This document shows, one piece after another, positions 1 through 47,277 of a stretch of DNA of 47,277 bases (the first letter of the stretch is position 1; each line of letters starts with the position of its first letter). The notes beneath the pieces are model-generated. The model saw only the letters and a program-made list of their open reading frames with translations, made no database searches and was not told the DNA's origin. Position numbers and translations under genes: made by a program. The DNA comes from Anaerolineales bacterium (GTDB taxonomy: Bacteria; Chloroflexota; Anaerolineae; Anaerolineales; UBA6663), in NCBI GenBank assembly GCA_020845955.1, contig JADLEU010000035.1, forward strand, positions 1 to 47,277. Direction: 5' to 3'.

Positions 1-127
1 CCGCCTGGTGCTGCAGCGCCAAGACTTTGGTGATCGCCGCCGTCAAGGTCGTCTTCCCGTGGTCGATGTGCCCAATCGTCCCCACGTTGATGTGCGGCTT
101 GCTCCGGTCAAACTTCGCTTTGGCCAT
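1..127 (-). CDS. tuf: Elongation factor Tu, N-terminal fragment (cut by window edge)
   Basis: Only the first 42 codons are in the window; the gene runs off the left edge. The translation begins [20 protein letters not shown] and continues into the P-loop [13 protein letters not shown], which is the G1 motif of EF-Tu (usual form GHVDHGKTTL; here Ile replaces Val). EF-Tu carries aminoacyl-tRNA to the ribosome as a GTP complex. The ATG at 125-127 is preceded by GGAG at 135-138 with a 7-base gap. It is the last gene of the rpsL-rpsG-fusA-tuf order, 83 bases behind fusA, and is probably transcribed from the promoter in front of rpsL. The identification is firm although only the N-terminus is visible. 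Confidence 0.95.
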
Positions 128-210
128 TGTGTGTCTCCAACTCTCGTGTCCAGACTTGACCTGGCGCCGCTCCGCGCGGCCGGCCATGACTGCAATTCAA
201 ATCGCCGCGT

Positions 211-2301
211 CTACTTCCGGCGCCCGTTCGGGTTGCCCTTGAGCGCTTCCTCAGCCAAGTTTGGCGGCAGTTGCTGATAGTGATGGAATTCCATCGTGTA
301 GACCCCGCGGCCTTGGGTCGCCGAGCGCAGATCGGTCGCATAGCCGAACATCTCGGCCAGGGGCACCATCGCCCGGATGGCCTGCACGTTCTGGCGCGGC
401 TCCATCCCCTCGATCGACGCCCGCCGCGCCGCCAGGTCGCCCAACACGTCGCCCATGAACTCCTCAGGCACCGTCACTTCGACCTTCATGATCGGCTCCT
501 GCAGCACTGGGCCACCGCGCGACATGCCTTCCTTGAAAGCCATCGAGCCAGCGGTCTTAAAGGCCATTTCATTCGAGTCGACCTCGTGGGCCGAGCCGTC
601 GTACAGGCTTACCTTTACATCGGTGACCGGATAGCCGCCCACCACCCCGCTTTCGGCCGCTTCCCGGATACCCTTCTCGGTCGGGCCGATGAACTCCTTC
701 GGGATCTTGCCCCCCACGACGTTGTTTTCGAAGACAATGCCCGTGCCCGGCGCGCCTGGTTCCATCGCCAGAATCACATGTGCATACTGGCCGTGGCCGC
801 CGGTTTGCTTCGCGAACTTCAGATCCACCTTCGGCACTGCCCGGGTGATCGACTCGCGGTAAGCCACGCGCGGCCGGCCGATGTTGGCCTGGACACGAAA
901 CTCACGCAGCATCCGGTCGACCAGCACTTCCAGGTGCAGTTCGCCCATGCCCTTGATCAGCGTCTGGCCGGTTGCCTCGTCCGATTGGACGTGGAAGGTC
1001 GGATCTTCCTCAGCCAACTTGCGCAGGGCCTCGCCCATCTTCTCCTGGTCGGCCGTGGTCCTAGGCTCCACCGCCACGGAAATGACGGGGTCGGGAAAGG
1101 TGATGGCCTCGAGCACCACCGGGTTCGCCGGGTCCGTCAGCGTCTCGCCGGTGAAGGTGTCCTTCAATGCCAGCACCGCCGCGATATCGCCCGCCTCGAC
1201 CTCTTCAATTTCCTCGCGACGGTCGGCGTACATGCGGATCAGCCGGCCGATGCGCTCACGCTTGCCCTTGGTGGAATTCAGGATCGTCGTGCCGCTGCTG
1301 ATCTTGCCGGAATACACCCGGAAATAGGCCAGCCGCCCCACATACGGGTCGGACACAATCTTGAAAACCAACGCGGCCAGCGGCGCCTTGGGGTCAGGCG
1401 GCCGAACGACCACCTCGCCCGTGTTGGGATTGGCGCCCGTCACCGGGGGAATGTCCAGCGGCGACGGGAGGAAAGCGACTACGGCGTCGAGCATCAGTTG
1501 GACGCCCTTGTTGCGCAGCGACGAGCCGCACAAGACGGCCGTGCATTGATTGGCGATCACCGCGCGCCGCAGGGCGGCGCGCAGCTCCTCCGTGGAAATC
1601 TCGTGGCCCTCGAGATACTTCAGCGTCAGCGCGTCATCCGTCTCAGCAACGGCCTCCACCACCTTGGCCCGCGCTTCAGCCACTTCGGCTGCCAACTCGG
1701 CCGGCACTGGCAGGCGCTCCATATTGGTGCCCATGTCATCCGACCAGACGACGGCCTCATTTTCCAGCAGATCCACTACTCCGCGGAACCCCGCCTCGCG
1801 CCCAATTGGGTATTGGATCGGGATCGGGTTGGCGCCCAGTCGCTCTTTGATCGACGCCACCGAGCGGTAGAAATCCGCCCCCACCCGGTCCATCTTGTTA
1901 ATGAAACAGATCCGCGGCACGGCGTAGCGGTCGGCCTGGCGCCAGACTGTCTCACTCTGCGGCTCGACCCCCTGCACCGCGTCAAATACCACGACCCCGC
2001 CGTCTAGCACGCGCAGCGAGCGCTGCACTTCGGCCGTGAAGTCAATGTGACCCGGAGTATCAATCAGATTAATCAGGTGGTCGCGCCACTCGGCCGTCAC
2101 GGCCGCCGAGACAATGGTGATACCCCGCTCACGTTCCTGGGCCATCCAGTCCGTGACCGTGGTGCCTTCGTCCACCGACCCAATCCGGTGGGTCTTACCG
2201 GTGTAGAACAGCACACGCTCGGTCGTGGTCGTCTTACCGGCGTCAATATGGGCAATGATGCCGATGTTGCGCACCTTCTCGAGAGGGTATTTCCCAGGCA
2301 T
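211..2301 (-). CDS. fusA: Elongation factor G
   Basis: EF-G is the translocation GTPase of the ribosome, and with RRF it also splits ribosomes. The 696-residue length is normal. Visible motifs are the P-loop [20 protein letters not shown] near the N-terminus, the G3 motif DTPGHIDF, and the G4 motif NKMD. The C-terminal half shows normal domain III-V sequence. An upstream in-frame start at 2385 would add 28 residues of non-EF-G sequence. I chose the ATG at 2299-2301 because [14 protein letters not shown] is the usual EF-G beginning. The ribosome binding site is weak (GCAGAG), so translation may depend on readthrough from rpsG 86 bases upstream. The gene sits between rpsG and tuf in the classic str operon order. 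Confidence 0.97.
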
Positions 2302-2387
2302 AGCTCTGCTGCCGACGCGCTTTGGTTCGGCTGGCGGTTGGCATGGGGAGGCACGCCCGAAGCGGTCGCGCCACCAACCGGTCAACC

Positions 2388-2858
2388 CTACCAGCGATAA
2401 TGGGCAAAGGCGCGGTTCGCCTCCGCCATCTTGTGCGTCTCTTCCTTTCTCTTGACGGCCGCGCCCGAGTTATTCGCCGCGTCCATCAGCTCACTGGCCA
2501 TCTTCTCGGCCATCGACTTGCCTGGCCGAGCCCGCGCGGCCGCCAGCAGCCAGCGCATGGCCAGCGCCAGGCGCCGATCGGCGGCCACTTCCACCGGAAC
2601 CTGGTACGTGGCGCCGCCCACCCGCCGGGGCTTCACCTCAATCAGCGGCGAAACGTTCTTCACCGCCTGGTCGAACACCTCCAGGGCCTCGCGCTTGGTG
2701 CGGGCCGCCACCAGATCGAGCGAGTCGTACATCACCCGCGTCGAAACGCTCTTCTTGCCGTCCCGCATCATGCGGTTGACGAACTCCTGCACCACCGGGC
2801 TCTGATACTTGGCATCCGGCGGGGTAACGCGCTTCGCGGGCCGTGTGCGTCGTGACAT
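2388..2858 (-). CDS. rpsG: 30S ribosomal protein S7
   Basis: S7 nucleates assembly of the 30S head by binding the 3' domain of 16S rRNA, and contacts mRNA and tRNA near the E site. The length of 156 residues is exactly typical. The N-terminal region [11 protein letters not shown], the internal segment [12 protein letters not shown] and the C-terminal [14 protein letters not shown] are family hallmarks. The ATG at 2856-2858 follows a GGAG about 7 bases upstream. In Escherichia coli S7 is the translational repressor of the str operon and acts at the rpsL-rpsG gap. The equivalent gap here (2859-2957) contains a long-range hairpin that I list separately. Second gene of the operon. Confidence 0.97.
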
Positions 2859-2901
2859 CGCTTACTCCATTCAACTCAATCGCATCGCTGCCAGACGTGA
2901 T

Positions 2902-2946
2902 AACGGGTCGCCGAGCCCCGGTGCTGCTGTGACTCTTTGACCCGTT
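2902..2946 (-). promoter_or_regulatory. rpsL-rpsG intercistronic inverted repeat, candidate S7 site
   Basis: Perfect 8-base arms at 2902-2909 and 2939-2946 (AACGGGTC / GACCCGTT) enclose 29 bases. In the transcript this makes a stem-loop lying between the rpsL stop and the rpsG ribosome binding site. In E. coli the same gap folds into the S7 target used for autogenous repression. Whether this one binds S7 is inference; no sequence match to the E. coli site is claimed. Confidence 0.45.
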
Positions 2947-2957
2947 GTGTGCCTGAC

Positions 2958-3386
2958 TTATTTCTTGGCCGCCTTTGGCCGCTTGCCCCCGTACTTCGAG
3001 CGGGCCTGGCGGCGCGCCTCGACCCCGGTCGTGTCGAGGGTGCCGCGCACAATGTGATAACGCACCCCCGGCAGGTCCTTCACGCGGCCGCCGCGCACGA
3101 GCACCACCGAGTGCTCTTGCAGCGCATGCCCCTCGCCCGGGATGTAGGCGGTCACTTCCAGGCCGTTGGACAGGCGCACACGTGCCACCTTGCGCAAGGC
3201 CGAGTTAGGCTTCTTGGGCGTCTGGGTGCGCACCACCGTGCATACGCCCCGCTTCTGCGGCGCGCCCTTTGGCTGCTGGGTCCGCCGCTGGTGGGCAATG
3301 TTCAAGGTGTATTGCAGCGCGGGCGCCTTGCTTTTCGCCTTCTTCGCCTTACGTCCCTTGCGGACGAGTTGATTGATTGTAGGCAC
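2958..3386 (-). CDS. rpsL: 30S ribosomal protein S12
   Basis: S12 sits at the decoding centre of the 30S subunit. The 142-residue protein has the invariant blocks [11 protein letters not shown] and [17 protein letters not shown]. The lysines whose changes give streptomycin resistance in other bacteria (E. coli K42 and K87 region) are wild type. Between PAL and PQKRGVC there are about 15 extra residues compared with E. coli, in the same place where Bacillus S12 carries extra residues; this is a known indel, not a novelty. The start is GTG (3384-3386), supported by a perfect GGAGG at 3393-3397 with a 6-base gap. First gene of the operon, about 175 bases behind its promoter. Confidence 0.97.
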
Positions 3387-3431
3387 GCTCTACCTCCAAA
3401 AATACGGCCCGGCCAGGTTGGTTTTAGGTCA

Positions 3432-3498
3432 GCGGTGGCTCGCAGCAGACGGGCCATGGGCACTAAGGGAGGCCACCGCGCCGTTCTGCGGTGGCCTC
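3432..3498 (-). promoter_or_regulatory. rpsL leader with competing hairpins
   Basis: On the transcript strand three related segments follow one another. A and B (3488-3498 and 3469-3479) pair perfectly over 11 bases with an 8-base loop. C (3432-3440) repeats the sequence of A, so B can pair with C instead over 8 bases (GCGGTGGC / GCCACCGC). A-B and B-C are mutually exclusive. There is no U-run after either stem, so this is not a standard attenuator. It could be a protein-binding or translation-control leader, given that it lies between the promoter and the rpsL ribosome binding site. Confidence 0.45.
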
Positions 3499-3567
3499 GC
3501 CTGGGTCTATCCGTATTCAACTCGCGCCAGAGAGAGACTAGCGCGGCCTGAGATCACTCAAGGACAG

Positions 3568-3597
3568 CCAGTTTACCACACGGTTTGTGCGCCTGTC
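3568..3597 (-). promoter_or_regulatory. Promoter of the rpsL-rpsG-fusA-tuf operon
   Basis: On the minus strand there is a perfect -35 TTGACA (3592-3597), an 18-base spacer and a -10 TAAACT (3568-3573) preceded by TGG, giving an extended -10 look. Transcription would begin near 3561, leaving a leader of about 175 bases before the GTG of rpsL. The promoter gives the str operon its own start, independent of rpoB. Confidence 0.75.
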
Positions 3598-3645
3598 AAG
3601 GCTTTTTGGCGCGTTTTTGGCGCCTTTTCGACTGGATTGACAGGC
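3589..3645. repeat. Inverted repeat overlapping the str promoter -35 box
   Basis: GCCTGTCAA (3589-3597) and TTGACAGGC (3637-3645) are exact reverse complements 39 bases apart; one arm contains the -35 element. The interval also holds a short GGCGC/GCGCC stem. It lies just after the rpoB stop, so it could act as an operator-like palindrome for the str promoter or as a fold in the rpoB 3' end. No typical U-run terminator follows rpoB on the minus strand. Confidence 0.35.
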
Positions 3646-3681
3646 CTTGGGCGTTCCTTCCCCAGCCGCGGCGGCCGGCCG

Positions 3682-6600
3682 TCAGTCCCCGGTCAAACTC
3701 AGCAGGCCAACACCCGGCCGCGGCGGCCGCGCCTTCTCCTCATCCTTCCCAAACCGGATGATCTCGCCGCTGTTAACCAACGCCTCGACCACCAGGCCCA
3801 GGCTCTGCAGCTCCTTGACCAGCACGCGGAACGAGGCCGGGATCCCCGGTTCATCGATCGGCTCGCCCTTGATGATCGATTCGTACGTCTTCACGCGCCC
3901 CTGCACGTCGTCTGACTTGACTGTCAGCATCTCCTGCAGGGTATGCGCGGCGCCATAGGCCTCCAGCGCCCAGACCTCCATCTCGCCAAAACGCTGGCCC
4001 CCGAATTGGGCCTTGCCGCCCAGCGGCTGCTGCGTGACCAGCGAATAGGGGCCGGTGGAACGCGCGTGGACCTTATCCTCGACCAGGTGGGCCAGTTTCA
4101 GCATGTGAATGATGCCCACCGTCACTGGCTGGTCAAAGCGCTCGCCGCTCTTGCCGTCATACAGCGTCTGCTTGCCCAGCGTCGGCAAGGGATCGCGCGT
4201 CTCGAGCGCGATCGTCTCCGCCCGGCGGTACAGCTCCTCGCCCTCCCAGCGGTTGCCCTTGTGGCCGTGGCCTTCCATCCACAGGCGCAGGCACACGTCC
4301 ACCACGGCGCTGTCGGCTGCTTGCCGCAGCGCCGGCTCCAGGGCAGAGTCCTCGAACACCAGCAAGCCTTCGGGATTCAGATCGCGCGCGCGCAGCCACT
4401 CAATCGCCGCTGCACGCCGCGCATACTGCTCGTTGGTTGCGAGCAACTCGCGGCTATACTTCTTGCCGCGCAGCCAGGTGTCCAGGTATAGCCGGCGCGC
4501 CTCGCTGTCATCCTCGACGCTTTCGGGGTCATAGCCCTGTTCCTTCAGCCAGTTCCAGGCGTCCTCGGTCACTTCGACCCAGGCTCGCGTCACTAGCCAA
4601 GCCCGGGCCAGCTCGGCCTCAATCTCTGCTTCCTTGGCCCCATCGAAGACTGGTGTCACGGCTCGGAAACCAAGACGATCGGCCGCCCAACCCAGGTGGG
4701 TTTCCAGAATCTGGCCGATATTCATACGGCCCGGTACCCCGAGCGGGTTCAGAATGATGTCGATGGGTGTTCCGTCCGGCAGAAAGGGCATATCGGCCAC
4801 CGGCACTACTCGCGAGATCACGCCCTTGTTGCCGTGACGCCCAGCCATCTTGTCGCCTTCGGTCAGCTTGCGGCGCTGCGCCACCGACACGCGCACCATC
4901 TTGTCCACGCCGGCCGGCAGGTCGCGGTGCTCGTCGCGCGTGAAGATCTTGACGTCCACCACCTTGCCCTTTTCGCCGTGCGGCAGGCGCAGCGAGGAAT
5001 CCTTGACCTCGCGCGCCTTTTCGCCGAAGATCGCCCGCAGCAGCTTCTCCTCGGGCGTCAGCTCTTTCTCGCCCTTGGGCGTGATCTTGCCCACAAGGAT
5101 GTCGTTCGGACCGACCTCGGCTCCGACCCGAATGATGCCATGCTCATCCAGGTCCTTGAGGGCGTCCTCGCCCACATTCGGGATGTCGTAGGTGATTTCC
5201 TCCGGACCCAGCTTGGTGTCACGCGCCTCCACCTCGTACTTCTCAATGTGGATCGACGTGAATTTGTCTTCCCGAACCAGGCGCTCCGAGATGAGAATGG
5301 CGTCCTCGTAGTTGCCGCCCTCCCACGACATGAAGGCCACCAATACATTGTGTCCGAGCGCCAGCTCGCCATGATCGGTCGACGACGAGTCGGCGATCAC
5401 CTCGCCCTGCTTGACACGCTGGCCCTTGATCACGGCCGGACGCTGATCGATGCAGGTGCTCTGATTGGAGCGGTTGTACTTCCGCAGGCGGTAGGAGCGG
5501 CGCTGGCTGCCCGCCTGGATGACGATCTCTTTGCCGGTGACTGAAACCACCTCGCCATCACCTTCGGCGACCACGACCTGTCCCGAGTCGAGGGCGGCCT
5601 GCAGCTCCATGCCGGTCGACACAATCGGCACTTCCGGCTGGAGCAAGGGCACCGCCTGGCGTTGCATGTTCGAGCCCATCAGCGCCCGGTTGGCGTCATC
5701 GTGCTCCAAGAACGGGATCAGCGCGGCGCTGATCCCCACGATTTGCCGCGGCGCCACGTCCATATAGTCAATCTGGTCGTGGGTCGCGAACAGGAACTTG
5801 GAGGCATGCCGGCACGATGGCCGCGCCCGGACGAATTCTAAGCGCTCGTTGAGCGGGGTCGTCGCCTGGGCGATGGTATAGCGGTCTTCCGCATCGGCCG
5901 AGAGATAGACGATCTCGTCCGACACGAACGGCACGATCGGGATCTCAAACAGGTCCAGCTTCGCCAGCCGACGCAATAGATCCTTGGTAACCTCGTCGCC
6001 CTGCGCCGCCAGCGCCTCGCCGCTCTTCGGATCGGCGATGTCCTCGCGCAGCCTCCGCCCCATGAGGCGTTTATCGTCAGGCTTCAGCGCGCGGTACACT
6101 CGCCGGTAGGGCGTCTCGATAAAACCGAACTGGTTGACCTTGCCGTACGTGGCCAGGCGGCCAATCAGGCCAATGTTCGGACCCTCGGGAGTCTCGATTG
6201 GACAGATGCGGCCATAGTGCGAGTGATGCACGTCACGCACATCAAAGCCCGCGCGCTCGCGCCGCAGACCGCCTGGCCCCAGGGCCGACAGGGTGCGCTT
6301 GTGCGTCAACTCGGCCAGCGGGTTGGTCTGCTCCATGAATTGAGAGAGCTGGCTGGAGCCAAAGAACTCGCGGATGGCCGCCACGATCGGGCGAATGTTG
6401 ATCAGCGTCAACGGCGCCACGTTGTCCTGATCGCGGATCGACATGCGCTCGCGGATCACGCGCTCAGCCCGGCGGATGCCGATGCGCAGCTTGTTCTGGA
6501 TCAACTCACCCACGGTCTTGACGCGCCGGTTCCCCAGGTGGTCAATGTCGTCTTTGGCTTCGACCCCATTGTTGATTCGGATCATGCGCGCGATCAACTG

Positions 6601-7581
6601 GATGATGTCGTGCTTGGTCACTGTCCGGTGGCTCAGGGGAATGACCTCAGTCAGGCCCAACTTCTGGTTCAGCTTGTAGCGCCCCACCCGTTCCAGGTCA
6701 TAGCGGCGCTGATCGAACAGCTGCTGCTCGAGATACTCGCGAGCGTTGTCCAGAGTCGGCGGGTCGCCCGGCCGCATGCGCTTGTAGAACTCGATCAGCG
6801 CCTCTTCGGAAATCGACCGCTTTTCCTTGCGCTCCCACGTCGGCTCCTGCCGCAGCGTGGCCGGAATGAACAGGTGATCAGGGTTACTATCGACGCCCTC
6901 AAACAGCTTGAGGATTTCCTCGTCGCTGCCGTCCTTCACGGCCGATTCAGGCAGGCCGTCGCTAACCGCTGCCAGAGCCCGCAGCAGGATCGTCACCGGC
7001 ACCGTGCGCTTGCGATTGAACTTGATCGTCAGGTAATCGCTCTTGCGCGTCTCGAACTCCATCCAGGCCCCGCGGTCGGGAATCAGCTTGGCCGCTGCTA
7101 GGCTGCGGCCTGACGAGCGGTCCTCTTCGGCCTCGAAATATACGCCTGGCGAACGGATGAGCTGCGAGACGACCACGCGCTCGGTGCCGTTAATAATGAA
7201 TGTGCCGTTCTCCGTCATGAGCGGAAAATCGCCCAGGAAGATATCGTTCTTGATTGGGCTCGGCACTTCGCTGCCCAGCAGCAGCACCTGCACGTAAAGC
7301 GGAGCAGCAAAGGTCATGTCGCGCTCGACGCATTCGTCGATGCTGTACTTGGGTTTGTCAAACCAATACCTGAGATTGAAACCGGGGTCAACGCGCTTGC
7401 TGGGGAACCACAACTGCATGCCCCCATTGAACGACTCGATTGGCGAGACCTCTTCAAAGAGCTCGGCCAAGCCTTCTGTCAGAAACCAATTGAACGATTC
7501 GAGTTGCACCTCGATCAGTGAGGGGAGTGTCAGGACGTCAGGGATGCGTGAATAGGACTTTCGACCCAGAATATCCGCCAT
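3682..7581 (-). CDS. rpoB: DNA-directed RNA polymerase subunit beta
   Basis: Beta subunit of RNA polymerase, 1299 residues. Hallmarks seen are the rifampicin-pocket region ([18 protein letters not shown], residues about 410-427), [27 protein letters not shown], and the C-terminal [20 protein letters not shown] followed by KSDDVQGR. Two oddities stand out. Residue 430 is Thr where E. coli has Arg529, and residue 417 is Glu where E. coli has Asp516. Residues 988-1139 form a 152-residue stretch where E. coli has about 16. The ATG at 7579-7581 follows GGGAG (7589-7593) with a 7-base gap, which rules out the TTG two codons earlier. The next gene downstream is rpsL; rpoC is not adjacent, and rplJ/rplL are not upstream, unlike the usual order. 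Confidence 0.98.
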
Positions 7582-7670
7582 TCTCAAACTCCCGGCCCCA
7601 AGGTGAGGCCCGCTAAGATAAGGAAGGTACCGCTAGACGACAAGCCGGGGATGACTATGCGAAGCGGCTA

Positions 7671-7699
7671 TTGTAGAACTTGTATTGAAATTCGTCAAT
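7671..7699 (-). promoter_or_regulatory. Proximal rpoB promoter
   Basis: TTGACG (7694-7699), exactly 17 bases, then TACAAT (7671-7676) on the minus strand: a near-consensus sigma-70-type promoter. The start would be near 7664, giving an rpoB leader of about 83 bases. Confidence 0.78.
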
Positions 7700-7747
7700 G
7701 GGCAATATTAGACAGCAAAACAGCCGGGGCCACGGCGTTACGCGCAA

Positions 7748-7835
7748 CGGTTCGCTGACGCGAACCGGCCGCTAGGCCGGAGCCCGGCTAGTACTGGGGA
7801 TTATGGCCATCGGCGTCCTTCACTCAAGGACGCCG
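7748..7835 (-). other. Cluster of three hairpins upstream of rpoB
   Basis: Read on the minus strand, the RNA from the distal promoter would fold first into a 10-base-pair stem (arms 7826-7835 and 7811-7820, 5-base loop). It would then form a 6-pair stem (7775-7780 / 7765-7770, loop GCTA read on plus) and an 8-pair stem (7760-7767 / 7748-7755, 4-base loop) that nearly abut. This is either a structured rpoB leader or a short independent RNA of roughly 100-150 bases. It does not fit a tRNA. The rest of the 361-base gap between rpoB and the next gene holds only the two promoters. Confidence 0.4.
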
Positions 7836-7848
7836 CCGATTAGCCGCC

Positions 7849-7876
7849 ATTATAGCACAAAACGTTCTACGGCCAA
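7849..7876 (-). promoter_or_regulatory. Distal promoter upstream of rpoB
   Basis: A perfect -10 TATAAT (7849-7854) with an extended TGC in front, a 16-base spacer and TTGGCC as -35 (7871-7876) on the minus strand. It lies about 180 bases upstream of the proximal rpoB promoter and would produce an RNA that begins with the hairpin cluster. Confidence 0.62.
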
Positions 7877-7942
7877 TCGACGCCTGCTGAGCGCCGGGCC
7901 ATCTTGTTGTTCCCAGGCGCCGCTGGTCGAAGAATTCCCGGG

Positions 7943-8353
7943 CTATTGAGCGGCCAAAGTGGCCGCGCTGGCCTCGGCCAATGCACGCTGATCGATCCGG
8001 CCGGCTGCCCGCGCTGCCACTCGCCTAGTGACGGCCTGGGCCGCCCGAAAGCTGACAAAGCCCAGGCTCGCCAAATACAACGCCCCACCCAGCCCGGCTA
8101 TCAACCTTAGCCGCTGTTCCTTCTCCGGCGCCTGCAGCGCGATGTCTGTCGGGCGAGCGGATAGGAGCTGCGACTTCAGTCCAGCCACAAAAGCTGGGCG
8201 TGGCGTAATTGGCACCAGGCAGTCTTTTAGGCGCCCTTCCAGTTGGCTCAGCGTTTCGATGCGCGCTTGGCCGCTCGCGGCCGGCGCCGCTTCAACGCCG
8301 GGGTTTGGGCCGGTCGGCTCGTTCTTGGGCCTGAGTGTTTGCTGACGTGACAT
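7943..8353 (-). CDS. Small membrane protein of unknown function
   Basis: I do not recognise a named family. The 136 residues divide into a soluble, charged N-terminal part (about 1-80) and one likely membrane helix (about residues 80-105, containing LIAGLGGALYLASLGFVSF). An Arg/Ala-rich tail follows. The ATG at 8351-8353 has a weak AGGA-type site upstream. It is the third gene after an ECF-type sigma factor and a DegV protein, all on one strand, 54 bases behind degV. A membrane protein downstream of an ECF sigma factor is often an anti-sigma factor. However, the zinc-binding HxxxCxxC motif of the common class is absent, so that role would be a guess. Confidence 0.6.
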   Translation of the reverse strand: MSRQQTLRPKNEPTGPNPGVEAAPAASGQARIETLSQLEGRLKDCLVPITPRPAFVAGLKSQLLSARPTDIALQAPEKEQRLRLIAGLGGALYLASLGFVSFRAAQAVTRRVAARAAGRIDQRALAEASAATLAAQ

Positions 8354-8407
8354 TCTTGCGTCCTGCCTGGCTCAGCGTTCTTGCGCAACCGCGCGCTTTC
8401 TGCAAGT

Positions 8408-9262
8408 CTACCTGCCAGCACAGTAAGCCAGCCCCACGGTTCCCGGTCCGGTGTGCACCGCCACCGTTGGGCTGACCTCCGACAGAATGCTCTCCGCGGC
8501 GTTCAGCCTCTGCTTGGCCGCCGCCAGTAATGCCCCTGCTTCCTGAGGCGCCGCCGCATGCAGCGTGGCCAGGCGCACCGGTGACTTGCCAGCCGTTTTC
8601 TCGGCAATAATCTCCAGCACCCGATCCAGGGCCTTCCTTTTAGTGCGCACGCGCTCCACCGGCTCAACCCGGCCATCCCGCAATTCCAGGATTGGCTTCA
8701 TGTCCAGCAGCCCGCCCAGGAACGCCTGCGCGCCCCCGATTCGCCCACCCCGGCGCAGATATTCCAGCGTTTCCACCGTGAAGACCAGCCCGACAGCCGG
8801 GATGGTGGCCTCGGCTGCCGCCACGACTTCCGCCTGCGACTTACCCTCCGCCGCCGCCCGGGCTGCCGCCAGGACCACAAACCCTAGAGCCATCGCGGTG
8901 GCGCTAGAGTCGAGGATCTTGATCTGCTGCTCGGGGAGCAAGGCGCGGGCCTGCTCGGCGGCAGAAAACGTACCTGAGAGTTTGGCCGACAGGTGAATCC
9001 CCACCACCGCCTGGGCGTCCTCGGCCGCCCGAGCATAAACCTCCCGGAACTCGCCGATCGAAGCCACGGCCGTCGTCGGCTGAACCGCATCTTTCCGCAG
9101 CCGCTCAAAGAACTCCGTGGACTGAATGTCGATCCCGTCGCGATAGGTCTGCGTGCCCCAATTGACGACGTTAGGGACGACGTGGACCTGGTACTGTTGG
9201 ACCAAGTCCTTTGGCAGGTAGGCCGTCGAATCGGTCACGATTGCGACCCCGCGAACAGTCAT
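8408..9262 (-). CDS. DegV family protein (fatty-acid binding)
   Basis: DegV proteins bind a fatty acid in a cleft between two domains; in Firmicutes the FakB members present it to the kinase FakA. The family start pattern is clear: an N-terminal IVTDSTAYLP, then VVPNVVNWGTQTYRDGID, the PTTAVAS segment near residues 62-68, and LSGTFSAAEQA. The C-terminal domain contains RRGGRIGGAQAFLGGLL and LDMKPIL. The length of 284 is normal. The ATG at 9260-9262 overlaps the stop of the sigma factor gene by four bases (ATGA), indicating coupled translation. No FakA-type kinase gene is in the window, so a role in fatty acid phosphorylation is not shown. Confidence 0.9.
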   Translation of the reverse strand: MTVRGVAIVTDSTAYLPKDLVQQYQVHVVPNVVNWGTQTYRDGIDIQSTEFFERLRKDAVQPTTAVASIGEFREVYARAAEDAQAVVGIHLSAKLSGTFSAAEQARALLPEQQIKILDSSATAMALGFVVLAAARAAAEGKSQAEVVAAAEATIPAVGLVFTVETLEYLRRGGRIGGAQAFLGGLLDMKPILELRDGRVEPVERVRTKRKALDRVLEIIAEKTAGKSPVRLATLHAAAPQEAGALLAAAKQRLNAAESILSEVSPTVAVHTGPGTVGLAYCAGR

Positions 9263-9921
9263 TCTGAACTCCTTGTGCCGGAGGTTGGGGAAGGCGCCTG
9301 TGCCGTGCCGTTGCCGCTTGGCGCCTCCGCTTGGGTCATCACGTCGCGCAGCGCCAGCAGCGTGCGATGATAGAGGCTCTTGACCGCCCCCTCGCTACGA
9401 TTCATGATTTTGCCGATCTCGGCGTTCGACATCTGCTCCACGAATTTCAAGACGATGAGCTGCTGGCGCTCCGCTGGCATCCCGTGAATGGCCCTAAGCA
9501 AGTGCGCCTGTGTCTCGCGCGTCTCGGCGGCTGCCTCGGGCGCCTCGGTGCGCAGCGACTGCCAGTCCTGGCGGTCCGCCTCATGCAGCGGCAGCGTCTG
9601 CCGCCGCCCCACGTCGCGATGCCAGTTGGCCACCAGGTTGTGCGCGATGCGGTACAGCCAGGCGGAGAATGGCAGACCGCGCGCCGTGTACCGGCCCAGG
9701 TTAGCTAACGCCCGCTGGAAAACCCGCGCCGTCAGGTCCTCCGCATCGTGGATATTGCCCGTCCGGTAGTACAGGTAGCTATAAATCTTCTTAACGTAGC
9801 GTTCGTACAAAGTGCCGAACGCCTCAGAATCCGCCTTGGCCTGTGCAACCAGGTCGACTTCGTCTTCAAAATCAGGCACACGCCGGGCGCCCACAGGCGC
9901 AGGCTTAAAGTGATTTAACAC
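9259..9921 (-). CDS. ECF-type RNA polymerase sigma factor
   Basis: A 220-residue sigma factor with regions 2 and 4 only. Region 2 covers about residues 30-100 (EAFGTLYERYVKKIYSYLYY, then DAEDLTARVFQRAL). Region 4 covers about 148-195 (MPAERQQLIVLKFVEQMSN, then IMNRSEGAVKSLYHRTLLAL, a helix-turn-helix that reads the -35 box). The C-terminal 25 residues are Pro/Ser/Gly-rich and probably disordered. The start is GTG at 9919-9921. Translation appears coupled to degV through an ATGA overlap. The sigma factor likely directs a small stress or envelope regulon, but its target promoters cannot be read from the window. Confidence 0.9.
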   Translation of the reverse strand: MLNHFKPAPVGARRVPDFEDEVDLVAQAKADSEAFGTLYERYVKKIYSYLYYRTGNIHDAEDLTARVFQRALANLGRYTARGLPFSAWLYRIAHNLVANWHRDVGRRQTLPLHEADRQDWQSLRTEAPEAAAETRETQAHLLRAIHGMPAERQQLIVLKFVEQMSNAEIGKIMNRSEGAVKSLYHRTLLALRDVMTQAEAPSGNGTAQAPSPTSGTRSSE

Positions 9922-9974
9922 CCATCACCCACAACAGTTACGTTAGCTCGCCCCCTCTCGCCACCAGCGCGCGC

Positions 9975-10003
9975 AGTATAGCAGAGTCTGGGCCTGGTTA
10001 GTA
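9975..10003 (-). promoter_or_regulatory. Possible promoter of the sigma factor operon
   Basis: An extended -10 TGC-TATACT (TATACT at 9975-9980, minus strand) lies about 53 bases before the GTG start. The -35 position (9998-10003, TACTAA) is poor, so recognition would rest on the extended -10. Confidence 0.4.
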
Positions 10004-10078
10004 CTGGCCGGTCCAACGCGGGCGCCAGCGGAGGCCCGCAAGGCCGGCCGGTAAAGAGACGTGCTGGCCCGGCCGCCG

Positions 10079-10107
10079 TTGACGCTCCCTACCCCTCATG
10101 CTACACT
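10079..10107 (+). promoter_or_regulatory. Promoter of a probably leaderless message
   Basis: TTGACG (10079-10084), exactly 17 bases, TACACT (10102-10107). Transcription would start about 7 bases on, near 10114, while the ATG of the next gene is at 10117. The mRNA would have almost no 5' leader and no Shine-Dalgarno site. Confidence 0.68.
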
Positions 10108-10116
10108 CATCCCGCG

Positions 10117-10809
10117 ATGCGGGGAGTTTGGCGCTTTGGCGTGCTCGCGCTCACGCTGGCCGCGGGCTTGTTCTGGCCAGCCGCGACGAGGGCCCAAGAA
10201 CCCGGCGCGGCTGTCATCACTTCGCCGCTCGCGGGCGCCACGCTCAATGGCATTGTCCCTATCGCCGGCAGTGCAGCCCATCCCCAGTTCCAGCGCTACG
10301 AGCTGGCTTTCGGCTACAGCCCCAACCTCACCGATACCTGGTTTTCGCTGCAGGCCCCGGTCTCCGGTCAGGTAGTCAACGAGGTCCTGGGGCGCTGGGA
10401 TACGACGCAGATTACCGACGGGCTGTACGTGCTCCGCCTGCGCGTGTTCTATGGCGAGAACGCGTACCTGGAGACGTTCGTACCGAATGTGCTGGTGCAA
10501 AACTCTACACCGACGACCCCCGCCCCCACGCCCGTCCCGCCCACGGCTGTTGCGCCTGCTGCCCCAACACCGGATCCCACCAGCACCCCGCCGAGCATCG
10601 ATTTGCCGCCGACGGCCACGCAGCGCGCAGAGGTCAGCGCGGGCGGCGGGCCAGACAGCCCGGCCTCGCCAGGAGCCAGCGCGCCGATTCGCATCAACGC
10701 CAGCCTGATCGGGGTGGCCTTCCTCGCGGGCGTGCGGTTTACGCTGGCTGCCTTTCTGCTCTTGGGAGCTTACGCCGCCATGCGGGCCGCACTTCGGTTC
10801 AGGCGCTAG
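10117..10809 (+). CDS. Exported membrane-anchored protein of unknown function
   Basis: The 230-residue product starts with a signal sequence (charged MRGVWR, hydrophobic FGVLALTLAAGLFWP, cleavage likely after RAQ). It then has a roughly 90-residue Ig-like beta domain (ITSPLAGATLNGIVPIAGSA; RWDTTQITDGLYVLRLRV) and a Pro/Thr-rich linker (about residues 130-170). A C-terminal membrane helix (about 197-222) ends in basic residues. The Ig-like domain resembles those of many chloroflexal surface proteins where the text reads as a substitution or shift motif. The function is unknown; anchoring to the outside of the membrane is inferred. The ATG is only about 3 bases from the predicted transcription start. 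The 121 bases before pth hold only a short AGGGCT/AGCCCT hairpin (10883-10907). Confidence 0.75.
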   Translation: MRGVWRFGVLALTLAAGLFWPAATRAQEPGAAVITSPLAGATLNGIVPIAGSAAHPQFQRYELAFGYSPNLTDTWFSLQAPVSGQVVNEVLGRWDTTQITDGLYVLRLRVFYGENAYLETFVPNVLVQNSTPTTPAPTPVPPTAVAPAAPTPDPTSTPPSIDLPPTATQRAEVSAGGGPDSPASPGASAPIRINASLIGVAFLAGVRFTLAAFLLLGAYAAMRAALRFRR

Positions 10810-10930
10810 AAACCGCCCGGCCGCGTGCCTGGCCGCCACGGCCGTCACACGCAGGCGTGCTGATGCCTGAAGCGAGGGCAGAAGGGCTGGTCGACGCGAC
10901 GAGCCCTGACCGTGATTCACTGAGACCGAA

Positions 10931-11533
10931 TTGAGGGCGCGCTTGGCTGAACGCTATTTACTGGTCGGCTTAGGCAATCCAGGGCGAGAATACCGGCTCA
11001 ACCGTCACAACGCCGGCTTTCTGCTCTTGGATCGTCTGGTTGAGCGGCACGGGCTGCAGGGCTTTACCAAACACCAGGGCAGCGCCCTGATCACGACTGG
11101 CGTCGTCGGTGGCATGGCCGTCATCCTGGCCAAGCCGCAGACCTATATGAACCTGTCCGGACAGGCAGTCAGCACTCTGGTCCGCTTTTACCAGGTGCCT
11201 CTCGAGCGCCTCTTGGTGGTTGTGGACGACATTGACTTGCCGTTCGGCACACTGCGCATTCGGCCCGAAGGGGGTTCGGCCGGCCAGGGCGGGCTCAAAT
11301 CCATCATCCAGCAGTTGGGCACCGAGGCCTTCCCCCGCCTGAGGATCGGCATTGGCAGGCCCCCGGGCAGCAAAGCCGCCGCCCATTACGTGCTCAAGGA
11401 CTTCCGCGCTGACGAAATGGATCTCCTGGATGCGACGCTCGATACCGCGGCAGACGCCTTGGAGTGCTTTCTCCAGGACGGCCTCGTCATGGCCATGAAC
11501 CGCTTCAACGGCGCTGTCGACCTGGAACGATGA
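10931..11533 (+). CDS. pth: Peptidyl-tRNA hydrolase
   Basis: Pth cleaves the ester of peptidyl-tRNA released by stalled ribosomes and recycles the tRNA. The 200-residue product has the family core GLGNPGREY (Asn16), the catalytic His26 in RHNAGF, Asn74 in YMNLSG, Asp100 in VDDIDLP and RLRIGIGRP. One block differs. Where E. coli has GGHNGLK with His113 and Asn114, this protein reads AGQGGLKS, so both side chains are replaced (Gln119, Gly120). The start is TTG at 10931-10933; an in-frame TTG four codons later is also possible, as no ATG fits. The stop overlaps the mfd start by ATGA, so the pair is co-translated. Confidence 0.95.
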   Translation: MRARLAERYLLVGLGNPGREYRLNRHNAGFLLLDRLVERHGLQGFTKHQGSALITTGVVGGMAVILAKPQTYMNLSGQAVSTLVRFYQVPLERLLVVVDDIDLPFGTLRIRPEGGSAGQGGLKSIIQQLGTEAFPRLRIGIGRPPGSKAAAHYVLKDFRADEMDLLDATLDTAADALECFLQDGLVMAMNRFNGAVDLER

Positions 11534-14500
11534 ATCTCTCCGGACTGCTGGCCGCCGTGCGGATCCAGCCCGAGTACCAAGCGGCGCTGGCAGCGCTGGC
11601 GGAGGCCTCCGCGCCGGCCGGCGGCTTCGCGCTGCGTCTTCAGCGCTCCGCCCGCATCCCGGTGGCCGCGGCCCTTAGTGCCGATTACGCCCAGCCCGCG
11701 CTGTACATCACCGCTCGCGCCGATCGAGCTGCCACAGTGGCTGAGGAGTTGGGCGCCTGGCTTCCGGCCGCTCGAATTCTAACGTTCAACGAGCCTAATC
11801 CCCTGTTCTACGAGCACAGCGCCTGGGGCCCGCGCACCATTTCTGCCCGCCTGTCCGTGCTGGCGGCCCTAGCTGGCCTGGCGGCTCGCAGCGCGCCGCC
11901 AGTCGTGGTCGTGTCCGCCCGAGCCCTCATGTCGCGCACGCTGCCCCAGCGCGACTTCTTGGCCAACACCCGCACGCTTACGACCGGTCAGGCTGTGCGC
12001 CTGGAGAAGATCCTCGACGGCTGGGTAGGCGCAGGCTACGTGCCGGCCACGATCGTGACCCAGCCGGGGCAATTCGCGCGGCGCGGCGGAATTCTGGACG
12101 TCTTCCCTTTAGCCGCCGACCAGCCTGTGCGGCTTGAGCTATTTGGCGACGAAATCGAAACCGTGCGCCTTTTCAATCCGGCCACGCAGCGCTCCGGCGA
12201 GCGCATCCAGGCCGTGACGATCCCGCCAGCGCGCGAGGCTCTGCCGCGCTACTTCGACCCTGCCTGGCGTATCGAACCCGCTGAACAGCCCGCCAGCGCT
12301 GCGCCCGCGGCTGAGGACGAAGCGGCGCCTGTGCCCAATCTTGAATTCTACTTGGCGCGCATGGCCGCGCCTGCCAGTGTGCTCGAATATCTGCCCGACC
12401 GGGCCTTGGTCATCATCGACGATTGGCGCGAGTTGGCCGATTCTGTGGAGGAGCTCGAAGAACAGGCCATCGAATTACGCGCCGAACAGCAGGCGGCCGG
12501 GATCGTGGCCCCGGACTTCCCCCTGCCCTATCACCCGTGGGCCGACCTGCAGGACGAGCTGGCGGACCGCCTGCCCCCGCCGGTCCAGCTCGCGGCGCCA
12601 GCCGATGACCAGACCGATCTTGTGCCGCTGGGGTCCCGCTTCCATCCTGGCCCGCGCTTTGGCGGGCAGCTCAAGCCGCTGCTCGATCATCTCAAGGGCC
12701 TCACCCAGACCACCGCGCGGGCGGTGGTCGTCACTCGCCAGTCGCAGCGGCTGGCCGAAATGTGGGCCGAGCAGCAGCCATACCTGGCTCCAATCGACGA
12801 CTTGCCTGCCCCGCCCCCGCCCGGCAGCCTGGTCTTTGTCCCCGGCGCGCTGGCCGAGGGCTGGCGGCTTGACCCTGAGCCTGACGCCGGCAACACCGCG
12901 CCGGGCCCCCTGCACCTATTAACCGATGCCGAAATCTTTGGCTGGGCGCGGCCCGACGCCCTGCGCGCCCGGCGCCGCGTCCGTCCAGCAGCTCGCGCGC
13001 CCGAGGCCAACTATGCCGATCTGTCCAGCGGCGACTATGTTGTCCATCTGGACTTCGGCATCGGCCGCTTTCGTGAGTTGGTCAGCCGCGAAGTGGACGG
13101 GCTCGAGCGCGAATACCTGCTGGTTGAGTATGCCGACGGTGATGAGCTGTACGTGCCCATCCACCAGGCCGACCGGCTGACGCGCTATGTGGGCGTGGAC
13201 GAGAATCAGACCCCCGCGCTTTCGCGCCTGGGCTCTGCCGACTGGCTCGCGGCCAGGTCACGCACCCAGCAAGCCGTCGAAACCGTGGCCCACGATCTGT
13301 TGGCGCTGTATGCCAGGCGCGAGGCCTCGCCAGGCCACAGCGCCGGGCCCGACACGGTCTGGCAGGCCGAGCTGGAGGCGTCCTTTCCCTATGTCGAAAC
13401 GGAGGATCAACTCCGCGCCATCCGTGAGGTCAAGGTGGATATGGAGAGCCCGCGGCCGATGGACCGTCTCATCTGCGGTGATGTCGGCTATGGAAAAACT
13501 GAGGTCGCCCTGCGGGCCGCCTTTAAGGCCGTACTAGATGGCGGACAGGTGGCCGTATTGGTGCCGACCACCGTGCTTGCTCAGCAGCACCTGCACACCT
13601 TTCAGAGCCGCCTGGCGCCCTATCCGGTGCAGGTAGAGATGCTCTCCCGCTTCCGCACGCGGGCCGAAGCCGACGAGATCATCGATCGGCTGGCGCAGGG
13701 TCAGATCGACATCATTATTGGCACCCATCGCCTGCTGCAAAAGGATGTTCAGTTCAAGAACCTGCGCCTGGTGATCATCGACGAGGAACAGCGCTTTGGC
13801 GTGACCCATAAGGAGTACTTCAAGCACCTGCGCACCGAGATTGACGTGCTGACGCTGACGGCCACCCCGATCCCGCGCACGCTTTATCTCTCACTCACCG
13901 GCGCGCGCGACATCTCCACCATCAATACGCCGCCCGAAGAGCGCCTGCCCGTCATCACGCACACGGGGCCCTATGACGAGCGCTTGATCCGGCAGGCGGT
14001 TCTACGCGAGCTCGACCGCGATGGGCAGGTCTTCTTTGTCCACAACCGCGTCCAGACCATTGGCGTCATCCGGCAGAAACTGGAAAGCCTCGTGCCCGAG
14101 GCGCGCCTGGGTGTAGCGCATGGTCAGATGGATGAGCATGAGCTGTCCCGCGTCATGGACCAATTCAATAATGGCGAGGTCGACGTGCTGCTCTGCACCT
14201 CGATCATTGAGTCTGGCCTTGACATCCCCAACGCCAATACCCTGATTGTGGACCGGGCTGACACCTTCGGCCTGGCCCAGTTGTACCAGCTACGCGGGCG
14301 CGTGGGCCGCGGCGCGGCCCGGGCCTACGCCTACTTCTTCACCGACCGCCGCCGCCGGCCCACGCCGGAAGGCTACCAGCGTCTTGAGACCCTCGCCGAA
14401 CAGACCGACCTGGGCGCGGGTTTTGGCATCGCCATGCGCGACCTGGAGATGCGCGGAGCGGGTGATATTCTGGGGATGCGTCAGCACGGGCACATCGCGG

Positions 14501-15090
14501 CGGTGGGCTTCCACCTGTATACCCAGCTGCTGGGCAACGCGGTTCGCCGCCTGAAGCCGGGCGCGGCCGCCGCCGGGGCGCCATTAGTGACTACGACCGG
14601 CGCCGGCTTGAGTGCCCTGGAAGGGCTCATGACCAGCGCGGTTTCGGTCGACCTGCCCATCGCCGCTTCGATCCCGGCCAACTATCTCCCCGACGACGGT
14701 TTGCGGCTGCGCATTTATCGCCGCCTTGCCGACTTGCGCGCCGAGACCCAGCTTGACGAAGTCGCCCGCGAGTTGGCCGAACGGTTTGGCCCCCTGCCCC
14801 AGCCGGTCGAAAACTTGTTGTTTCAGCTGCGCGTCAAGCTCCGCGCCACGCAGGCCGGCGTGAACTCGATCACCACCGAGAACGGCCAGATTGCACTCGC
14901 TACTCACCCGGTGGGTGGACTAGACCTGGCCTATCTGGGCCTCCAGCTAGGGTCTGACGCGCGCGTCAGCAAGACCAAGATCTGGCTGGGGCGCGCCTCG
15001 AATCCGCGTGCCCCCGACGCGCCCTGGCGCGGCCGTCTGCTCGCCGTGCTGTCGCAACTGGCCGCCCTGCGGCAACAGAGCCTGACCTAA
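11530..15090 (+). CDS. mfd: Transcription-repair coupling factor
   Basis: Mfd removes RNA polymerase stalled at DNA lesions and recruits UvrA. The 1186 residues show the full domain set. An N-terminal UvrB-like region (about 1-330) includes [15 protein letters not shown]. The CarD-like polymerase-interacting domain (about 495-560) contains [14 protein letters not shown]. The translocase motor (about 600-960) has Walker [10 protein letters not shown] near residue 650, DEEQRFG near 747 and [14 protein letters not shown] near 777. The C-terminal UvrA-masking domain follows (about 1030-1150). An in-frame start 22 codons earlier exists, but the ATG overlapping the pth stop is the natural one. The gene converges with the SDR gene; their stop codons overlap by four bases. 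Confidence 0.97.
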
Positions 15091-15929
15091 GACTGCCTTA
15101 CCCCCGCTGCTCGCAGCTCGTCAATACGCTCTGGGATTGTGAAGCCTCGGATCGTCGACCAATCCACCAGCCACGGCAGCGCCTGGTTGAGCCAGGCCGA
15201 GATACGAAAGGGCCATGTGATGATCAGACTCGCGCGCGGCCGCTCAGCCAGCCCCACGACCGCGCGCGCCACGTCGTCGGCCGTCAGCCGCATCCAGGCC
15301 GGGGTGGACACGCGCCTCTTGCGTTTGATCCCGGCGTGTGCGCCAAATTCAGTCGCCACGCCCCCTGGATAGACGGCCGACACGCCAATTCCCCAGGGGG
15401 CGGCTTCGCGCCGCAGCGCCTCCGAGAAGCCCCGCACCGCGAATTTGCTGGCCGCGTAGACCGTGTACGTCGGCGTCCCGACCAAACCGGCCACTGACGC
15501 CATGTTGATGATATGGCCGCTTCGCTGGGCCATCATCACGGGCAGCACCTGGCGCGTGGTCTGGATTACGCCTAGCACATTGACCGCCACCTGCGCCTCA
15601 ATGTCCCTGACGGGGTCGAGCTTCTCAAACCAGTCCAGGCGGCCAAAGCCAGCATTGTTGAACAAAACATCAATGCGGCCAAAGCGGGCCAGAGCTTGCT
15701 CAACCAGGTTCTGAATGTCCGCCAGCCGGCTCACATCGGCCGCCACCGGCGCCGCCGCTGCGCCGCCCCCCAGCGCTTCAATCTCGGCGGCTAGGGCCTC
15801 CAGCCGCTCGAGCCGGCGTGCCGCCAGCACGACGCGCGCCCCGGCCCGGCCGAACAACCGCGCCGTGGCCTCCCCAATGCCTGACGAGGCCCCCGTCACT
15901 ACGACGACCTGGCCGCCCAGATAGGTCAT
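15087..15929 (-). CDS. Short-chain dehydrogenase/reductase
   Basis: A classical SDR of 280 residues that should use NAD(P)H in a Rossmann fold. TGASSGIGEA near residues 12-21 binds the cofactor, NNAGFGR is present, the catalytic Ser lies in NMASVAG and the catalytic pair is YAASK. ARRLERLEAL after the second strand, with its arginines, suggests a preference for NADP. The C-terminal 70 residues (ITWPFRISAWLNQALP) are hydrophobic and may touch the membrane or bind a lipid-like substrate; that is inference. The start is well supported by AGGAG. It lies 11 bases after the multi-GAF kinase gene, so both are probably one unit. The substrate is unknown. Confidence 0.88.
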   Translation of the reverse strand: MTYLGGQVVVVTGASSGIGEATARLFGRAGARVVLAARRLERLEALAAEIEALGGGAAAAPVAADVSRLADIQNLVEQALARFGRIDVLFNNAGFGRLDWFEKLDPVRDIEAQVAVNVLGVIQTTRQVLPVMMAQRSGHIINMASVAGLVGTPTYTVYAASKFAVRGFSEALRREAAPWGIGVSAVYPGGVATEFGAHAGIKRKRRVSTPAWMRLTADDVARAVVGLAERPRASLIITWPFRISAWLNQALPWLVDWSTIRGFTIPERIDELRAAGVRQS

Positions 15930-15940
15930 GCGACTTCTCC

Positions 15941-18616
15941 TTACGGATTAGGGACGCCAGTCTCGCCGGCGCGCGGCAGCAAGAAGTAGAAGCACGAGCC
16001 AGCGCCGGCTTGGCTCTCCACGCCGATACGGCCGCCATGCGCTTCCACGATCAGCTTACAAATAGCCAGCCCCAGACCGATGCCGCCGCGCCGGCGCGTG
16101 GCGGTGCCGTCCACCTGATAGAAACGCTCGAAGATCCGGTCCAGGCCTTCGGCCGGGATGCCGATGCCGGTATCGCGGACTTCCACCCGCGCCCAGCCTG
16201 GGGCCGCCTGCAGCAGCAAGGAAATGCGCTCGCCGCGGCCGGTGAATTTCAGCGCGTTACCCAATAAATTGTCGAAGACCTGGCTCAGGCGCAACGCATC
16301 GCCGCGGACTTCGACCGCTCCGGCAGGCAATTCGCTCACCAGCTCCACGCCGGCCTCTTGGGCCACTACGGCCACGCCGTCCGCTGCGGCCCGCGCCAAC
16401 TGGCACAGATCGACAGGCGCTTGCGCAATCGTGGTTGGCGTCACCGCCTGCAGCGTAATCATGTCGCCGACCAGACGCACAAGCGTGTCAGTTTTGTCGC
16501 GCACAACCTGCAAGCTGCGCTGCTGGTCCGGCAGGAGCGCCCCCAGGTCGCCGCTCAACAGGAGTTCGACATAGCTACGCAGAAAAGTCAGCGGCGTGCG
16601 CAGCTCGTGCGAGATGTTCTGCACCATCTCGTCCCTCAGCCGGCCCATTTCGGCCAGCTCGTCGTACGCGGCCTGCAGCGAATCGGCGCGTTCGCGCAGT
16701 GTTTGGTACAGCGCCGCGTTCTCAATTGCGACCGCCGCCTGCGCCGCAAAGCTCGACAACAAGTCAAAGTCGTGGTGTGAGAACTCGCGCTCACCTTCGC
16801 GGTAGACCGCCATCACGCCCGTGGTGCGCTCGCCGACTGTCAGCGGGACGGCCATTAAGCACTCCGGCGTCAACGGCGTGCCCGGGATCTGCTGCGCACG
16901 CGGATGCTGGTCAGCACGGTTAAAGATCTCGCCCTGCCTGCTTCGGGCCACGCCGCCGATCAGCCCTTCGCCGACCACCACCCGATCGCTCAGCGTCTCC
17001 TCAGCATAGAGCTCGTCGATGGCGATGATCGGGACCAAGAGCCGGCCGTCGGGGCTGAGCTGGTAAATCGTGCAGGCCTCGGCGCCGACCAACTCGCGCG
17101 CGTGCAGCGCCACGGCCTCGAGGCGTGCGTCTAGCTCGCTCGAGCCGGTCACTGCCAGGGTGGTCGTCAATAACGCCGACACCTCGGCTGCCCGCTGCCG
17201 CGCTTCGGTGAACAGGCGTGCGCTATCCAGCGCCGCCGCGGTCGGGCGGCTGATGGCCTCGAGCGTGGCGGCCGCATCTGGCGGCAAGGGCCGGTCGCTG
17301 TGAATGTCCAGTATACCCAGGATGCGGCCGTGTGCCGCCAGCGGCACCACCGCCTGGGCCAGCGTGTCTGAAATGTACGGATCCTCCGTGTAGACTTGGG
17401 CGGCCCGCACGTCGGGGGCGTATCGCGGCTGCCCGTGGCGCGCGACCCAGGCCACCAGCCCGGGCCCATCCAGGGCAATCTGGCGTTCCGGCCGGGCCAG
17501 CGCCTGCCCGCCGTCCTGGCGCGGTGGAAAGACGACATAGCCGTCCTTGATCAAGCCGAGCCGGGCGTGGGCATAGCCGAAAGTCGTCTCCAGCCACTGG
17601 CCCACCTGCCTGGCCAGCGCCTCAAAATCCAGAATGCCGCCGACATGGCGTCCAAGCTCGTTCACCAAACGCATCTGCTCGGCCTGGCGCCGGGTCGCGT
17701 TGAGCAGGTGAGTTGTGTTCAGCGCGGCCGCGGCCTGGCTCGCCAGTACCGCGAACAAGCGCAGGTCGTGCTCCTGATAGGCTGCCGGCGAGTAGGCTTC
17801 AGCGATCATGACACCCAGCGCTCGTTCGCCAGTCTGAATCGCCACGGCGAGGGCGGAGCCGGGGGGCGCCTCGGAGGCGGGGTGAGGCGGCCAGTCAGCC
17901 GGCGCGCGCAACACTTGCGGCTGCCGCAGGCGCAGCACGCGGCCAGCCAAGGTAAGCTCGCGGTCGGCCCGGTCAGGCGTCTGGCGCACGCCTCGCTCGA
18001 CGAAGTAGGCTGCCTCGCAGCGCGCCTGGCAATCGTCGCACAGCACGATCGCAAAGACATCGCTGGGCACCAGCTCGCCGGCCGCCGTGCAGGCGGCGGC
18101 GTAGATCTGCTCGACTTCCAGCGTCTGGCTGAGCGCCTGGCTCGACCGCTGCAGGACGGCCAGGTGGTCCGGCTGCAGCGGGTCCACCGCGTTGCGTTCA
18201 GCCTGCCCCAAGGCGATCGCGGCCTGCGCCGCCACCAGCGTGGCCAGGTCTTGCGCCGCGGCGTCTAGCAGCGGGCCGCTGATCACCAACACCCAGGCCA
18301 GTTGGCCCCGCCAGTGCAGTGGCAGGCCGACCATCGCCGGCTGCGTGTCGTGCACCACCACCCGCGTTCCCCGCTGGGCGACCTGCCCGGCGACCTCGGT
18401 GCTGGATACCGCGTATGGCCCGGTTTCGCCAAATCCGGCGGCGGCCAGGCACTCGACCCGGCACCGCCTGGCGTCGACGGCAAAGATCTGGCAGCCGGCC
18501 GCCGGCAGCAGGCCCAACACCCAATCAACAATCCGCTGCGACAACTGCCGGGTATCACCCGGCCCAGCTAGATCCTGCGTAAATTGCTGAAGCCGGTGAA
18601 TGAGCGGATCGGTCAC
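15941..18616 (-). CDS. Soluble hybrid-free sensor histidine kinase with four GAF domains
   Basis: The 891-residue kinase carries four successive GAF-type sensor modules (about residues 10-150, 160-310, 315-480 and 485-645). A short coiled coil ([10 protein letters not shown]) and a HisKA dimerisation domain follow, with phosphorylatable His in [12 protein letters not shown]. The HATPase domain has an N box ([10 protein letters not shown]), [18 protein letters not shown] and [11 protein letters not shown] see no membrane helix, so it should be cytoplasmic and read a soluble ligand, redox state or light. GAF2 has several cysteines (CDDCQARC), which could hold a metal or sense redox. No receiver domain is fused and no response regulator is adjacent. 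I place the start at the GTG 18614-18616 because AGGGG lies 9 bases upstream; a TTG at 18649 would add 11 residues. Confidence 0.88.
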
Positions 18617-18717
18617 TTGCCAACACCCCTGCTGGCTATTCGGGCCCAACGCCGTGGCGGCCGCGAGTTGCCGGGCGAATCGCGTGGTGACTGCGCCTGG
18701 TGGGCTGCCGCTCGGGT

Positions 18718-21273
18718 CTAGTGAGCGTACGGCCGCGGCCGCCCGCGCGCTGGCCGCGCCTTGGACTTAGCAGGCGCTCGCGCCGGCGACCGCCGGCGTT
18801 GATCGGGCAGCGCCTTCGGCCGCAGACCGTCTTTGGCTGCGGGCGGGAACAGGGCTGCCGCCAGCACCGCATCCATGTGCTCCACGAAAACGAACTGGAC
18901 CTCGCGGCGGGTGCTCTTGGGCACGTCGACGAGATCTTTGTCGTTCTTGCGCGGCAGAATGACCTTGCGCAGCCCAGCCCGGTGCGCCGCCAGCACCTTC
19001 TCTTTGACGCCGCCCACGGGCAGCACCCGCCCGCGCAGGGTGATTTCCCCCGTCATCCCCACTTCCTTGTGAACCTTGCGCCCCGTGAACGCCGAGATCA
19101 AGGCCGTCGCCAGGCTGATCCCCGCGCTGGGACCGTCCTTCGGGATCGAACCCTCCGGCACGTGAATGTGCGTATCGGTCTTATCGAATCGTTCGTAGTC
19201 GACGGCCAACTGCTTGGCGCGCGATTTAAGATAAGACATCGCCGCCTGGGCCGACTCTTGCATCACTTCACCCACCTGCCCAGTGATCTGCAGGCCGCCC
19301 TTGCCCGGCATCAGACTCACTTCGATCGGCATAGTGTCCCCGCCTGCTTCCGTCCAGGCCACTGCCGTAACCACGCCGATCTCATCGTCTTGCTCGGCCT
19401 CCAGCGGCGTGTATTGGGGCGGGCCCAGATACTTGTACAATGCTTCCGCCGAGATGCGTGCCGGCAGGCGCTTGCCTTCCGCCTTCCGCCGCGCCACCTT
19501 TCGCAACACGTTGGCGATCTCCCGCTCCAGGTTGCGGACCCCGGCCTCGTAGGTGTAACTGCGGACGATGCGCCGCACGGCCTGATCGGTCAGCGTCATC
19601 CGCGTCCCGACTAATCCGTTCTCGGTCATCTGGCGCGGGATCAAATACTTGCGGGCGATGCGCAGCTTCTCCTCCTCGACGTAGCCGGGGAACTCAATGA
19701 TTTCGAGCCGATCCTGTAACGCGGGGGGCACCGTCGTCAGCGTGTTGGCGGTGGTGATGAACATGACCTTCGACAGGTCATAATCAACATCCAGGTAGTG
19801 ATCTACAAAGGCACGGTTCTGCTCGACATCCAGCACTTCCAGCAGCGCCGCCGCCGGATCGCCCCGGAAATCCTGGCCGAGCTTATCGATTTCGTCGAGC
19901 ATCAGCAGGGGATTGATTGAGCCGGCGCGGCGCATCGTCTGGATCAACCGGCCAGGCAGCGCGCCAATATAGGTCCGGCGGTGGCCGCGGATATCGGCTT
20001 CATCGCGCACGCCGCCCAGACTCAGACGCGCGAACTTGCGCCCGACTGCCTCGGCTATTGACTTGCCCAGAGAGGTCTTTCCCGTTCCGGGCGGGCCCGC
20101 GAAACAGAGGATGGGCGAACGAACCTGCTGCTGATCGGCCGTAAGCCGCCGCACGGCGATGTATTCGAGGATGCGTTCCTTGGCTTTGGGCAGGCCGTAG
20201 TGCTCGCGTTCCAGCACTGCCGCGGCATGCTTCAAGTCCAGGTTGTCAACCGTCGTTGCTGTCCAGGGCAGCTCAATGAGCCAATCCAGATAGGTGCGGA
20301 TAATGCCGACTTCGGGCGCCATGGGCGGCATTTGCGCCAGGCGCTCAAGTTCCTTGGCCGCCTTGTGCTGCACCTCTTCCGGCATTCCGGCCGCCGCGAC
20401 CTTCTCACGCAGCTCGCCCAGTTCGGCGTTCCAGATGTCGGTCTCGCCCAACTCGGTCTGGATGGCCTTCATCTGCTCGCGCAGGTACATCTCCCGCTGG
20501 TTCCGGTCTACCTCGTTTTGGACCTGCGAGTGAATATGATCCTCCAGCTCAAGCACATCCAGCTCGCGCCCCAGCAGGACACTGATGCGCTGCAGCCGCG
20601 CCGTCGGCTCAAACGTCTCCAGGACTGCCTGCCGCTCGGCGATTTCCAGGTTGATGGTCGAGGCGACCAGGTCTGCCAGCCAGCCTGGCTCCTCGATGTT
20701 CATGGCAAAGACGTAAGCTTCTTCGGGCAAGGATCGGTTGAGCTGGATGCACTTCTCAAACAGGGCCAGCACCGCCCGCATCAGCGCCTCGGTCTCACGC
20801 GGCCTGCCCGTCGGCTCGTCAATGATGCGGGCCTTCGCGACATAGTAGGGCTCGGCCTGCGTGATGGCCACCACCTGTATCCGCCGCCGTCCCTGGGCCA
20901 GCACCGAGGTGGAGTTGTCCGGCATCCGCAGCATCCGGCCGACCGCTACCTCCACGCCCACGGCGTACCAATCCTCCGTGCCGGGATCTTCCACCTCTGG
21001 ATTGATCTGGGTCACGGCGAGCAGGGTCTTGCCGGAGGCCTGGGCAGCGGTGATCGCCGCCAGCGATTTTTCGCGTCCCACGAACAGCGGCGTCACCATG
21101 TGTGGAAACATCACCATGTCCCGCAGCGGCAGCAGCGGGCACTCGATCAGCCCGTCATCGTCGGGTTCAGCTTCGGTGATGTCGTACAGCTCCTCGGTGC
21201 GCCGGCTCATTGCCTCGGCAAATTCCGATCGCGCTAACCACTCACGATATTCCTTCTCAAACAAGGCACTCAA
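18718..21273 (-). CDS. lon: ATP-dependent Lon protease
   Basis: Lon degrades damaged and regulatory proteins. The 851 residues give a substrate-binding N domain (about 40-250, CPLLPLRDMVMFPHM) and an AAA+ module with Walker A GPPGTGKTSLGKS near 392. The Walker B region is LLMLDEIDKLGQDF. The C-terminal protease domain has the catalytic Ser near 717 in DGPSAGISLATAL and the Lys near 760 in VKEKVLAAHRAG. The C-terminal 35 residues are a basic Arg/Lys/Pro/Ala tail, which may bind DNA or be disordered. The start is uncertain: TTG at 21273 gives the full length, and an ATG at 21210 is an alternative. It lies 54 bases after folC on the same strand. I see no heat-shock operator in the gap. Confidence 0.96.
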   Translation of the reverse strand: MSALFEKEYREWLARSEFAEAMSRRTEELYDITEAEPDDDGLIECPLLPLRDMVMFPHMVTPLFVGREKSLAAITAAQASGKTLLAVTQINPEVEDPGTEDWYAVGVEVAVGRMLRMPDNSTSVLAQGRRRIQVVAITQAEPYYVAKARIIDEPTGRPRETEALMRAVLALFEKCIQLNRSLPEEAYVFAMNIEEPGWLADLVASTINLEIAERQAVLETFEPTARLQRISVLLGRELDVLELEDHIHSQVQNEVDRNQREMYLREQMKAIQTELGETDIWNAELGELREKVAAAGMPEEVQHKAAKELERLAQMPPMAPEVGIIRTYLDWLIELPWTATTVDNLDLKHAAAVLEREHYGLPKAKERILEYIAVRRLTADQQQVRSPILCFAGPPGTGKTSLGKSIAEAVGRKFARLSLGGVRDEADIRGHRRTYIGALPGRLIQTMRRAGSINPLLMLDEIDKLGQDFRGDPAAALLEVLDVEQNRAFVDHYLDVDYDLSKVMFITTANTLTTVPPALQDRLEIIEFPGYVEEEKLRIARKYLIPRQMTENGLVGTRMTLTDQAVRRIVRSYTYEAGVRNLEREIANVLRKVARRKAEGKRLPARISAEALYKYLGPPQYTPLEAEQDDEIGVVTAVAWTEAGGDTMPIEVSLMPGKGGLQITGQVGEVMQESAQAAMSYLKSRAKQLAVDYERFDKTDTHIHVPEGSIPKDGPSAGISLATALISAFTGRKVHKEVGMTGEITLRGRVLPVGGVKEKVLAAHRAGLRKVILPRKNDKDLVDVPKSTRREVQFVFVEHMDAVLAAALFPPAAKDGLRPKALPDQRRRSPARAPAKSKARPARGRPRPYAH

Positions 21274-21327
21274 ATCAACACTCTTTCACCAGCCGGCGCT
21301 CTCGCTCACCGAACGCTCGGCAGCACC

Positions 21328-22722
21328 TCACCAGGATAGCTGTGGACCGGGCATTGCGACGACGCCCTGTGCGGCTGCGCGTGCCTCGGCTACGATGAAC
21401 AGGCTGCCGCACGCCAGGATGACGTCCTCTGGCCCAGCCCGCGCCAGCGCCAGCGCCACCGCCGTCGCCACCGGCATCACCACCTCCGCCGGCACGCCGT
21501 GCGGCCGAGCCAGGTCTGCCAGCGTCTCGGGCTCCATCGCGCGCGGGTGTACCGCCTGGGTCAGGATAATTTGCGTCACCCCAGTATCGGGCCGCAGCAA
21601 TTCGGCCAACATGCCCGCCACGTCTTTGTCGGCCGAAGCGCCGAATATTAGACACACGCGCTGGCCCGGAAAGTAATCGCGCAGCGCGGCCGCAACGCGG
21701 CGGGCCGAGTCGGCGTTGTGGGCGCCGTCGACCACCAGGTAAGGAGCGCGCCGAACGATCTCGAAGCGCCCCGGCCAATGCACGCTACGCAGGCCGTCGC
21801 GGATGGCTTGCGCCGCCAGCGGCAGACCCGCCCCGCGCGCCGTCATGAGCGTCGCATAGGCCACCGCCGCATTCTCAACCTGGTGCTGCCCCAGCAGTGG
21901 GATGTCATACTGGTTGGGCCGCCAGGCGACGGCGTGCCCCTGCGCCCGCAGGGCATTCAATTGGCGCTGTTCCTCGGCTGTCCACACTTCGAACGTCTGG
22001 CCTTCCAGCGAATGGGCGACCGGCCGGAAGAGCCAATCGCGCCCTACCAAGCTCAGCGGCGCCCCGCGCTCGCTGCTGATCTTCTCGAGCACGGCCAGCG
22101 CCTCCGGCGCTTGCGGCGCCACCACCACCGGTACGCCCGGCTTGATGATGCCCCCCTTCTCCGCGGCGATCTCAGCCAGGCTGTCGCCCAGCAGATAGGT
22201 GTGATCGTAGCTCAGCGACGTGATCACGCTGACCAACGGGCGCACGACGTTGGTTGCATCCAGGCGTCCCCCTAGCCCAACCTCGATGACCGCCACGTCC
22301 ACCGCTTGGCGCGCGAAATACGAGAACGCCAGCGCCGTCGTCAACTCGAACGTCGTCAGGCCGGGATAGCCAGCGGCCAATGGCTGCATCCGGCTGACGA
22401 TTTCAGCCATCGCTTCACGCGCCATGGCCTCCCCGTTGACCTGGACCCGTTCGCAGAACTCAAACAGGTGGGGCGAGGTGTAGAAGCCAGTGCAGTAACC
22501 GCCGGCGCGCAGTGCGCTGGCGCACAGGGCGGCCACCGAGCCCTTGCCCTTGGTGCCGGCGACGTGCAGCACCGGGTAGCGGTTGTGCGGATCTCCCACG
22601 GCCCTCAAGAAAGCGGCCATCCGGTCTGGATTAAACGTCTCTGGCGCATACCGGTCGGCGCGGACCACGCCGTAATCGACGAAACTGTAAAGGTAATCTA
22701 GGGCTTCTTCGTAGGCAAGCAT
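21328..22722 (-). CDS. folC: Folylpolyglutamate synthase / dihydrofolate synthase
   Basis: FolC joins glutamate to dihydropteroate and/or adds the polyglutamate tail to folates using ATP, by the Mur-ligase fold. Key signs are the P-loop GTKGKGS at residues 56-62, SPHLFEFCERVQVNG, GLGGRLDATN, SYDHTYLLGD, AEKGGIIKPGVPV and DGAHNADSAR. The length of 464 is normal. An in-frame start 22 codons upstream exists but adds no family sequence; the ATG at 22720-22722 starts MLAYEEALDYLYSF, as expected. No clear Shine-Dalgarno precedes it. Whether it has both activities cannot be told from the sequence alone. Confidence 0.94.
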   Translation of the reverse strand: MLAYEEALDYLYSFVDYGVVRADRYAPETFNPDRMAAFLRAVGDPHNRYPVLHVAGTKGKGSVAALCASALRAGGYCTGFYTSPHLFEFCERVQVNGEAMAREAMAEIVSRMQPLAAGYPGLTTFELTTALAFSYFARQAVDVAVIEVGLGGRLDATNVVRPLVSVITSLSYDHTYLLGDSLAEIAAEKGGIIKPGVPVVVAPQAPEALAVLEKISSERGAPLSLVGRDWLFRPVAHSLEGQTFEVWTAEEQRQLNALRAQGHAVAWRPNQYDIPLLGQHQVENAAVAYATLMTARGAGLPLAAQAIRDGLRSVHWPGRFEIVRRAPYLVVDGAHNADSARRVAAALRDYFPGQRVCLIFGASADKDVAGMLAELLRPDTGVTQIILTQAVHPRAMEPETLADLARPHGVPAEVVMPVATAVALALARAGPEDVILACGSLFIVAEARAAAQGVVAMPGPQLSW

Positions 22723-22869
22723 TAGCGGCAATGGTAGCACAAGCCCGGATGAATTGGAAACCAGATCGCGATTGCCGTGGCCTGCCACCGCGGTGAGACC
22801 ACCAGGCGAGTGCTGGGCGCGGTGACGTGCCGGGCGGCGGGGCTGGCGCCCTTCCGGACGCCAGGCAAT

Positions 22870-22898
22870 TTGAGGGATTCTGTCCTTTCTGGTAGAGT
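22870..22898 (+). promoter_or_regulatory. Possible promoter of the secreted-protein gene
   Basis: TTGAGG (22870-22875), 17 bases, TAGAGT (22893-22898). The start would be near 22905, just before the first possible start codon at 22909. The match is moderate. Confidence 0.42.
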
Positions 22899-22908
22899 CG
22901 CATAGGCG

Positions 22909-24243
22909 TTGCGGACTGCGTTCTCCCGGCGGGCCTTTTCAACCACTCTCCACACCTCCCCAGTGCCTCGCTCATTGCTGGTCACGATCTCCGTTGCCCT
23001 CGTGCTTGTCAGCGCGGTGTTGGCTGCCGCTGTATGGCTGCTGCAGCCCGGCGGGCCGCCCCTGGTGTCAGCCGCCGTGAGCAGCACCCGCCTCACCCCC
23101 AACGCCGATGGCGACGACGACCTGATCGAGCTGACGTATACCCTGCGGCGCCCGGCCACCCTGACAATCTCTCTTCTGGATGCCGCTGGCCGGAGTTACT
23201 TTTTCCGCCAGGCCAAGGCGCGTGACGCCGGAAACTACACCGTTCAATTCGGCGGAGTCGTCGACGCGTACAGCCTGCCTCGCGAAGACCTAGACGCACA
23301 AGTTGTGCGCCGCGTGGTGCCCGACGGCGCCTATACCTGGGTCGTGGCCGCCGCCGACGAGCGGGGCAACGCCAACGAGATCACCGGCGCCCTCACCGTG
23401 GCCCAAGCCGACACCGCCTTGCCGCTGCTGGTGAATTTCAGCGTCTTGCCCACCCGTTTCTCGCCTAACCAGGATGGCATTGACGATCGGGCCCGCATCA
23501 ACGTGGCCCTGACGAAAGATGTCCCGGCCGATGGCTTGCGTGTGTACCTGATTGGGCCGGATGGCACCCGACTTCCGCTCAAAGAGCAGCCCGGCGACAA
23601 GTTGCCCGGACAGGCTGGCTTGCACACCTACGATTATGACGCCGGGATCGACCAAGGCCTTGAGCCACCGGCCGACGGGGCTTACACCGTGCGCGCCACG
23701 GCCGAAGACCGGCTCGGCCAGCAGGTGGCCGTGGAGACCCAGCTTCAAATTGTCAACGGGGGCCACCCCCGCGCCGAGATCCTGCTCGGGGAGGTGGAGT
23801 TTTCCGCTTCGAGCGTCGTCCTCGGCCAGGCGCTGTCCTTCCGCGTGGTGGTCGAGAACTACGGCACGGCGCCCATCCGCACAACCGGCCCGGCCTCCGG
23901 CTTCATCTATCCGTCGATGGCCATCAACGCCAACACGATTGGCGAGCTGGAGCAGTCGGGCGCCTGGCGCGTGGGCCTGCACTGCCAGACCTGTAAGAGC
24001 GACTATCCCTGGCGCTGGGCGTTGGGTGATCCCGCCACCCTGACCCGTATCCCCGATGCGGATGGCCGGCCGCATTATTACCTGATGCCTGGACAGCGGG
24101 CCGTTGTGACGGGCACCGTCGTGCTCGACGAGATTGTGCCCAGCCGCAATCCGCAGTTCTTTTGGGCTGGATTGATCCACGAAGATGTGGAGGTGGTCAA
24201 TGAGCGCGTCGGCCCTGCCGAAATCGAGATCATTCAGCCATAA
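22909..24243 (+). CDS. Secreted or membrane-anchored protein with FlgD-like repeats
   Basis: A 444-residue product with an N-terminal hydrophobic segment (SLLVTISVALVLVSAVLAAA, residues about 22-45) that is a signal anchor. Two beta-sandwich modules then repeat a recognisable pattern: RLTPNADGDDDLIEL (about 62-76) and RFSPNQDGIDDRARINV (about 183-200). These are the NxDGxxD-type loops seen in FlgD-like and adhesin-like Ig domains. A third domain (about 300-440) looks like a CARDB-type module with three cysteines (LHCQTCKSDYPW). The start is TTG at 22909 or the GTG at 22963; neither has a clear ribosome binding site. It sits just before the transporter genes but has its own promoter candidate. 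The function is unknown; an extracellular structural role is inferred. Confidence 0.7.
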   Translation: MRTAFSRRAFSTTLHTSPVPRSLLVTISVALVLVSAVLAAAVWLLQPGGPPLVSAAVSSTRLTPNADGDDDLIELTYTLRRPATLTISLLDAAGRSYFFRQAKARDAGNYTVQFGGVVDAYSLPREDLDAQVVRRVVPDGAYTWVVAAADERGNANEITGALTVAQADTALPLLVNFSVLPTRFSPNQDGIDDRARINVALTKDVPADGLRVYLIGPDGTRLPLKEQPGDKLPGQAGLHTYDYDAGIDQGLEPPADGAYTVRATAEDRLGQQVAVETQLQIVNGGHPRAEILLGEVEFSASSVVLGQALSFRVVVENYGTAPIRTTGPASGFIYPSMAINANTIGELEQSGAWRVGLHCQTCKSDYPWRWALGDPATLTRIPDADGRPHYYLMPGQRAVVTGTVVLDEIVPSRNPQFFWAGLIHEDVEVVNERVGPAEIEIIQP

Positions 24244-24267
24244 CCCGGTGGTGCGGAGATGGGTGGG

Positions 24268-24296
24268 TTGCCCGCTGTTCCAAAGCGCGTTATGAT
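24268..24296 (+). promoter_or_regulatory. Promoter of the PhnDCE-type transporter genes
   Basis: TTGCCC (24268-24273), exactly 17 bases, TATGAT (24291-24296). Transcription from about 24303 gives a leader of roughly 130 bases before the ATG at 24433. Confidence 0.65.
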
Positions 24297-24376
24297 CAAT
24301 TCCATAGGTCGCGGCGAACCATCCTCACCGCGCCGAAGAGGAGGTGATCAGGCTTACGCCGCAATGCCATACCCTG

Positions 24377-24436
24377 ATGTACCACACCACTCATCCTGAA
24401 TTGAACGAGTCAGAGGAGGAAAGGATTACGCCATGA
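24377..24436 (+). CDS. Possible 19-codon leader ORF overlapping the binding-protein start
   Basis: A short frame starts ATG TAC CAC and ends CCA TGA, its stop overlapping the ATG of the binding-protein gene by four bases (ATGA). It would encode MYHTTHPELNESEEERITP. The bases for the next gene's Shine-Dalgarno (GAGGAGG) lie inside it as Glu-Glu codons. A near-perfect Shine-Dalgarno (AGGAGGTGATC, 24339-24349) is further upstream, 27 bases from this ATG and 14 from another ATG at 24364, so neither spacing is good. It may be chance; see findings. Confidence 0.25.
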   Translation: MYHTTHPELNESEEERITP

Positions 24437-25551
24437 AGCATGCACGTAAGCTGTACTCGCTGTTCAGTCTGCTCGCCTTGGTCGCCCTGCTCGCCACCGC
24501 CTGCACGCCGGCCGCCACGACCGCAGCGCCCACCGCTGTGCCGCCCACCGCTGTGCCGCCCACCGCTGCCCCACCGACTACAGCCCCCGAGCCCACCGAA
24601 GAACCGGCGCCCGAGATCGGCACAGAAGCCCATCCGATCAAGGTCTTGTTCGTGCCCTCGGTGGACGCGAATATGATCGTCTCGGGTGGCGAGGTGATGG
24701 CGGAGGCGCTGAAGGAGGCGACCGGCCTGGTCTACGCGGTGAGCGTGCCGACTTCCTACGCCGCCACCATTGAAGAGATTTGCGCCTCGCCTGACGATAC
24801 GATGGCCTTCATCCCAGCGCAGGGCTATGTGATCGCCAACCAGCTCTGCGGCGTCGACGTGGCCTTCAAGGCCATCCGCCGCGGCTGGGGCGTCTACTGG
24901 GCCCAGTTCATCGTCCGGCGCGACAGCGGCATCGAAACCCTGGAAGACCTGGATGGCCTGAGCTGGGCCTATCCTGATGCCGGTTCCACCTCCGGCTACC
25001 TGGCCCCCTTGGTCTACATGAAGGAACTCGGCATCGAGCCTGGCGAGACCGTCGAGTCTGGCGGGCACCCTCAAGTGGTGAACGCCGTCCTCAACGGCGA
25101 GGCGGACTTTGGGACCACCTTCTTTAGCCCCTACGCCGTGCCTGAAGGCGAGACCCGCTGGGCCGTGGGGGATGCGCCTGACGTCCCCGACGACGTGATC
25201 GAATCCTGCGCCCCCAACGAGCAGGGCCTGTTCTGCGGGGACTATCAAGTCCTCGACGCCCGCGCCAACGTGCGCGAAGAAGCACCCGACGTCGTCCAGC
25301 AAGTCAAGATCCTCGGCCTGACCTCGCCCATCCCGAACGACACCTTGTCCTTCAGCCCTGATTTCCCGGCCGAGTTGCGGGCGCAGATCGAAGCCGCATT
25401 GGTGGCCTTCGCCGAGACTGACGCCTGGGGGGAGTCCATCGGCAGCGAAGACTTCTACGGCTGGAGCGGCCTCGAGCCGGCCCAGGATGAAGAGTACGAC
25501 CTGATCCGCGCGATGGTGGAAGAGGCCGGCATCACCTTGGAAGACCTCTAG
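24433..25551 (+). CDS. phnD: ABC transporter substrate-binding lipoprotein, PhnD family
   Basis: The 372-residue product has a lipoprotein signal (ALLATAC, Cys24 lipidated). A Pro/Thr/Ala linker follows (residues about 25-60), which keeps the domain off the membrane. A periplasmic-binding fold of the phosphate/phosphite/phosphonate type comes next. Signs are KVLFVPSVDANMIVSGGEVM, the YAATIEEIC region, GYVIANQ, DLDGLSWAYPDAGSTSGYLAP (the hinge/ligand loop with Ser/Thr/Ser) and VVNAVLNGEADFGTTFF. The ATG follows GAGGAGGAAAGG, an excellent site. The ligand cannot be named: PhnD relatives bind phosphonates, phosphite or other oxyanions. First gene of a transporter unit with phnC and phnE. Confidence 0.88.
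   Translation: MKHARKLYSLFSLLALVALLATACTPAATTAAPTAVPPTAVPPTAAPPTTAPEPTEEPAPEIGTEAHPIKVLFVPSVDANMIVSGGEVMAEALKEATGLVYAVSVPTSYAATIEEICASPDDTMAFIPAQGYVIANQLCGVDVAFKAIRRGWGVYWAQFIVRRDSGIETLEDLDGLSWAYPDAGSTSGYLAPLVYMKELGIEPGETVESGGHPQVVNAVLNGEADFGTTFFSPYAVPEGETRWAVGDAPDVPDDVIESCAPNEQGLFCGDYQVLDARANVREEAPDVVQQVKILGLTSPIPNDTLSFSPDFPAELRAQIEAALVAFAETDAWGESIGSEDFYGWSGLEPAQDEEYDLIRAMVEEAGITLEDL
24529..24573 (+). repeat. Three 15-base tandem repeats encoding the linker
   Basis: CCCACCGCTGTGCCG occurs twice in direct tandem (24529-24543, 24544-24558), followed by a third copy with changes at its 3' end (24559-24573). It encodes PTAVP repeats in the lipoprotein linker. Such repeats can change copy number by slippage without breaking the frame. 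Confidence 0.85.
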
Positions 25552-25567
25552 CCCGAACGCCGTCAGC

Positions 25568-25603
25568 GCTTTCCCGAGCGGGGGCTGTCCCGCTCGGGAA
25601 AGC
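25568..25603 (+). terminator. Strong hairpin after phnD (attenuator or mRNA stabiliser)
   Basis: A perfect 15-base-pair stem (25568-25582 with 25589-25603) and 6-base loop start 16 bases after the phnD stop. No U-run follows, so it is more likely a partial terminator or an exonuclease barrier. Either would keep binding-protein mRNA above permease mRNA. Confidence 0.6.
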
Positions 25604-25609
25604 CTCGGC

Positions 25610-25637
25610 GGCCAGGCCGGCTGACGCCGGCCTGGCC
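25610..25637 (+). terminator. Second hairpin in the phnD-phnC gap
   Basis: A perfect 11-base-pair stem (25610-25620 with 25627-25637) and 6-base loop, 6 bases after the first hairpin. The tandem pair fills most of the 104-base gap before phnC. Confidence 0.55.
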
Positions 25638-25655
25638 CGCGGCTGCTAAGACGAC

Positions 25656-26408
25656 ATGCTCAGCGTCCAACATGTCACGAAGGTCTACGACGGCACTGTC
25701 CGCGCTCTGGAAGACGTCACGTTTGACGTCTCTAAGGGCCAGTTCCTGGCCGTGATCGGGCTGAGTGGCTCGGGCAAATCGACCCTGCTCCGCTGCATCA
25801 ACCGCCTGATTGACCCGACGGCCGGGCGCATCGTGTTCGATGGCGTGGACGTGACTGCCGCCAACGAAGCCGAGCTTCGCCGCATTCGCCGGCGGATCGG
25901 CATGGTTTTCCAGCACTTCAACTTGGTTCATCGCTCGAGTGTCCTCACCAACGTTCTGTCCGGCCGGCTGGGCTACGTCAATCCTGCCTTGAGCATCATC
26001 AACCGGTTTCCGGCAGAAGATGTGCACAAGGCTCGCTTGCAGTTGGAGCGCGTCGGCCTGGCCGATAAAGCCAGCAACCGCGCCGACGAGTTGAGCGGCG
26101 GCCAGCAGCAGCGGGTGGGCATCGCGCGCGCGCTGATGCAGGATCCCGACATGATCCTGGCCGATGAGCCGGTGGCCAGCCTGGACCCGGTCCTGGCCCA
26201 CAGCATCATGCAGTACCTGGAGCAGATTAATCACGAGGACGGCGTTACGGTCCTGTGCAGTTTGCACTTCCTTGACCTGGTGCATCGGTACGCCAATCGG
26301 GCCATCGCTCTCAATCAAGGCCGGTTAGTGTTTGATGGGCCTCCCGACGAGATTGACGATCAGCGCTTCAAGGAAATCTACGGCAAGGAAGCCGAGCGGG
26401 TTGGGTAA
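25656..26408 (+). CDS. phnC: ABC transporter ATP-binding protein, PhnC family
   Basis: The ATPase of the transporter, 250 residues. Walker A is GLSGSGKST (about 35-43), the Q-loop region is [10 protein letters not shown], the signature is [15 protein letters not shown], Walker B is [13 protein letters not shown] and the switch is LCSLHFLDL. The insertion between the Q loop and the signature ([20 protein letters not shown]) is typical of PhnC. It is separated from phnD by two hairpins and from phnE by 14 bases. The ATG at 25656 begins [13 protein letters not shown]. The assignment to the PhnC branch rests on that insertion and on its neighbours. Confidence 0.93.
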
Positions 26409-26422
26409 GGCCGGAGGCTGGG

Positions 26423-28237
26423 GTGAATAAAGCGTCTCCCCTGAAGTCACTGCGATTAGGCCTCTTCGTCCTGGCCGCCCTGGTGATCTATGCCTATGGC
26501 TTTCAGGTCACCGATGTCAACCTCGACGAGATCCAATCCGAAACGCGCCAGACGCGCCTGGCGCGCATCATCCGGGCCCTCTTTCGCCCCGATCTGTTCG
26601 AATACGAGCACGAGGAATTTCAGGTCAACACGCCCATCTCCGTTCCCTGTCCAGCCGGCGGCGTGCTGCCCACCCCTCGGCCAACGGCGGGCGAACCCTA
26701 CCTGGTCCTGACGCCGCCTTGCGCCGACCCGCGCGCCGAGGTGACCGTGGAGGGCTTCAATTTCGAGCCTAACACCGTCGGCCCACTCAACTTCATCCCG
26801 CCCAGCGGCGTCTCGCTCACCATGGCGAACGTCGAAACGGACAGCGACGGCCACTTTGCGATCTCCGCGCGCCTGCCCAACCGGCCCAGCGAAGAGGTGC
26901 AGACCATTCGCGCGATCACCCGCCGCAATGTGGGTGCGCCTATGTGGAGCCAGAATGCTCGGGATACGTGGAGCAAGATCATCGAAACCGTGTTCCTGGC
27001 TCTGCTCGCCACGACTCTGGCGACCATCCTGGCGGTGCCGATCAGCTTCTTCGCCGCCCGCAATCTTATGCGCGATGTGACAACTTCCTTGGCCAGCACG
27101 GCGTTGGCGATCCTGGCCTGGCCGGCCGGCATCCTCATCGGAGCTTCAGTCGCAGGGTGGGTTGGGCAGGCCAGCCGCATGTTGACGGCCAGCCTGGCAA
27201 TCCACGTCGGCGCCATCATCGTCGGGCCCCTGCTGATCTGGGGCGCGGCCCGCTGGGCGGTGCCGCCCGAAGAGCGCCGCGTTCCCACCATCTGGCTGCG
27301 TCTGGCGCGCCAGGCGGCCTTGCTGGTCGCCGTTGTCATCAGCGTGCTAGCGCTGTTTCTGGTTGCCCAGTTGGCCTCTGATCTGGGAGCCGCGCTGCGC
27401 GATCGCCTGGGCGCCCTTGGCTTCCTGGGTGAGTTCTTCGCCGACCTGGGCGACATTGTCAGCCTGCTGATCGTGCCGATTGCGGCCCTGGCAGCCGGCG
27501 CTGTCGTGGGTAGCCTGGCGAGCCGTCTGGGGCAGATGCTGAATGAGCACGCCTCCGGCGGGCTTTGGTACACGCTGCATTTCGGGCTGGGGATCCTGGG
27601 TGGCACGGTCCTCGGGCTGCTGATCGGCGGCGCCATTGGGTGGTTGTACGAGATCTCCGACCCCGTGTTCACACGCGCGCTGCCCGCCGCGCTGGGTGGG
27701 TTGGGCGGCCTGGCTCTCGCCGTCCGCACCCACGCCGGCCGGCCGGTGGCGATTGGCCTCACCATTTACTACCTCACCCGCACAATTCTCAACGCCCTGC
27801 GCTCCATCGAAGCCCTGATCGTCGCCTTGGTGATGGTGGTGTGGGTCGGTCTTGGGCCCTTCGCCGGGGCACTGGCGCTGGCCCTCCATAGCATCGCCGC
27901 GGGCAGCAAGCTGTACTCTGAGCAAGTCGAGAGTATTATGCCCGGGCCGTTGGAAGCCATTAAAGCGACTGGCGCCACCAGGCTGCAAACGATCATCTAT
28001 GCGGTGATCCCTCAGATCATCCCGCCTTATATCTCCTTCACTATGTATCGCTGGGACATCAACGTGCGCATGTCTACCATCATTGGCTTCGTAGGCGGCG
28101 GCGGCATCGGTTTCTTGCTCCAGCAGAACATGAACCTGCTCGACTACCGCGGCGCGTCGGCGCAGATCCTCGCCATTGCCATCGTGGTCGCGACGATGGA
28201 CTACATCAGTTCTCGACTGCGCGAGCGCGCCATCTAG
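26423..28237 (+). CDS. phnE: ABC transporter permease, PhnE family, greatly enlarged
   Basis: The C-terminal 156 residues (449-604) are a normal PhnE core: LTRTILNALRSIEALIVALV, GLGPFAGALALALHSI, the coupling-helix region MPGPLEAIKATGATRLQTI and FVGGGGIGFLL. The first core helices lie at about 183-217 (ETVFLALLATTLATILAVPI, SFFAARNL). Two extra parts are inserted. A periplasmic Ig-like domain (about 70-175, with PCPAGG, TPPCADPRAEVTVEGFNF) follows the first helix. About 230 residues (218-448) containing several further hydrophobic helices split the core. PhnE is usually about 270 residues; this one is 604. The start is GTG at 26423 with GGAGG five bases upstream. The frame is continuous, so this is not an assembly error. 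Confidence 0.88.
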   Translation: MNKASPLKSLRLGLFVLAALVIYAYGFQVTDVNLDEIQSETRQTRLARIIRALFRPDLFEYEHEEFQVNTPISVPCPAGGVLPTPRPTAGEPYLVLTPPCADPRAEVTVEGFNFEPNTVGPLNFIPPSGVSLTMANVETDSDGHFAISARLPNRPSEEVQTIRAITRRNVGAPMWSQNARDTWSKIIETVFLALLATTLATILAVPISFFAARNLMRDVTTSLASTALAILAWPAGILIGASVAGWVGQASRMLTASLAIHVGAIIVGPLLIWGAARWAVPPEERRVPTIWLRLARQAALLVAVVISVLALFLVAQLASDLGAALRDRLGALGFLGEFFADLGDIVSLLIVPIAALAAGAVVGSLASRLGQMLNEHASGGLWYTLHFGLGILGGTVLGLLIGGAIGWLYEISDPVFTRALPAALGGLGGLALAVRTHAGRPVAIGLTIYYLTRTILNALRSIEALIVALVMVVWVGLGPFAGALALALHSIAAGSKLYSEQVESIMPGPLEAIKATGATRLQTIIYAVIPQIIPPYISFTMYRWDINVRMSTIIGFVGGGGIGFLLQQNMNLLDYRGASAQILAIAIVVATMDYISSRLRERAI

Positions 28238-28257
28238 CGCTGGTCTCCCCAAGCGCG

Positions 28258-29226
28258 ATGGACCTGGGGATTGTCATTGTCAACTGGAACGTAGGGGCGC
28301 TGCTGGCGGCCTGTCTCGATTCCATCTACCTAGACTTGGCACAGAACAGCGGGCAGGTTTCGGCCGCGGTCTGCGTGGTTGACAATGGCTCAAGCGATGG
28401 CTCCCCGGCCATGCTACGGCGGCAATTCCCGCGCACTCTGTTGATTGAAGCCGACAATCGCGGCATGGGCGCGGGCAATAACGTGGGCTTGCGCGCGCTT
28501 CAGGCGCAGATCGCGCCCTTCGCCTTTCTCGTTCTCAACCCCGACACGGTCATCCGCCCTGGGGCCTTGCGCCAACTGGCCGTGTTTCTGCGCCGCACTC
28601 CTCGCGCCGGGGTCGTGGCCCCCAAGTTAGTAAATCCCGACGGCAGCTTGCAGCACGGCGGCTTCCGCTTCCCGGGCCTGATCCAGGCCGTGCTCGACCT
28701 CTTCCCGCCGCGCGGCCGGCTGAGAGCTCTACTCAATTCCCCACTGAACGGCCGCTATCTCGCCCGCGCGTATGCCGGCGGGCAGCCCTTCCAGGTCGAC
28801 CACACCCTGGGCGCGGCCTTCGCGGTGCGGGCAGCCACGTTGGCTGAGTGCGGTCTGTTCGACGAGACCTTTCAGCTGTACTGCGAGGAGATTGATTGGC
28901 AATGGCGCATGGCGCGGGCCGGGTGGCAGCGCTGGATCGTGCCAGCCGCCGAGGTCATCCACCATGGCGGCCAGAGCACCCGGCAGGCGCCGGCCGACTC
29001 GCTCCTTAAGCTCTGGATGAGCCGCCGGAGGCTTTATCATCGCTACCAGAGCCCGGCGGTGAACGCGCTGCTCAGCCCCTTGGTGCGCCTGGGGATGCGC
29101 CGGCACATACGGGCCAATCACCGCCTGAGCCAGCGCGGGCAGTTGACGGCTGACGAGCGGGCGGCCCAGAACCTGGCCCTAACCGAAATCATTCAGGTTT
29201 GGCAGCGCCGGCGCCCTTCGCTCTAG
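28258..29226 (+). CDS. Family 2 glycosyltransferase
   Basis: A GT-A fold, inverting glycosyltransferase of 322 residues, using a nucleotide sugar. It begins DLGIVIVNWNVGALLAACLD and has VVDNGSSDGSP, the metal-binding LNPDTVI (about residues 93-99), the acceptor-side FDETFQLYCEEIDWQWRMARA and VIHHGGQST. These are typical of rhamnosyl- or other hexosyl-transferases of surface polysaccharides. No signal or membrane helix is seen, so it is cytoplasmic. It follows phnE by 20 bases and precedes another family 2 transferase by 3 bases, so all are probably one message. The donor and acceptor are unknown. There is no Shine-Dalgarno in front of its ATG, so coupling to phnE is plausible. Confidence 0.9.
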   Translation: MDLGIVIVNWNVGALLAACLDSIYLDLAQNSGQVSAAVCVVDNGSSDGSPAMLRRQFPRTLLIEADNRGMGAGNNVGLRALQAQIAPFAFLVLNPDTVIRPGALRQLAVFLRRTPRAGVVAPKLVNPDGSLQHGGFRFPGLIQAVLDLFPPRGRLRALLNSPLNGRYLARAYAGGQPFQVDHTLGAAFAVRAATLAECGLFDETFQLYCEEIDWQWRMARAGWQRWIVPAAEVIHHGGQSTRQAPADSLLKLWMSRRRLYHRYQSPAVNALLSPLVRLGMRRHIRANHRLSQRGQLTADERAAQNLALTEIIQVWQRRRPSL

Positions 29227-29229
29227 ACC

Positions 29230-30003
29230 ATGGTTCCCGCGCTGACGGCGGTCGTCCTCACCCGCAATGAGGCCCAACATTTGCCCGACTGCCTCACATC
29301 GCTCGCCTGGGCGGCAGACGTCTTGGTCTTCGACTCCTTCAGCACGGACAAAACGGTGGCGCTTGCCGAAGCGGCCGGAGCCCGTGTCCAGCAGCGCGCC
29401 TTCGACGACTATGCCGGCCAGCGGCAGGCCGCGCTGGAAGCCTGCCAGAGCGAGTGGGTGCTGTTTGTCGACGCCGATGAGCGCGTAACGCCGGCTTTGG
29501 CCGCTGAAATTGAGCTGGCGCGGGCCGGGCCCGAGCCGGCCTGGTGGATCCCGCGGCACAACTACATCTTTGGCCGCCTGACGTTGCACGCCGGCTGGTA
29601 TCCCGACTACCAGTTGCGGCTGCTGCGGCGCGCGTTGGCACGCTACGATCCGGCCCGACCTGTGCACGAGTTGGCGCTGCTGGACAGCGACCTGGCGCCG
29701 GGGCGCCTGCAGGCGCCGCTCATTCATCTCAATTACGAAACTATCGCCGAGTTTGTCACCAAGCAGCGCTATTACGCGCGCCACGATGCCAGCCGCCTGC
29801 TGGCCGAGGGACACCGCGCACGCCCGCACAACTTTATCCTTCAGCCCTGGCGGCAATTCGTTTGGCGCTGGATTACGCTCGGCGGCTGGCGCGCCGGCTG
29901 GCACGGCCTGCGCCTCAGCGCGCTGATGGCCTACTTTGAGTGGCAGAAATACGCCCAGTTGCGTCGGCTCCAGGCAGAAGCCTGGCCGCTTCCAGCGCCA
30001 TAG
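29230..30003 (+). CDS. Family 2 glycosyltransferase (WaaE/KdtX-like)
   Basis: The 257-residue protein opens with LTAVVLTRNEAQHLPDCLTS and has VFDSFSTDKTV and the DxD-type VLFVDADERVTP. These belong to the WaaE/KdtX-like branch that adds a sugar to lipid-linked or core oligosaccharide. The C-terminal part contains IHLNYETIAEFVTKQRYYAR and a basic, aromatic segment that may rest on the membrane. Its ATG lies 3 bases after the previous stop, so the two transferases are co-expressed. In a presumed monoderm the acceptor is unlikely to be LPS; a cell-surface glycan or glycolipid is more likely. That last point is inference. Confidence 0.88.
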   Translation: MVPALTAVVLTRNEAQHLPDCLTSLAWAADVLVFDSFSTDKTVALAEAAGARVQQRAFDDYAGQRQAALEACQSEWVLFVDADERVTPALAAEIELARAGPEPAWWIPRHNYIFGRLTLHAGWYPDYQLRLLRRALARYDPARPVHELALLDSDLAPGRLQAPLIHLNYETIAEFVTKQRYYARHDASRLLAEGHRARPHNFILQPWRQFVWRWITLGGWRAGWHGLRLSALMAYFEWQKYAQLRRLQAEAWPLPAP

Positions 30004-30033
30004 CGTCCTCGGAGCGCCGCCGCGGCGGACTTC

Positions 30034-30062
30034 TTGTCAGCCTAAAACAACAGTGCTAGAAT
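30034..30062 (+). promoter_or_regulatory. Promoter of the HNH nuclease gene
   Basis: TTGTCA (30034-30039), exactly 17 bases, TAGAAT (30057-30062). Start near 30069, 21 bases before the ATG. Confidence 0.62.
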
Positions 30063-30089
30063 TCGCGCTATTGAGTGGATGGCGCATAG

Positions 30090-30593
30090 ATGAATCAGAC
30101 GGTATTGGTGTTGAATGCCAATTTCGAGCCGCTCAACGTCTGCGACACTCGCCGGGCCATTGGCCTGCTGCTTACCGGCAAGGCCGAGATGGTGGCGAAT
30201 GGCCGCGGGCTGATTCATGCTGCCCGCCAAAGCTATCCCCGCCCTTCCGTCATCCGCCTGGAACACATGGTTAAGCGCCCCCGGCCGCGCGTCAAGCTCA
30301 CTAAGCGCGAAGTCTTTCGGCGCGACAATTATACCTGCCAGTACTGCGGTCGCCAGGTTGGTCACTTGACCATCGACCATGTTGAGCCGCGACATCGCGG
30401 TGGTCAGCACCGCTGGGACAACCTGGTCGCCGCCTGCCAACCCTGCAACCGGCAAAAGGGAGGCCGCAGCGCGCTGGAGGCCAACATGCACCTGCGCCAC
30501 CGGCCGGCTGAGCCCACCGCCACAGCCGCTTACCTGTTCGGCCGCCACCTGGCCGACAACGCCGACTGGGCAAAGTACATCGAAGGCTGGTAA
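30090..30593 (+). CDS. HNH endonuclease family protein
   Basis: The 167-residue product has an HNH domain. A zinc pair is formed by Cys83-xx-Cys86 (CQYC) and Cys116-xx-Cys119 (CQPC), with the catalytic TIDHVEPRHRGGQHRWDNLV (His97, Asn111) between them. The N-terminal 60 residues (VLVLNANFEPLNVCDTRRAI) are typical of a stand-alone chromosomal branch common in Chloroflexota and cyanobacteria. It has its own promoter and no homing or restriction partner nearby, so neither role is supported. It may nick or repair DNA; the biological role is unknown. It converges with the phosphatase gene, 18 bases apart. Confidence 0.9.
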   Translation: MNQTVLVLNANFEPLNVCDTRRAIGLLLTGKAEMVANGRGLIHAARQSYPRPSVIRLEHMVKRPRPRVKLTKREVFRRDNYTCQYCGRQVGHLTIDHVEPRHRGGQHRWDNLVAACQPCNRQKGGRSALEANMHLRHRPAEPTATAAYLFGRHLADNADWAKYIEGW

Positions 30594-30611
30594 CTCTCGC
30601 GGTTGGCGGCG

Positions 30612-31100
30612 CTAACCTGCCTGTTTGTCCTGCTCGGCTCGCCGTGCCAGGCCCGCAATCCGTGCGCCGCCCTGCTCGACGAGCTGGCGCAGTTCTCGCG
30701 CCATTGCCTCGTATCCTTGGCGCGGACCGCCATATGGGTCCGGCACGTCATAGCCCTTGCCTGACAGCGCGCTCAGCAGCACCACACGTCCGGCATGCTC
30801 AGGAAACTCGGCCTTGATCGCCTCCGCGTGTGCCCGGGCCAGGCACACGATGACGTCTGCCGCCGCGACCATTTCGGCATCCAGCCGCCGGGCCCGGTGG
30901 GCCCCCAGATCTAGGCCTTGCTCGGCCAGGACTTCGCGTGAATAGGTCGAGGCCAGCAGCCCCGTGTCTGCCCAGGTGCCCGCTGATCCAATCTGCCACT
31001 CACCCTCTGGCGCCGCGCGCTTGACCCAATCAGCAAAGAGGGCCTCGGCCACGGGTGATCGGCAGACGTTGGCCGTGCAGACAAACAGAACAGTTGGCAT
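30612..31100 (-). CDS. Low-molecular-weight protein-tyrosine phosphatase family
   Basis: 162 residues with the phosphate-binding loop CTANVCRSP (Cys8 nucleophile, Arg14), the substrate loop SAGTWAD and the general-acid motif DPYGGP in the C-terminal third. The family removes phosphate from tyrosine in proteins controlling polysaccharide export, or acts as arsenate reductase; the DPYG motif fits the phosphatase branch. An upstream start would add 22 residues; I chose the ATG at 31098-31100, preceded by GGAGG with a 5-base gap. It lies 10 bases behind the unrecognised nucleotidyltransferase-like gene, suggesting one operon. No tyrosine kinase is visible in the window. Confidence 0.88.
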   Translation of the reverse strand: MPTVLFVCTANVCRSPVAEALFADWVKRAAPEGEWQIGSAGTWADTGLLASTYSREVLAEQGLDLGAHRARRLDAEMVAAADVIVCLARAHAEAIKAEFPEHAGRVVLLSALSGKGYDVPDPYGGPRQGYEAMARELRQLVEQGGARIAGLARRAEQDKQAG

Positions 31101-31110
31101 ATCCCCCTCC

Positions 31111-32247
31111 TCAGACCGCGGCCGGCAGCGCCAACCCGCCGGCCTGGGCAATGTCAACCAGGCCATATAGATCGCCCGATATTACTCCATGCCCGCCGAG
31201 CACGATCGGTATCGGCGCCGACCAAGCAGCCGCCGCCAACGCGCGCAGGAACGGGTCCGTGATCTCATCGATCCAGCCGAGATCGGCCGCATAGCGGTCG
31301 GCAGCCGAGGGCCAGCATCCCGCGTGCGCGAGCACAACCCGCGTGTCGAAGAAGGCCGCCTCCACCAGTTCACTCAACTCGGCGAAGAAGGCCTCTGTCC
31401 CCAACTTAAGCAAATGGGCGCCCACCATCGATTTCACCCTTCCGGCCGCGAGACGCCCATTGGCCGTCATGCCCCTTTCTTCTGAAAACACCCTGACCCA
31501 TGCCTGGGTATTCGCCTCCACATGGCCCCACACCGCCGAGGCCACACGCCCGATCAGGGCCACCTGGCCGCCGGGCGCTGCCAGGCGGCGCCCGGCGGCC
31601 AGCCAACGCCCCGCGCCCGAAGCCTGTTGGCGCAGATACGCCCGTAGGGCCGCTCCGGTCGCCTGGTGCAGGCTCAACAGCAATAGATCGGCCGGTGTAT
31701 CAATGTCAAGCCGGGTAGCAGCGCTCGGCGGCAGGCTGCGCACGGCAATGCCGGCGTCCGTCTTCAGAACCCAACCAAGCGCGTTGTCAGTTGGCAACCT
31801 CTCGGGCCGCGCGGCCACGGTCGCGGCGCAATTCCATGCCATCCAGTCCGACGAGTGCAGGTTGTTCGTGACGGCGCATGGAGCCGCCGCCGCCCGCACG
31901 TCGCTCACCGCCTCGGCCAGCACGGCGGCTGGCAGCAGCGGCATGCTGCCGGCTCCCAAGTAGAGATGAACAGGACTGGGATAGCGCGCCAGAAGAGCCG
32001 CCAGCCGCCGGCCGAAATGGAACGCCTCCCCGGGCGGGTCAAGGTCCCACGTAATCGGCAGATGCGCCAGCGACGGTGCCAGCAGCGCCTCGGGCGCGGC
32101 CACGACAAGGCGCGCCAGCCCAGGCAGCCTGGCCACTAGCGCCAGGGCATCCAGCGCGGCAGCCTCGCGCCCGCCAGCCACCCAACGCTCGGCGGCTGAA
32201 CTGCCTTTGGGCCCAAGCATCAGGAGCGCAGTGACGCTTCCACTCAT
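31111..32247 (-). CDS. Unrecognised protein with a nucleotidyltransferase-like N-terminal half
   Basis: I do not recognise the family. The 378-residue product begins SGSVTALLMLGPKGSSAAE and carries LDIDTPADLLLL near residue 185. That phrase is typical of the end of GT-A-fold nucleotidyltransferases of the MobA/CofC kind. The opening does not keep the full nucleotide-binding LAGGxSxRMG loop, so activity is doubtful. The second half (about 200-378) is Ala/Leu-rich with HAGCWPSAADRYAADLGWID and PIPIVLGGHGVISGDLYGL. A GTG at 32289 would extend it by 14 residues through a hairpin, so I prefer the ATG at 32245-32247. It is co-directional with, and 10 bases before, the phosphatase. Confidence 0.6.
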   Translation of the reverse strand: MSGSVTALLMLGPKGSSAAERWVAGGREAAALDALALVARLPGLARLVVAAPEALLAPSLAHLPITWDLDPPGEAFHFGRRLAALLARYPSPVHLYLGAGSMPLLPAAVLAEAVSDVRAAAAPCAVTNNLHSSDWMAWNCAATVAARPERLPTDNALGWVLKTDAGIAVRSLPPSAATRLDIDTPADLLLLSLHQATGAALRAYLRQQASGAGRWLAAGRRLAAPGGQVALIGRVASAVWGHVEANTQAWVRVFSEERGMTANGRLAAGRVKSMVGAHLLKLGTEAFFAELSELVEAAFFDTRVVLAHAGCWPSAADRYAADLGWIDEITDPFLRALAAAAWSAPIPIVLGGHGVISGDLYGLVDIAQAGGLALPAAV

Positions 32248-32257
32248 GAGGAAGCAT

Positions 32258-32289
32258 GTGGGGGACTTGCCCGTGGGCAGGTCCCCCAC
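32258..32289. terminator. Hairpin between hpf and the nucleotidyltransferase-like gene
   Basis: Arms 32258-32272 and 32275-32289 pair over 15 positions with a single mismatch or wobble and a 2-base gap at the tip. It starts 31 bases after the hpf stop. There is no U-run on the minus strand, so it may be an mRNA-end stabiliser or a Rho-helped stop for the hpf message. Confidence 0.5.
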
Positions 32290-32320
32290 GCCTCATCGCC
32301 TGGCGCGCCGCCTGAGGCGG

Positions 32321-32899
32321 TCAGCCAATCTCAGGGTCAATCAGGCCGAAGTCACCATCCTTGCGGCGATAGAGCACGTTGATGCGATTGGTGTCGGCGT
32401 TGTAAAAGACAAAGAAGTTGTCATGGCCCAGCAACTGCATTTGGTCCTGGGCCTCGGCCTCGTTCATTGGCGTCACCACGAACCGCTTGCGGCGCACCAC
32501 GCTTCCCACCGGCTCTTCCAGCGCCTCGGCGCTGGCCTCTTCAGCTGCCTCGGCTGCTGCCACCACCTTGGCGCCGGCGCCATTGCCGCGCCCGCGCCAG
32601 CGTTTGCCCTTGTAGCGCTCGATCTGGCGGTACATCTTGTCAAGCACGGCGTCCACCGCCGCAAAGATGTCGTCCTTGCGCTCCTCCGCGCGCAGGACTG
32701 TTCCCGGGATCCGCACCGTGAGCTGGGCCACCTGCCGGTCGCCGGCCGAGCGAGCTGCCTTGACCTCGGCCAGGTCAACCCGCGCCTCTTCGATGGTCGG
32801 CAGGTAGCGATCCAGCTTGCTGACTTTCTTTTCGACATACTCCCGCAGCCGAGGCGTGACATTGAGATCTCGCGCGTGGATCTGGGTCGTAACCGCCAT
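32321..32899 (-). CDS. hpf: Ribosome hibernation promoting factor, long form
   Basis: Long HPF pairs 70S ribosomes into inactive 100S dimers in resting cells. The N-terminal domain (about 1-100, IHARDLNVTPRLREYVEKKV and LTVRIPGTVLRAEERKDDIF) binds the decoding centre. A flexible Ala/Glu-rich linker (about 100-130) leads to the C-terminal dimerisation domain (about 135-192, RFVVTPMNEAEAQDQMQLLG, HDNFFVFYNADTNRINVLYR). The 192-residue length fits the long form. The ATG at 32897-32899 is preceded by GGAGG with a 5-base gap. It follows comF by 107 bases on the same strand; a TTGACG without a good -10 is the only promoter-like sequence I see there. Confidence 0.96.
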   Translation of the reverse strand: MAVTTQIHARDLNVTPRLREYVEKKVSKLDRYLPTIEEARVDLAEVKAARSAGDRQVAQLTVRIPGTVLRAEERKDDIFAAVDAVLDKMYRQIERYKGKRWRGRGNGAGAKVVAAAEAAEEASAEALEEPVGSVVRRKRFVVTPMNEAEAQDQMQLLGHDNFFVFYNADTNRINVLYRRKDGDFGLIDPEIG

Positions 32900-33006
32900 A
32901 CATACCTCCTATTGAGACAGCGCTTCACAGGCTCACACGCCGCACTCCGCGGCGCGCGCGCCAATCCGTCAATTTCGTGCCACCCTTGCCCTTGGGCCGC
33001 AGCCGC

Positions 33007-33786
33007 TTAGCCGGCCGCCGTGACCGGCGCCATCCGCGCCCGCGCCAAGGTGACTCCCCACACCGCTTCAGCGCCTGCCGCCAGCAGCGCCGTCCCGCAG
33101 GCTGCCAGGGTGGCCCCGGTGGTGCAGACATCATCCACCAGGATCACGTTCCGCCCCGCCACGCGCTGCCGGTCGGCGGCAAAGGCGTTCCGGACATTCG
33201 ACCGGCGCTGCGTCGCTGACAGGCCAACCTGGGAGGCCGTGTGGCGCGTCCGGACCGCAGCGCGCGCAGCCAGTGGCAGGCCGGCCAGTTCAGCCAGTGT
33301 GCGTGCCAACAAGGCGGCCTGGTTATAGCCGCGCTCCCGAAGCCGCTCGGCTGACAATGGCACCGGCACGACAATCCTCGGCGGCCTCGCCAGGTCCGAG
33401 GCGGCCGCCGCGAGCAGATCACCCAGCGTGTCTGCCAGAATGATATCGCGTTTGTACTTCAGGCGGTGCATCGCTCGCTGCAGCGGCCCCTCGAAATAGG
33501 CGGCCGACCGCAGACCCGTTAACGGCGCCACCGTTCGCTCTCCGGCCAGGCACGCGCGGCACTCGCCGGACGCCAGCAGCGGGTAGCCGCACAAATCACA
33601 TTGTGGTCGCTCAAGGGGCACAATCCCAGCCTGGCAGGCCGCACAGAACCGCACTCCCGGTTGACCGCAGCCGGCACACTGAGGCGGGAACAACACATCC
33701 ACGCCAGCCCAGGCTGCCAGCCGGGCTCGGTAGCGCCAGGGCCGGCGCCGGACGGAAACTGGCCGAGAGGGCACAGCTGCCGCCAT
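33007..33786 (-). CDS. comF: ComF family phosphoribosyltransferase-like protein
   Basis: ComF proteins join an N-terminal zinc finger to a phosphoribosyltransferase fold and are needed for DNA uptake in several bacteria, probably helping single-stranded DNA entry. Here 259 residues carry the cysteine set CAGC, CAAC, CDLC and CRAC. The PRTase motif follows as VILVDDVCTTGATLAACG near residue 215, along with PVPLSAERLRERGYNQA. The start is the ATG at 33784-33786, 7-8 bases after AGGTGA; a GTG four codons earlier is possible. The gene lies 61 bases after tadC. A perfect hairpin in that gap suggests partial separation from the pilus genes. A competence link is plausible but unproven. Confidence 0.93.
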   Translation of the reverse strand: MAAAVPSRPVSVRRRPWRYRARLAAWAGVDVLFPPQCAGCGQPGVRFCAACQAGIVPLERPQCDLCGYPLLASGECRACLAGERTVAPLTGLRSAAYFEGPLQRAMHRLKYKRDIILADTLGDLLAAAASDLARPPRIVVPVPLSAERLRERGYNQAALLARTLAELAGLPLAARAAVRTRHTASQVGLSATQRRSNVRNAFAADRQRVAGRNVILVDDVCTTGATLAACGTALLAAGAEAVWGVTLARARMAPVTAAG

Positions 33787-33804
33787 GCAGTGCTTCACCT
33801 GTCT

Positions 33805-33827
33805 AGCCGGCGCCGGCGGCGCCGGCT
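33805..33827. terminator. Hairpin after the Tad genes
   Basis: A perfect 10-base-pair stem AGCCGGCGCC / GGCGCCGGCT (33805-33814 and 33818-33827) with a 3-base loop lies between the tadC stop and the comF start. There is no U-run. It could weaken transcription into comF or protect the tad message. Confidence 0.5.
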
Positions 33828-33847
33828 GCTAATTGAAACGGCCGCGC

Positions 33848-34819
33848 TTAACCGCCCCTAAACACAGACCGCAGCGCAGGTGAGTTGAGCAGGATCATCG
33901 CCGCCGGTCCCAACAGCACGATGTAGATCGAGGGAAAGATCAGGAAGGCCATTGGGATCAGCATCTTCACCGGCGCCTCGTGAGCTTTCTTTTCGGCGCG
34001 CTGCCGGCGCTTGATGCGCATTTGGTCAGACTGGATCCGCAGCACCTTGCCCATGCTGACACCCAACTGGTCAGCCTGGATGATGGCGGCCACAAAACTA
34101 GACATGTCGGCAATATCCATGCGGTCGGCCATGTCGCGCAGCGCTTCGCGCCGCAGTTTGCCGAGCCGGATTTCCTGCAGCACCCGTTCAAAAGCCAGCG
34201 AGAGCTCGTTCTCCCACTTCTCGGCCACTTTCGCCATGGCCTGATCAAAGCCCAAGCCGGCCTCGACGCAGACGGTCAGTAAGTCCAGCGCGTCGGGCAT
34301 CGCCTTGGTGATCAGGTCTTGCCGGCGCTTGATGCGGCTCTGGAGCAGCATCACCGGCAGGAAGAACCCAACCAGCATGCCGCCCAGGGCAAACAACAAC
34401 GCCTTGAAGGTGCCCGTGCGGATGGAGAGGAACGAGTCTGCCGGCGCGACAAACGTAACGAACAAGATGAAGGCGCCCAACCCCAGGGTTGCTACGATCC
34501 GAATAGCCCAGAACAGGGTGGGATCCAAACCGCGCGGGTTGCCCGCCAGGTCAAGCTGGTGCTGGATTGACTCGAGCGAAGCCTGCGGCGTGAACCGCGA
34601 CGCCAGATGCCCCAAACGGCGCATGGTAGGCAGCAGCACGCGCTCGCTAAAGGGCTGCGCCAGCTCGATTTCCTCCAGCGTCAGCGGCCGTTCGCGGGTC
34701 GAGAACTCGGCCAGGCGCGTCTGCAGCGGGTCGGCCTGGCTGGGCGAGCGCAAGCCGACAATCACCAGGATGATCGCCACCAGTAAAACGATGCCGCCGC
34801 CGATGAGCAGTAGAGGCAT
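33848..34819 (-). CDS. tadC: Tad pilus assembly membrane protein, TadC-type
   Basis: A type II secretion F-domain protein of 323 residues. It begins with a membrane helix (LLLIGGGIVLLVAIILVIVG). The characteristic F-domain follows (about 170-280, MPDALDLLTVCVEAGLGFDQ, FVAAIIQADQLGVSMGKVLR), then two C-terminal helices (MLIPMAFLIFPSIYIVLLG). It forms the inner-membrane platform that the ATPase CpaF drives to add pilin. The ATG at 34817-34819 follows GGGAGGAG. It is 13 bases after tadB, so both come from one transcript. The TadC assignment over TadB rests on position and length. Confidence 0.9.
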   Translation of the reverse strand: MPLLLIGGGIVLLVAIILVIVGLRSPSQADPLQTRLAEFSTRERPLTLEEIELAQPFSERVLLPTMRRLGHLASRFTPQASLESIQHQLDLAGNPRGLDPTLFWAIRIVATLGLGAFILFVTFVAPADSFLSIRTGTFKALLFALGGMLVGFFLPVMLLQSRIKRRQDLITKAMPDALDLLTVCVEAGLGFDQAMAKVAEKWENELSLAFERVLQEIRLGKLRREALRDMADRMDIADMSSFVAAIIQADQLGVSMGKVLRIQSDQMRIKRRQRAEKKAHEAPVKMLIPMAFLIFPSIYIVLLGPAAMILLNSPALRSVFRGG

Positions 34820-34832
34820 ACGCTCCTCCCAG

Positions 34833-35822
34833 CTAGACTTCGATGTCTACGATCTTCTGCACGATGGCAAAGCCCGTGGCGATCATGATCAGAGCCGTCA
34901 CCACCATGGCAATGCCGCAGATGGGCAGCCCGAATACAATCGGCGGGCCAAAGATGCTGTTCATATAGCTGCGGTTGATGATCCACAGGAATAGCCCCAG
35001 CCCAATGGGAAGCAGCGAAATAACCCAGGCCGTGATTTGGCCTTGGGCCGTCAGTGTGGCAATTTCACCCTTGATCCGCACGCGTTCCCGAATGGTGTAG
35101 CTGATATTATCGAGAATCTCGGCCAGGTTGCCGCCGACTTCCCGCTGCACGTTCATGGCCGTCACGACAAAGTCAAGGTCAGCGCTGGGCACCCGGCGGG
35201 TCAGGTTTGCCAGGGCGGCCTCCTGCGGCAAGCCCAGTTGGATCTCCTGCACCACGCGGTGAAACTCGACCGAGATCGGCGGCGGCAGCTCGCGCCCCAC
35301 TGACTCCAGCGCCTGCATCGGGCTGTAGCCGGCCCGCAGACCGTTCACAACTAGGTTGAGCATATCGCCCAGCTGGTTGTCGAAATTGCGGAGGCGTTTG
35401 CGCTGCTGGTAGCCCAGATACATCCGAGGCACAAACAGCGCGCCGATCCCCGCGAGGAGGCCCATAAAGATCGACCGCCCGCCGATCAGCCAGCCTGCGG
35501 CGAAGAAAGCGAAGGCCAGCAAGATGTGCAGCGCGAGGTATTCAGCCACATTCAGCTTGAGATCCGCACGGGCCAGTTCGCGCTGAATTCGATCGGCGAA
35601 ACCGCGGCCGGCTATCGCGCGGTTTAGCGCCGTCGACAGATTGGTCGATTGGCGCCGTTGATCCTCGTCGATTGGCGTGCTCACCAATTGGCCCGCCTGC
35701 GTGATCTGCCCCAGGCGCTCTTCAACCACCGTGCGCCGGCGCTCCAGCACCGCGAAGGCCCCGATGATCAGCAGGTTCATCAGGACGACGCCCACCAAAA
35801 TGGCCCCGGATATCATGTTCAC
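34833..35822 (-). CDS. tadB: Tad pilus assembly membrane protein, TadB-type
   Basis: Second platform protein, 329 residues. A helix at the start (LVGVVLMNLLIIGAFAVLER), two further central helices (LHILLAFAFFAAGWLIGG) and the F-domain (about 165-280, NQLGDMLNLVVNGLRAGYSP, VVTAMNVQREVGGNLAEILD) are seen. The C-terminal helices follow (ISLLPIGLGLFLWIINRSYM). I chose the GTG at 35820-35822 because GGAGG lies 5 bases upstream; an ATG two codons later is possible, and the longer frame to 35999 overlaps cpaF coding sequence. The gene is 31 bases after cpaF in the same transcript. Confidence 0.9.
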   Translation of the reverse strand: MNMISGAILVGVVLMNLLIIGAFAVLERRRTVVEERLGQITQAGQLVSTPIDEDQRRQSTNLSTALNRAIAGRGFADRIQRELARADLKLNVAEYLALHILLAFAFFAAGWLIGGRSIFMGLLAGIGALFVPRMYLGYQQRKRLRNFDNQLGDMLNLVVNGLRAGYSPMQALESVGRELPPPISVEFHRVVQEIQLGLPQEAALANLTRRVPSADLDFVVTAMNVQREVGGNLAEILDNISYTIRERVRIKGEIATLTAQGQITAWVISLLPIGLGLFLWIINRSYMNSIFGPPIVFGLPICGIAMVVTALIMIATGFAIVQKIVDIEV

Positions 35823-35853
35823 AGCAACCTCCGGCTCCTCCGCGGCGGCCAGG

Positions 35854-37290
35854 CTAGTAGCGCACCCGCTCACCAATCCCAAAGACAGCCGGCGGCAGGT
35901 GGATGCCGGCGTCCTCAATGCGATCCATATACTTCGGCCGCAGCCCGGTCGGCCGCAGCCGGCCGGTGATCCGGTTCTTTTCATAGCCCGACTGCTCAAA
36001 TACGAACAAGTCGGTCATCGTGATAATGTCGCCTTCCATGCCCTGCACCTCGGCGACCTGCACGATCTTGCGTGTCCCGTCGCGCATGCGCTCGAGGTGG
36101 ACGATCAAGTTGATCGCCGAAGAGATTTGCTCGCGGATCGCGCGGACCGGCAGATCCATGCCAGCCATGAGTGTCATGGTCTCCAGGCGCGCCAGGGAAT
36201 CGCGAGCGCTGTTCGAGTGGCAGGTGGTCATTGATCCGTCATGGCCGGTGTTCATGGCCTGGAGCATATCCAGCGCGGCCTCGTCGCGAATTTCCCCGAC
36301 CACGATCCGGTCGGGCCGCATGCGCAGCGAGTTCACGACCAGGTGCTGGATCGTTACTTCACCGCGACCCTCGATATTGGCCGGCCGCGATTCCAGGGTG
36401 ACCACGTGCTCTTGGCGCAGCTGCAGCTCCGCGGCGTTCTCAATCGTGACAATCCGCTCATCCTGAGGAATGAACCCGGACAGGATGTTGAGAAAAGTCG
36501 TCTTGCCCGATCCCGTGCCGCCCGAGATCACAACGTTCAGGCGGGCAATCACGGCCGCCTTCATGAACTCGATCGCCTCTGCCGTAATCGCGCCGAACTC
36601 AATCAGTTTTTCAACGGTGATGGGTGTCTTGAAGAACTTGCGGATGGTCAGGCACGGCCCGACTAGCGAGATGGGAGGCACAACCGCATTCACGCGCGAA
36701 CCGTCCGGCAGACGGGCGTCTTCGTAGGGATGAGCCTCGTCTACGCGCCGGCCCAGCGGCGCCATGATGCGATCGATGATGCGCATCACGTGCTCGTTGC
36801 TCTCAAAGGCGAACGGTACGCGCTCGAGCTTGCCTTTGCGCTCGATGTACAGGTTCTTGGGCCCGTTCACCATGACTTCGGTGATGGTCTCGTCTTGCAG
36901 CAGCGGCTCGATCGGCCCCAGGCCCAGGATCTCGGACACGATCTGATCGAACAGGCGCTTTCGTTCGGCGCGCGAGAGCACGATGCCCTCTTCGGCCAGG
37001 ATGGTTTCGTAAAGGTCTTCGATCGCCCGGCGCACGTCGGCCGTCCGCGTCACGTCCATCGACGGATCCAGCTGCGTCAGCAGCTTGTTCTGAACGCGGG
37101 CTTTCAGGTCGACCGCCCCCCCGCCCCCGGTGGCAACGCCGGGCGCGGGCGGCGCCGCCCGCCGCATGCGCAGTTCAGCCAGTTTAGAGGCCTGGTCCTG
37201 GCCGGCCGGTGCGCCCGGCTGGCTGGGCGCCGCGGGCGCGGGCTGATTGCTAGAAGCCTGTCCCTGTTCGATCCGCTTGAGAAGTGACAT
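35854..37290 (-). CDS. cpaF: Tad pilus assembly ATPase CpaF
   Basis: The hexameric secretion ATPase that powers pilus assembly. The 478 residues begin with a Pro/Ala/Gly-rich flexible tail (about 1-65). The N domain follows (about 66-230: ILGLGPIEPLLQDETITEVM, VNGPKNLYIERKGKLERVPF, DARLPDGSRVNAV). The motor domain has Walker A SGGTGSGKTTF (257-265), VTIENAAELQL, a Walker B region in MRPDRIVVGEIRDEAALDML and TGHDGSMTTCHSNSA. These are the standard blocks of the CpaF/TadA family. The ATG is at 37288-37290. It is 57 bases after cpaE, and the next gene tadB follows within 31 bases. Confidence 0.95.
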   Translation of the reverse strand: MSLLKRIEQGQASSNQPAPAAPSQPGAPAGQDQASKLAELRMRRAAPPAPGVATGGGGAVDLKARVQNKLLTQLDPSMDVTRTADVRRAIEDLYETILAEEGIVLSRAERKRLFDQIVSEILGLGPIEPLLQDETITEVMVNGPKNLYIERKGKLERVPFAFESNEHVMRIIDRIMAPLGRRVDEAHPYEDARLPDGSRVNAVVPPISLVGPCLTIRKFFKTPITVEKLIEFGAITAEAIEFMKAAVIARLNVVISGGTGSGKTTFLNILSGFIPQDERIVTIENAAELQLRQEHVVTLESRPANIEGRGEVTIQHLVVNSLRMRPDRIVVGEIRDEAALDMLQAMNTGHDGSMTTCHSNSARDSLARLETMTLMAGMDLPVRAIREQISSAINLIVHLERMRDGTRKIVQVAEVQGMEGDIITMTDLFVFEQSGYEKNRITGRLRPTGLRPKYMDRIEDAGIHLPPAVFGIGERVRY

Positions 37291-37347
37291 AGACCGCCCT
37301 CTTGGGTGCCCTCAACTGCCCGCGCATCCTGCCCTTATTCTAGCCAT

Positions 37348-38625
37348 CTAACGCCGCTGAAACAAGCTCGGCGCCTTGGCCGGCGGCTTGCGCCCGCGTT
37401 CATCCGCCGGTGTGGCCGCTTCCTTAGGCGCAAACTCCTCGCGCAGCTTCTGCGCCAGGTCGAGAACACCCTGCACCGGCGGCAGGCTCTTCGCGCCCGT
37501 GACGAACGGCACGCCTGAATTGATCGAGGCCAGAACCGTCTTTTCGTCCAACAGGATCTGGCCGCGCACGGTGTGCTTCAGGGTTTCTTCCACGTTGGCG
37601 GCCGTAATCCCGCCGCGCCGGTCCACCCGGTTGAGCAGCAGCCAGACCCGCTCCGAAGGCATCTCGAGTTTTTCGATCAAATCAAAGAACTTTTTGATGT
37701 TGGCCAGCGACGGGATGTCCGGCGTGGCCACCAGCAAGACCCGGTCCGAGACGTCGAAGATGGTTAGCTCTACGTCGCGCAGGACCGCAGCTGTATCGAC
37801 CACAACATAGTGGAAGTGTTCACGCAGTGCCTCCAGCACCTTCTTGAGCTGTCCGGCGCCGACCAGCTCAGCATCTTCCGGCGTGGGCGGTCCCAGCAGC
37901 ACCTTCACGCCTGACGAGTGCGAGGCGACCACGCTCTGGATGAAGTCCTCCTCGATTTCGTCGGCTCGCTCGGCCAGGCTGACCAGGCTGTATTTGCCCT
38001 GGAGGTTGAGAAACACGCCTACATCGCCAAACTGCAGGTTAGCATCGACGATGATGACCTTATTGTCGCCGCTGTGCAGCGCCAGCGCCAGGTTAGTGGC
38101 CAGCGTCGTGCAGCCGGCGCCGCCCTTGGGGCTGAAGACCGAGATGATCTTGCCGCCCACGCCCTTGTGGCCGGCCGCGCCTGGCGTGCCTGGGGGGGGC
38201 TGGGTGGCGGCCAGCAGCTCACGCTGCCGGCTCATCTGGCCCAGCCGCCGAATCGTGTTGATCAGTTCGTCGGCCGGCGGGGGCTTGGAGAGGAAATCGC
38301 GGGCGCCGGCCAGCATTGCGCGGCGCAGGTAATCGGTGTCGCTCTGCACCGAGACGATGACGATCTGCGCGATCGGCACTTCCTTGGCGATGATTTCCGT
38401 GGCCTGAATGCCGTCCATGTCGGGCATGTTGATGTCCATCAGGACCACATTCGGCCGGGTGTCTTTGGCCAACTGGATTCCTTCCCGGCCTGAACGCGCC
38501 ATGCCCACCACGTCTATGTCGGGCTCAAACTGGAGCAATTTGCGGATGTTTTCCCGGGTCTCGGCGAAATCATCCACAATCAGCACTCGAATATTCGCGC
38601 CTGCTTGAGTTGCCATCAACGACAC
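37348..38625 (-). CDS. cpaE: CpaE-like ATPase with an intact receiver domain
   Basis: The 425 residues join a response-regulator receiver (about 12-130) to a MinD-like ATPase (about 155-400). The receiver is complete: Asp18/Asp19, phosphoacceptor Asp64 in LMDINMPDMDG, Ser92 and Lys114. The ATPase has the deviant P-loop SPKGGAGCTTLATNLALA (lysine of KGG kept, the second lysine replaced by Cys), VDANLQFGDVGVFLNL and DTAAVLRDV. This is the TadZ/CpaE branch that positions the pilus machine. A Lys/Pro/Ala tail ends it. Start is GTG at 38625 or ATG three codons later; AGGGA sits near the GTG. In many CpaE proteins the receiver is degenerate, which makes this one notable. Confidence 0.93.
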   Translation of the reverse strand: MSLMATQAGANIRVLIVDDFAETRENIRKLLQFEPDIDVVGMARSGREGIQLAKDTRPNVVLMDINMPDMDGIQATEIIAKEVPIAQIVIVSVQSDTDYLRRAMLAGARDFLSKPPPADELINTIRRLGQMSRQRELLAATQPPPGTPGAAGHKGVGGKIISVFSPKGGAGCTTLATNLALALHSGDNKVIIVDANLQFGDVGVFLNLQGKYSLVSLAERADEIEEDFIQSVVASHSSGVKVLLGPPTPEDAELVGAGQLKKVLEALREHFHYVVVDTAAVLRDVELTIFDVSDRVLLVATPDIPSLANIKKFFDLIEKLEMPSERVWLLLNRVDRRGGITAANVEETLKHTVRGQILLDEKTVLASINSGVPFVTGAKSLPPVQGVLDLAQKLREEFAPKEAATPADERGRKPPAKAPSLFQRR

Positions 38626-38673
38626 TTGTCCCTATCTAGCCCAGCGCATCGGCTCCGGTCGTGAATGCGGCAT

Positions 38674-38706
38674 CGCCTCTTGGCGGGCGGCCGCCGCCAA
38701 GAGGCG
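38674..38706. terminator. Hairpin between cpaB and cpaE
   Basis: A perfect 13-base-pair stem (38674-38686 with 38694-38706) and 7-base loop lies in the 123-base gap after the cpaB stop. No U-run follows on the minus strand. It probably tunes expression between cpaB and the cytoplasmic genes. Confidence 0.5.
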
Positions 38707-38748
38707 CTTCACTCGGTCTCGTCATCTACGCCGCCCGTGCCGCCAGGG

Positions 38749-39864
38749 TTAGGGGCCGACTCCGTAGTTCAGCTTGGCCGGCAGCGCGATATTGAACCGC
38801 TCGAACATGTACTGCAGGGTAACGCTCTCGGTATCAACCCGCGAAGCGTCTCCCGCCGATCGCAGCGCCAGCGTCAGAACCACTGCGCCCGGCCGCTGGT
38901 CGACCACCCGGTTAATATAGTTTAGCACCAACGCGTCCTGGGGCGATACGACCAAGGTAATGATGTCCGGCACCGGGGTGGCCGTGGGCGGTGCCTCGGG
39001 CGACTGTGTCACCTCTGGCAGGGCCGTGGGCGTTGGATAGAGCACTTCTGGCTCCTGCGGGCCAAACTCGCCGACCCGCAGCACCAGCGCATCTTGGATG
39101 ATGCCCTGGGATACCAGGCGCGGCCGCTGGGGCTCGGAGGGAACAACGTAGAAGTCCTCGCTGGTGTTGACACCCGCCTCGCCGCGCCCGACTGCCGCAG
39201 GCACATGGGCGCCGCCGCTGTTGACCACGGCCACCAGGCTGGGCGCCTGCGGCAGCGTGGCGTCCGGGTTGGGCGGCGACAGTACGGTGGAGAGGTTGGG
39301 CAAGATCGTTTGGAAGTTTTGATCCAGGTCGATCACCGCCCAGGAGACGATGACGTTGACGTGATCGCCGTCCTTCACCCCAAAGGCCACGCCATTATTC
39401 CGATCGTATGGGATCGAAATCGCCACAAAACCTGGCGGGATCCGACCCGCGGCGTCAGAGCCGGCCGGCGACAACTGCAGCAGGCTCTCGACGATCAACG
39501 TCGAGAATATCGGCTCGCCGCGGGCGATGGTGTAGCGCGCCCGCGTGCCGACTACGTCGTCGGGATCGGTGATGGCCGACGGCGGCACGATGGACGTCGG
39601 CCAGGGGATGGACACGATGGCCTCGGTAGGGATCACCACCCCGCGCTCCAGGGTCTGCCCGGCCGCGATGATTTGCAGCAGCTGCTCGGGCGTCGCCGTG
39701 ATCGCAATTGGGGTGGAGCCGCCCGGCGCCCCCGGCGCGGCGGGTGTGTCTGAGCCAATAGTGCCCCCCGGCACGCGCCCACTGAACCAGAAGGCAAGGA
39801 AAATACCTCCCGCGCTCAAGATCAGCAGCAGCGCAATCAGGATAAGAAAGCGTCCGCGTCGCAT
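38749..39864 (-). CDS. cpaB: Tad pilus assembly protein CpaB/RcpC
   Basis: The 371-residue protein begins with a signal anchor (GRFLILIALLLILSAGGIFL). It then has a SAF-type domain near 60-110 (AAGQTLERGVVIPTEAIVSI), and a CpaB/RcpC core with GFVAISIPYDRNNGVAFGV and DGDHVNVIVS near residues 160-185. A Pro/Thr stretch (LYPTPTALPEVTQSPEAPPT) precedes a C-terminal strand region (LVVSPQDALVLNYINRVVDQ). In diderms this protein works with the secretin CpaC; none is in the window, as expected for a monoderm. The ATG at 39862-39864 follows GGAGGGAG. First of the five Tad genes. Confidence 0.9.
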   Translation of the reverse strand: MRRGRFLILIALLLILSAGGIFLAFWFSGRVPGGTIGSDTPAAPGAPGGSTPIAITATPEQLLQIIAAGQTLERGVVIPTEAIVSIPWPTSIVPPSAITDPDDVVGTRARYTIARGEPIFSTLIVESLLQLSPAGSDAAGRIPPGFVAISIPYDRNNGVAFGVKDGDHVNVIVSWAVIDLDQNFQTILPNLSTVLSPPNPDATLPQAPSLVAVVNSGGAHVPAAVGRGEAGVNTSEDFYVVPSEPQRPRLVSQGIIQDALVLRVGEFGPQEPEVLYPTPTALPEVTQSPEAPPTATPVPDIITLVVSPQDALVLNYINRVVDQRPGAVVLTLALRSAGDASRVDTESVTLQYMFERFNIALPAKLNYGVGP

Positions 39865-40001
39865 GACTCCCTCCTCAGCATGAGCCCTTGCGGGTTTGGG
39901 CTATGAACTTGCCGATACGCGTTGTACTGAATGAGACTGCCGATTACAGTCCGAATACACGCCTTGTGCCGCCCTCCACGGTCGACGGCGGGTGAGACCA
40001 C

Positions 40002-40022
40002 CTGGCGCTGAGACGGCGCCAG
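40002..40022. terminator. Hairpin after the NarL-type kinase gene
   Basis: CTGGCGC (40002-40008) pairs with GCGCCAG (40016-40022) across a 7-base loop, beginning 4 bases after the kinase stop on the minus strand. No U-run follows. The rest of the 162-base gap to cpaB holds no promoter that I can support. Confidence 0.4.
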
Positions 40023-40026
40023 CCGG

Positions 40027-41067
40027 CTAGGCGGGTGGTCCCGCGGGCACTTCAACCACCACCCGGGCACCCTGGCCCGGCTGGCTGTCGATATGTAACA
40101 GCCCCGACAACAAGTCCATCCGTTCCTGCAAGGTCGGCAGGCCAGTTGTCTTGGCCTTGCCGCTCAAGACTGCCTGCGGGTCAAACCCCTTGCCGTTGTC
40201 CTCGACAACTACCCGCACGCGCTGGCCATCGAAGTCGAGCGTCAGCCGCACCTGTGTGGCCTGCGCGTGCTGCCGCACGTTGCTCAGCAGTTCCTGCGTC
40301 GCTCGGAATATCACCACCTCGCGAGCCGACTCCATGCGCTCTTCCGCGCCAGTCACGGTCACCACGGTTTGCAGACCGGTCTTCTCCTTGAAGGCGTCCA
40401 CGTACCGCCGCACGGTCGGCACCAGGCCCAAATCGTCCAGCATCATCGGGCGCAGGTCGAAGATAAAATCGCGCACCTTCTGGAACGTCGAAGTGGCGGA
40501 GCTCTTTAGGCTCTGCAGCTCGGCCCGGGCCCGTTCGGTGTCGATGTCGAACAGCCGCATGGCGATTTCCGTCTGCAGGATGAAGTTCGACAGGGCCTGG
40601 GCCGGGCCGTCGTGAATCTGGCGCGATAATCGCTGCCGCTCCGCCTCCTGGGCCTCGACAATGCGCACGATGACGGGCATGCCGTCGCTTTCGCCCTTCG
40701 CCGGCTCCAAAGCCTGCAGGGCTGTCTGTGTCCGTTGCAAGTGGCTTGCCAAACGCTCCAGATTGGCCTGTTCGCCCTGCAGCTTCTCCAGCTGACCGCG
40801 CATCGTGAACAAGCGCTGCTGCGCCTCGGCGGCGGCCTCGTAGGCCGTCTTAAGGTCGGCGCGCGAGATATTGTCGAGATTGCCCTGAATCTGGCGCACA
40901 TGCCCAGCTATGGCGGCGTTGCGCTGTGCCAGCTTCTCCACCTCGCCCCGGCTCTGCTCAACCATCCGGTTGAGCTCGCGCAGCTCTTGCCGTGCCTGGG
41001 CATACTCCTGCTCGGTCTCGGCCGCGAGCGCGGCCAGCGGCGAAACGACAGCCGATGCTTGCGCCAT
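40027..41067 (-). CDS. DegS/NarX-type sensor histidine kinase, soluble
   Basis: The 346 residues start with a long coiled coil (about 16-120, ELRELNRMVEQSRGEVEKLA). The HisKA_3 box follows with His152 in RLSRQIHDGPAQALSNF, then a short HATPase domain (ATQELLSNVRQHAQATQVRL, VEDNGKGFDPQ, GLPTLQERMDLLSG). No membrane helix or classical sensor domain is present, so it resembles DegS, which senses internal signals through its coiled coil. The ATG at 41065-41067 follows GGAG. It lies 15 bases behind its regulator gene and 162 bases before cpaB. It probably phosphorylates that regulator. Confidence 0.93.
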   Translation of the reverse strand: MAQASAVVSPLAALAAETEQEYAQARQELRELNRMVEQSRGEVEKLAQRNAAIAGHVRQIQGNLDNISRADLKTAYEAAAEAQQRLFTMRGQLEKLQGEQANLERLASHLQRTQTALQALEPAKGESDGMPVIVRIVEAQEAERQRLSRQIHDGPAQALSNFILQTEIAMRLFDIDTERARAELQSLKSSATSTFQKVRDFIFDLRPMMLDDLGLVPTVRRYVDAFKEKTGLQTVVTVTGAEERMESAREVVIFRATQELLSNVRQHAQATQVRLTLDFDGQRVRVVVEDNGKGFDPQAVLSGKAKTTGLPTLQERMDLLSGLLHIDSQPGQGARVVVEVPAGPPA

Positions 41068-41082
41068 ACAAACCGCTCCTTG

Positions 41083-41766
41083 TCAGTCCTGCAGCCGCAC
41101 CCAGCCGCGCCGCAGCGCGTATACCGCCGCCTGCGTGCGGTCCTCGACGTCTAGCTTGTGCAGGATTGCCGTCATGTGGTTCTTGACCGTTTGGTGGCTG
41201 ATGCCCAGCGAGAGCGCAATTTCCTTGTTGCTCAGCCCCCGAGTCACATATTGCAGGATTTCCATCTCCCGCGGCGAGAGCGGCGAGAAGGCTTCGCGCG
41301 TATCGTCCACATAAGGCCGGCCCGCCTTCTCCACGGTGCTGTCAAGCCACGCCTGTAAGCCGTCTCGGTCAAACACTTGGTCGCCAACCACATAATGCCC
41401 CTGCACAACCTGCCGCAGCACCTGTACCAGTTTGCTTGGCGCAACGTCCTTCGGACAATAGGCCGACCCGCCCGCCCGGAAGGCGTGCAGCACCTGCTCG
41501 GCATCATCATATGCGGTGAGCATCACTACGGCAGCCACGCAGCGCTCGGCGCGCAGCTGGCGCGTGACCTGCAGACCGTTCAACCCCGGCAGGTTTATAT
41601 CCAGTATGAGCGCATCTGGCTGTAGGGCATGGGTTAAGTCGATGGCCTCCTGGCCGTTAGAGCCTTCACCCACGATCTCGATGTCAGCTTCGCGCTGCAG
41701 AACATCTCGTAGTCCCTGCCGAAAGAGCGGGTGATCGTCCACGACCAGAATGCTGATTTTTTCCAT
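41083..41766 (-). CDS. NarL/DegU-type response regulator
   Basis: The 227-residue regulator has a receiver with Asp10/Asp11 in VVDDHPLFRQ, phosphoacceptor Asp56 in LILDINLPG, the conserved Thr in VMLTAYDD and Lys in YCPKDVAPS. A C-terminal LuxR-type helix-turn-helix (about 160-227) reads LSPREMEILQYVTRGLSNKE, then IALSLGISHQTVKNH. It should bind DNA as a dimer when phosphorylated. An in-frame extension of 72 residues upstream has no homology; the ATG at 41764-41766 is right. First gene of the kinase pair, with a good promoter about 53 bases upstream. Confidence 0.95.
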   Translation of the reverse strand: MEKISILVVDDHPLFRQGLRDVLQREADIEIVGEGSNGQEAIDLTHALQPDALILDINLPGLNGLQVTRQLRAERCVAAVVMLTAYDDAEQVLHAFRAGGSAYCPKDVAPSKLVQVLRQVVQGHYVVGDQVFDRDGLQAWLDSTVEKAGRPYVDDTREAFSPLSPREMEILQYVTRGLSNKEIALSLGISHQTVKNHMTAILHKLDVEDRTQAAVYALRRGWVRLQD

Positions 41767-41818
41767 CCACCCGTCCCCTGCCTGTGTTTGTTGGCCGTCC
41801 CAGGTCATTGCAGCCGGG

Positions 41819-41847
41819 AGTATAGCAGATGCCCTAACCTGGCGCAA
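41819..41847 (-). promoter_or_regulatory. Promoter of the two-component pair
   Basis: TTGCGC (41842-41847), exactly 17 bases, TATACT (41819-41824) preceded by TGC. The start would be near 41812, about 46 bases before the ATG. The same TGC-TATACT pattern occurs before the ECF sigma gene. Confidence 0.65.
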
Positions 41848-41902
41848 ACCGGTCTCCAACCGAGTACTACCCCCGCAAACGCCCTCCAGCCCCCCCCAAG
41901 AC

Positions 41903-43375
41903 CTACTGGACGTCACGCCGCCACCGATAAACCGCCATATTCTCGCCCCCGGCCCCCGGGCTGAAGGGGGCACCCGTCTCAAACACCTGTTCGATCTTCG
42001 GCCGGCTGACCAAACCCGGGTACCAGTTTGGGAACGTCATCAAGTAGTCGGCACTAGACAGATCCAGCCAGGTGCCCAGTTGGGCCTCGTCGCGGATAAA
42101 GGGGATGACTTCTGGCGACACCAAACCGGCCAGGTCGAGTAGCCGCCGGCCTCCAAAGTAGCCCAGGGCGCCAATATCGTGCGCGGCAATCAGCGCATCT
42201 GGTTCGGTCCACTGATTGATCCAATGAGCCGAGGCCACCATTTCGGTCTCGATGATTTGCACATCGCGCCTGTAGGCCTGCGCGCCCGTGACCCAAAAGG
42301 CAAGTGCAGCTGTCCCCATAGCGAGAAGCCAGGCGCGGCTGACAACCCGCGGCCAAAACCGCGCGGATCCGGGCCGTAGCCAGAGCCTCAGCCCGCCCAT
42401 GCCCAAGGCCAGAATGACGGGAATAACGGGGATCAGATAGCGGCCATGCTGATAACTGACCGGCAGGCGCAAAGCATAGGCCGTGAGCAATCCGCCAGCC
42501 CAGCCCGCGGCCCATAGGCAATCCCAGCAGCGCGGCCGAGCGCCCAGGCCCCACCAGGCCGTGCTCACCAGGCCTGGCAGCAGCAAGGCGGTGCCGCCGG
42601 CAAAGGGGATGGCCGCTGCCTGCAGCCAGCGCCGCACAACGGGTATCCGCAGCAAGATCGCATATTCCGCCTGCTTGGCATAAAACGTGTTCGGCCACGG
42701 CGTGCCTGCCAGGGCCTGGTTGAAGACCAGATAGGCGCCAAACAGCAGACCGAAGGCGCTGCCCGCCGCCAGCATCCGCCGGCCGCGCCGGGTTGGGACC
42801 TGAGCGATTCGGAGCAGGGCAAACGGCATGAGGGTCAGCCCGTCCGGGCGGATGAGCACCGCCGTTCCGGCAGCGAACCCCAGCCAGCCTGCCGCGCGCT
42901 CCGGATCAATCACGAAGACGGCCAGGGCCAGGGCGGTGAACAAGAGCGTCTCCATGCCAGAGACCGCCGACCACGCCAGGTGCCATTCGCACGCCGCCCA
43001 CGCTCCGGCCAACCCGGCCGTCAGCGCCGCGGCCGGCCAGATCCCTAGCACCAGGCGACGCACCAGCCAGGCGGTAAGCGCCAGCACGAACATGCCCAGC
43101 CCAAAGGTCCACACGCGGTAGTCAATCCGCAGGCCATAACCCACGGCCAACAGGGTGGACCACAGCGGCGAGGTTGAGCCCGCCGAGGGCTGGCCCGGCA
43201 CAAAGGCGAATTCGCCGCGCAGCCCGAGGTTTCGCGCATACGTTTGATGGATCCAGGCGTCATCCAGCGGGAACCCGACGAAGCCGCCCGCGCGGCTGGC
43301 CCCCAGATAGGCTAGAACCGACAGCCCGGCCAGTCCCAGATACAGGCCTGCCCACTTCGCCTCGCTGCGTGTCAT
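41903..43375 (-). CDS. Polytopic membrane protein, GT-C-like glycosyltransferase
   Basis: 490 residues with about ten predicted membrane helices. The first outside loop has FPLDDAWIHQTYARNLGLRG, the Asp-Asp pattern of GT-C transferases that take sugar from a polyprenyl-phosphate carrier. FVPGQPSAGSTSPLWSTLLA follows, which recurs in chloroflexal and actinobacterial members. The C-terminal soluble part (ALIAAHDIGALGYFGGRRLL, DLAGLVSPEVI) is typical of that branch. I start at the ATG 43373-43375, which overlaps the previous stop (ATGA). It is the last of three such genes. Sugar and target are unknown. Confidence 0.8.
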   Translation of the reverse strand: MTRSEAKWAGLYLGLAGLSVLAYLGASRAGGFVGFPLDDAWIHQTYARNLGLRGEFAFVPGQPSAGSTSPLWSTLLAVGYGLRIDYRVWTFGLGMFVLALTAWLVRRLVLGIWPAAALTAGLAGAWAACEWHLAWSAVSGMETLLFTALALAVFVIDPERAAGWLGFAAGTAVLIRPDGLTLMPFALLRIAQVPTRRGRRMLAAGSAFGLLFGAYLVFNQALAGTPWPNTFYAKQAEYAILLRIPVVRRWLQAAAIPFAGGTALLLPGLVSTAWWGLGARPRCWDCLWAAGWAGGLLTAYALRLPVSYQHGRYLIPVIPVILALGMGGLRLWLRPGSARFWPRVVSRAWLLAMGTAALAFWVTGAQAYRRDVQIIETEMVASAHWINQWTEPDALIAAHDIGALGYFGGRRLLDLAGLVSPEVIPFIRDEAQLGTWLDLSSADYLMTFPNWYPGLVSRPKIEQVFETGAPFSPGAGGENMAVYRWRRDVQ

Positions 43376-45066
43376 GGCGCCGCCGTCCGTTCCAACACGT
43401 AGACCGGCCGGCCGTTCTCGTCCGTGAATGTCTCCCGCAGGGCCAGGCGCGGCTCGGACTCTGGCGCCGCGTAAAGCTGTGCCAGGCCCGCCGGCCGATC
43501 GTCCTCCAGCACGAGCCACCTGGCCTGCTCCGCGGCCATAGCCTTCAGCAGCACATCGACGCCGTCGTTAGGAATGACCAGGCTTGGCTGGTCCGTGAAG
43601 TAAGCCCAGCCTGGAGGGTTGTTGACTGCCACGACTGCCGCTGGCCCGGCCTGGTCGATCAGCCACGCGCCCGATTCCGCATAGGCCCGATCGTGCTGTG
43701 ACCAGCGCGGCTGGCGCCAATCGGGGCCAACGACGCGCAGCGAGAAGATGGCCGCCGCCAGGACAACCACGCCCGCAACTGCCAACCCAGTGAAGACCGG
43801 CTGAGACTTTTCTGGCTGCCAGTGCGGCCGGCGACGCGCGACCGCCTCGACCACCGCATCAAGTCCCGCCAGCGCGGCTGGGAGCAAGAACGGCAGCAGG
43901 GCAACGCCGGAGTGCAGATAGCCTCCCCGCGCCCCCGGAAACGAAAAAACCGCCGTCATGAGCACAAACAGGCTCAGCCCGTAGAAACCGGCCAGTTGTG
44001 CCAGGGGCTGGCTTCGCAGGCGCCAGAGCCCAACCAGCGTGAAAGGCAGCAGCACCACGTTGGTTTGAGCCGCCGCCAGGGTGCCCAGGTTCGCGCCCAG
44101 GGCAGCCAGCTTTCCGCTCGCAATTCTGGCCCAGCCGGCCGCCAGATAGTTAGCCAGCGTCAGGCGCTCCGGTGTATACGTGAAGAAGTCGTCATACTCG
44201 GTCAGCCACAGCGTGCGGGCGGCGCCTGGCGCCAGCGGGGCGCCTGTGATGAGCATATTGCGCGCATACCACGGGGTCATGACCAGGCCATAACCCAGGA
44301 TCAGCAGCAGGCTGTCTCGCCACCACGCTCGACCAGGCTGCTCCAGGCGGCCAGGCCGCAGCATCTGCCAGCCCAGCAAGCACACCAAAACGAGCACGCC
44401 ATCTGCCCGCGCCAAATGCGCCATCCCTGCCGCGAGGCCGGCCGCGAACAACCACTGGCTCGCCTGATGAGCAGGGCGGTTGTCGGCCGCGGCCGCGGCC
44501 AGCAGGGCGCCTGCCGCCGCCAGGCCAAACAGCGCGAACGCGTCTGTGGTCGTCCAGAAAACAAAGTAGTAGGCGCTAAAGAGAGTCAGCAACCCGGCGC
44601 CCAGCGCATGCCGGCGGCGCGCGGTCAACCGCTGGGCAGCCAGGTAGCTCAGCACCGGCAGGGCGGCCGCCGCCGCAATCGAGGGGATTTGCGCGGCCCT
44701 AAATAGGTCGGCGTTGGGCAGCGGCCCGCCGGCCGCGCGCTCGGCCAGCCACAGGGCAGGCGCCGTAATCAGCGACGCCAGCGGCATCCAATACAGGTGG
44801 CTGGGCCAGCGATGGTTGCCCGCTGCCACCGCCGGCGCTAGATAGTTCCATCGATAACGCTCCGTCAATCCTTCTCGCCGTGCCACAGCCCGAGCGCCCT
44901 CAAAATAATAGTAGGCGTCCATGTAGCCGGGCGCCGTCACAAAGCGGGCCGCCAGCGCGTTGACCAGCACACCCAGGAGGAACAGCCCGGCCGCATCGGC
45001 GCGCCGTGAGTACGCCGGCTGCCTCGCCCGCCCCGCGGCGCGGAGCTTGGGTTCAAGGAATCGCAT
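43372..45066 (-). CDS. Polytopic membrane protein, GT-C-like (second)
   Basis: 564 residues, many membrane helices, with the outer-loop motif APGYMDAYYYFEGARAVARR, then WPSHLYWMPLASLITAPALW, characteristic of PMT/GT-C-type transferases. The C-terminal soluble domain ends in FTDENGRPVYVLERT. The ATG at 45064-45066 lies inside the end of the upstream gene (14-base overlap). A frame extending to 45177 would run over that gene without homology. The stop overlaps the next ATG by ATGA. The three genes form a tight translationally coupled set. The exact donor and acceptor cannot be told. Confidence 0.8.
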   Translation of the reverse strand: MRFLEPKLRAAGRARQPAYSRRADAAGLFLLGVLVNALAARFVTAPGYMDAYYYFEGARAVARREGLTERYRWNYLAPAVAAGNHRWPSHLYWMPLASLITAPALWLAERAAGGPLPNADLFRAAQIPSIAAAAALPVLSYLAAQRLTARRRHALGAGLLTLFSAYYFVFWTTTDAFALFGLAAAGALLAAAAADNRPAHQASQWLFAAGLAAGMAHLARADGVLVLVCLLGWQMLRPGRLEQPGRAWWRDSLLLILGYGLVMTPWYARNMLITGAPLAPGAARTLWLTEYDDFFTYTPERLTLANYLAAGWARIASGKLAALGANLGTLAAAQTNVVLLPFTLVGLWRLRSQPLAQLAGFYGLSLFVLMTAVFSFPGARGGYLHSGVALLPFLLPAALAGLDAVVEAVARRRPHWQPEKSQPVFTGLAVAGVVVLAAAIFSLRVVGPDWRQPRWSQHDRAYAESGAWLIDQAGPAAVVAVNNPPGWAYFTDQPSLVIPNDGVDVLLKAMAAEQARWLVLEDDRPAGLAQLYAAPESEPRLALRETFTDENGRPVYVLERTAAP

Positions 45067-47086
45067 ACAAGCCGTACACCAAACCAAAGGCCTCAACCAG
45101 CTCCAGTTGGCCGCGCAGCGCCTCCAGCTCGGCCCAGTCGGCCGGCACAAACGCGCTGCGCGGGTCGGCCTCCACAAACCTGGCGCCGGTGTCGTAGATC
45201 AGCACGTGCGTCGCGCCGGCCTCGCGCCACTGCTGTACGATGGCTTCAGCCGTCCCCACCGTCCGGCGCAGGTGCCACCAGCGGTCGATCACCACGTCCG
45301 GATCACAGCGCACGGCCTTCGCGCAGGTGAGCGAGCGCGTTTCCCACAAGAAGACGACCCGCGCCTCATCCGGCAGCGCGTTGACGCTCGCCATCGCCCG
45401 CTCATACCACCCCAGGCGGTCCGCTCGATACTCGGCGGCGGTCTGAGCGCCGATCAGATAGGCCATTGGGTTCTGGCTGACAAAGTGCGTGAGTGTCTCC
45501 AGGCCGCCCAGCCCAAGCACGAAGACCACCAGGCCGCGCAGGACAACCGAGAGCCGCAGCCCGGGCGTATCGAGTTGGCGGGCCGCGGCCATCCCGCCCA
45601 CACCCAGCACCGCCAGCGCTGGAAGTAGGGCAAAGAACAGCCGGGCCTGGGTGGCCAGGGCGGAATACAGCGCCAGGGCCACCCATGCGGCGTAGCCCAC
45701 CGCGCCAAACACGAGCATCAGCCTCAGCTCGGCGCGCATCGACGCTGGCAGCCGGCTCCATCCAAACAGCAGCACCAGCGGCAAGAGCAAATACAGCGGC
45801 CCAAGCGTGACGTCGTAGGCATTGCCGCCCTGCACCCCAAAGAACGTCGCGCGCGGAAAGATGGCCAGCGCCCGCCAGCCGCGCTCGGCCGCATCAGGCC
45901 GGCTGTAGAACCATTGCCGCAAGGCGTCCATGTCGGCGGCAGGCCACATCAGCGGATACACGGGGCTGCCCGTGAAAAGCCAGTTCTTTAGCAGCCAGGG
46001 CGAAAAAACCAGGCCGGCAGCCAGCAGCACGGCGGCCCCACTCCACGCCGCGCGCCTCAGCCTCTGCTGAGCATGAGCCCGAGAGAGGCCGATCACCGCG
46101 GCCCCAGCCGCACCCGCCAGCGGGACCGCAAGGCCCGTATACTTGCAGCCCCAGGCCAGTCCGCCGTACACGCCGGCCAGCAGCAGCCACCCTGGTCGCG
46201 ACCTGTGCTGCCACTGGCGCAGCGCAGCCAGCATCGCCGCTGCGAACACCACCAACAGCAAATCGCCGTAAGCCCAGGCGAGCGAAAGTGCAACGGTAAA
46301 AGACGATAGTAGCACCGCGGCGGCCCAAATGCCTGCCAGGCCTATCGCCTGTGCCAGGCTGGCGACGGCCAATGCCGCCAAAGCGCCAAATGCCCAGCCT
46401 AGCGTCTGGGCCGCAATGGCCCCTTCCCCGGGTAAATCGCCGCGCAGAAGCCCAGCCGCGGTGTAGAGCATCTCGCTTATCTGGGGCATGCCAGTGAACA
46501 GGCTGAAGTCCTGGGGTGCAAGCCGTAACCCGTGCCCCTGTGCATACAGCTTTGGCAGCGTGAGGTGGTAGACCAAAGCATCCCACATGACCGGCGGCGC
46601 CAGGGCGCGCAGCAGCCCGAGCGCCAGCGTGAAAAGCACGACGACCGCTGCCAGCCTTGCCGCGCCATCGGGCGGCGCCGCCGCCCGGGCCGCCGCCGCC
46701 AGGTCGCGCAGCCAGGTCCCCGCCTCCCGGCGCAGCCAGAGCACTCCGAATATCACCAGACCCCATGCCGCCAACCCATAATACAGCCCGGACAACCCCA
46801 GGGCCAGGAACACCAGCCCCCCAACCCCCCAACCCAAGGCCGCATCGAGGATCACGCGTTCGCCCGCCTCGGCCACGTCCTCGCCGCCCCAACCGCATCG
46901 CAAACGACGCCCCATGGCTCCCCCCAGCACGGTCAGCAGGGCAGCCACTCCCAGGTTGACAGCGGAGCGGGCCAGGGCCAGTGCCTGGGTTGGCGTGAGC
47001 GGCTTGTGGACCCAATAGTAGGCCGCTAGCACGGTGCCCGTCACCGCGACGGCTCCCAGCGCCAGGACAACCCTCCGCTCCGTCAT
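45053..47086 (-). CDS. Polytopic membrane protein, GT-C-like (third)
   Basis: 677 residues. Several helices precede an outer loop with PPVMWDALVYHLTLPKLYAQ, then GMPQISEMLYTAAGLLRGD, the likely active-site region. More helices follow (LLLPLVLLFGWSRLPASM; SVVLRGLVVFVLGLGGLETL). The C-terminal soluble domain (about 565-677) includes RVVFLWETRSLTCAKAVRCD and THVLIYDTGARFVEADPRSA. The ATG at 47084-47086 overlaps the stop of the upstream gene by ATGA. It is the first complete gene of the set and is likely involved in surface glycan or glycolipid assembly; this is family-level inference. Confidence 0.8.
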   Translation of the reverse strand: MTERRVVLALGAVAVTGTVLAAYYWVHKPLTPTQALALARSAVNLGVAALLTVLGGAMGRRLRCGWGGEDVAEAGERVILDAALGWGVGGLVFLALGLSGLYYGLAAWGLVIFGVLWLRREAGTWLRDLAAAARAAAPPDGAARLAAVVVLFTLALGLLRALAPPVMWDALVYHLTLPKLYAQGHGLRLAPQDFSLFTGMPQISEMLYTAAGLLRGDLPGEGAIAAQTLGWAFGALAALAVASLAQAIGLAGIWAAAVLLSSFTVALSLAWAYGDLLLVVFAAAMLAALRQWQHRSRPGWLLLAGVYGGLAWGCKYTGLAVPLAGAAGAAVIGLSRAHAQQRLRRAAWSGAAVLLAAGLVFSPWLLKNWLFTGSPVYPLMWPAADMDALRQWFYSRPDAAERGWRALAIFPRATFFGVQGGNAYDVTLGPLYLLLPLVLLFGWSRLPASMRAELRLMLVFGAVGYAAWVALALYSALATQARLFFALLPALAVLGVGGMAAARQLDTPGLRLSVVLRGLVVFVLGLGGLETLTHFVSQNPMAYLIGAQTAAEYRADRLGWYERAMASVNALPDEARVVFLWETRSLTCAKAVRCDPDVVIDRWWHLRRTVGTAEAIVQQWREAGATHVLIYDTGARFVEADPRSAFVPADWAELEALRGQLELVEAFGLVYGLYAIP

Positions 47087-47277
47087 GGCAGCCCTGGCTC
47101 ACGCGCCTGGCAGCCGCCTTGCTTGGCAGCCCTCGCCTGGGCCAGGGCCAAGTCCGGCGCTGCTCCGAGTGCCTGGCAGTACCACTCCTGCGCGCGATCG
47201 GCGGCGCCCAGGGCGAGGTACTGATCCCCGGCCGCCACCATCGCCGCGACAGCCTCCTCGAAGTAGAGCCGGGCCAC
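47083..47277 (-). CDS. C-terminal end of a TPR-like protein (cut by window edge)
   Basis: The last 64 residues of a gene that begins beyond the right edge. The sequence LYFEEAVAAMVAAGDQYLAL, then GAADRAQEWYCQALGAAPDL, has the small-large spacing and Ala-rich helices of a tetratricopeptide repeat. It ends in a short Arg/Gly/Pro tail. The stop overlaps the next ATG (ATGA), so it belongs to the operon of membrane proteins. The full function is not visible. Confidence 0.6.
   Translation of the reverse strand: MARLYFEEAVAAMVAAGDQYLALGAADRAQEWYCQALGAAPDLALAQARAAKQGGCQAREPGLP

What the first reader, a model, noticed from the sequence alone, without database searches (positions are those of the whole stretch)
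37348..38625. CpaE with a complete phospho-receiver domain
Most CpaE/TadZ proteins carry a degraded receiver. Here all catalytic residues (Asp18/19, Asp64, Ser92, Lys114) are present and the ATPase part has the deviant P-loop KGGAGCTT. Pilus machine placement could therefore be switched by phosphorylation.
Basis: partly seen in the sequence, partly recalled or inferred. Interest (0 to 1): 0.52.

Follow-up and report, generated by a model that had tools for sequence, protein, structure and literature searches.

The report
Pilus organiser with working-looking phosphoreceiver
A protein that organises the bacterial Tad pilus machine carries a complete phosphate-accepting switch domain, usually reported as worn out in this protein; in this bacterial phylum the complete form is common, which suggests that pilus assembly there may be controlled directly by a two-component signal.

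Summary
On the minus strand, 37348-38625 encodes CpaE/TadZ: a receiver with Asp18, Asp19, Asp64, Ser92, Phe111 and Lys114, then a MinD/ParA ATPase with P-loop SPKGGAGCTT, in an operon-like run: LuxR-type regulator, DegS-like kinase, CpaB, CpaE, CpaF, TadB, TadC.
The rarity claim needs correcting. In 9 plasmid-borne CpaE from other phyla 0 receivers are complete, but in Chloroflexota 33 of 47 sampled families have a complete one and 14 only degraded ones. Complete receivers also occur in Bacillota (biased sample). On a tree of the ATPase part alone the label changes 9 times, with degraded rows nested inside complete clades. The same genome holds three further CpaE with degraded receivers.
A kinase gene lies within 4 kb upstream in 39 of 81 complete loci and 1 of 27 degraded ones (Fisher 1.6e-5; not significant in tree-independent pairs). 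In one lineage the kinase stands there with no regulator found nearby. Kinase covariation is stronger with the LuxR regulator's receiver than with CpaE's.
Best reading: CpaE here is a phosphorylatable response regulator whose output is the CpaE assembly around the CpaF motor. Phosphorylation itself is untested. New variant of a known kind.

The parts
37348..38625 (-). CpaE/TadZ: receiver domain plus MinD/ParA-type ATPase (425 aa from GTG; alternative ATG at 38616)
38242..38592 (-). Receiver domain, residues 12-128
   Evidence: Pfam Response_reg; model Z 21.6, rmsd 1.1 over 121 residues to activated CheY 7od9_A
38569..38574 (-). Codons of Asp18 and Asp19 (Mg2+ pocket)
38434..38436 (-). Codon of Asp64 (phospho-acceptor position)
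38350..38352 (-). Codon of Ser92 (T/S switch position), followed by the family motif Val-Gln
38284..38286 (-). Codon of Lys114, followed by Pro115
37432..38160 (-). MinD/ParA-type ATPase domain, residues 156-398
   Evidence: 3ea0_B Z 31.7
38104..38133 (-). Deviant Walker A SPKGGAGCTT (second lysine replaced by Cys)
35854..37290 (-). CpaF/TadA motor ATPase
34833..35816 (-). TadB platform protein (ORF runs to 35999; start at about 35816 is my choice)
33848..34819 (-). TadC platform protein
38749..39864 (-). CpaB/RcpC
40027..41067 (-). Soluble DegS-like histidine kinase (HisKA_3, HATPase_c, H-box HDGPAQ)
41083..41766 (-). NarL/LuxR-type response regulator (start at about 41766 is my choice)

Best explanation
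The gene encodes the CpaE/TadZ protein of a Tad pilus operon, and its N-terminal domain is a phospho-accepting receiver rather than a worn-out one. Shown: the domain order, the complete active site, the gene run, and conservation of the active site and of its own distinctive rim (Asn at D+2, Ser-Val-Gln, Lys-Pro) across most sampled Chloroflexota families. Inferred: a histidine kinase phosphorylates Asp64; where a DegS-like kinase lies just upstream, as here, that kinase is the likeliest donor, shared with the LuxR regulator that would set transcription of the operon. Inferred from the Caulobacter machine: phosphorylation changes receiver-receiver contacts between CpaE dimers, and so the assembly or engagement of the CpaE ring around the CpaF motor, making pilus assembly respond to a signal without waiting for transcription.
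For: Complete site in 70 of 70 rows (65 distinct genes), in 8 of 40 scored CpaF-anchored loci that had been picked for weak or missing CpaE matches, and in 33 of 47 families. Other clades lost Asp64, Lys or the Asp pair while keeping the gene next to CpaF, so these residues are not needed for the gene to stay there. Rim positions in 101 complete receivers: Asn 94, Ser 98, Val 94, Gln 92, Lys-Pro 101; 58 LuxR-type regulators of the loci differ (Thr 51, Ala/Ile/Gly 44 at T+1, Lys-Asp 43). Model pLDDT 90.2. Kinase within 4 kb upstream: 39 of 81 complete against 1 of 27 degraded loci; by family 16 of 30 against 1 of 15; a Pfam control found HATPase_c in 1 of 110 upstream ORFs from 28 degraded loci. 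Four loci (L071, L076, L087, L137) have the kinase, CpaB and CpaE with no regulator found in the stretch held. Same genome: three CpaE with degraded receivers and no kinase found beside them. Kinase DHp covaries with the CpaE receiver given CpaF (partial r 0.225, p 0.016).
Against: No phosphorylation was measured. 42 of 81 complete loci have no kinase of this type within 4 kb. In tree-independent pairs the kinase association rests on 1-2 informative pairs and is not significant. The kinase covaries more with the LuxR receiver (0.317, p 0.0005) than with the CpaE receiver, and the latter is barely above the CpaE ATPase control (0.167, p 0.049). The residue after the catalytic lysine differs (Pro in CpaE, mostly Asp in the regulators), so one kinase serving both is not a given. 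The four orphan-kinase loci are one clade, so one event. The receiver-contact mechanism is carried over from Caulobacter, whose receiver is described as atypical.
Confidence: 0.55

Rival explanations
1. The operon kinase talks only to the LuxR regulator, which switches tad transcription as PprA-PprB do in Pseudomonas aeruginosa; CpaE is either phosphorylated by a kinase encoded elsewhere or not at all.
For: Kinase and regulator are neighbours in 29 of the 39 complete loci with a kinase within 4 kb, and covariation is strongest with the regulator's receiver. A kinase-regulator pair beside a tad operon that includes tadZ has a published precedent (PMC3510237, passages seen). About half of the complete loci have no kinase nearby.
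Against: Does not by itself explain why the CpaE active site and its rim are kept, nor the four loci with kinase and no regulator found, nor the second, CpaE-proximal kinase in six kinase-regulator-kinase loci.
Confidence: 0.35
2. The complete receiver is an ancestral state with no phospho-role: the acidic pocket binds Mg2+ or packs against a partner, and its loss is neutral.
For: Degraded forms are scattered over the tree and still sit in tad gene runs; E. rectale TadZ, with an atypical receiver, folds and binds ATP (PMC13170226, passages seen; the primary paper is recalled).
Against: The catalytic positions and the rim stay fixed over deep divergence in many families, which neutral retention does not predict.
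Confidence: 0.15
3. Phosphorylation switches where in the cell CpaE sits rather than how it packs on the motor.
For: Caulobacter CpaE is recruited by PodJ to the pole and promotes localisation and assembly of the CpaC secretin there (PMC5182063, passages seen).
Against: No polar landmark or secretin was looked for here; Tad pili of the Chloroflexota member Litorilinea aerophila are reported as lateral (PMC13319060, passages seen).
Confidence: 0.3

Closest known systems
TadZ of Eubacterium rectale (PDB 3fkq) and CpaE of Caulobacter crescentus
   Same: Receiver-fold N-domain plus MinD/ParA ATPase with deviant Walker A, encoded in tad loci; 3fkq aligns over both domains of the model (Z 22.5, 331 residues). 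That 3fkq is TadZ is recalled; its record title says NtrC-like two-domain protein.
   Different: Their receivers are described as atypical (PMC13170226 passages; degenerate site in E. rectale recalled from Xu et al. 2012, not held); here all catalytic residues are present. Whole-chain rmsd 17.3 means another domain arrangement, or model uncertainty.
NarL/LuxR-family and CheY/CheB response regulators
   Same: Complete active site; receiver fold within 1.1 A of activated CheY; best sequence matches of the receiver are VraR/LiaR, CheB and CheY
   Different: Output is a pilus-associated MinD-like ATPase instead of DNA binding or methylesterase; rim Ser-Val-Gln and Lys-Pro differ from the neighbouring LuxR regulators
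PprA-PprB of Pseudomonas aeruginosa
   Same: Kinase and regulator genes beside a tad operon (PMC3510237, passages seen)
   Different: PprB acts on transcription; TadZ as a receiver for PprA is not mentioned in the passages seen
FrzS of Myxococcus xanthus
   Same: Receiver-like domain protein tied to type IV pili (listing and abstract starts seen)
   Different: Its receiver is atypical (recalled); no MinD-like ATPase (recalled)

Membership tests
CpaE/TadZ | Gene in a tad cluster next to CpaF/TadA and TadB/TadC | tested here: met
   CpaB-CpaE-CpaF-TadB-TadC on the minus strand, CpaE-CpaF-TadB-TadC order in most relatives
CpaE/TadZ | N-terminal receiver fold joined to a MinD/ParA-type ATPase | tested here: met
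CpaE/TadZ | Deviant Walker A with the KGG lysine | tested here: met
   SPKGGAGCTT; this lysine nearly invariant in A1
CpaE/TadZ | Degenerate receiver site (a feature of characterised members, not what defines the family by synteny) | tested here: not met
   all catalytic residues present
CpaE/TadZ | Pfam TadZ_N (PF16968) above its cut-off | tested here: not met
   19.7 bits against a cut-off of 26.4; Response_reg scores 94.4
CpaE/TadZ | ATP-driven dimerisation and role in pilus assembly | not testable with these tools
   needs protein and cell work
Two-component response regulator | Asp pair, phospho-acceptor Asp, T/S, Lys | tested here: met
   D18 D19 D64 S92 K114
Two-component response regulator | Receiver fold | tested here: met
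   7od9_A Z 21.6, rmsd 1.1, 121 residues
Two-component response regulator | Phosphoryl transfer from a histidine kinase | not testable with these tools
   no biochemistry possible
Two-component response regulator | Cognate kinase encoded nearby and coevolving | tested here: inconclusive
   kinase in the gene run, but covariation favours the LuxR regulator

The most novel reading that the evidence does not exclude
A branched two-component pathway in which one soluble DegS-like kinase controls pilus gene transcription through a LuxR regulator and, directly and fast, the pilus motor complex through phosphorylation of CpaE; in one lineage the regulator is gone from the locus and CpaE, a MinD-like motor organiser, is the pathway's only nearby output.
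Probability: 0.3. Interest if true: 0.66.

Novelty: new variant of a known kind. Interest (0 to 1): 0.5.

Why it matters
How Tad pilus extension and retraction are switched is open; a 2024 paper on CpaF names phosphorylation as one possible switch (PMC11300603, passages seen). A CpaE that is a true response regulator would put a signal input on the component modelled as a ring around the motor, and the atypical receivers of the model species would be later losses. The natural split between complete and degraded receivers, even within one genome, gives a ready comparison.

Tried and rejected
Rejected: that the complete receiver is a rarity of this genome (70 of 70 rows; 33 of 47 families). Rejected: that it is universal in Chloroflexota, as my first sample suggested; that sample was picked by best CpaE match, and of the scored CpaF-anchored loci, picked for weak or missing CpaE matches, 32 of 40 were degraded. 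Considered: the second P-loop lysine as a partner trait of the receiver; it is in 19 of 102 complete and 18 of 31 degraded rows, but tree-independent pairs show nothing. Considered: overall similarity of the CpaE receiver to the neighbouring LuxR regulator as a sign of a shared kinase; that regulator is only 30% identical to it, less than several regulators elsewhere in the genome. The covariation test gave a weak, not decisive signal. The genome-contig scan cannot give frequencies, because its patterns are receiver motifs; 24 of its 80 loci were not scored (no CpaE-CpaF pair found in the stretch).

Rows dropped: L166 and L207 (short ORFs), L056 and L077 (no CpaF found beside CpaE in the stretch), and 19 CpaF-anchored loci with no CpaE found next to CpaF. 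In the kinase count, 26 loci with under 3.9 kb upstream were left out. The kinase profile was seeded from loci with complete receivers, hence the Pfam control. 'Complete' allowed Asp or Glu at the first two positions. E. rectale TadZ residues could not be compared letter by letter (3fkq was not among the alignments shown).

Literature: no paper reporting a complete or phosphorylated CpaE/TadZ receiver was seen in the listings of searches of the open PMC library; most subscription papers are not held, so this is no proof of absence.

Full report
What is there. The window comes from a Chloroflexota genome (nearest named relative an Anaerolineales bacterium, 60% identity over CpaE). On the minus strand lies an operon-like run: LuxR-type regulator, DegS-like soluble histidine kinase, CpaB, CpaE, CpaF, TadB, TadC. 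CpaE (37348-38625) has a receiver (Response_reg 94.4 bits) and a MinD/ParA-type ATPase. The P-loop is SPKGGAGCTT: the deviant-Walker lysine is kept and the second lysine is Cys.

Is it unusual? Against other phyla, yes: in nine plasmid-borne CpaE-like proteins of Alpha- and Gammaproteobacteria and Actinomycetota, found by their place near CpaF, none has the full set (a tenth region, Caballeronia, had no annotation and was not scored). Within Chloroflexota, no. 230 of 400 genomes have a CpaE match at E 1e-35. Of 70 aligned rows (the window, 29 loci and 40 fetched regions; 5 genes occur twice, so 65 distinct) 70 are complete, with Ser at the switch position in 69. Those rows were picked by best match, so I then anchored on CpaF (245 of 400 genomes; 37 genomes searched again) and fetched 60 regions, chosen for weak or missing CpaE matches. 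Of these, 40 had a scorable CpaE beside CpaF: 8 complete, 32 degraded. By family, 30 of 47 have only complete, 14 only degraded, 3 both. The genome-contig scan, which is biased to intact sites, shows complete CpaE also in Bacillota such as Desulfosporosinus and Syntrophaceticus: of 80 loci, 56 had the CpaE-CpaF pair, 55 of them complete and one a short ORF that was dropped.

Gain or loss? On a tree of the ATPase part only (140 rows, receiver left out), the label complete/degraded changes 9 times, at least 4 of them forced by starred branches. Degraded rows sit inside complete clades, for example two that lost only Ser92 (L181, L182). Regaining several catalytic residues is less likely than losing them, so repeated loss is the better reading; the count itself cannot tell gain from loss, and the rows outside the two phyla have long branches.

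Paralogues in the same genome. Three further CpaE-CpaF-TadB-TadC sets (L246, L247, L248) have CpaE 88-97% identical to the first of them, without the Asp pair, Asp64 or Lys by eye, with P-loop STKGGDGKTT and without a kinase or regulator found. They lie with ParA, ParB-like, PrgI and VirB4-like genes, so they look like mobile elements.

Structure. The AlphaFold2 model has mean pLDDT 90.2 and pTM 0.72. The receiver matches activated CheY (7od9_A, Z 21.6, rmsd 1.1 over 121 residues), the ATPase a ParA-family protein (3ea0_B, Z 31.7, rmsd 1.9 over 240). The E. rectale protein 3fkq (TadZ by recall) aligns over both domains with Z 22.5 over 331 residues and rmsd 17.3, so the domain arrangement differs or is not fixed.

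The active-site rim. In 101 complete CpaE receivers besides the window's, D+2 is Asn in 94, the switch residue Ser in 98, T+1 Val in 94, T+2 Gln in 92, and Lys is followed by Pro in 101. In 58 LuxR-type regulators of these loci the switch is Thr in 51, T+1 is Ala, Ile or Gly in 44, T+2 mostly Tyr or His, and Lys is followed by Asp in 43. So the CpaE receivers keep a rim of their own. That such rim residues tune phosphorylation and dephosphorylation rates is recalled, not tested.

Kinase. With at least 3.9 kb upstream in hand, 39 of 81 complete loci and 1 of 27 degraded ones have a kinase of this type within 4 kb (Fisher 1.6e-5); by family 16 of 30 against 1 of 15. As the kinase profile was seeded from complete loci, I scanned 110 upstream ORFs of 28 degraded loci with Pfam: one matched HATPase_c, four Response_reg. 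The association is confounded by descent: independent pairs give 1-2 in favour, none against, not significant. Layouts: regulator-kinase-CpaB-CpaE (window), kinase-regulator-kinase before CpaE in six loci, and kinase-CpaB-CpaE without any regulator found in four. The distal kinases of the six form one clade apart from the CpaE-proximal ones; the four orphan kinases form one clade, so count as one event. Covariation over 31 loci, given CpaF distances: kinase DHp with CpaE receiver 0.225 (p 0.016), with CpaE ATPase 0.167 (p 0.049), with LuxR receiver 0.317 (p 0.0005), with LuxR DNA-binding part 0.101 (p 0.17). The kinase's first partner is therefore probably the LuxR regulator; CpaE as a second partner is possible, not shown.

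Mechanism. In the Caulobacter machine six CpaE dimers are fitted around the CpaF hexamer, contact between dimers is thought to run through tandem receivers, and CpaE moves to the base of CpaF in the piliated state (PMC13170226, passages seen). If Asp64 is phosphorylated here, the natural consequence is a change in receiver packing and so in ring assembly or motor engagement. Each step after the sequence is inference.

Verdict. New variant of CpaE/TadZ; phosphorylation untested.

Noticed in passing
L246, L247, L248 (own genome contigs C398, C333, C245): Three near-alike elements (CpaE 88-97% identical) that combine a Tad-type motor set (CpaE, CpaF, TadB, TadC) with ParA, a ParB-like protein, PrgI and a VirB4-like AAA_10 protein: possibly conjugative elements that use a Tad motor.
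   Followed up: partly
L002 / L251:7856-8980 (own genome C100): A second receiver-MinD fusion with a complete-looking receiver, with no CpaF found in the 16 kb held around it.
   Followed up: partly
L191, L194, L195, L196: CpaF loci of Chloroflexota with a LuxR-type or receiver-like ORF upstream but no CpaE ORF found next to CpaF; L191 has a kinase as well.
   Followed up: partly
L106: A contig labelled Solirubrobacterales (Actinomycetota) carries a CpaE that sits deep inside Anaerolineales on the tree: probable misbinning.
   Followed up: no
window 24433-28237: Genes that look like a phosphonate/phosphate-type ABC transporter (binding protein, ATPase, an unusually long permease of 604 aa with extra N-terminal sequence); named by eye only.
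   Followed up: no
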